Below, in pieces: positions 1 through 33,071 of a stretch of DNA of 33,071 nucleotides. Within the stretch, counting starts at the first letter, position 1. The number at the start of each line of letters is the position of its first letter. Location: contig DIKJ01000049.1 in assembly GCA_002424525.1 (NCBI GenBank), forward strand, positions 1 to 33,071, given 5' to 3'. The stretch comes from Bacteroidales bacterium UBA5621. GTDB lineage: Bacteria; Bacteroidota; Bacteroidia; Bacteroidales; VadinHA17. The notes under the pieces were generated by a model. That model did not search any database. It had not been told where the DNA came from and was given only the letters and a program-made list of their open reading frames with translations. The position numbers were made by a program, and so were the translations under genes.

Positions 1-795
1 GCGGCCCAGAGACAGCAGGCAGCTGCTGCTCCTCCCCCGCCGCCGCCGCCAGCAGGTGCACGGCCCGCAGGCCAGGGCGCAGCCCCGGCAGGAGCTCAGG
101 GTGGCGGTTTCCAGCGCCGTCAGCTGACGCCCGAACAGGAAGCTGCAGTAGCCAAATTCAATCAGGACCTTAAAGAATGGCGCGTATCACTGCCGGAGGC
201 AAAAATCCTGGAAGCACGCAAATTGTTCAATGATGCAGGCATTAATATTCACATTGTGAAGTTTTCACCTTCCCGCTGGTCAGATGAAGAGATTGACTAT
301 GCTTTCCGGACAGCGAAAGCAATGGGTGCAAAGGGAGTTACTGAAGAAATTGGAGAGGATGCGGTCAATAAGCTGGGTCCGATTGCCGCGAAACATGGCA
401 TGTATGCTATCTTCCACAATCATATGCAGTTTGCCACGCCTGGCTTCAGCTACGACCCTTTCCTTGCCGTCTCGCCGGCAGTAATGATGAACTTCGATGT
501 CGGGCACTTTTTTGGCTCAACCGGAATACATCCGAATACAATTATTGAAAAGTATCACGACCGTATCTTCAGCATTCATATTAAGGACAAGACAGGACCA
601 AATAGAGAACCGGCCAACACCAACCAGGTATGGGGTCAGGGCGAGGTACCTCTGGCTGATATCCTCCTGCTGATCAAAAAGAATAAGTGGCCCATCTATT
701 GCGACGTTGAACTTGAATATGAAATAAAACCCTGGTCTGACGCAGTTAAAGAGACCAAAACCTGTGTTCAGTACGCAAGACAGATCCTGATCTGA
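1..795 (+). CDS. Sugar phosphate isomerase/epimerase (xylose isomerase-like TIM barrel), 5' partial
   Basis: The frame is open from base 1, so the gene begins before the window; a TTG at 223 is internal. The visible 264 codons show the C-terminal half of an AP-endonuclease-2/xylose-isomerase-like TIM barrel. Motifs are YAIFHNHMQF (metal/substrate His on a strand), MNFDVGHF (metal-binding Asp and His), IHIKDKTG and WGQGEVPL, which match the metal-binding order of sugar phosphate isomerases/epimerases. The first roughly 40 codons are Ala, Pro, Gln and Gly rich, with a run of seven prolines, and much higher in GC than the rest. They precede a helix typical of the family (LTPEQEAAVAKFNQDL), so the low-complexity stretch appears inserted in a loop of the barrel. 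Such enzymes are often exported in Bacteroidota, but no signal peptide is visible here. The exact substrate cannot be told. Family call is firm; reaction is not. Confidence 0.85.
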   Translation, partial: AAQRQQAAAAPPPPPPPAGARPAGQGAAPAGAQGGGFQRRQLTPEQEAAVAKFNQDLKEWRVSLPEAKILEARKLFNDAGINIHIVKFSPSRWSDEEIDYAFRTAKAMGAKGVTEEIGEDAVNKLGPIAAKHGMYAIFHNHMQFATPGFSYDPFLAVSPAVMMNFDVGHFFGSTGIHPNTIIEKYHDRIFSIHIKDKTGPNREPANTNQVWGQGEVPLADILLLIKKNKWPIYCDVELEYEIKPWSDAVKETKTCVQYARQILI

Positions 796-823
796 TCTGA
801 CAGATTTTAATCATTATGATAAA

Positions 824-860
824 GAACCCGGAGCAATCAACACTCCGGGTTCTGTTTTTT
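824..860 (+). terminator. Rho-independent terminator after the isomerase gene
   Basis: A perfect 10-bp stem (GAACCCGGAG at 824-833 with CTCCGGGTTC at 843-852) has a 9-nt loop and is followed after TG by six T. It lies 29 bases past the stop codon at 795. Confidence 0.85.
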
Positions 861-1000
861 CGGGCTGCCGGAAGAAATTAACGCAGCTGTCCGGCTATGG
901 TCGATAGGTAACAGGTCCGGAACACCCATCATGCCGGATAAAATGTGAATTATGTAAATCTGCCAAAGAATTATGTAACAATTCACCAGAACAAACAGCC

Positions 1001-1008
1001 TAAATTTG
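1001..1008 (+). promoter_or_regulatory. Possible -7 element (TAAATTTG) for the orphan kinase
   Basis: TAAATTTG fits the Bacteroidota -7 consensus TAnnTTTG. No TTG/TTTG is found at the expected upstream spacing, so the match is weak. It would give a leader of about 85 bases before the ATG at 1098. The remaining part of 861-1097 shows no gene. Confidence 0.3.
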
Positions 1009-1097
1009 CATTAAGTATCTGTAATGCACCATCCTGATGGTCATTCAGCAATAGTTGAGGTGGGCTTTCTGTACTGATTAATTTAAAGAAATAATTA

Positions 1098-2000
1098 ATG
1101 GGAAACTCCTCATTGAAAATTATGAAACCTCGGGAGAATATTGCATCTGATAAAACCGAGGGTTTAAATTCGCAGGATCTGAATCGCACGTTAACAGTTG
1201 TCGGCAAGGTATCGGAAAATCGTTTAATGTTACGGTTGAAGGAAATGGAAAGGATCAATTCCTTTCTGGAAAAGCTTATTGAACAGCGGACAATGAGACT
1301 TAGGGAAGTTATCGCAACAAATACTAAATTTCTCTCCATTTTATCACATGATTTAAGAAGCCCGTTCAGTTCTATCTTATGCTCCCTGGAAATAATAAAG
1401 GAAAACCTGAATAATCTCAATAAATGTGAAATTGTAAATTATATCGACATTGCTTCAGATTCAGCAAACAACACACTAAACCTTCTTGATAACCTTTTAA
1501 CATGGACTATTGCCCAAAATAACGGGAAAAGCTTTAATCCGGTTAAAATTAATTTACGGGAATTGTTAAAAGATGAAATTGATAATATCAGTGCCCCGGC
1601 TAACCAAAAACAAATTAAGCTGAATCATTCCATCGCACCCAATCTTATTATAGCTGCAGACATTCAAATGATCAGGACTGTAATCAGGAATCTAACAAGC
1701 AATGCCATAAAATATACAAAAACCGGCGGCGAAATAAATATAAGTGCACTGAAAAGGGAACAATATGTTGAAATTGCCGTGAAAGATAACGGAATTGGGA
1801 TGTCGCGCGCAGCCCAAAGAAACCTCTTTAAGAATGATGGATTTTATTCTAAAACAGGCACCAATCATGAAAAAGGTACAGGTTTAGGCTTATTGCTTTG
1901 TAAAGAATTCATTGAATTACATGGAGGAAAAATCTGGGCTGAAAGTGAAATTGGGAAAGGGAGTGATTTTAAGTTTACTTTGCCATTATCTACCGAATAG
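1098..2000 (+). CDS. Orphan soluble sensor histidine kinase (HisKA + HATPase_c)
   Basis: This 300-residue protein autophosphorylates a His and should pass the phosphate to an unknown response regulator. The H-box FLSILSHDLRSP places the phospho-His at residue 84. The N-box is NLTSNAIKY (about 198-206), the G1 box DNGIG (230-234) and the G2 box GTGLGLLLCKEF (260-271). Residues 45-80 form a charged helical linker likely to be coiled coil. No membrane segment and no PAS or other known sensor domain is seen: the first 45 residues are short and polar. An in-frame stop lies two codons before the ATG, so the start is not further upstream. No response regulator is adjacent. Base use is visibly more AT-rich than in the isomerase upstream and the START gene downstream, which suggests an acquired or fast-evolving patch. 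It could be the surviving core of a larger PAS kinase. Confidence 0.9.
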   Translation: MGNSSLKIMKPRENIASDKTEGLNSQDLNRTLTVVGKVSENRLMLRLKEMERINSFLEKLIEQRTMRLREVIATNTKFLSILSHDLRSPFSSILCSLEIIKENLNNLNKCEIVNYIDIASDSANNTLNLLDNLLTWTIAQNNGKSFNPVKINLRELLKDEIDNISAPANQKQIKLNHSIAPNLIIAADIQMIRTVIRNLTSNAIKYTKTGGEINISALKREQYVEIAVKDNGIGMSRAAQRNLFKNDGFYSKTGTNHEKGTGLGLLLCKEFIELHGGKIWAESEIGKGSDFKFTLPLSTE

Positions 2001-2316
2001 GCAACCCGTGATCAATTACGGAAGCGGGGTCATCGCTACGCTGTTAGCCTGTAAAAAATCGCCCTAACAGCTAATACTCCGGAGAAACCAATGTGTAAAA
2101 ACCCTGACCTTGACCACCTCTCGCCTGTCTGTATAGCGAGAGAGGGAATTGCCTTCGGAGTTCGCCTGCATGGTCGGCTACGTCCGACGAAGTCGACGAT
2201 TCCCTGATGTTGGTATTCATGTGCTTTGAATTGAAAATAAATTTGACTTTGGCTTTTTGGGGGTGTAATTTTGATATTGTCAATTAATTGCACTTTGAAC
2301 ATTAAGTAATTAACCA
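2001..2316. other. Non-coding stretch with inverted repeats between kinase and small Cys-rich gene
   Basis: No convincing gene is found in these 316 bases. Two dyads are visible: GCTGTTAG (2040-2047) with CTAACAGC (2064-2071), and the larger imperfect palindrome at 2144-2207 listed separately. Short minus-strand open frames here run through the palindromes and show no protein-like features. Confidence 0.5.
2144..2207. repeat. Imperfect palindromic element, copy 1 (long-loop form)
   Basis: The left end GGGAATTGCCTT (2144-2155) and right end CGATTCCCTGA (2197-2207) are the same as the ends of the hairpin at 2879-2912 and in the same orientation, but here the interior is about 41 bases longer. 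The interior has its own dyads (TCGG/CCGA and GTCGAC). The two copies bracket the Cys-rich gene and the GIY-YIG pseudogene. Confidence 0.6.
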
Positions 2317-2550
2317 GTGAAAAGAAAAACACCACTGCAACTTTTATTTCTTATTGGGATTTCATTACTTCTATTCAGTGATTGCGAAAAGGCTGAAATG
2401 GGCACTTGCACTATCACATGTCTTCACCTTTTCTCAGGTAACACTACTTTAAAAAAATCAAATGTTACAAGTAAAGGATGCGAAAGGTTAAGAAAGGATG
2501 AACATGACAAATGCAATTGCTGGTGTATTGAGGAGTTTATTGAGAATTAA
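2317..2550 (+). CDS. Small exported Cys-rich protein, possible lipoprotein
   Basis: A 77-residue protein that I do not recognise. It starts with GTG and has a basic N-terminus (KRK) followed by a hydrophobic stretch at residues 8-20 (LQLLFLIGISLLLF), then Ser-Asp-Cys. Cys23 could be a lipidation site, but Asp at -1 is not usual in a lipobox, so cleavage by signal peptidase I and plain export is also possible. The mature part has six more Cys (31, 35, 55, 66, 68, 70), including a dense CNCWC cluster near the C-terminus. This suggests disulphides or metal binding outside the cytoplasm. It lies 316 bases after the orphan kinase and faces the GIY-YIG remnant convergently. No good ribosome binding site or promoter was seen. 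Coding status is likely from the signal-like N-terminus but unproven. Confidence 0.55.
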   Translation: MKRKTPLQLLFLIGISLLLFSDCEKAEMGTCTITCLHLFSGNTTLKKSNVTSKGCERLRKDEHDKCNCWCIEEFIEN

Positions 2551-2597
2551 TTCAGCTGTGCAATATAACAATTCCATTGGGAAACAGCTCCGGGGGC

Positions 2598-2834
2598 TTA
2601 TGATTTATCAGGTGACTTAAGTCTTATAAGTTCTGTGATATACTTCCGACTCTTCATCTTTTTTATTACTGATTCCCGCTTGATGGCTGTGGTTTTATCC
2701 TTGCATTCCTCCAGGTAAACCAGTATCCATGGCCTGCCTGATCTGGTAGAGGCAGTAGCACCAAGATTATGCGAATATCCCGTATAATATCTGTCTATTG
2801 ACTGACTGTAGATTATTTAAACCGAGTAAACCAT
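2598..2834 (-). pseudogene. GIY-YIG nuclease gene, broken by a nonsense codon and an internal deletion
   Basis: Reading the minus strand from the ATG at 2834 gives MVYSV, a TAA at 2819-2817, then IIYSQSIDRYYTGYSHN and, further on, GRPWILVYLEE and AIKRESVIKKMKSRKYI, ending at a TAA at 2600-2598. This is the small single-domain GIY-YIG family. The TAA falls where the first motif (Y-x-Y-I-I/L) has a Tyr codon, so one base change explains it. In intact relatives roughly ten residues, including the catalytic Arg of the RLxxH motif, sit between GYS and HN; here they are missing. The metal-binding Glu is kept in the KRE motif (Glu54). The remaining frame is open to the end, which indicates recent decay. 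Both defects together make a functional nuclease unlikely. Intact homologues are about 80-100 residues. Confidence 0.85.
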
Positions 2835-2878
2835 ATTACAATATACAAAAAAACGGAAAGCCTTGCCACGCTGTGTGA

Positions 2879-2912
2879 CCTCAGGGAATTGCCTTACGGC
2901 GATTCCCTGAGG
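2879..2912. repeat. Perfect 15-bp hairpin, copy 2 of the bracketing palindrome
   Basis: The arms 2879-2893 and 2898-2912 pair over 15 positions (one G-T) around the loop TTAC. There is no T-run after it on either strand, so it is not an ordinary terminator. Its outer sequence GGGAATTGCCTT...CGATTCCCTGA is shared with 2144-2207. Confidence 0.75.
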
Positions 2913-2930
2913 GGGTGCTTAACAAAGGAA

Positions 2931-2972
2931 AGCCTTGCCACGCGATCGCGTGGCTCAGGGCTTTTTTGTTTT
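2931..2972 (+). terminator. Terminator-like hairpin, plus strand
   Basis: AGCC at 2931-2934 pairs with GGCT near 2959-2962. The perfect palindrome GCCACGCGATCGCGTGGC (2937-2954) sits inside, and the run TTTTTTGTTTTT (2962-2973) follows. It would stop rightward transcription before the antisense side of tRNA-Met. Confidence 0.6.
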
Positions 2973-3002
2973 TCAGCCCTTTTGAGCAAGCTCAAGGGCA
3001 TC

Positions 3003-3034
3003 AAAACAAAAAACCCTGCCGCTGTGCGGCAAGG
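3003..3034 (-). terminator. Terminator of tRNA-Met
   Basis: On the minus strand CCTTGCCGC (3034-3026) pairs with GCGGCAGGG (3022-3014) around a 3-nt loop, followed by TTTTTTGTTTT. It begins 10 bases after the tRNA 3' end. Confidence 0.75.
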
Positions 3035-3044
3035 CTTTCCGTTG

Positions 3045-3118
3045 TAGCGAGACGGGGAATTGAACCCCGGACCTCATGATTATGAATCATGCGCTCTAAC
3101 CATCTGAGCTATCTCGCC
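3045..3118 (-). tRNA. tRNA-Met (anticodon CAT)
   Basis: On the minus strand the acceptor GGCGAGA pairs with TCTCGCT (first pair G-U), followed by discriminator A. TAGCTCAG gives the D-arm start, and the anticodon stem CATGA/TCATG encloses the loop TTCATAA with CAT at positions 34-36. The T-arm is CGGGGTTCAATTCCCCG. CCA is not encoded. A first pair of G-U, rather than the C-A mismatch of initiators, favours an elongator Met tRNA. A tRNA-Ile with lysidine-modified CAT cannot be excluded by anticodon alone. Confidence 0.95.
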
Positions 3119-3204
3119 CTGTCCACCGAAGCTTTAGCGAAGGTGGGCCCATTGACCGCCGAAGCCCGGATTTAACGGTGCAAAAGCAATTCTTTTTGCG
3201 GGTG

Positions 3205-3235
3205 CAAATATAAACAGATAATGCCAAAAAATCAA
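3205..3235 (-). promoter_or_regulatory. Probable promoter for tRNA-Met
   Basis: On the minus strand TTG (3235-3233), 20 bases, then TATATTTG (3212-3205) fit the Bacteroidota consensus. The start would be about 80 bases before the tRNA. The leader contains two related motifs in the given orientation, CCACCGAAGC (3123-3132) and CCGCCGAAGC (3156-3165), with partial dyads. Confidence 0.55.
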
Positions 3236-3300
3236 TACAGTTTTTTGTTTTGATTATTTTTTCTATATTGCAGAATAGTAATATTTCAGCAATCGCTCCC

Positions 3301-3681
3301 ATGAGAATCAGGTATGAACTTGAATACACTCTGAACTGCTCACCCAAAGTCCTTTTCTCGAGGCTGAGCACTCCTGAAGGTCTCAGTGAATGGTTTGCTG
3401 ACAACGTTACCGTCGATGGCGATGTTTTTACTTTCCACTGGAATAAATCGGAACAGAAAGCCCGTATCTCATCCCTGAGAGAGAACAAAAGCGTAAGATT
3501 CGAATGGACCGACAGACATAACAAGGAATCAAATTACTTCGAATTCAGAATAATCATCGAAGAGCTCACCGGAGACCTCGCACTGCTAATTACCGATTTT
3601 GCCGAACCCGACGAAAAGGAGGACGCGATCTACCTCTGGGACTCCCAGATATCCGACCTGAAAAGGGCGCTGGGGATGTAA
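3301..3681 (+). CDS. START-like domain protein (AHSA1/SRPBCC fold)
   Basis: The 126-residue protein begins MRIRYELEYTLNCSPKVLF and continues with LSTPEGLSEWFADNV, FTFHWNKSEQKA and TDFAEPDE, ending WDSQISDLKRALGM. This is the pattern of the single-domain START-like family common in Bacteroidota: a helix-grip fold that may bind a hydrophobic ligand. Its function is not established. The open frame extends back to a TTG at 3250, but that region is AT-rich leader sequence and family members begin at the conserved hydrophobic strand, so the ATG at 3301 is preferred. A TATATTGC sequence at 3264-3271 resembles a -7 promoter element with one mismatch. The gene is divergent from tRNA-Met and is followed by a separate promoter for the next gene. 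Confidence 0.88.
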   Translation: MRIRYELEYTLNCSPKVLFSRLSTPEGLSEWFADNVTVDGDVFTFHWNKSEQKARISSLRENKSVRFEWTDRHNKESNYFEFRIIIEELTGDLALLITDFAEPDEKEDAIYLWDSQISDLKRALGM

Positions 3682-3766
3682 ATATGGCTTTTTTACCCCT
3701 TTCCGGTATATCCCCCCGCAGTAAATAAAGTGCCCTGAAAAGCTGTGACTTTTAATAAAATTCGAG

Positions 3767-3774
3767 TAATTTTG
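3767..3774 (+). promoter_or_regulatory. -7 promoter element (TAATTTTG) for the permease-ribBA transcript
   Basis: TAATTTTG matches TAnnTTTG and lies 22 bases before the GTG start at 3797. The upstream -33 match is poor. Confidence 0.45.
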
Positions 3775-3796
3775 CAGTCTGAAAAATTGAAGACAG

Positions 3797-5293
3797 GTGA
3801 AGAAGCTCGATATATTCGTTCTCAGATCATTCATAGGACCGCTGATACTTACGTTCTTCATTGTTCTGATAATTCTGATCCTGCAGTTCCTGTGGATGTA
3901 TATTGATGAACTTGCCGGGAAAGGCCTGGATATCAAGATAATAGCTGAGCTATTATTCCAGTTCACACTATCATTCGTTCCAACCGCCTTCCCCCTGGCA
4001 ATCCTGCTCGCAGCCCTTATGACTTTCGGGAACATGGGAGAGTTCAGTGAGCTTACTGCACTTAAATCATCAGGGATCCCGCTCGAAAGAATAATGAGAC
4101 CACTGATGATCCTGATTGTTTTTATTTCCGTCATCTCGTTCTTCTTTTCCAACAATGTACTCCCTTATTCAAACAGGAAGGCAAGAACACTTTTATACGA
4201 CATCAGGAGAAAACGACCGGACATCAACATACAGGCCGGCACATTCAACAACGATATTGACGGATTCAGCATAAAGGTAACCACCAAAGATCCGTACACG
4301 AACCTGATGGAAAAACTTATAATCTACGATCACCGCGACAGGAGGGGAAATGTGTCGGTAATCTATGCTGACTCGGGCTATATGAAGGTATCGAGCGACG
4401 AAACCGCCCTGATAATGGTGCTCTATAATGGTTACTCCTACAACGAACTGCAGGAAAGGAACGTCAGCAATACTGAAAGAAAATACCCTTCACGAATGGA
4501 CAGATTCGAGGAGCAGACCCTGGTTCTATCCCTTTCAGGTTTCGACCTGGAACGGAGTACCGATGACATATTCAAATCACATTCGGCAATGCTGAATATC
4601 TCAGAGCTTACCTACCATATCGATTCCCTCAATAAAAGATATAACACAAGAATCGATCAGCAGTTTGAGGAATTCACAAATACAAAGATCTATACCGAAA
4701 GATATAACCTTTCTCATTATGTGGATGAAACGATCTATGCATCGCCGGTCAGGGATAACAGATTCGACCCGGCGGCCATCCTCGACACCCTTCCGCCGAT
4801 GGAGAAAGCTCCCGTCGTGGCATCAGCCATAGAAAAGCTGAAGGAGAGCAGCAGTTTTCTTTCCCAGAAAAATGAATCGCTCTATATAGAGGTGAAAAAT
4901 ATTAAGAAGTATGAGATTGACTGGAACAGAAAGTTCACACTCTCGTTTGCATGCCTGGTCTTCTTTTTCATTGGTGCTCCGCTCGGAGCAATCATACGCA
5001 AGGGAGGCCTTGGCACACCAGCCGTTATATCAATACTATTCTTTGTGATATGGTATGTCATTTCACTTTCAGGGGAGAAACTTGTGGCTGAGAGCCGGGT
5101 TGATACCATCGCCGGCATGTGGGCATCATCATATATCCTTCTGCCTGTCGGAATATTCCTGACCTACAAGGCTTCAACCGACTCCGTAATGATGAACATT
5201 GAAACATACCTTGCCTTCCTGAGAAAGATAAAGGATTATTTCTACCGTCTTGCAATAACCGATTTCAGGGATGAAAGTGCACAAAAAGATTAA
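3797..5293 (+). CDS. LptF/LptG-family permease (YjgP/YjgQ)
   Basis: Inner-membrane subunit of the lipopolysaccharide export ABC transporter, which extracts LPS from the inner membrane and passes it to the periplasmic bridge. The protein has 498 residues and the family layout: three N-terminal membrane segments (about 11-34, 58-78, 102-118), a long periplasmic domain (about 120-375) and three C-terminal segments (about 381-399, 409-426, 438-458). The motif EFSELTALKSSGIP after the second segment is the family coupling helix region, and FFFIGAPLGAIIRKGGLG in segment 4 is also typical. The periplasmic part is longer than in E. coli LptF/G and includes a helical, charged portion (270-370). The start is GTG with a weak GACAGG upstream. 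ribBA follows after 14 bases, so they are probably cotranscribed. Whether it is LptF or LptG is not decided. Confidence 0.92.
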   Translation: MKKLDIFVLRSFIGPLILTFFIVLIILILQFLWMYIDELAGKGLDIKIIAELLFQFTLSFVPTAFPLAILLAALMTFGNMGEFSELTALKSSGIPLERIMRPLMILIVFISVISFFFSNNVLPYSNRKARTLLYDIRRKRPDINIQAGTFNNDIDGFSIKVTTKDPYTNLMEKLIIYDHRDRRGNVSVIYADSGYMKVSSDETALIMVLYNGYSYNELQERNVSNTERKYPSRMDRFEEQTLVLSLSGFDLERSTDDIFKSHSAMLNISELTYHIDSLNKRYNTRIDQQFEEFTNTKIYTERYNLSHYVDETIYASPVRDNRFDPAAILDTLPPMEKAPVVASAIEKLKESSSFLSQKNESLYIEVKNIKKYEIDWNRKFTLSFACLVFFFIGAPLGAIIRKGGLGTPAVISILFFVIWYVISLSGEKLVAESRVDTIAGMWASSYILLPVGIFLTYKASTDSVMMNIETYLAFLRKIKDYFYRLAITDFRDESAQKD

Positions 5294-5307
5294 TAATACA
5301 TTAAAGG

Positions 5308-6540
5308 ATGAATAATATAACACTGAACACGATCGAGGAAGCGATTGAGGATATCAGGAATGGGAAACTGCTCATTGTCGTCGATGATGAGGATCGGGAA
5401 AATGAGGGAGATTTTATCTGTTCAGCTGAACTTATAACACCCGAACAGGTGAACTTCATGGCTAAGCATGGAAGAGGTCTGATATGTGTTGCTCTTCCCG
5501 AGGAGAGGTGTGAGGAACTTGAACTCGATCTGATGGTCGGGATAAACACCTCACTACATGAGACACAGTTTACCGTCTCAGTGGATCTTCTCAGCAGTGA
5601 AACAACCACAGGAGTATCTGCAAGAGACCGGGCACTTACTATAAAAGCACTTGTTGACCCTGAAACAAAACCATCTGATCTCGGACGCCCTGGTCATATC
5701 TTTCCCCTCAAGGCAAAATCCAAAGGGGTTTTACGGCGGGCGGGCCATACCGAAGCTGTTGTCGATCTTACAATAATGGCAGGCTTACAGCCGGGAGGAG
5801 CACTTGTGGAAATAATGATTGATGACGGATCGATGGCACGTCTGCCTGATCTTCTTAAACTAAGGAAGAAATTCGGGATAAAAATAATTGCTATCAGGGA
5901 CCTGATCAGATATACCCTGGAGAGAGACTCCATAATCGAAAAAGGCGACAAGGTGAAGCTCCCGACCGAATATGGCGAATTTGATTTCATCCCTTTCAGG
6001 CAAACCAGCAACGGTATCGAGCACTCGGCACTTGTGAAAGGCACCTGGACCAAGGATGAGCCTGTTATGGTCAGGCTTCACTCTTCATGCTTCACGGGCG
6101 ACATCTTCGGATCGATGAGATGCGACTGCGGACCGCAACTGCATAAGGCGATGCAGATGGTGGAGGCAGCGGGCAAGGGTGTGGTAATCTACCTGAACCA
6201 GGAAGGCAGAGGCATCGGACTTATCAATAAGATAAAAGCCTACAGACTGCAGGATGAGGGAATGGACACCTATCAGGCGAACCTCAAGCTCGGATTCGGA
6301 GAGGATGAGAGGGATTACGGTGTGGGCGCCAGCATAATGAGATCCCTCGGACTGGGAAACATCAGACTCATCTCCAACAACCCTGTAAAAAGGGCAGGAC
6401 TTGAGGGCTACGGAATAAAAATCGTCGAGACAATACCGCTTGAAATTCCTGCAAACCCATATAACGAATTCTATCTTAAAACGAAAGCCGATAAGATGGG
6501 ACACGATCTTACCTGCTACAAACATATTGCAAAGGATTAG
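5308..6540 (+). CDS. ribBA: Bifunctional 3,4-dihydroxy-2-butanone-4-phosphate synthase / GTP cyclohydrolase II
   Basis: Catalyses the two entry steps of riboflavin synthesis: ribulose 5-phosphate to dihydroxybutanone phosphate (N-terminal half) and GTP to the diaminopyrimidinone (C-terminal half). The N-terminal domain (about 1-205) has [11 protein letters not shown] at 25-35 and GHTEAVVDL at 146-154, both catalytic and metal-site motifs of RibB. The C-terminal domain (about 206-405) has the three zinc Cys (261, 272, 274) in [14 protein letters not shown], and NQEGRGIGL. At 410 residues it has the normal length for the fused enzyme. AAAGG stands just before the ATG. It lies 14 bases after the permease gene, and there is no space for an FMN riboswitch between them, so control is likely from the upstream promoter. 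Confidence 0.97.
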
Positions 6541-6555
6541 TTTTATGTAAATTTG
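6527..6555 (+). promoter_or_regulatory. Probable promoter for fmt inside the 3' end of ribBA
   Basis: TTG (6527-6529), 18 bases, then TAAATTTG (6548-6555). Transcription would start around 6561, about 15 bases before the ATG at 6578. The upstream box overlaps the last codons of ribBA. Confidence 0.5.
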
Positions 6556-6577
6556 TGTTGCAGAAGACCTTACAGCA

Positions 6578-7543
6578 ATGAGAAACCTCAGGATAGTATA
6601 CATGGGAACCCCTGAGTTTGCAGTAGCTCCGCTGGGATCACTGCTTATTAATGGTTTTGACATTGCCGGAGTGGTGACAGCTCCCGACAAGCCTGCCGGA
6701 AGAGGAAGAAAAACAGCTGTTTCACCTGTAAAGAGATACGCTCTCTCAGCCATGCTCCCCCTTAGCCAGCCTGAGAATCTTAAAAGTGATGAATTTATAT
6801 CATGGCTTAAAAAGCTTGATGCTGACATCTTTGTCGTGGTCGCTTTCAGAATGCTGCCGGAAATCGTCTGGAAGGTGCCGGAACTCGGGACAATAAACCT
6901 GCATGCCTCGCTCCTTCCCCAGTATCGTGGTGCCGCTCCCATAAATCATGTCATTATCAATGGCGAAACGGTAACGGGTGTTACCACCTTCTTTATTGAC
7001 GACAGAATAGATACCGGGAAGATCCTTCAGAGAGAAGAGGTACAGATATTCCCCTGTGACAATGCAGGGGACCTTCACGACCGTCTTATGAAGCACGGTG
7101 CCAGGCTTATGGTCAGCACCCTTGCCGCTGTTGCTGAGAACCGTGCAGAACCCAGGCCGCAGTCTGATTTCCTGTTACCGGGAGAGCTCCTGAAAACGGC
7201 GCCGAAGATACACCCGCCCGACTGCATTATAAACTGGAACGGCGTTCCGGAAAGGATACACAGGCTGATAAGGGGTCTCTCACCCTCCCCATCCGCCAGA
7301 TTCTCAATAAGAAATGCCTCATCTGTCAGATCAGTAAAGGTGTTCGAATCGTGTCCCGAGTTTAAGGAACATGATCTGACACCCGGAAGTATTATATCAG
7401 ATGGCAGAGACTACCTGAAAGTCTCCTGCAAAGGCGGGTTTATCAATATACTGAACCTCCAGATTGAAGGAAGGGCGAGAATGAGTACCCCTGAATTCCT
7501 GAGAGGATTCAGGATTGCCGGTTACTCAGCAGAAGTCAGCTGA
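6578..7543 (+). CDS. fmt: Methionyl-tRNA formyltransferase
   Basis: Transfers a formyl group from 10-formyltetrahydrofolate to Met-tRNA(fMet) for translation initiation. The 321-residue length is typical. N-terminal transferase domain: the start RIVYMGTPEFAV is the Rossmann-like first strand, and NLHASLLPQYRGAAPI (107-122) holds the catalytic Asn107 and His109. IDTGKIL gives Asp145, the third catalytic residue. The C-terminal OB-like domain (about 205-321) contacts the tRNA and ends with LNLQIEGRARMS...FLRGF, a common ending for Fmt. It is downstream of ribBA by 37 bases and probably has its own promoter. Its last 8 bases overlap the end of the convergent glucosaminidase gene. Confidence 0.97.
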   Translation: MRNLRIVYMGTPEFAVAPLGSLLINGFDIAGVVTAPDKPAGRGRKTAVSPVKRYALSAMLPLSQPENLKSDEFISWLKKLDADIFVVVAFRMLPEIVWKVPELGTINLHASLLPQYRGAAPINHVIINGETVTGVTTFFIDDRIDTGKILQREEVQIFPCDNAGDLHDRLMKHGARLMVSTLAAVAENRAEPRPQSDFLLPGELLKTAPKIHPPDCIINWNGVPERIHRLIRGLSPSPSARFSIRNASSVRSVKVFESCPEFKEHDLTPGSIISDGRDYLKVSCKGGFINILNLQIEGRARMSTPEFLRGFRIAGYSAEVS

Positions 7544-8585
7544 CCGGTTTCTTATTTCTCAGCCATAATCTCTGCCCGGCAGAAGGCTCCTCGCCCGGTG
7601 CCATCCTGTTCATCTCATAGAGACTCTTCAGTTTTATCCCGTACTTCTGCGATAACAAATGCATCGTTTCCCCAGGGGTAACATCGTGAAATTCTCTGCC
7701 TGCCTCTGCCCTGTCTTTCTTTGGCTGTAAATAGATGATCTCTCCCGGAACAAGTATGGGATTATCATCCAGGTCGTTAATGCGCGCCAATTCCCGCTTC
7801 AGCAGCTGGAATTCCTCGGTAAGGCTCCCGATAGTCTCTCCGTCCTTAACTATCACATACTGGATCCTGTTGTTCTCCATTACCCTGTTCACACGCGCAG
7901 TAACGGAAAAGGTGCTGCTACTAACAGGCATATTGACCGATCCGTTGCTTCCGGCAGGAGTACCTCTGGTTCCGTTAGCCTGCCCCGGGACTGTAGCCGG
8001 CACCTTCGCCGGTTCTTTTGGCTTTGGAGGAGATCCCGCGGTAGCATAACCCAGGTCAAATCGCTGAAGATTATGTTCTTCTATCTTTCTGATAAGCATA
8101 TTGGCATAATCAGGATTAGTTGCGTAGCCTGCCTGTTTAAGTCCCCTGGCCCACCCCTTGTAATCGGTGGTCTCGAGTTTGAAAAGGAAACTGTAACGAG
8201 AACCTGTCCTCAGAAACTCTGAATGATCGTAATAGGACTCATCTGCATTCCGGTACTTTCTGAAGCATTCGTTCCTCCTGTCATCATGATGCCTTACTGA
8301 GGGCCCGGTCCAGCCATTGTGACATTTAATGCCAAAGTGGTTATTGGCATCCCTGGCGAGGGTACTGCGTCCGTAATTCGATTCGACCATTCCCTGGGCC
8401 AGGGTAATACTCGCAGGAACGCCTGTCCTTATCATCTCGCTCACAGCCAGATCTTTAAATCTATCCACATATGTCACAGCCACTCCGTTGGAATATGTTG
8501 TCGAGACCGGAGGCCTGGCTGCACGGCACGAAACGAGAAGTGCCATCAATACTAATATGAATATTCTGAATGTTTTCTGAATCAC
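7536..8585 (-). CDS. Lipoprotein N-acetylglucosaminidase with two LysM domains
   Basis: Peptidoglycan hydrolase of the FlgJ-like glucosaminidase family. Residues 1-20 (start VIQKTFRIFILVLMALLVSC) form a lipoprotein signal peptide with lipobox LVSC. The catalytic domain follows: ITLAQGMVESNYGRS, with the proposed catalytic Glu in VES, then NNHFGIKCHNGW, FRKYRNADESYYDHSEFL and the C-terminal AGYATNPDYANML. A Pro/Gly/Thr-rich linker leads to two LysM domains: IVKDGETIGSLTEEF and VTPGETMHLLSQKYGI. The GTG at 8585 is chosen because it starts the signal peptide directly and stands 19 bases past a good -7 element. The longer frame would begin with the TTG that forms the -33 box. It follows the response regulator by 80 bases on the same strand and could also receive read-through from it. 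Confidence 0.9.
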   Translation of the reverse strand: MIQKTFRIFILVLMALLVSCRAARPPVSTTYSNGVAVTYVDRFKDLAVSEMIRTGVPASITLAQGMVESNYGRSTLARDANNHFGIKCHNGWTGPSVRHHDDRRNECFRKYRNADESYYDHSEFLRTGSRYSFLFKLETTDYKGWARGLKQAGYATNPDYANMLIRKIEEHNLQRFDLGYATAGSPPKPKEPAKVPATVPGQANGTRGTPAGSNGSVNMPVSSSTFSVTARVNRVMENNRIQYVIVKDGETIGSLTEEFQLLKRELARINDLDDNPILVPGEIIYLQPKKDRAEAGREFHDVTPGETMHLLSQKYGIKLKSLYEMNRMAPGEEPSAGQRLWLRNKKPVS

Positions 8586-8603
8586 CGGCTTTTGTGTTTC
8601 CGG

Positions 8604-8633
8604 CAAAAATAAAAAAATCAGATACCTGGGCAA
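8604..8633 (-). promoter_or_regulatory. Promoter of the glucosaminidase gene
   Basis: On the minus strand TTG (8633-8631), 19 bases, then TATTTTTG (8611-8604). It has the same spacing as the tRNA-Val promoter in this window. Transcription should start near 8598, leaving a leader of about 13 bases to the GTG. Confidence 0.65.
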
Positions 8634-8665
8634 TAGTTACGGGAAAAAACGATTAACAATCGGAA

Positions 8666-9355
8666 TTAGTTATCCCTGATGATAAGCTGAAATCCGGCTC
8701 CATGGATATTCTTTATGTTCAGGCGTGGGTCGTCCGACAAAATCTTTCTGAGTTTGGTAATATAAACATCCATGCTTCTTGCAGTGAAATAATCATCAGA
8801 GCCCCATATTTTCTTCAGAGCCATCTCCCTGCTTATCAATGCATTGGGATTAACAGTAAGCAGTTCAAGCAACTGGGCTTCCTTAGGGGATAGCTTCTTC
8901 TCATCATCCCCGGAAGTGAGGGTCCTGAGCCTTGCATTGAAGACAAACTTACCAATCTCAAAAATATCCTTTGTACCTGCCTGAAAATCACGTCTTGCAA
9001 GAATTGCACGGATCTTTGCCAGGAGAATATCAGTATCGAACGGTTTTGTGATATAATCATCTCCTCCGGCTCCATACCCTTTCAGCACGTCGTCCTTTAG
9101 CTTCCTGGCAGTAAGGAATATTATAGGGACAACGGTATTAATGGCCCTTATCTCCCCGGCTATGGTGAAACCGTCCACATGCGGAAGCATAACATCGAGG
9201 ATGCAGATGTCGAAGGCCCCCTTCCTGAAGTGATCAACTGCATACTTGCCGTCATCAACCCACTCAACAGCAAAGTCATTAAGCTCAAGATAGGATTTCA
9301 GAACAGATCCGAAGCTCAGATCGTCCTCAACCAGAAATATTTTTATCGCCTTCAT
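8666..9355 (-). CDS. OmpR-family response regulator (RprY-like)
   Basis: DNA-binding partner of the kinase encoded just upstream. The 229 residues contain a receiver domain (about 4-118) with acidic pocket EDD (10-12), phospho-Asp54 in CILDVMLP, Thr82 and Lys104 in TKPFD. A winged-helix OmpR/PhoB domain (about 130-228) follows, with LSPKEAQLLELL, REMALKKIWG, DVYITKLRKIL and IHGAGFQL. Kinase and regulator are separated by 5 bases and ordered kinase first, as in Bacteroides rprX-rprY, and the domain pattern agrees with that pair. The target genes cannot be read from the sequence. The downstream peptidoglycan hydrolase lipoprotein is a candidate target or operon partner, which is inference only. 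Confidence 0.93.
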   Translation of the reverse strand: MKAIKIFLVEDDLSFGSVLKSYLELNDFAVEWVDDGKYAVDHFRKGAFDICILDVMLPHVDGFTIAGEIRAINTVVPIIFLTARKLKDDVLKGYGAGGDDYITKPFDTDILLAKIRAILARRDFQAGTKDIFEIGKFVFNARLRTLTSGDDEKKLSPKEAQLLELLTVNPNALISREMALKKIWGSDDYFTARSMDVYITKLRKILSDDPRLNIKNIHGAGFQLIIRDN

Positions 9356-9360
9356 TAAGT

Positions 9361-10914
9361 TTACTGGTTTTCGAGGTTGAAGGGCAGGAAGATCTCAAAA
9401 CGACTTCCCCTGCCCGGTTCACTGGTAACACGTATTGTACCCTTGTGGGCATCGATTATCGCTCTTACGTAGTTTAAACCGAGGCCAAATCCCTTGACAT
9501 CGTGAACATCGCCTGAAGCCTGTCTGTAGAACCTCTCAAATATTTTGCCCTGAACACTTTTTGACATACCTATTCCCCTGTCTGAAACTGACATGATCAT
9601 TCCGTCATCACTATTCCCTGTTTCCACCGTTATATCGGGAGATTCGGGTGAATATTTTATCGCATTATCGAGCAGATTGCTGACCAGGTTTGTCAGATGA
9701 TCGGCATCGCCGTATATTACCGGCTCAGCAGCTGCCAGGCTAAGCTGTATCCTGCCGTTCTTCTGCTGAATCTGAATCTCAATGGAATCGACAGCCTTTT
9801 CGATGATCGAATGAAGGGAAACGTTTTCGAATTTGAACTCGATCTCCTTTTTGTCGAGTGAAGCGATCTGCAGGATAGTCTCCACTTTCTTGTTCATCCT
9901 GCTGTTCTCCTTTTTGATCATGCTGATGAAATGTCTGATATTATACTCATCCCTGATCACTTTCGGATTTATGATAGTATCTGCAGCCAGCGAAATTGTG
10001 GCTATCGGAGTTTTAAACTCATGTGTTATGTTGTTGATAAAATCCGATTTCATTTCTGAGATCTTCTTCTGCCTGATGATGAAGAAGATACTAAGCCCGA
10101 ATGTGGCAAGGATGATAAACGAAAAAAGGAGTGATCCTCCAAGCAGCCATGCCATCGATCCCAGTACATAATTGGCCCGGCTGGGGAAGACCACCGACAG
10201 CAGGAGATCCTGCCTGATGATGTTGTCAGGGAATAATCTCACAATATAATTGCTTCTGAGGAATTCGTTTTTCCCCGATGCAGAGAAGGTGCCCTCCTGC
10301 ACTATGCCGTCCTTTATTACGGCAAATTCGAATGGGGCATTAATCCCGGAATAAGCAAGTGAGCGCCGTATGGCAAAATCTATCTCCCTGTTATCGAGCT
10401 GAAGGGTTTTTTCCCATTGAAAGACCTCCGAGATCATCTGCTCGCTCATATTCTGGAACTCGTTCGCTCTTTTCCTGACCCATTCGAGAAATTCATTCTG
10501 CTTAATGTAAACGGCTTTTGAATCGGTGATGGGCGCCTCACCTCCCTTTACGATCTTCATCTCTCCCGGCTTATCGGGCGAAGCCATGATGAATGAAACA
10601 GAATCGGAGTATATTGTGGTGTCGGGCGTGACTATCTGCGACGAATAACTTTCGATGCTGAGATAACCCGAAAAATCTCCCCGGCCGGCGCTGAGAGGAA
10701 ACCTGTCACTCAGCATGAACTCATTGAAAAAATTGATTTTCCTGGATGACTCAATTGCCTCGGCCGCATCGTTAAGGCTTATGATCACAGCGTTATTGAA
10801 ATTTTCGTTCCTGATGCCGACAGCATTACGTATCCAGATGATCTGCACCCAGATAATGCCCGACAGGGACACCATCATCATAATGATCAGGCCGGTGAAT
10901 ATTTTCCTGTTCAT
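9361..10914 (-). CDS. Membrane sensor histidine kinase (RprX-like)
   Basis: Inner-membrane kinase of 517 residues. Membrane segments lie at about 6-28 and 252-281, with a periplasmic sensor region of about 220 residues between them that has no recognisable domain. The H-box DFINNITHEFKTP puts the phospho-His at 298. Then come the N-box NLVSNLLDNAIKY, the G1 box DRGIGM, the F-box IFERFYR and the G2 box GFGLGLNYV. The C-terminal ATPase domain is complete. It phosphorylates the regulator encoded 5 bases downstream. The length and arrangement match RprX-type kinases of Bacteroidota. A TAATTTTG element ends four bases before the ATG, so the mRNA may be leaderless or nearly so. Confidence 0.93.
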   Translation of the reverse strand: MNRKIFTGLIIMMMVSLSGIIWVQIIWIRNAVGIRNENFNNAVIISLNDAAEAIESSRKINFFNEFMLSDRFPLSAGRGDFSGYLSIESYSSQIVTPDTTIYSDSVSFIMASPDKPGEMKIVKGGEAPITDSKAVYIKQNEFLEWVRKRANEFQNMSEQMISEVFQWEKTLQLDNREIDFAIRRSLAYSGINAPFEFAVIKDGIVQEGTFSASGKNEFLRSNYIVRLFPDNIIRQDLLLSVVFPSRANYVLGSMAWLLGGSLLFSFIILATFGLSIFFIIRQKKISEMKSDFINNITHEFKTPIATISLAADTIINPKVIRDEYNIRHFISMIKKENSRMNKKVETILQIASLDKKEIEFKFENVSLHSIIEKAVDSIEIQIQQKNGRIQLSLAAAEPVIYGDADHLTNLVSNLLDNAIKYSPESPDITVETGNSDDGMIMSVSDRGIGMSKSVQGKIFERFYRQASGDVHDVKGFGLGLNYVRAIIDAHKGTIRVTSEPGRGSRFEIFLPFNLENQ

Positions 10915-10918
10915 GGTG

Positions 10919-10926
10919 CAAAATTA
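10919..10926 (-). promoter_or_regulatory. -7 element (TAATTTTG) directly before the kinase ATG
   Basis: The minus strand reads TAATTTTG, four bases, ATG. No good -33 match is seen. If used, the transcript would have almost no leader. Confidence 0.4.
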
Positions 10927-10985
10927 GGACTTTACACTTTATTCAGGCAGGTTTTAACTTTTCCTTAACTCTTATTAAGCTGATT

Positions 10986-11681
10986 TTAACTCTGTCCGGT
11001 CACCAATGGATTATCCCTGAACAACTTCCAGACATCTGTTTCAGGGAAAGGGGCTTTGATTGTTATCTTTTCCTTTCTTACCGGATGCATGAATTCGAGT
11101 CTGCTGGCGAACAGGCTCACCGAGCCGTCATCGTTCGATCTGGGATAACCATATTTGAGATCCCCTTTTATCGGGCATCCGATCCCTGCCAGTTGAGCCC
11201 TTATCTGATGATGTCTCCCTGTATAAAGCTCAACCTCAAGCAAATAATAGCGTTCGGACCTTCCGGCTAACCTGTACTTAAGCCGCGCTTCCCTGGATCC
11301 CTTCACCTCACCCGGAAAAACATAACTCTTGTTCTGCTTCTCATTCTTTTTAATGAAATGGATAACCGTATCTTCTTCAAGGGGCGGCTTCTCCCTAACA
11401 ATAGCAAAATAGACCTTCCTGACCTCCCTTTTCTGAAAGATCTCATTCATTCGTTTAAGGGCCTTGGATGTTCGTGCAAACAGGATAACGCCGCATACGG
11501 GTCGATCGAGCCTGTGAACGAGGCCGAGAAAGACATCCCCGGGTTTTTTATACTTTGCAGATATGTATTTTTTAACCTCCAGGTCGAGCGAGGAATCCCC
11601 GGTCCTGTCGCCCTGTGCCAGGTCGGAGGATCTTTTGTTGACAGCAATAAGGTGATTGTCCTCGTATAAAACTTCTATCAT
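10986..11681 (-). CDS. RluA-family pseudouridine synthase (no S4 domain)
   Basis: Converts uridine to pseudouridine in rRNA or tRNA. The 231 residues are only the catalytic domain. GLVHRLDRPVCGVILFARTSKA holds the catalytic Asp59 in the RLDRP motif, and ELYTGRHHQIRAQLAGIGCPI with GDLKYGY are the other conserved family motifs. There is no N-terminal S4 RNA-binding domain, so it resembles RluA/TruC-type short members. The target base is not known. It lies 11 bases after panB on the same strand, so the two are probably cotranscribed. The next gene downstream (kinase, 71 bases) has its own promoter-like sequence. Confidence 0.93.
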   Translation of the reverse strand: MIEVLYEDNHLIAVNKRSSDLAQGDRTGDSSLDLEVKKYISAKYKKPGDVFLGLVHRLDRPVCGVILFARTSKALKRMNEIFQKREVRKVYFAIVREKPPLEEDTVIHFIKKNEKQNKSYVFPGEVKGSREARLKYRLAGRSERYYLLEVELYTGRHHQIRAQLAGIGCPIKGDLKYGYPRSNDDGSVSLFASRLEFMHPVRKEKITIKAPFPETDVWKLFRDNPLVTGQS

Positions 11682-11692
11682 CCGGAAATCTT

Positions 11693-12508
11693 CTAATATT
11701 GTTCCTTATCGCTGGGGAACTCTCCGCTCCGCACATCGCTGATATAATTCTGTACGGCGCCCTTTATTTCAGCATAGAGGTTATGATATCTTCTGAGGAA
11801 ACGGGGCGAGAATTCCTGGGTTATTCCGAGCATATCGTGAAGCACGAGCACCTGTCCGTCGGTTTTGTTTCCTGCTCCTATGCCGATGACGGGGATCTTA
11901 AGTGTTGTTGTTACCTCTTCTGCAAGTCGTGCAGGGATCTTTTCGAGCACCAGTGCAAAACAACCTGTTTTCTCCAGCAACCGCGCATCCTCAAGAAGGC
12001 GGCGGGCTTCCTCTTCCTCCCGTGCCCTGACGACATAGGTTCCAAACTTATGGATCGACTGGGGAGTCAGTCCAAGATGTCCCATTACCGGGATACCGGC
12101 AGACAATATCCGTTCAACCGATTCGAGTATCTGCTCTCCGCCTTCAAGCTTGACTGCATGGGCACCGGTTTCCTTCATGATCCTGATTGCTGACACAAGA
12201 GCCTCCTTCGAGTTTCCCTGGTAGGTTCCGAAAGGCAGATCAACCACAACCAAAGCCCGCCTGACTGCCCTCATCACCGAAGCGGCATGGTAAATCATGT
12301 TGTCAAGCGTAATAGGCAGGGTCGTATCAAAACCTGCCATAACGTTGGAAGCAGAATCGCCGACAAGGATAACGTCAATCTCCGACTCGTCAATGATCCT
12401 GGCTATGGAGAAATCGTAAGCCGTGAGCATCGCGATCTTTTCTCCCTTGAGCTTCATCTCATTCAGCACATGAGTTGTAACCCTTCTGACAGTTTTGTGT
12501 AGCGGCAT
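11693..12508 (-). CDS. panB: 3-methyl-2-oxobutanoate hydroxymethyltransferase
   Basis: First step of pantothenate synthesis: adds a hydroxymethyl group from methylene-tetrahydrofolate to ketoisovalerate, giving ketopantoate. The 271-residue TIM-barrel protein shows the family motifs [29 protein letters not shown] (metal-binding Asp), [20 protein letters not shown] (catalytic Glu) and [20 protein letters not shown]. The ATG at 12508 is chosen. An upstream TTG at 12538 would lie inside a TAnnTTTG promoter element, and relatives begin near this ATG ([10 protein letters not shown]). It is the first gene of a likely panB-pseudouridine synthase pair. No panC or panD is seen nearby. Confidence 0.95.
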
Positions 12509-12535
12509 AATTATTAAACAGTTAATTACAGATGG

Positions 12536-12543
12536 CAAATCTA
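12536..12543 (-). promoter_or_regulatory. -7 element (TAGATTTG) for panB
   Basis: The minus strand reads TAGATTTG, 27 bases before the chosen ATG. A TTTG further upstream is only 15 bases away, shorter than in the other promoters here. Confidence 0.45.
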
Positions 12544-12638
12544 CGAATTTGTAATGATCAAATAATTGTTGTCATGCCTTTTTATTCCGTTCCATTATTA
12601 TGAATACTGTCTTTTTGTCACTTTACCGGAAAAATGTA

Positions 12639-12708
12639 ATGACAGGCAGTGTCATATTAGCATAAACACCATAAGCAGACCCAATGGCATAATCATTGCA
12701 TAATGATT
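12639..12708. promoter_or_regulatory. Two short inverted repeats upstream of dnaK
   Basis: ATGACA-GGCAG-TGTCAT (12639-12655) and AATCATT-GCAT-AATGATT (12691-12708, perfect 7-bp arms) lie 44-113 bases before the dnaK ATG. They could be regulator sites or mRNA hairpins. No CIRCE-type element and no TAnnTTTG box is visible in this spacer (12509-12751). Confidence 0.4.
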
Positions 12709-12751
12709 TCAAATCAGCTAAAGATCTTAAAATACTTAAAAATATTATAAA

Positions 12752-14662
12752 ATGGGAAAAATAATCGGAATCGATCTGGGCACAACCAACTCATGTGTTG
12801 CCGTAATGGAAGGGAATGAACCTGTAGTGATTCCCAACAGCGAGGGCAAAAGAACAACACCTTCAATTGTTGCATTTGTTGAGAATGGAGAGCGAAAGGT
12901 CGGAGACCCTGCCAAGCGTCAGGCTATTACCAACGCAAAGAAAACCATCTATTCAATAAAAAGGTTTATGGGTGAGACCTACGACAAGCTTAATACCGAG
13001 ATTAAAAGGGTGACCTATACGGTGGTGAAGGGCGATAACAACACACCGAGGGTTAAGATTGACAACAGGCTCTACTCACCTCAGGAGATTTCGGCCATGG
13101 TGCTTCAGAAGATGAAGAAGACTGCCGAGGATTATCTGGGGCAGGAAGTTACCGACGCGGTAATAACCGTCCCTGCTTATTTCAGCGACTCACAGCGCCA
13201 GGCTACCAAGGAGGCAGGAGAAATAGCCGGCCTGAATGTCAAAAGGATCATCAATGAACCCACTGCCGCTTCGCTGGCTTATGGTCTCGACAAGAAATCG
13301 CAGGATCTTAAGATAGCCGTGTTTGACCTTGGCGGTGGCACTTTTGACATCTCAATACTCGAGCTCGGTGATGGTGTTTTTGAAGTCAAATCAACAAACG
13401 GGGATACCCACCTCGGTGGCGATGATTTTGATCACAAGGTAATTGACTGGCTGGCAGAGGAATTTCAGAAAGACGAAGGGATAGATCTCAGAAAGGATCC
13501 CATGGCTCTGCAGAGACTGAAAGAGGCAGCCGAAAAAGCCAAGATAGAGCTTTCCAGTTCAACCACAACGGAAATAAACCTTCCTTACATTATGCCGGTA
13601 GACGGAATACCCAAGCATCTTGTCAAAACACTTACAAGGGCACACTTTGAAAAGCTTTGTGATCCCCTTATCCAGGCCTGTATTGAGCCATGCAGAAAAG
13701 CACTGAGCGACTCGGGACTGAAAACATCCGAGATCGATGAGGTACTGCTTGTGGGAGGATCGACACGCATACCGGCCATTCAGCAGCTGGTCGAAAAATT
13801 CTTCGGCAGGACCCCCTCAAAGGGCGTCAACCCGGATGAAGTTGTTGCCGTTGGTGCTGCAATACAGGGCGGCGTACTTACAGGGGAAGTGAAGGATGTG
13901 CTCCTTCTCGATGTTACTCCCTTATCGCTGGGTATCGAGACCATGGGCGGTGTAATGACAAAACTTATAGAATCGAACACAACCATTCCTACCAAAAAAA
14001 CGGAGGTCTTTACTACTGCCGCCGACAGCCAGCCATCTGTCGAGATCCACGTACTGCAGGGAGAACGCCCGATTGCAACGGGAAACAAAACGATAGGAAG
14101 GTTCCACCTCGACGGCATACCGCCTGCCCCCAGAGGTATTCCCCAGATCGAAGTGACCTTCGATATCGACGCCAATGGTATCCTGCACGTGTCGGCAAAA
14201 GACAGGGGGACCGGCAAGGAGCAGAGGATCAGAATTGAAGCATCGTCCGGACTGAGTGACGACGAGATACGAAGAATGAGGGAAGAGGCTAAAGCAAACG
14301 CTGAGGCCGACAGCAAAGCCCGCGAAAAAGTGGAAAAGATAAATAATGCTGACAGCATGATATTTACCACTGAGAAGCAACTAAGGGAATTTGGGGACAA
14401 AGTGCCGGCCGATAAGAAAGGCGCCATTGAGAGTGCACTCGCAAAGCTTAAGGAAGCTCATAAGAGCCAGGATCTGGATGCTATCGATAAGTCACTGGCA
14501 GAGCTTAATTCTGTCTGGCAGGCCGCTTCGGAAGAAATGTACAAAACAGCGCAGGCAACGGGCCAGCCTGGCTCACAACCGGGTCCTGAACAGCCGGGCG
14601 GTGATAAAGGCCAGTCAGGCAGTGACGAGGTGACGGATGTGGATTTTGAAGAAGTGAAATAA
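12752..14662 (+). CDS. dnaK: Chaperone DnaK (Hsp70)
   Basis: ATP-driven protein folding chaperone of the cytoplasm. The 636 residues cover the whole family length. The ATPase domain (about 1-385) has [14 protein letters not shown] at the N-terminus, [49 protein letters not shown] and [16 protein letters not shown]. The linker [15 protein letters not shown] leads to the substrate-binding domain and a helical lid, a Gln/Pro/Gly-rich tail, and the typical DnaK ending [10 protein letters not shown], which binds co-chaperones. It is not next to grpE or dnaJ in this window. A terminator follows 21 bases after the stop, so it is probably transcribed alone. The antisense open frames across it are codon-bias artefacts. 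Confidence 0.99.
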
Positions 14663-14683
14663 TTACCATAACCCATTTGATCA

Positions 14684-14720
14684 AAAAAGAAGGGACGTTG
14701 ATGCATCGTCCCTTCTTTTT
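14684..14720 (+). terminator. Terminator after dnaK
   Basis: GAAGGGACG pairs with CGTCCCTTC around a short loop (TTGATGCAT). A-run on the left and T-run on the right make it suitable for both strands. Confidence 0.85.
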
Positions 14721-14755
14721 AGGTAACTTTAAACCGGGTTTTTCGTTTCATAACT

Positions 14756-15547
14756 ATGTATCTCAGAATTACAGCAGCCTGTCTTTTAGCGGCACTGTCA
14801 GTCCTTGCTGACGCCCAGACGGATACTCAGGTCAACCGGACCGATGAAAAAGGGAAAAAACAGGGGCCCTGGATCAGAAAGTATCCAAACGGCAATATCC
14901 AGTATGAAGGGTATTTCAGGGATGACCATCCGGTCGGTGAATTTAAAAGATACCTGGAGGATAATACGCTATGGGCACTCCTCGTCTATAGCGACGATGG
15001 AAGGGAGGCCCTGGCGACTATGTTTCATCCAAACGGGTACATAGCATCAAGGGGCAAATACTCGGACCAGAAGAAAGAGGGGAAATGGCAGTTCTTTTCC
15101 TACCGTATCGAAAATTACCGATTTAACGAGGAGGAGTATTCCGCGAACCTGAAAAACGGGATATCAATTAAATATTATCCTGACAGCACCATCGCGGAAA
15201 AAATCAGTTACCTGAATGATGTAAAGCATGGCGAATGGGTCCTTTACCGTGAAAGCGGAGCACTGATGCTCAGGACCAGTTACTTGAACGGCAGGCTCGA
15301 CGGCAGGTACGAAGCCTTTTTTGAAAACGGCAACCCGGAGTTCACCGGTGAATATAAAAATGATCTGAAAGAGGGATTGTGGCATATCTATAAAGAGGAT
15401 GGTTCTGTTAGATTCAGAATTGATTATTTTGCCGGCACGCCGAAGAACCGCGACCTCGATATTTATGAAACTGAATACATTGACGCTGTAGAAGCAAAGT
15501 ATAAAGGAAAAATTCCTGACCCGGAGAGAACCGGAAACGTATGGTAA
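14756..15547 (+). CDS. Exported MORN-like (YwqK-type) repeat protein
   Basis: The 263-residue protein has a signal peptide (MYLRITAACLLAALSVLADA, cleavage near 20) and then repeats of the form G-x-x-x-G-x-W-x-x-Y-x-x-G, for example KKQGPWIRKYPNGNIQYEGYF, VKHGEWVLYRESGALMLRTSY, RLDGRYEAFFENGNPEFTGEY and LKEGLWHIYKEDGSVRFRIDY. These are degenerate MORN/YwqK repeats, which form a beta-sheet array. Databases often call them 'YwqK antitoxin', but nothing here indicates a toxin-antitoxin role. Its last 7 bases overlap the next gene, a secreted protease, so the two are translationally coupled and may work together at the cell surface or periplasm. The precise function is unknown. A TAACTTTA at 14724-14731 is a one-mismatch promoter element. 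Confidence 0.85.
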   Translation: MYLRITAACLLAALSVLADAQTDTQVNRTDEKGKKQGPWIRKYPNGNIQYEGYFRDDHPVGEFKRYLEDNTLWALLVYSDDGREALATMFHPNGYIASRGKYSDQKKEGKWQFFSYRIENYRFNEEEYSANLKNGISIKYYPDSTIAEKISYLNDVKHGEWVLYRESGALMLRTSYLNGRLDGRYEAFFENGNPEFTGEYKNDLKEGLWHIYKEDGSVRFRIDYFAGTPKNRDLDIYETEYIDAVEAKYKGKIPDPERTGNVW

Positions 15548-17205
15548 TCAGCCTGATCAACAGAAAACTGGTCAGAAAACCGAAGATAGCTTCCGCATTT
15601 TTGATCCTTCTCCTGCCTTTTGCCCTGGCAAGTCAGGAAAACACCTTCGATTATTTCTACAGGGTCTATTTCACAGACAAGGGTGAGAATGAGTATAATT
15701 TATATTCCCCGGAAGATCTTCTATCAGAAAGAGCGGTCATCCGTCGTCAGAAGTCGGGCATCATAACGCCTGACTTCAGGGATATTCCTGTATATCAGGG
15801 CTATATTGACCAGATCACCGTTCTTGGCTACTCACTTCATGGCAGGTCAAGGTGGATGAACACCGCCCTGTTTAAAACAATTGGTCCCGGCGATACCGAA
15901 AGATTGCTCGAAATGCCCTTTGTCCTTGATGTAAGAATGGTCAGGAGAGCATCCGCGAAGAGTGAGTTCAGCGACAAACTGGCTAATTTTGTTTTGCAGG
16001 AAGATCCTTCTGCGTTCGACAGGCCTCTTTCAATGATTAACGGTGTACAGCTTCACAATTCCGGATTTACCGGCAAGGGCAGACTGATAGCGGTTCTCGA
16101 CGGAGGTTTCCTCAATGCCGATCAGATACCCGCTCTGAATGACCTGCGAAAGAGAGGGGGCATAAAAGGGACCTATGACTTCGTTCTGAACAACAGATTC
16201 GTTTATGGATACCATACCCATGGAACACAGGTACTGTCGGTGCTTTCCGGGAAGATAGTCAACCTGCTTGCCGGAACTGCGCCGGGAGCTGACTATCTGC
16301 TTATCAGGACCGAGGATACCGGCAGTGAGTTTCCGGTTGAGGAGGATTACTGGGTGGCCGGAGCAGAGTTTGCGGACAGCCTGGGCGCAGACATAATATC
16401 ATCATCACTGGGTTACTTCATGTTTGATGATCCGGAAATGGATTACAAGTATTCATCGATGGATGGCAGGACCGCATTTATAACAAGAGCAGCAGGTGTG
16501 GCTGTCTCAAAAGGGATTCTTGTTGTCAGCAGTGCGGGAAACGAAAGGAACAAGGAGTGGCTCCATATCATCGCTCCTTCCGATGGCGACAGTGTACTCT
16601 CTGCCGGAGCCGTTGATGCCGGCAGAACAATTTCAGCTTTTTCCTCCGCCGGACCATCGGCCGATGGCAGGGTAAAACCCGATGTTGCCACTCAGGGAGT
16701 GGGTGTTCCGGTGCAAAGGAGCCCCGAGGCAGTAGTGCGGGCTAACGGTACTTCCTTTTCATGCCCGGTCCTTTCGGGTATGTGCGCCTGTCTTATGCAG
16801 GCCGTTCCAGCTGCATCAGTTACCGATATCATATCTGCCATTCGCAGTACAGCCGACAGATCCTCTTCACCTGATTCTTTGTACGGATACGGGATTCCCG
16901 ATATGATGGCAGCTATCAGGGTCCTGCAGGATATCCTTGTAGCAAAACCTGAGAATGAATCTGTAATCGGGCCCAACCCGTTTACATACAACATTGAGGT
17001 TACTTTCAAAAACCCGCCGGGGAGCCTGACCGTCGAAATAGTTTCAGCATCGGGCAGGATAATAGCCAGACACATTTTTAAAGACTATGTCAGCAGAAAG
17101 CTGACCATAACTGATCTGCAAAATGCGGATCAGGGAATCTATTTCATACGGCTTTCAACCCGAAACGGGACCTTCACACATAAGGCAATCAAGATGAAGA
17201 GATGA
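15541..17205 (+). CDS. Secreted S8 (subtilisin-like) serine protease with T9SS type A sorting domain
   Basis: The 554-residue protein has a signal peptide (hydrophobic 18-30), an N-terminal region with YFTDKGENEYNLYSPEDLLSERAVIRR-type sequence (about 38-130) usual in this Bacteroidota subfamily, and the peptidase domain. The catalytic triad is Asp187 (VLDGG), His227 (YHTHGTQ) and Ser405 (NGTSFSCPV), with oxyanion Asn334 (SSAGNE). Residues about 475-554 are a type A T9SS C-terminal domain: GPNPFTYNIEV, VEIVSASGRII, QGIYFIRLSTRNGTFTHKAIKMKR. It should cross the outer membrane through T9SS and be released or anchored. The start overlaps the preceding gene by 7 bases, and its stop overlaps the xseA start (ATGA). 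The overlap makes an odd operon of export and DNA-repair genes. Confidence 0.93.
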   Translation: MVISLINRKLVRKPKIASAFLILLLPFALASQENTFDYFYRVYFTDKGENEYNLYSPEDLLSERAVIRRQKSGIITPDFRDIPVYQGYIDQITVLGYSLHGRSRWMNTALFKTIGPGDTERLLEMPFVLDVRMVRRASAKSEFSDKLANFVLQEDPSAFDRPLSMINGVQLHNSGFTGKGRLIAVLDGGFLNADQIPALNDLRKRGGIKGTYDFVLNNRFVYGYHTHGTQVLSVLSGKIVNLLAGTAPGADYLLIRTEDTGSEFPVEEDYWVAGAEFADSLGADIISSSLGYFMFDDPEMDYKYSSMDGRTAFITRAAGVAVSKGILVVSSAGNERNKEWLHIIAPSDGDSVLSAGAVDAGRTISAFSSAGPSADGRVKPDVATQGVGVPVQRSPEAVVRANGTSFSCPVLSGMCACLMQAVPAASVTDIISAIRSTADRSSSPDSLYGYGIPDMMAAIRVLQDILVAKPENESVIGPNPFTYNIEVTFKNPPGSLTVEIVSASGRIIARHIFKDYVSRKLTITDLQNADQGIYFIRLSTRNGTFTHKAIKMKR

Positions 17206-18575
17206 GGACAGGCGAAAAAATCACACTAACTGAATTACAGCTTCTGATCAGGGATTCTCTCTACCTGGCACTTCCTGACATGTACTGGGTTACGGCTGAG
17301 ATCTCGGAGATAAAAGAGAACTATGCGGGTCACTGCTATCTTGAACTGATCGAAAAGAATCAGGATGAAAAGAACATCAGCGCACGGGTAAAGGCAATAA
17401 TCTGGAACAAACGCTACTCATTCCTGAGATCATGGTTTGAGAATATTACCGGAGAGTCGCTACGACCGGGCATCAGGATACTGGTGAAGGTTAAGGTGGA
17501 GTATCACGAGATTTACGGCCTGAGCCTCACAATTTCAGATATTGACCCGGCTTTTACCATAGGGGAACTGGCTGTAAAAAGACAGCTCATCATCAGAAGA
17601 CTGCAGGAGGAGGGTGTATTTACGATGAACAGTGAGCTTGAGTTCCCTCTCCTGCCACAAAGAGTGGCAGTCATCTCGTCAAAGAATGCAGCGGGTTATG
17701 CCGACTTTATCAATCATCTCAGGGGGAACAGCTCCGGGTATGCATTTTACACTGCTCTCATCGAAACTGCCATGCAGGGTACCGATACAGAACAGGGAGT
17801 AATAAGAGCCCTCGATTTCGCGGCTATGCGTGCAGATCTGTTCGACGTTGTTGTGATCATTAGGGGAGGGGGATCGCAGACAGATCTGAGCTGGTTTGAC
17901 AATTACAATATCGCTTACCATATCACACAGTTCCCACTGCCCGTTCTCACCGGCATAGGACATGAAAAGGATCTTTCTGTAACAGACATGGTGGCGTACA
18001 AAGCATTGAAAACACCAACAGCTGTAGCTGATTTCCTGGCCGACAGCATGAATAACACGGAATTGATTCTTAATGAGCTCAGCTCAGGTATCATTGAGAA
18101 TTCAACCCGCATAATTGAAGATAATAAATCGCGGCTCGAAACAGCAAAAATCAAACTTATCCCGGTTGCAAGACTTATGATTTCAGGTATCCGGGAAATG
18201 TTATCCGGCAAAATGATCGACATGATAAGCGTCGGGAAAGAGTTTATTGTCAGGGCCGGACTGCGCCCGGCCAATCAGCTTTCAAGACTTCTTCCTGCCG
18301 CAAGGGGGCATCTTTCAGCAAGGAAATCCGGGATTGAGCATAACCTTCAGAACCTCAAGACCCTGACGCTAAACTCCCTGGACAGATATACCACAAAAGC
18401 CGGAAGCCTGGAAAAGACTCTCAGCATCCTGAGCCCGGATAATGTCCTGAAAAGGGGTTACACAATAACGTCGCGTGACGGGAAAATCATCAAAAGAAGA
18501 GCGTCTTTGAAAAAGGATGATCTTATCGATACCCTCTTTACAGACGGATCAGTCAGGAGCAAAGTGGAACAATAA
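17202..18575 (+). CDS. xseA: Exodeoxyribonuclease VII large subunit
   Basis: Catalytic subunit of exonuclease VII, which degrades single-stranded DNA to oligonucleotides during repair. The protein has 457 residues. The N-terminal OB-fold (about 5-115) has YWVTAEISEIKE and GHCYLELIEK. The nuclease domain has RVAVISSKNAAGYADFINHL (154-173), DVVVIIRGGGSQTDLSWFDN (215-234) and TGIGHEKDLSVTDMVA with KTPTAVADFLADS, all hallmark motifs. A long helical region follows for small-subunit binding, and the C-terminal LSPDNVLKRGYTIT repeat is typical. The start overlaps the protease stop by 4 bases. xseB follows after 23 bases. Confidence 0.97.
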   Translation: MRTGEKITLTELQLLIRDSLYLALPDMYWVTAEISEIKENYAGHCYLELIEKNQDEKNISARVKAIIWNKRYSFLRSWFENITGESLRPGIRILVKVKVEYHEIYGLSLTISDIDPAFTIGELAVKRQLIIRRLQEEGVFTMNSELEFPLLPQRVAVISSKNAAGYADFINHLRGNSSGYAFYTALIETAMQGTDTEQGVIRALDFAAMRADLFDVVVIIRGGGSQTDLSWFDNYNIAYHITQFPLPVLTGIGHEKDLSVTDMVAYKALKTPTAVADFLADSMNNTELILNELSSGIIENSTRIIEDNKSRLETAKIKLIPVARLMISGIREMLSGKMIDMISVGKEFIVRAGLRPANQLSRLLPAARGHLSARKSGIEHNLQNLKTLTLNSLDRYTTKAGSLEKTLSILSPDNVLKRGYTITSRDGKIIKRRASLKKDDLIDTLFTDGSVRSKVEQ

Positions 18576-18598
18576 TCTAAAAACTAAAAATAACAGCG

Positions 18599-18796
18599 AT
18601 GGCAAAAAAAGAATTTTCCTTTAATGAAGCAGTTATTGAAATTGAAAAAATACTGCGGAACATCGAAAGCGGGGAACTGGATGTTGACAAACTGGCTGTA
18701 GAGGTAAAGCGAGCATCGGAGCTAATAAGGCAATGTCAGAAAAAGCTCAAGACTACCGAGGAAGAGATCAACAGCATTTTCAGGGATCTTGTCTGA
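18599..18796 (+). CDS. xseB: Exodeoxyribonuclease VII small subunit
   Basis: The 65-residue helical protein binds the large subunit and is needed for activity. Its sequence FNEAVIEIEKILRNIESGELDVDKLAVEVKRAS and CQKKLKTTEEEI is the full family pattern of a two-helix hairpin. It directly follows xseA and ends the plus-strand group. Its stop codon abuts the A-run of a terminator. Confidence 0.96.
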   Translation: MAKKEFSFNEAVIEIEKILRNIESGELDVDKLAVEVKRASELIRQCQKKLKTTEEEINSIFRDLV

Positions 18797-18826
18797 AAAA
18801 AAAATCAGGGCCTGGCGGCCCTGATT
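18796..18826 (-). terminator. Terminator of the thioredoxin transcript (strong stem, possibly used on both strands)
   Basis: AATCAGGGCC (18803-18812) and GGCCCTGATT (18817-18826) form a perfect 10-bp stem with a TGGC loop. The nine-A run at 18796-18804 gives a T-run only on the minus strand, so it best serves thioredoxin. The stem could also slow transcripts leaving xseB. Confidence 0.7.
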
Positions 18827-18855
18827 CTCAACTTTACTACCCTAAACCTAAATCC

Positions 18856-18918
18856 ATGAAAAAACTCCGTAAATTGTTTTACTGTGTTCTTACATATTTA
18901 ACGTTTACAATATACTAA
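18856..18918 (+). CDS. Possible 20-residue peptide (MKKLRKLFYC...)
   Basis: After CCCTAAACCTAAATCC an ATG opens a short frame: MKKLRKLFYCVLTYLTFTIY and stop. The basic start plus hydrophobic stretch looks like the first half of a signal peptide. The leader resembles those in front of exported-protein genes in Bacteroidota. It could be a small membrane peptide, the remaining 5' end of a lost gene, or chance. It lies between the xseB terminator and thioredoxin. Confidence 0.25.
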   Translation: MKKLRKLFYCVLTYLTFTIY

Positions 18919-18970
18919 ATGTTTCATCACCATCCAAGTATTTATTAACAATTTTCACCTTTTTCCTAAA

Positions 18971-19330
18971 TTATTTATCAACACCCAGAACCTCGCTGAA
19001 AGCTTTGATAAAAGTCTCTTTGGGAAGTGCTCCCATAGCCATCTGAGGCTGGCCTTCCATTGGAATGAAAAGGAATGACGGTATACTCCTTATCCCAAAG
19101 ACAGATGCCAGTTCCTGCTCTTCCTCGGTGTTGATCTTGTAGATATCCAGTTTACCCTCAAAATCCTCTGCCAGCTCCTCAAGAACAGGGGCCACCATCT
19201 TGCACGGCCCGCACCAGTCGGCATAGAAATCGATCAGACATGGTCTTTCCCCCAGGAATTTCCATTCCTTGTTTATTTCATAGTTAAATATCTTACTAAG
19301 AAATGTTTCTTTTGTCAGGTGCTCTGTCAT
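18971..19330 (-). CDS. trxA: Thioredoxin
   Basis: Cytoplasmic dithiol-disulphide reductase of 119 residues. The active site is WCGPC with Cys40 and Cys43 in DFYADWCGPCKMVAPVL, the buried Asp is in CLIDFYAD, and the cis-Pro is Pro84 in RSIPSFLF. The N-terminal 20 residues (MTEHLTKETFLSKIFNYEIN) are a little longer than in E. coli thioredoxin, which is common in Bacteroidota. There is no signal peptide or lipobox, so it stays in the cytoplasm. It is divergent from the CCA-adding enzyme gene. A strong terminator lies 145 bases past the stop. The start is the ATG at 19330, after an A-rich leader. Confidence 0.95.
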   Translation of the reverse strand: MTEHLTKETFLSKIFNYEINKEWKFLGERPCLIDFYADWCGPCKMVAPVLEELAEDFEGKLDIYKINTEEEQELASVFGIRSIPSFLFIPMEGQPQMAMGALPKETFIKAFSEVLGVDK

Positions 19331-19342
19331 TTTTTTATCGGT

Positions 19343-19373
19343 TAAACGTAAATCCGGAAATATTGTTCATCAA
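19343..19373 (-). promoter_or_regulatory. Possible promoter for thioredoxin
   Basis: Minus strand: TTG (19373-19371), 20 bases, TACGTTTA (19350-19343), one mismatch from TAnnTTTG. Start would be close to the ATG. Confidence 0.35.
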
Positions 19374-19429
19374 TCATTGTGCCCGGCAGGCGTATAACGC
19401 GTAATTTATCAAAAATAAAGGATAAATTG

Positions 19430-19437
19430 TAACTTTG
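19430..19437 (+). promoter_or_regulatory. -7 element (TAACTTTG) for the CCA-adding enzyme gene
   Basis: TAACTTTG matches the consensus and lies 33 bases before the ATG at 19471. A longer reading frame would begin with a TTG inside this element, which argues against that start. Confidence 0.45.
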
Positions 19438-19470
19438 TCAGCAATATTTACCAAACTGTCATATTCTGTA

Positions 19471-20916
19471 ATGAATAACTGTCTGAATGACAAAATATTT
19501 GAGACACTTTCCGAGGTCGTCGGGGAAGAGGGGGTGAAGGCTTATGTTATCGGTGGTTTTGTGCGTGATTGTATTCTCAGGAGGCAACACAGCGAAAAGG
19601 ATATTGACATTGTGGTTGTCGGTAACGGCATCAGGACAGCCCGGAAGGCTGCCATGAGGCTCGACAGGAAGATCAGGGTAAATATTTTCAGGAATTTCGG
19701 AACGGCTATGTTCCGGTATAAAGAGTATGATATTGAATTTGTGGGGGCCAGAAAGGAATCCTACCGCAAGGATTCGAGGAAGCCTGTAGTTGAGGATGCA
19801 ACGCTTGAAGAGGACCAGAAAAGAAGGGATTTCACTATAAACGCTCTGGCAATAAGCATTAACAAAGAGAGTTTTGGAGAATTTCTTGATCCGCTCGGTG
19901 GAATGGACGATATCAGGAAAAAGATAATCCGCACCCCGCTCGATCCGGACAAGACCTTTTCCGACGATCCGCTCAGGATGATGAGGGCAATCAGGTTTGC
20001 AAGCCAGCTGGGTTTTTCAATCGAAAAGAATACATTCAGGTCGATAGCTGAAAATGCCTCTCGTATCAGTATCATTTCACAGGAAAGGATCGTTGAGGAG
20101 ATCAATAAGATCCTGTTGTGCGATCAGCCGTCGGCAGGATTAATCCTGCTTGAGCGATCGGGCCTTCTCAGGCTCATTCTCCCTGAGCTTGATGATCTGA
20201 AGGGAGTAGAAAAGAAAGAGGGGAAAGGCCACAAGGATAATTTCCACCATTCCCTCAAGGTTCTTGACAATATAAGCAGGAAAACAGACAACCTCTGGCT
20301 CCGGTGGGCAGCCCTTCTGCATGATATTGCGAAACCCGTCACAAAAAAATATCTCCCGGAAGTTGGATGGTCGTTTCACGGACATGAATTTGTTGGAGGA
20401 AAGATGGTCCCCGGGATCTTCAGAAGGCTTAAACTGCCGCTGAACGAAAAGATGAAATATGTGAGCAAAATGGTGGATCTGCATCTCCGTCCGATCGTGC
20501 TGTCCCAGGAGGAGGTGACGGACTCAGCGATAAGAAGGCTGTTGTTTGAGGCTGGAGATGATATTGATGATCTCATGATGCTTTGCGAAGCTGATATCAC
20601 ATCGAAGAATGAGCTGAAGAAAACCAGGCACCTCGAGAATTTCAGCCTTGTGAGGAAAAAGCTTAAAGAGATTGAAGAGAAGGATGCCCTGAGAAACTTC
20701 CAGCCTCCTGTTGACGGCACTGAAATTATTATGACCTTCGGTATTAAGCCGGGTAGGGAGGTCGGAATAATCAAGAACGCAATCAGGGAGGCTATCCTCG
20801 ACGGAGAGATCCCAAACCGGCATGATGCTGCTGTTGAACTGATGATCAGGAAAGGCAGGGAACTGGGGCTAACACCTGTCAGGGACCCTTCGCTACCCGG
20901 AAAAGATCAAGAATAA
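19471..20916 (+). CDS. CCA tRNA nucleotidyltransferase / poly(A) polymerase family with HD domain
   Basis: Adds or repairs the 3' CCA of tRNAs. This matters here because neither tRNA gene in the window encodes CCA. The 481 residues begin at the ATG at 19471. Head: VIGGFVRDCIL (27-37) and the catalytic carboxylates KDIDIVVV (Asp44, Asp46). Neck: RRDFTINALAI and DDPLRMMRAIRFASQLGF, with SQERIVEEI. An HD phosphohydrolase domain follows (NFHHSLKVLDN; LLHDIAKP with His-Asp at 284-285; FHGHEFVGG), as in bacterial class II enzymes with phosphatase activity. A CCA-adding rather than poly(A) role is likely, but the family cannot be split by eye. The last 38 bases overlap the end of the convergent nuclease gene. 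Confidence 0.93.
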   Translation: MNNCLNDKIFETLSEVVGEEGVKAYVIGGFVRDCILRRQHSEKDIDIVVVGNGIRTARKAAMRLDRKIRVNIFRNFGTAMFRYKEYDIEFVGARKESYRKDSRKPVVEDATLEEDQKRRDFTINALAISINKESFGEFLDPLGGMDDIRKKIIRTPLDPDKTFSDDPLRMMRAIRFASQLGFSIEKNTFRSIAENASRISIISQERIVEEINKILLCDQPSAGLILLERSGLLRLILPELDDLKGVEKKEGKGHKDNFHHSLKVLDNISRKTDNLWLRWAALLHDIAKPVTKKYLPEVGWSFHGHEFVGGKMVPGIFRRLKLPLNEKMKYVSKMVDLHLRPIVLSQEEVTDSAIRRLLFEAGDDIDDLMMLCEADITSKNELKKTRHLENFSLVRKKLKEIEEKDALRNFQPPVDGTEIIMTFGIKPGREVGIIKNAIREAILDGEIPNRHDAAVELMIRKGRELGLTPVRDPSLPGKDQE

Positions 20917-21940
20917 CCGGCAGATGGTCGCTGTATCCGCCCTGATACCTGTATCCCCGGTAGGTTGAAAAGGGTGAAGGACCGGGATATCTTGCATCAT
21001 TCCTTAGAAGAAATTCCGGAGAATAGATTCTGAACAGATCACGAAGGGTAGCCAGCCCATATCCCCCGTTCAGAAGGTTTTCTGAAACAATTATCTGGTC
21101 TATCATCTCCCAGGCACCCAGATAACGGTATGTCCCCTTGCCTTCTACGGAAAGCTTCTCAGCCAGGTTGACGAGAAAGCCATGATCGCCTGAACCTTCA
21201 TCAGGGGAGCTTTTCAGAAGAGACTGAATGACCATGTCTTGCGGAGTGGCATTGAAATCACCCATAATAATGATCTTTGAACCCCTTGGTTGTGAGCGCA
21301 TTAGCGAGTCAGCCTTGTTCCGGACCATTTCCGCGATTTCCGACCTCAGACTCTCTCCGGCCAGCACTCCACCCCTCCTCGATGGCCAGTGATTAACCAC
21401 AAGACAGATGGTGTCTCCGTCTACCTGACATCTGGCACAGAGGACACTGCGGGAAGTGAATTTTTCCGTCTCTTTCCTGTCAGGCACCCAGTATTCGTAA
21501 TCAAGTACCTTAACAATATCACGCCTGTAAATCAGACAGACGTCAATGCCTCTTGGATCAGGAGAATCCTCATGCACGATCCCGTAATTATGATTTGAAA
21601 GTCCTGTGTTGTAAACTAGGTCTTCCAGAACTTTTCTATTCTCGACCTCACAGAAAGCGGCAACGGCAGGAGGTTCCCACTCACCGGCCGCAACAATCGT
21701 TTTATAAAGAAAGCTGATCTTCCTTTTGTACCTGGAGAGGGTCCACCTCATCACTCCCTGCGGAAGGAAGTCATTATCAGCTGTCAGGGAGTCATCATGG
21801 ATATCGAAAAGGTTCTCCGCATTATAAAATAATATCCTTACAGGAGATCCTTGTTTCTCCTGTGAATATCCTGCAGACGTTAAAAATAGAAGCAGCAAAA
21901 GGGTTTGGGTTACCCTGACATATATTCCTTTAATAAGCAT
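20879..21940 (-). CDS. Exported endonuclease/exonuclease/phosphatase family protein
   Basis: A 353-residue metal-dependent hydrolase of the DNase I-like fold. A signal peptide lies at 1-26 (VTQTLLLLLFLTSAGYSQ). Active-site motifs in order: FYNAENLFD (Asn40, Glu42), FCEVENRKVLEDL, GIDVCLIYR, NHWPSRRGG (catalytic His region), GDFNATPQD (Asp-Asn) and SDHLPVILDL (Asp-His). All are present, so it is probably active outside the cytoplasm. The substrate could be DNA, RNA, or a phosphoester such as a phospholipid head group. It begins 11 bases inside the end of the PorP-like gene, so it is coupled to the adhesin operon. It ends inside the CCA-adding gene on the other strand. Confidence 0.92.
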   Translation of the reverse strand: MLIKGIYVRVTQTLLLLLFLTSAGYSQEKQGSPVRILFYNAENLFDIHDDSLTADNDFLPQGVMRWTLSRYKRKISFLYKTIVAAGEWEPPAVAAFCEVENRKVLEDLVYNTGLSNHNYGIVHEDSPDPRGIDVCLIYRRDIVKVLDYEYWVPDRKETEKFTSRSVLCARCQVDGDTICLVVNHWPSRRGGVLAGESLRSEIAEMVRNKADSLMRSQPRGSKIIIMGDFNATPQDMVIQSLLKSSPDEGSGDHGFLVNLAEKLSVEGKGTYRYLGAWEMIDQIIVSENLLNGGYGLATLRDLFRIYSPEFLLRNDARYPGPSPFSTYRGYRYQGGYSDHLPVILDLFRVAKGP

Positions 21941-22946
21941 TTATCCAACGGTACCTCCTCGCACTCTCGCCGAATTTCAATGCCAGCGTAAGTTCGTGAG
22001 ATCCAAGACTCTGACTTCTTATATCTGTCAATGTGAAGTCAAAAGCGTAAGCAAACCAGAATCTGTCATACTTCAGGCCAATCATCATGATCACTGCATC
22101 ATTTGTCCTGTAAGAGACTCCGGCCCAGTAATCATCGCGGTAAAAAAGTCTTGTGGTCAGATCGGCCTGTAACGATTCGAGTAACATGTCTGACATCTTA
22201 AGGTATCCTGATGGTGCAAGGTCCCAGTTGCCTCCCAGCCGGATCTTAAAGCCTCCTGTCAGAAAATAGTGCCCCAGTTCAGATCTCATATTGCTTGCAC
22301 TACCCGAGGTAAACAATACTGATCCTCTCATAAGGTTCGTCATGGCAAAACCAACATAATACCGGGGTGTGGAATAGCTTACACCGAAATTGAAATCAGG
22401 TATAAATACCGACCTGTCATAGTTGTTAAGGTAAGGATCATTATAATCGTAAATGAGCCCGTCGGTATCGATGGCGTACTGGTATGCAGTAAGCGCAAGG
22501 CCGAAGGAGAGGTTATTGTTAAAATCGGAAGTCTGGCCCATCGGTATGTGGTATGCATAGTGCGCCTGAATTCCTGTGCGCCGCATTATTCCGTTCTGGT
22601 CGTTGAAAACATATCCGCCCAGCCCCACTCTTCCGCCCCGGGTTGGTCTTACCAGTTTCCTGCGGACAACAGTTGCCTTGGAGATGTAGCTGTCTTTCAG
22701 TATACGTGTCTGAAAACTCAGGGCATAGGTAGATGGTGCCTGAGGCAAACCAACCCACTGCTCCCTGACGGTCAGATTGAATGCAGTGTATCCTTCCTGT
22801 CCGGCAAACGAGGGATTGACCAGAAAACCGTTCATGATATACTGACTGTACATAGGAACCTGTTGTGCCGGCGAGACTGCGGAAATTAACCAGAGGGCAA
22901 CCAATGATATTGCCAGTCTCAAATAACTCTTATCGTTAATCTTCAT
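21930..22946 (-). CDS. PorP/SprF-family type IX secretion-associated outer membrane protein
   Basis: The 338-residue protein has a signal peptide (LAISLVALWLISAVSPAQ, about 11-28) and the diagnostic start QQVPMYSQYIMNGFLVNPSFAGQEGYTAFNLTVREQWVG. An outer-membrane beta-barrel pattern follows: many alternating strands, for example GLGGYVFNDQNGIMRRTGIQAHYAYHIP, and a C-terminal LTLALKFGE strand. Proteins of this family are usually encoded next to a SprB-type adhesin or other type B T9SS cargo and help it reach or stay on the surface. Here the gene is 11 bases after the 2011-residue adhesin, so the partner is clear from context. The role of this particular copy is inferred from SprB-SprF of Flavobacterium. 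Confidence 0.93.
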   Translation of the reverse strand: MKINDKSYLRLAISLVALWLISAVSPAQQVPMYSQYIMNGFLVNPSFAGQEGYTAFNLTVREQWVGLPQAPSTYALSFQTRILKDSYISKATVVRRKLVRPTRGGRVGLGGYVFNDQNGIMRRTGIQAHYAYHIPMGQTSDFNNNLSFGLALTAYQYAIDTDGLIYDYNDPYLNNYDRSVFIPDFNFGVSYSTPRYYVGFAMTNLMRGSVLFTSGSASNMRSELGHYFLTGGFKIRLGGNWDLAPSGYLKMSDMLLESLQADLTTRLFYRDDYWAGVSYRTNDAVIMMIGLKYDRFWFAYAFDFTLTDIRSQSLGSHELTLALKFGESARRYRWINAY

Positions 22947-22957
22947 ATTTTAAACAA

Positions 22958-25900
22958 TTACCTGATAACACTTATCACACCTGTTTTGGGTTCCGAACCA
23001 TCATTCAGATATAGTATGTAATGGTATGAATCCGTAGGTACGAGCTTGCCTTCAGACGTCCCGTCCCACGGATTGGCTGAGATATTCTTCGTCCTGAAAA
23101 TTAATTTTCCCCACCTGTTGAACACCAGCACTTCAGCGTTGGGGTAGAGATCAATATTCTTCAGGATCCATTCATCGTTAAATCCGTCGTTGTTGGGTGT
23201 AATTATATTTGATATCTCAACACAGTTGTAGGTCCCGATGAAACCAACCACGACGCTGTGACTCTGTGAACACCCGTTCTGATCCGTTACCACCACACTG
23301 TATGTTCCGGGCAGCATGTTGATCCTGTTTTGCATGCCTGCGCCGTCGGACCAGATAATGGTATAAGGCTCTGTTCCTCCTGTGATTGTCAGGATGATGG
23401 AGCCGTTAGCCTCATCAGGACAGGTGGCATCATTAGCTATTGACTGAATTACCAGAAGATCCGGCTCGTTTATCTGGACTGATCCGGTCGACATGCATCC
23501 GTTGGCATCGGTGATCGTAACCGTATAGTTGCCTGCATCCAGTCCTGTTGCAGTTGCTGAAGTCTGGACAGGTAATGTGTTCCAGGAATAGGCATAAGGT
23601 TCTGCGCCACCCGAAACAACAGCTTCTGCTGTGCCGTTAGCACTGCCATAACACCGGACATCTGTCTTTGTAATTGTGACCACCATGGCATCAGGTGGTT
23701 CTTCTATTGTTACATCAGCAGAAGTCTCACACCCGTTTGCATCGGTTACAGTAACTGTATAGAGGCCGGCTGCAAGGTTTATTGCGGTCGCCCCGGTCTG
23801 GACCGGTGTGGTGTTCCACGCATAGCTCCACGGCTCTGTTCCGCCAGTAACCACCACTGTTGCGGTTCCGGAAGCCTGGCCTGCACATAGTGCGTCTGTA
23901 CCGGTTGCTGTAGCTGCAAGTTCTACCGGCTCTGTTATCACCAGCGGCAAATTATATGTATCGGAAGCCGCATTCCTGATTGTAATGGTGTATGTGCCGG
24001 CGGTGAGTGATGCAAATGTGCCTGAGGACTGATATGGGCCGCCATCAAGACTGTATTCATAGGGAGGCAGTCCGCCAATGCCCTCTGCTATGGCACTGCC
24101 GTCGTTGCCGCCAAAGCATGAGACATTGGTTTGTGATACAATGGTTCCTGAAAATGGAGGCAGTGGCTGAGTAATGGTAACAGGTATTTCTACTGTGCAC
24201 AGGTTGCCGTCCTGAACTGTAATCACATAAGAACCTGCAACAAGTGACCCGAAGACCCCTGAGCCCTGATATGGCTCGGAGCCGATCCTGTACTGATATG
24301 GGAGAATTCCACCCAGACCTGCCACAGTAACACTTCCGTCGTTGCCTCCATAAACCGAAACATTTGTCTGGGAAGTTATGCTGCCAGTAAGTGCCTCAGG
24401 AGGCTGTGTAATCGTACCGGATGCAATGGCTGCGCAGCCGTTGGCATCGGTTATGATAACAGTATAAGAACCTGCTGCAGCATCCGTAAGGTCTTCTCCT
24501 GTCGAACCGTCGCTCCAGAGGAACGTATACGGGGGCGTCCCTCCTGCCAAAGTCAGGTCAATTACTCCGGTCGCATCTCCGTTGCATAGAACATCTGTTA
24601 CAGTTGACGTTACGGATAGCGCTGCTGATGGTTGTGTTACGGTGGCACTGACTGTCACGGAACAGCCGTTCTGGTCAGTGATGAGTACTGTAAAGGTTCC
24701 CGGCAGCAGTCCGGTTATATCCTCAGTGACAGCTCCGTTGCTCCATGCAAAGGTGTAGGGCAGCGTGCCGCCTGTAACCGTAAGATTGATGGAACCGTCA
24801 TTTCCTCCGAAGCAGTTCACGTTGCTTACTGTTGTACTTCCTGCAAGGCCTGTTGATGGCTGGATGACGGTTGCGGAGAGTGTCAAAACACAGCCATTGG
24901 CATCGGTGACAGTAACCGTGTAAGAACCTGCAATGAGATTCGTCAGATCTTCCGTAATCGGTCCGTTGTTCCAGAGGAAGGTGTACGGAAGAGTACCTCC
25001 TGTAACATCCAGATCAACTGCTCCGGTCGCATCTCCGAAACAAAGAATATTCGTGACCGTTGTTGTGCCTGCCAGGGGTGCCGCAGGTTGTGTTATCGTT
25101 CCACCGGATGATGCTGTACAGCCATTGGCATCGGTAATAGTAACGGTGTAGGTTCCCGCTGCAACATTCGTCAGGTCTTCCAGTACTGATCCGTTACTCC
25201 AGAGGAAGGTGTATGGGGCTGTACCCCCTGACACTGTCAGGTTAATTGAACCGGTGGCTTCTCCGGAGCAGAGAACGTCAGTGACAGCTGTCGTTGCTGT
25301 CAGGGCTGCAGCGGGTTGCGTTACAGTCGCGCTTGCAGTCGTTGTACAACCGTTCTGGTCGGTGATGAGTACCGTAAAGGTTCCCGGCAGCAGGCCGGTT
25401 ATATCCTTAGTGACAGCCCCATTGCTCCACGCGAAGGTATAGGGGGGCGTGCCGCCTGTAACTGTTAGATTGATGGCACCGTCATTCCCCCCGAAACAGT
25501 TCACATTGCTCACCGTTGTACTTCCTGCGAGGCTTGCTGAAGGCTGGGTAACAGACGCGGAGAGTGTTACTGCACAACCATTGGCATCGGTGACAGTAAC
25601 TGTGTAGGTACCGGCAATAAGACCTGTCAGATCCTCTGTGACTGCTCCGTTGCTCCAGAGGAAAGTGTACGGTGCAGTACCACCAGTAACCGTCAGGTCA
25701 ACTGATCCGGTGGCTTCCCCGTAACAGGGAACATTTATCACATTAGTTGAACCGGTAAGAGGTGCCGAAGGTTCTGCTATGGTTGCAGATACAACCACCG
25801 TACAGCTGTTGGCGTCAGTTATTGTGACACTGTATAACCCGGCAATCACATCTGCAAGGTCTTCCGTCACCGATCCATTGCTCCAGAGGAAGATATATGG

Positions 25901-28900
25901 GGCTGTTCCACCTGTTACTGTAAGGTCAATTGCCCCTGTGACCTCTCCATAGCAAAGGACGTCTGTCACAACAGCAGTTCCGGCCAGCGGTGCAGATGGT
26001 TGGGTTACAGTTACAATGACCGTTGTTACACATCCGTTCTGATCGGTGATAATAACTGAATAAGTACCGGCAATAAGGCCACTGATATCTTCAGTGACTG
26101 CTCCATTGCTCCATGCGAATGTATAGGGTGATGTACCACCCGTAACTGTAAGGTTTACAGCTCCGTCGCTGCCGCCGAAACAGCTGACATTGGTTATGGT
26201 GACGGTGCCTGAAAGTGGTGCGGCGGGTTGAGTTACGGTTTCTGAGACTGTTATTGTACATCCGTTTGCATCGGTAATGGTCACTGTGTAAACGCCTTCC
26301 GTGACATTTACCAGGTCCTCTGTAGTGGATCCGTTGCTCCAGAGATAAGTATATGGCTGCGTGCCGCCTGAAACCGTAAGATTAAGCGATCCCGTTGCCC
26401 CTCCGTAGCAAAGGACATCTGTTACCGTCACTGTTCCTCCGAGGGGAGCGGCCGGTTGTGTAACTGTTGCTCCTGCGGAAGCTGTGCATCCATTGGCATC
26501 AGTAATCAGGACAGTGTAGGCTCCTGCAGGCAGATTGGTGATGTCTTTTGTGGCTGATCCGTTGCTCCAGAGATAGGTATAAGGTGTTGTCCCTCCGGTT
26601 ACAGTAAGAATGACTGATCCGGTTTCATCGCCGTAGCAGAGGACATTTCCTGCCATTACTGATGCGGCAAGCGGAGCAAATGGCTCTGTGACCTGTGCCT
26701 GCACGTCTCTCACACAAGTATTATTGTCACGTATGGTAACAGTATAGAGTCCGGCTGAAAGACCAGTGAAAATATTTGGCCCCTGATATGGCCCGCCGTT
26801 AAGACTGTATTCATAGGGTGGCGTTCCTCCAAGGGCAGATATCGTAAGAGAGCCGTCGGAACCACCGAAACAGTTCACATCGGTCTGTGATTCCACACTT
26901 CCCATAAGGACGGTCGGCTGAGTTATCGTAAAGGGAACATCGAAGATGCACAAAAGCCCGTCTCGTATGCGCACGAAATGGTTCCCCAGAGCAAGATTCG
27001 TAAATGTGCCGCTTAACTGGAAAGGTCCACCGTCGAGAGAATATTCATACGGAGGCTGGCCGGATCCTGGCGTGGCAGCAACAGTAACCTGACCATCGGA
27101 AATTCCGTTACAGGTAATATCAGTCAGAGAGGTTACCGATCCACTGAGGTTGTTGATCAGAATGTCGTTTATGATTGCTGACGAACACCCTTCGGCACTT
27201 TCGACGGTAACAGTAATGTTCCCTGCCGGACCATTGCCCCATCTGATGGTAACGAAGTTGTCTGAAGTCGAGCCCCCGTCGGTTATGTTGCCTCCTGTCA
27301 CTGCCCAGTTATGAAATGCGTATACATCCGTTAATGAATAAGTGTATTCAGTATTGGAGCAGGCATCGTCCGGAGGGGTAACGTATGATGGTACCGGCAC
27401 AGGATGTATCGTAACCGTTTCTGTAGCATAATATTCACAAACTTCAGATTCCTGGCTGGGCTTTTGTGTTGTTGTTTCTACCACCCCCTGAATTGCACCC
27501 AGGTCCCAAAGTACGCTGATACTGCTTGTATCCTGATCGGCATTCAGGATGGTACCGTTCACAACGTTCCACTGGTATGAGGCTTCTGCGTTCCAGATCG
27601 CTGAGTATGTTCTAATGTCACCCTCGCACGCATCAGAAGTATTCAATGTAACATTGTTAAAAACAGGTCCCGCTTTATTTATGATCATGAATGACGTATC
27701 GGTGCATCCGTTTCCGTCAGTGACAACAAGCCGTATAGGGTAACTCCCGTCAGGAAGGGTGGAAGTACTGTTGAAAAGAGGATTCGGTTCAGTGCTGGTA
27801 TTATTGAACTGCAACTGGGGAGGCATGGTTGGTATCCATACCAGGAAAGGCAGTGACGATTCATCCATTCCCTTCCAGAAATATGAATACACACCATCTC
27901 CTCCCACGATCTGAGACGAATAAAGTGCAAAAGGGACCGCAAGCTGACAGCTGTTAAGTGTTATACCAACGATCTTAAGTGTTGATGTAACTGTTATAGT
28001 TACTTTGCGTGATCTTGAATTACCAAATGTATCGGTGGCTGTGAGCACGACCTCCTGAATGCCGACATCGCCGCAGGTGAAGGTATTTGGCGACACAGAA
28101 AGAGTCAGGGGTCCGCAATTATCGAACGAGCCGTTATCAATATCGGAAGGCAGAACAGTACCGGTTCCGTCTGCACCGAGAACAAGGTTAAACCTTTTCA
28201 GGTTAACAACAGGGGCAATGGTGTCGAGAACGGTTACCTGTGAAATGCAGGATGCTGAATTACCGGCAGCGTCGGTACCGGTTAGTGTTACCGGCACAGG
28301 GGCGCCGATATCAGAGCAGTTCATTTCGGTCCTGCTCAGGTAAAGCATCAGCGATCCGGCACAATTATCCGTGGATCCGTTATCGAGATCAGCGGGTGCG
28401 ACAGATGCGGATCCTGTCTTATTAAGGTAGACCATAATATTCCTGCAGGTGATTTGCGGTGCAATATTATCCTGTACTATTACGGTGGTATTGCAGGTCG
28501 AGGTCAATCCCCCGTCGTCGGTGACGATCAGCTCAACCGTGTTGGCCCCAATGTTGAGGCAGGAAAATGTATTAGGGTTAACAACCCGGCTGACGATGGA
28601 ACCATCCGGATCGAAAGAACCGGCATCCACCTGGGTTGCGTTGACAGTAACGGTGCCTGACGGTCCCAGACTGACCGTAATATTCCTGCATAAGGCAACA
28701 GGGGGCATATTCTGGGGCATGGAGTTATCTCCGCCAGCCCTGTCAGACGCACTATTCAGAAGGTGATGCTGTCCGGTGCCGTTAACAACGGAGTGGCCTG
28801 CAATGGTTTGATTAACTGTAATTGCACAGAACAAAACAGCAACAGCCAGAAAAGCTATGAATTTTATGGTTTTCAATCTTCCGCAAGGCAACGGCACTGG

Positions 28901-28993
28901 TCCGGGAAAGCCCTTTTGTGCACTATCCGGGTTGTTCCGGGTTATGATAATGTCAGCGGGAGCATAAACAAAATGACGGCTCAAGTCTTTCAT
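22958..28993 (-). CDS. Giant SprB-repeat surface adhesin with T9SS type B sorting domain
   Basis: A 2011-residue surface protein. Residues 1-66 hold an N-terminal extension and signal peptide (hydrophobic 43-60, FIAFLAVAVLFCAITV). A TTG at 28876 would give a standard signal peptide start, so the true start is uncertain. Three HYR-like modules follow at about 97-176, 178-257 and 259-336, each with an N-C-x-pattern and paired Cys. A PKD-like, Cys-containing region covers about 337-615. Residues 616-1918 are 17 SprB-type repeats of mostly 76 residues, with the pattern CxGxxTGxxxLTVTGGTxPYTFxWSNG and ITDANGC. Residues 1919-2011 are the type B gliding-type C-terminal domain: ISNIITPNNDGFNDEW, VLVFNRWGKLIF, NPWDGTSEGKLVPTDSYHY. 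It is expected to leave through T9SS and act in adhesion or gliding. The gene order adhesin, PorP/SprF and nuclease is consistent with one operon. Confidence 0.95.
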   Translation of the reverse strand: MKDLSRHFVYAPADIIITRNNPDSAQKGFPGPVPLPCGRLKTIKFIAFLAVAVLFCAITVNQTIAGHSVVNGTGQHHLLNSASDRAGGDNSMPQNMPPVALCRNITVSLGPSGTVTVNATQVDAGSFDPDGSIVSRVVNPNTFSCLNIGANTVELIVTDDGGLTSTCNTTVIVQDNIAPQITCRNIMVYLNKTGSASVAPADLDNGSTDNCAGSLMLYLSRTEMNCSDIGAPVPVTLTGTDAAGNSASCISQVTVLDTIAPVVNLKRFNLVLGADGTGTVLPSDIDNGSFDNCGPLTLSVSPNTFTCGDVGIQEVVLTATDTFGNSRSRKVTITVTSTLKIVGITLNSCQLAVPFALYSSQIVGGDGVYSYFWKGMDESSLPFLVWIPTMPPQLQFNNTSTEPNPLFNSTSTLPDGSYPIRLVVTDGNGCTDTSFMIINKAGPVFNNVTLNTSDACEGDIRTYSAIWNAEASYQWNVVNGTILNADQDTSSISVLWDLGAIQGVVETTTQKPSQESEVCEYYATETVTIHPVPVPSYVTPPDDACSNTEYTYSLTDVYAFHNWAVTGGNITDGGSTSDNFVTIRWGNGPAGNITVTVESAEGCSSAIINDILINNLSGSVTSLTDITCNGISDGQVTVAATPGSGQPPYEYSLDGGPFQLSGTFTNLALGNHFVRIRDGLLCIFDVPFTITQPTVLMGSVESQTDVNCFGGSDGSLTISALGGTPPYEYSLNGGPYQGPNIFTGLSAGLYTVTIRDNNTCVRDVQAQVTEPFAPLAASVMAGNVLCYGDETGSVILTVTGGTTPYTYLWSNGSATKDITNLPAGAYTVLITDANGCTASAGATVTQPAAPLGGTVTVTDVLCYGGATGSLNLTVSGGTQPYTYLWSNGSTTEDLVNVTEGVYTVTITDANGCTITVSETVTQPAAPLSGTVTITNVSCFGGSDGAVNLTVTGGTSPYTFAWSNGAVTEDISGLIAGTYSVIITDQNGCVTTVIVTVTQPSAPLAGTAVVTDVLCYGEVTGAIDLTVTGGTAPYIFLWSNGSVTEDLADVIAGLYSVTITDANSCTVVVSATIAEPSAPLTGSTNVINVPCYGEATGSVDLTVTGGTAPYTFLWSNGAVTEDLTGLIAGTYTVTVTDANGCAVTLSASVTQPSASLAGSTTVSNVNCFGGNDGAINLTVTGGTPPYTFAWSNGAVTKDITGLLPGTFTVLITDQNGCTTTASATVTQPAAALTATTAVTDVLCSGEATGSINLTVSGGTAPYTFLWSNGSVLEDLTNVAAGTYTVTITDANGCTASSGGTITQPAAPLAGTTTVTNILCFGDATGAVDLDVTGGTLPYTFLWNNGPITEDLTNLIAGSYTVTVTDANGCVLTLSATVIQPSTGLAGSTTVSNVNCFGGNDGSINLTVTGGTLPYTFAWSNGAVTEDITGLLPGTFTVLITDQNGCSVTVSATVTQPSAALSVTSTVTDVLCNGDATGVIDLTLAGGTPPYTFLWSDGSTGEDLTDAAAGSYTVIITDANGCAAIASGTITQPPEALTGSITSQTNVSVYGGNDGSVTVAGLGGILPYQYRIGSEPYQGSGVFGSLVAGSYVITVQDGNLCTVEIPVTITQPLPPFSGTIVSQTNVSCFGGNDGSAIAEGIGGLPPYEYSLDGGPYQSSGTFASLTAGTYTITIRNAASDTYNLPLVITEPVELAATATGTDALCAGQASGTATVVVTGGTEPWSYAWNTTPVQTGATAINLAAGLYTVTVTDANGCETSADVTIEEPPDAMVVTITKTDVRCYGSANGTAEAVVSGGAEPYAYSWNTLPVQTSATATGLDAGNYTVTITDANGCMSTGSVQINEPDLLVIQSIANDATCPDEANGSIILTITGGTEPYTIIWSDGAGMQNRINMLPGTYSVVVTDQNGCSQSHSVVVGFIGTYNCVEISNIITPNNDGFNDEWILKNIDLYPNAEVLVFNRWGKLIFRTKNISANPWDGTSEGKLVPTDSYHYILYLNDGSEPKTGVISVIR
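23240..27148 (-). repeat. Array of 17 SprB-type coding repeats
   Basis: In-frame tandem repeats code for residues 616-1918, with mean length near 77 residues (about 230 bp). Repeats 1, 2, 13 and 14 have the longer form with PPYEYSLDGGPYQ. Repeats 3-12 share the TFLWSNG form, and 15-17 are more divergent. Confidence 0.9.
24395..26446 (-). repeat. Higher-order repeat: three 684-bp trimers of SprB units
   Basis: Repeats 4-12 are nine units of exactly 228 bp. Units three apart are more alike than neighbours. Unit starts at 26218, 25534 and 24850 (repeats 5, 8, 11) share CFGGxDG and ITDQNGC, whereas the other units have ITDANGC or ITDANSC. Repeats 8 and 11 differ at 8 of 76 residues. The same class recurs at repeats 2 and 14, three units further out on each side. 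Confidence 0.85.
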
Positions 28994-29301
28994 AAGGTCA
29001 GGTTCGGTTTTCTTTTTACGTGTAACACACAGTATATCAAAGAATTATTACATCATGGATCAATGATTTGTAAAATAACCCATGGCTTTTCCCAGTTAAG
29101 AAACTAAATTATAGCGAATGTAATAAAATTTAAAACACTTGTAACCAGATAATTTTAGTGTCTTTTCAACATATTGACAAGACTTGTGAATAAACCCTGG
29201 TGACTCACTGATTACCGATTACTGATCACCTACTACTTTCTTACAACTGTATTCGGTAACCGGTAATCAGTATTCGGTGAAACAGAATTTCAGTTATAAA
29301 T
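28994..29301. other. Non-coding upstream region of the adhesin and tRNA-Val
   Basis: No gene is seen. The stretch is AT-rich. No TAnnTTTG promoter was found close to the adhesin ATG. A short dyad GTGTAACAC lies near 29021-29029, and the inverted heptamer repeat at 29207-29271 is listed separately. Confidence 0.5.
29207..29271. repeat. Inverted repeat built of GATTAC-type heptamers
   Basis: ACTGATTACCGATTAC (29207-29222) matches the reverse complement of GTAACCGGTAATCAGT (29256-29271) at 15 of 16 positions. The left arm itself consists of related heptamers (TGATTAC, CGATTAC, TGATCAC). It is just upstream of the tRNA-Val promoter. Confidence 0.65.
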
Positions 29302-29332
29302 TTTGAAGAGATGAAAATGTGCTCTATATTTG
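29302..29332 (+). promoter_or_regulatory. Canonical promoter for tRNA-Val
   Basis: TTTG (29302-29305), 19 bases, TATATTTG (29325-29332). Start expected around 29338, a few bases before the tRNA. This is the clearest promoter of the window. Confidence 0.75.
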
Positions 29333-29345
29333 CAGGCGTTTCCCC

Positions 29346-29420
29346 GGGCGATTAGCTCAGCTGGTTCAGAGCATCTGCCTTACAAGCAGAGGGTCGGCGG
29401 TTCGAACCCGTCATCGCCCA
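29346..29420 (+). tRNA. tRNA-Val (anticodon TAC)
   Basis: The acceptor GGGCGAT pairs with ATCGCCC, with discriminator A and no encoded CCA. The D-arm starts TAGCTCAG. The anticodon stem TCTGC/GCAGA holds the loop CTTACAA with TAC at 34-36. The T-arm is GGCGGTTCGAACCCGTC. All stems pair well. Confidence 0.96.
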
Positions 29421-29426
29421 CAACCC

Positions 29427-29467
29427 ATAAACCGGATCCGCGAAAGCGGACCCGGTTTATTTTTTTT
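29427..29467 (+). terminator. Terminator of tRNA-Val
   Basis: ATAAACCGGATCCGC (29427-29441) and GCGGACCCGGTTTAT (29446-29460) pair over 15 positions with one mismatch, around a GAAA tetraloop, followed by seven T. Confidence 0.85.
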
Positions 29468-29600
29468 ATGGACGTTCAATGCTTGCATTGATAAGGACAT
29501 AAAAAATATAAACCGGGAAGCGACACCGCAGGTGGAGCGACGGTTTATGGGTTGTAAGGGCCCCAAAAAACGGCTCAACGAAGTTAACCCGTCATCGCCC

Positions 29601-29648
29601 ACACCATAAAAGCCGGTCCTGCAAAAGCAGGGCTGGCTTTTATAGTGT
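29601..29648. terminator. Second hairpin, terminator-like without T-run
   Basis: Arms 29601-29622 and 29627-29648 pair over 22 positions with one mismatch and two G-T pairs, around loop AAAA. No T-run follows, so termination is uncertain. It is the hairpin of repeat unit 2. Confidence 0.5.
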
Positions 29649-29709
29649 AAGGGCCCCCGGAGTGTTAATTCCGGAGGCTGGAAATCGGCGCATCGTTAGA
29701 AGTGTACTT

Positions 29710-29913
29710 TTAGCTACCTTTATCTTCACCCTTGTTTTCTTTGTCTTTTTCCAGCCTTCTCGTAATTGCATCGTTATCATCCTTTGCTTGTTGATCCCTG
29801 ACAAGTGAATACTTTTCTCTGCGTTTATCAGCAGCTTTTAAATCCTCTTCTCTTCTTACATCTTCCTCTTTGTTGTCAGGAACTTGATCTGGTATTGTTA
29901 TCTCATCTTTCAT
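29710..29913 (-). CDS. Small, highly charged hypothetical protein
   Basis: A 67-residue protein that I do not recognise: MKDEITIPDQVPDNKEEDVRREED followed by alternating Lys, Glu, Asp and Arg to the end (KDKENKGEDKGS). More than half of the residues are charged and there are no Cys or hydrophobic segments, so it is probably disordered or a single helix. Support for a real gene is a TTG-N20-TATATTTG promoter whose -7 box ends four bases before the ATG. That distance would imply a leaderless mRNA. It is alone between the tRNA-Val repeats and the lipoprotein gene. Confidence 0.55.
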   Translation of the reverse strand: MKDEITIPDQVPDNKEEDVRREEDLKAADKRREKYSLVRDQQAKDDNDAITRRLEKDKENKGEDKGS

Positions 29914-29917
29914 AATG

Positions 29918-29948
29918 CAAATATACTGATCTACACAACAGAAGTCAA
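29918..29948 (-). promoter_or_regulatory. Promoter of the small charged protein gene
   Basis: Minus strand: TTG (29948-29946), 20 bases, TATATTTG (29925-29918), then four bases and ATG. Confidence 0.5.
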
Positions 29949-30035
29949 GAGAATTACTTTAAATAGAAATATTGTTTTCATTCAGAAACTTATATAATTC
30001 AAGATCATAACTCTCCTGCGCCATTACGCCCCCTG

Positions 30036-30428
30036 CTAAAACCAGGTCTGCACCAGGACCTTATTATCATATTGAAATTCGCTTACCCTGTAGTAAACAG
30101 AAGCATCATTCTCGATCTGGTACATCCAGTAGCCGGAAATTCCGGGAGAAAAGTAGATCCTTCGCAAGTATAACCTGTCGCCGGCAGAAAACTCACATTT
30201 CTTGCTGTATGCCGACACCTTGCCGTAGGTGCTGTCCATTGAGGTCTTTATCCAGATGAGGTGAGGAGCGCCGAAGGTATCAGGACCTGTCTGCCTGTAA
30301 TCCAGGAAATTCCCGATGTATTTTCTTGTGATGAAAAATTCATCCTCCTGTAGAAGCGAGGATGATTTCTTAGCCGTACTGCATGAGATGATCACACCTG
30401 TTAATAACAGAAACAATAGTTTTTTCAT
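30036..30428 (-). CDS. Hypothetical lipoprotein
   Basis: A 130-residue protein with a clear lipoprotein signal (MKKLLFLLLTGVIISC, lipobox IISC, Cys16). The mature part has a Ser/Lys-rich spacer and then a likely beta-rich domain (FFITRKYIGNFLDYRQTG, LIWIKTSMDSTYGKVSAYSKKCEF, LYLRRIYFSPGISGYWMYQIEND, YYRVSEFQYDNKVLVQTWF). I do not recognise the family. Sorting to the inner leaflet of the outer membrane is the usual fate of such proteins in Bacteroidota. A near-consensus TACCTTTA lies upstream on the minus strand. No partner gene is coupled to it. Confidence 0.75.
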   Translation of the reverse strand: MKKLLFLLLTGVIISCSTAKKSSSLLQEDEFFITRKYIGNFLDYRQTGPDTFGAPHLIWIKTSMDSTYGKVSAYSKKCEFSAGDRLYLRRIYFSPGISGYWMYQIENDASVYYRVSEFQYDNKVLVQTWF

Positions 30429-30849
30429 GTGAGGAACATTAATCGATTTATGTTTGGTTTAAAGAGTTAAAGGTAATGAAATAAACCATTCGGGTCAAGC
30501 CGCAGATCGACTGTCAGTGGGCAAATGGACAGGTTTTACCGTATGCTGGTCAAAGCAATCCTGATGAATATTAACAGGAATAGCCTGTCTGTACGACCAG
30601 GAAGAGTGTTCGTCAAAAAAAGCAGTTTATTTATTAAAAATCTTTGAAAAACCGGGATGATCCCGGGATATCGGTAAGCACAAGATGATGACAATCTGCT
30701 CAATACAAATCTGATTATGTCCTGTTTATTTGCTTATAAAGAGGAAACCGGTATTTGACCAAAGTTTTCTTCAACTTGATTAAAGATCGCAGAAAAATCA
30801 GTTATGGGACCAGATAAAAAGCAATAAGAATCTGTCTCGCGCCCCGTTT
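30429..30849. other. Non-coding gap between lipoprotein and M14 peptidase genes
   Basis: No gene is supported in these 421 bases. The only structured site is the GC-rich dyad at 30647-30666 listed as a terminator. Confidence 0.5.
30647..30666 (-). terminator. Possible terminator of the M14 peptidase transcript
   Basis: The minus strand has CCGGGA-TCA-TCCCGG (30666-30652) followed by TTTTT (30651-30647). It is 184 bases past the M14 stop codon. The stem is short but GC-rich. Confidence 0.4.
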
Positions 30850-32595
30850 CTATTTAAGGGTCACTTCAGCTTTTCCTGTGCCTGCTTTAGCTGATTGATA
30901 GCTCACCTCCAGCCTCCCTTTTCCACTGACGAGAAACTGGTACTCAACCTTCCCCGATCCGGGTACCTGGCAGAACTGTATCTCGGGCCGGAACTCCTTG
31001 TATTCTATTTTTTCGGGATAAAGGTTAACAACCCTTCCTCCGCTTACCACTTTTACTCCTGATCCTTTTACCGTAACAATATCAAGCGGATAGAGCCTGT
31101 TCTTAACTGTCATGTATGTGACTGAAGGCATGGCATTTCTGTTATGAAGCCTTACGCGGATCCTGTAGAGTCCCCCGCTAAGCCTGGTCGTCTCAGTGAT
31201 CTCAAGGCTGACATCCGGGGTATTCTGAGCCGCATAGATCACTGTTGACGCATTCCTGTGGATCAGGTCCTGAAGCATGAAGGGGTGCGGAAGCCGTGTG
31301 CTCATTTTTACCCATCCGCCTATTTCAATATCACCGTACTCAGGATGCTTATACGGAGCCCACACCCTGAACAGTTCTCCCTGGGCCAGATGATCGTTGA
31401 ATTTCAGCCTTTCCCGCTCCCTTTCGTTTGAGTCTCCTGCCATGATACTGCTTCTGTCTGTCTGTCCGAGAAAAGTACCGTCGAAGGTTTCAGCACCTAC
31501 CTGGTAGAGCTCTCCCACAAACGAATATGATCCAAGCAGGTTATTGGTAAAGTCAGTGAAGTCGCCATAGGTTGCATAAAGGTCCTTCCAGCTGATCAGG
31601 TATTTATATCCCGGAACGATCTTTTCGATATTTCTCCCCAGGTGGTCATAGACTGCAATGTCGCCGGGAGGAAGTTCACCTGCTGACTTCACCGACGGTC
31701 CCCTCAGGTACATGCCCCCCGAGTTGTGGAACGCGAACACCATTATTATATTGGGGCGTTTCAGCATCCATTCGGCTATTGCCCTGATCCCTGTTCCGGA
31801 TAAAGGGTAAAGCCCCGAGCCGTTCTGAACATAGGGAGGGGCCCAGTTATATCCCCAGTTGCGGTTTCCGTCAACGTAACCTTCGGAGTCCTCATTGACC
31901 AGACCGTCACCATCGTTGTCGATCCCTTCCTGACCAAGGCTGATCCATTCGCCCTGTTCACCGGGTTTTACCGCGATCATCAACCGGGGCTCCTCAGGAT
32001 CGGTCCTGAGCCGCCCGTGAGGATCCCTCTTTCTCATTGAGGTAATGTTTCCATCACCATCCAGATCGTCAGGCGGATCCTCATCAAAAAGGCCATCCCT
32101 GTCGTCATCAACGGGGATCCTCAGTCCGCGGTTAGTGCCTGGCGTGTTTGGGTCGTTGAAAAAATGGAACCTGCCGTCAACATTTACAACAGGTATTATG
32201 TAAAAGACATTCCTGTCTACTACCTGCGTTATATCATCCAGTTTTCCGTAATTGGTCAGGAGCCTGTTTGCAAGGTAAAGGCACACCTCTCCTGCCTGTA
32301 TCTCATTGCCATGAATGTTTCCGTCGGCGTAGATGCCGGGTTTTGAAAGAGGTTCGCCTGTCCCGGGATTGTTGATCGTAAGGGCATAAATGACCCTCCC
32401 TTCTTCGCTCCTGCCCACCTCTTCGATGCCGGTGAGGGCAGGATAGGCTGAATGAAGGGCTTTGAGCGCCTCCACGACCTGCTCATACGTATAATAGTGA
32501 TCGAATCTGAGCGGCACTTTGATCTCCTGGGCATATATTTCTGACATGCTTGAAATTACCAGGGAAATTATCAAAAGAAAATATAGCTTCTTCAT
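30850..32595 (-). CDS. Exported M14 zinc carboxypeptidase
   Basis: A 581-residue metallopeptidase with signal peptide 1-22 (cleavage after YAQ). The M14 domain has GNIHGNEIQAGEV (zinc ligands His95 and Glu98), the substrate-binding Asn-Arg in DGNRNWGYNW (about 244-245), VFAFHNSGG (zinc ligand His290) and FVGELYQVG with Glu362 as likely catalytic base. Two Asp-rich loops interrupt the catalytic domain: VDDDRDGLFDED with DDLDGDGNIT (about 162-184) and GIDNDGDGLVNEDSEG (225-239). They resemble calcium-binding DxDxDG loops. The C-terminal part (about 400-581) is beta-rich, with no T9SS sorting domain seen. It starts 2 bases after the stop of a second M14-like gene. The two are therefore tandem paralogues in one operon. 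Confidence 0.92.
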   Translation of the reverse strand: MKKLYFLLIISLVISSMSEIYAQEIKVPLRFDHYYTYEQVVEALKALHSAYPALTGIEEVGRSEEGRVIYALTINNPGTGEPLSKPGIYADGNIHGNEIQAGEVCLYLANRLLTNYGKLDDITQVVDRNVFYIIPVVNVDGRFHFFNDPNTPGTNRGLRIPVDDDRDGLFDEDPPDDLDGDGNITSMRKRDPHGRLRTDPEEPRLMIAVKPGEQGEWISLGQEGIDNDGDGLVNEDSEGYVDGNRNWGYNWAPPYVQNGSGLYPLSGTGIRAIAEWMLKRPNIIMVFAFHNSGGMYLRGPSVKSAGELPPGDIAVYDHLGRNIEKIVPGYKYLISWKDLYATYGDFTDFTNNLLGSYSFVGELYQVGAETFDGTFLGQTDRSSIMAGDSNERERERLKFNDHLAQGELFRVWAPYKHPEYGDIEIGGWVKMSTRLPHPFMLQDLIHRNASTVIYAAQNTPDVSLEITETTRLSGGLYRIRVRLHNRNAMPSVTYMTVKNRLYPLDIVTVKGSGVKVVSGGRVVNLYPEKIEYKEFRPEIQFCQVPGSGKVEYQFLVSGKGRLEVSYQSAKAGTGKAEVTLK

Positions 32596-32597
32596 GA

Positions 32598-33071
32598 TCA
32601 GCCTCCGATATTTATTTGTTTTGAATCCGAGCCGGCCTGTTTCGACATCAGATTAATCATCAGTGTGCTTCTCTTATCAGCTTTGACGAGCCAGGTGAGC
32701 TTCACTGATTTATTTCCCGCCAGGTCATGCAACGGGGTCCTTTTCAGGCCTGAAAGGAATTCTATTCCGGCTCCTTCGAGAGTGATAACCGCAGGTGCAG
32801 GGATCTTGTTCCTTTTTCCCATCTCCGTTGGAAAAGGCAGATAACCATTATTCCCGATCCAAACCTCTATCTGGAAAACTCCGCTCCCTTTCTCAATGGC
32901 TTTTGCTTCCATGATATGAAGTTTCGGAAGTTTTTTCACAAGTTCGAATATGAACGGCAGGTGAAGATCCAGGAGTGAATCAACCAATGTAAATGGAGGG
33001 GTGTTCCCGCTCCAGGGAGCGAATCCTCCGATCTCCGCTTCGCCGAGCGTGGGATGATTGAACGGCTTCCA
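32598..33071 (-). CDS. C-terminal part of a second M14-family carboxypeptidase, 5' end beyond the window
   Basis: The frame is open to the window edge, giving 157 residues and a stop at 32600-32598. WKPFNHPTLGEAEIGGFAPW aligns with YKHPEYGDIEIGGW of the neighbouring M14 protein, at the same place after its catalytic domain. The following HLPFIFELVKKLPKL matches HPFMLQDLIHRNAS. The remainder (IEVWIGNNGYLPFPTEM, VITLEGAGIEFLSG, KLTWLVKADKRSTLMINL) is the same beta-rich C-terminal region. The catalytic domain lies outside the window and cannot be judged. Sequence similarity and the 2-base spacing indicate an old tandem duplication. Confidence 0.8.
   Translation of the reverse strand, partial: WKPFNHPTLGEAEIGGFAPWSGNTPPFTLVDSLLDLHLPFIFELVKKLPKLHIMEAKAIEKGSGVFQIEVWIGNNGYLPFPTEMGKRNKIPAPAVITLEGAGIEFLSGLKRTPLHDLAGNKSVKLTWLVKADKRSTLMINLMSKQAGSDSKQINIGG

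Follow-up and report, generated by a model that had tools for sequence, protein, structure and literature searches.

Why does the 3' end of a tRNA-Val gene stand twice, in tandem, on a contig of Bacteroidales bacterium UBA5621, each copy followed by DNA that folds back on itself? The question was raised by a preliminary description of the window, by which we mean the whole stretch of 33,071 nucleotides that was analysed (contig DIKJ01000049.1, positions 1 to 33,071). The answer to which we give somewhat better than even credence is that the feature is a tRNA-linked repeat of a Bacteroidales type, i.e. a non-coding unit inserted at the T-loop of a tRNA gene.

Two tandem units behind the tRNA-Val gene

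The repeat search confirms the duplication of the tRNA-Val 3' end at a start-to-start spacing of 181 bp: the 18-mer AACCCGTCATCGCCCACA is identical in both copies (18/18; Table 1), and the chance of an exact 18-mer recurring within 200 bp, about 200 x 4^-18 by our own arithmetic, puts this far beyond chance. Both tails end with TGTAAGGGCCCC, the first copy of which lies, exact, at 29553-29564. The sequence behind the T-loop ends with a terminator-like tail, takes the fold of a three-armed palindrome and adjoins, on the right, the second tRNA 3' part; the window holds two such units in tandem, the second one shortened. The 181-bp unit is too small for an integrase, and its only open frame is a mechanical one of 96 aa, whose start lies ahead of the tRNA gene and which continues across it. 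Among Rfam families, only tRNA reaches its cut-off in the window.

The segment 29416-29565 folds as a single branched structure of -80.7 kcal/mol (z -10.9), and 29597-29660 as a single hairpin of -41.0 kcal/mol (z -6.65), with 0/200 shuffles as stable in either case. The preliminary description had given each copy its own hairpin tail. This holds for the second tail (29597-29655), which is one simple hairpin, but the first tail is a 146-nt three-armed palindrome (29416-29561) and not a simple hairpin. Its outer stem, P1, reaches into the tRNA 3' end: the left strand opens with the final acceptor nucleotides (GCCCACAACCCATAAACCG), the right partner is CGGTTTATGGGTTGT-AA-GGGC, and the stem closes, with AA bulged out, on TGTAAGGGC. 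The same closing stem and AA bulge recur in the second tail, which we read as a unit having lost arms 2 and 3. As judged from its hairpin and T tract, the element at 29427..29467 is the probable intrinsic terminator of the tRNA.

Table 1. Features of the tRNA-Val locus in window coordinates.
Feature	Position	Strand	Basis
tRNA-Val(TAC), host RNA gene	29346..29421	+	ARAGORN, Rfam RF00005
T-loop of tRNA-Val	29401-29407	+	sequence reading
18-bp repeat, copy 1, from tRNA T-loop to CA	29405..29422	+	repeat search
P1 left half: acceptor nucleotides GCCC, then ACAACCCATAAACCG	29416..29434	+	fold; inverted repeat I4
Probable tRNA intrinsic terminator: hairpin 29427-29460 plus T tract	29427..29467	+	inverted repeat I5, folds
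Arm 1, inner part of the terminator hairpin	29437-29450	+	fold
Arm 2: T tract pairs with A tract, conserved centre at tip	29451..29517	+	fold
Conserved centre C-GT-TCAATG-CTTG-CATTGA-TAA-G	29473..29495	+	pattern searches, covariation
Arm 3: hairpin with C-GCA-G triloop	29520..29538	+	fold; comparison with relatives
P1 right half, AA bulge, GGGC pairing with tRNA acceptor 3' strand	29541..29561	+	fold; I4
Unit 1 right end: T-arm-like hairpin, ACGG opposite CCGT of copy 2	29570..29592	+	by eye; similar in relatives
18-bp repeat, copy 2, tRNA 3' end; closes unit 1	29586..29603	+	repeat search
Unit 2, shortened: outer stem and arm 1, without arms 2 and 3	29597..29655	+	fold; inverted repeat I2
Right flank TGTAAGGGCCCC, copy 2	29646..29657	+	direct repeat D2
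Hairpin CCGG-AGTGTTAATT-CCGG, possible unit 2 right end	29657..29674	+	sequence

A collapsed tandem tRNA array, as had been proposed, or another assembly artefact would leave a repeated tRNA end too, and several draft contigs do end or carry N at these repeats. We give this explanation next to no probability: only the part from the T-loop to CA recurs, in several genomes and in complete E. coli chromosomes. The same plan in independent genomes means that the feature is not peculiar to this contig.

On the minus strand of the window (22958-28993) lies a gene whose 2011-aa product carries SprB repeats as well as a type IX secretion signal of the CHU_C kind. It is divergent from tRNA-Val, and its position is kept in several relatives.

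A conserved palindrome and its RNA gene hosts

A blastn-type search of 117 genomes from the family to which the window belongs matched tRNA-Val or a similar tRNA in 95, and the tail in only some of them; in 20 fetched stretches and further loci, the same architecture appeared behind tRNA-Val, tRNA-Ser and, in another genus, tRNA-Pro. From 11 aligned arm-2 sequences, we built a covariance model of the palindrome centre (R1); L056, whose right half has diverged, was for that reason not used for training. R1 matches arm 2 of the window, which is itself among the training sequences, at 29455-29513 with 80.6 bits. Across the family, it matched 88/117 genomes at E 0.01 or better, a count that includes weak matches inspected in part, and 51/65 of the better family genomes. 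In the wider samples, in which the searches score few candidates per genome and counts are therefore lower bounds, R1 was found in at least 5/149 genomes of the order and, at E 0.001, in at least 6/395 of the phylum, the window's genome being counted in each. The window's own genome has three matches, at tRNA-Val, Asp (L124) and Ser (L129).

The 47 matches that were inspected come from the fetched loci, where the best match of each genome took precedence, and include 11 of the R1 training set. In 36/47, ARAGORN places the end of a tRNA or tmRNA gene 21-43 nt upstream on the same strand, and this is also true of 31/36 once the training matches are removed. The hosts of the former 36 are Ser (9), Pro (6), Val (4), Met (4), Arg (3), Asp (3), His (3), tmRNA (2), Glu (1) and Phe (1), i.e. 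nine tRNA families plus tmRNA. The preliminary description would have been refuted by a second copy confined to this contig, and is not, as the unit is present behind other tRNAs and in other genomes. Another 8 of the remaining 11 matches begin in sequence recognisable as a tRNA 3' end, which a contig end or gap truncates, which ARAGORN did not call, or which is displaced (L089, L091, L092 twice, L102, L105, L109 and L163), while L090 is an odd join within tRNA-Ser sequence and L118 starts at a contig edge.

At tRNA-Val loci, R1 matched in 8/33 distinct genomes (40 loci tested), three of the eight with less than 45 bits. L057, L058, L060 and others are unit-less and carry the window's divergent upstream gene, and are therefore the same locus; some family genomes have another tail at tRNA-Val in place of the unit. 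By eye, units behind the same tRNA of related genomes look alike, so that much of the distribution may be vertical.

Two observations stand beside this distribution. At 4692-4750 of L087, a record named Lachnospiraceae RGIG6836, the same centre hairpin sits inside a long hairpin with no adjoining tRNA, and may be a free form, a contaminant, a chance match or something else. In addition, the short contigs of L053 (G068 contig C80) and of L123/L127 (G223 contig C41) carry a unit in opposite orientation at each end, as if tRNA-Ser and its unit were present in more than one copy.

The preliminary description had held that the fold, rather than the sequence, is kept, and covariation bears this out. 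In the training alignment, 18/21 pairs show changes on both sides, with a covariation score of 0.661 against a shuffled mean of 0.187; among 41 distinct matches, in an alignment that had been fitted to R1, all 21/21 pairs changed on both sides (score 0.725, shuffled 0.181). P1 and three arms are present in the minimum-energy fold of 41/47 loci by a criterion that is lenient, because the best of six right end points was taken per locus, and that also passes L087, a locus without tRNA. Similarly, the tRNA-Val copies of the window, L051 and L052, with a related right flank TTGTAAGGGC, and of L050, with TTGTCAGGGTC, have kept the fold while their sequences diverged.

The feet of the centre are nearly fixed, both on the left (C 39, G 41, T 37 of 41) and on the right (T 35, A 41, A 41, G 39 of 41). 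Hairpins with fixed unpaired feet would also suit a repeat of the REP/BIME type, for which a RAYT (Y1) transposase provides the movement, and Y1_Tnp genes occur in 41/59 family genomes searched. We nevertheless regard such a repeat as highly improbable. On 30 fetched Y1_Tnp loci, out of more found, R1 had no match at E up to 0.1, the units are placed behind tRNA genes, and a 6-bp centre stem with CGT/TAAG feet is unlike GTAG REPs. The CGTC-type REPs described in PMC3733652, which combine a CGTC foot, an 8-9 bp stem and a CCA-like tail, share with the Bacteroidales units a small palindrome, unpaired feet and CGT at one foot; the units have a CGTY foot, but a 6-bp stem and a TAAG tail.

How the palindrome is read can be approached through its base pairs. 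The inner centre helix has no G-U in 243 paired cells despite strong covariation, which suggests that folded DNA rather than RNA is read, and in arm 2 the mismatches are G-T 23 versus C-A 6, of 860, a bias suggesting that it is the tRNA strand that folds. Concerted change of both arms by template switching would likewise keep pairs perfect. The G-U rate is 3.7 percent in arm 1 and 3.2-5.4 percent in other parts. As a general proof of folding at the DNA level, low G-U is a weak argument, because arm 1, an expected RNA terminator, is equally poor in it; only the inner helix stands out. An RNA role may exist in addition to folding at the DNA level.

The unpaired bases led us to consider an attC-type integron site as well. 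This candidate was dropped, since the feet and the right end of the unit seem unlike the usual attC boxes.

Right ends, arrays and possible signs of movement

Where both ends are clear, the unit measures 170-191 bp. A clear second tRNA end, with 0/200 shuffles as good, was found in 6/33 loci, namely the window (Val), L098 (Arg), L099 (tmRNA), L106 (Met), L112 (Met) and L114 (Pro); L093, L095, L100 and L107 have one at p 0.01-0.04, and in 23/33 loci it is weaker or absent. A clear second end is also present in G047, with N inside the scaffold there. Copies of 18 nt ending near position 58 had suggested tRNA-primed reverse transcription, a candidate weakened because the L099 and L106 copies extend into the trailer.

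When pooled, the right ends contain the first part of the T-stem 3' strand of their own tRNA. Specifically, in a permutation test on 33 loci, which include the six clear ones and from which L092 and L105 were dropped because no T-arm was found, own-tRNA nucleotides 60-65 (a T-stem 6-mer) were present in the right region of 12/33 (mean of 5000 permutations 1.8, maximum 8), and AA plus own-tRNA nucleotides 60-63 in 20/33 (permutation maximum 13). In many loci, an inverted T-stem copy appears by eye to precede this sequence, resulting in a T-arm-like right end; the inverted copy was significant as a 4-mer (20/33; 16/5000 permutations as high) and not significant as a 5-mer (7/33; 573/5000 as high). 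A GA-NN-GNA-NN-GA hairpin occurs in 13/47 right regions versus 0/47 control stretches, and at most 1 in shuffles, while a plain 4-bp GNA triloop is not enriched (4/47 right regions, 4/47 controls).

The downstream repeat scan was positive in 20/38 testable loci. Unit sequence recurs further downstream in 15/38, in L100 and L117 by only 18-19 nt, and the tRNA end alone is repeated in 4/38 (L098, L099, L106 and L114); the match of L122 is a neighbouring tRNA-Ser gene, and in L110 the upstream control of the unit-copy scan also matched, by 15 nt. In regular arrays, the repeated part is often the right half only, from the centre on; L125 has 3.2 copies of 108 bp, and L160 3.0 copies of about 103 bp. 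L164 holds two units, then CTCTCTCCGCAAC / CAATCCCCAACTCTCTCCGCAAC, a stretch that reads as the old tRNA-Ser end and is followed, by eye, by a separate terminator-like hairpin. In L163, 1.2 kb lie between tRNA-Pro and a second tRNA-Pro end on which the unit sits; apparently the T-loop served as a joint on more than one occasion.

All together, an element integrated at the tRNA end, as suggested in the preliminary description, fits these data best. The T-loop is a point used by tRNA-targeting integrases, whose usual att layout has direct repeats that span the tRNA from its T-loop to its 3' end, with an insert that restores the gene. The window unit is flanked by just such direct repeats of the tRNA 3' part, as expected of an integrative element at a tRNA gene and as seen in tyrosine integrase islands. 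Could the locus then be what remains of a conventional genomic island that has lost everything between its two ends? Two relatives with a partial tRNA-Val copy further downstream, at 1.77 kb in L047 and at 7.4 kb in L048, as well as the 1.2 kb inserted at the same point in L163, would agree with this. A large-island scar is nonetheless improbable, because many different tRNAs (nine families, and tmRNA) carry a unit of similar size with the same fold; the tandem arrays also speak against it. The Bacteroidales unit, moreover, differs from integrase islands in having no gene and in its T-arm-like right end with arms that by eye lie about 15-40 nt apart, whereas an integrase site is a short core. 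No gene is common to the loci: when stop-to-stop frames of at least 80 codons around the 47 loci were compared with each other, rather than searched for integrases as such, no ORF family recurred in more than 3 of the 47.

Other inserts at tRNA-Val were observed in passing. The partial copies in L047 (G087) and L048 (G058) resemble ordinary islands. In L049 (G063; 2793-3302), and also in L036 (G048), a small frame, GIY-YIG-like by eye (YYIGYT), continues behind tRNA-Val; in L049 the tRNA 3' part occurs again 318 bp on, perhaps marking another, gene-bearing insert.

A clean empty site that keeps both flanks was not found for the window; in G061, that place is taken up by a repeat array, and the contig ends there. 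Its downstream flank is about 89-92 percent identical from 29656 on, the shared part starting at about 29657-29674 in the blastn comparison with L066. By eye, the first 680 bases of the reverse strand of L066 (G061) are tandem repeats of about 190 bp, at the contig end, and they adjoin the flank orthologous to the downstream side of the window. As for carriage by phages or plasmids, the tRNA part (with up to 8 further bases) alone matched, among the best 10 of 79 and the best 5 of 200 records, and no record among the matches listed covered 80 percent of the query; the E. coli 178-bp unit had no match in phages.

If the unit is a tRNA-linked repeat, it would have arrived through insertion at the T-loop, and the right copy would be the displaced old tRNA 3' end. 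A tiny, gene-less unit would in this way replace the 3' end and the terminator of a tRNA gene. Movement would probably take place in trans, by a recombinase reading folded DNA; arrays would grow via added or duplicated units, and distal units would lose their left halves.

The tRNA-linked repeats of Escherichia coli

The preliminary description could put no name to an element built in this way. The arrangement is, however, that of the tRNA-linked repeats (TLRs) of E. coli, as checked on MG1655 DNA. According to PMC8144298, TLRs were first described by Egan and Landy (1978, as cited there), comprise the 178-bp tyrT repeats and number 22 in ten loci of E. coli K-12; by rule, their 3'-terminal 18-19 bp are the 3' end of the upstream tRNA or rRNA gene. 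The same paper reports that the three 5S-linked TLRs (RrA, RrB and RrF) are transcribed, processed and bind CsrA and Hfq, and that, these three aside, no TLR function was known as of 2021. The Rfam family RtT (RF00391) is one of the E. coli TLRs.

At tyrV of MG1655, the 19-nt tRNA-Tyr end occurs four times (its own end and three repeats) in exact 178-bp steps and with 19/19 identity. Nineteen E. coli RNA genes were scanned for a 3'-end copy within 320 bp, in a scan that left out L172 (leuQPV) and in which stretch L167 missed its target. A copy was found at lysV, where the repeat includes the whole terminator-like hairpin, at rrfB, with three mismatches in the first bases of the 16-mer, and at tyrT and tyrV. 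The copies of alaW, valU and valX are the next identical tRNA gene, and within the 320 bp there was none at argX, hisR, leuT, proM, alaX, valY, glnX, metU, leuW, leuZ, cysT or glyW.

The window unit agrees with these repeats in several respects: it lies directly downstream of a tRNA gene on the same strand, its 3' end is identical to the tRNA 3' end (18/18), and its two units fall within the one to five per locus of TLRs. Position directly behind an RNA gene, in one to few tandem units, is common to both groups; moreover, E. coli rrnB and lysV have a second terminator-like tail after the copy, like the Bacteroidales plan, and the lysV and tyrT units share the GA-NN-GNA-NN-GA hairpin. The lysV and tyrT units share the identical 11-mer GAGCGAAGCGA with L108 and L121, although so short a hairpin may be common elsewhere. 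What sets the Bacteroidales units apart from the TLRs is their three-armed palindrome, with its conserved centre, and tmRNA among their hosts.

Neither the window nor its own genome contains an RtT match above the cut-off, and 29300-29800 lacks one even at E up to 5, while the E. coli positive control matched; R1, in turn, had no match on the E. coli loci. No kinship in sequence was thus found, and the link between the two groups consists of the shared plan and the GAGCGAAGCGA hairpin. The literature searches, which covered listings and excerpts of two papers, gave no account of TLRs outside enterobacteria. In conclusion, the feature is real and conserved, and reads as a Bacteroidales form of a known but unexplained kind of repeat.

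E. coli also indicates how such loci vary. The lysV stretch was matched in 5375/5426 genomes, though at 80 percent or more in one place in 3208 only. At the three places compared (L169, L173 and L174), the distance from the tRNA-Lys end to the xapR feature is 109 bp without a unit, 265 bp in MG1655 and 421 bp with two annotated RtT units, so that the steps are exactly one 156-bp period and a locus holds 0, 1 or 2 units. This variation is gain or loss of whole units, which ordinary recombination between direct repeats could equally explain. The annotations of three lysV matches (H34, H37 and H38) list tRNA-Lys twice.

The processed 5S-linked TLRs give weight to a different view of the unit, in which the 18-bp copy serves as a recognition end for an RNase, as proposed for E. 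coli RrB, and mobility is ancient or absent. A fold kept while the sequence diverges, among the tRNA-Val copies as well, and a mismatch bias in arm 2 that points to the tRNA strand as the folding one both speak for it as well. The patchy occurrence at tRNA-Val, an inner helix devoid of G-U, which is unusual for an RNA helix, and the displaced tRNA ends of L164 and L163 count against it, and we judge it rather unlikely.

The E. coli TLRs and the Bacteroidales units might even form one cross-phylum class of smallest, gene-less integrative elements, a possibility that we put forward tentatively and consider doubtful on balance. If true, the targets of such a class would be the T-loop in tRNA and tmRNA genes and, in 5S genes, the 3' end, and each unit would replace the 3' end and terminator of its host gene; right ends would mimic the T-arm of the target, and a recombinase acting in trans would read folded single-stranded DNA. 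Classical pairs of terminators, rrnB T1-T2 for instance, would in that case consist of a new tail and the displaced old one. With the same plan present in Bacteroidales, and one covarying fold common to the units there, what was a curiosity of E. coli becomes a matter for comparative study, in which many copies allow tests of gain, loss, target choice and required structure. It also carries a warning, namely that such units may replace the 3' ends and terminators of tRNA genes wholesale.
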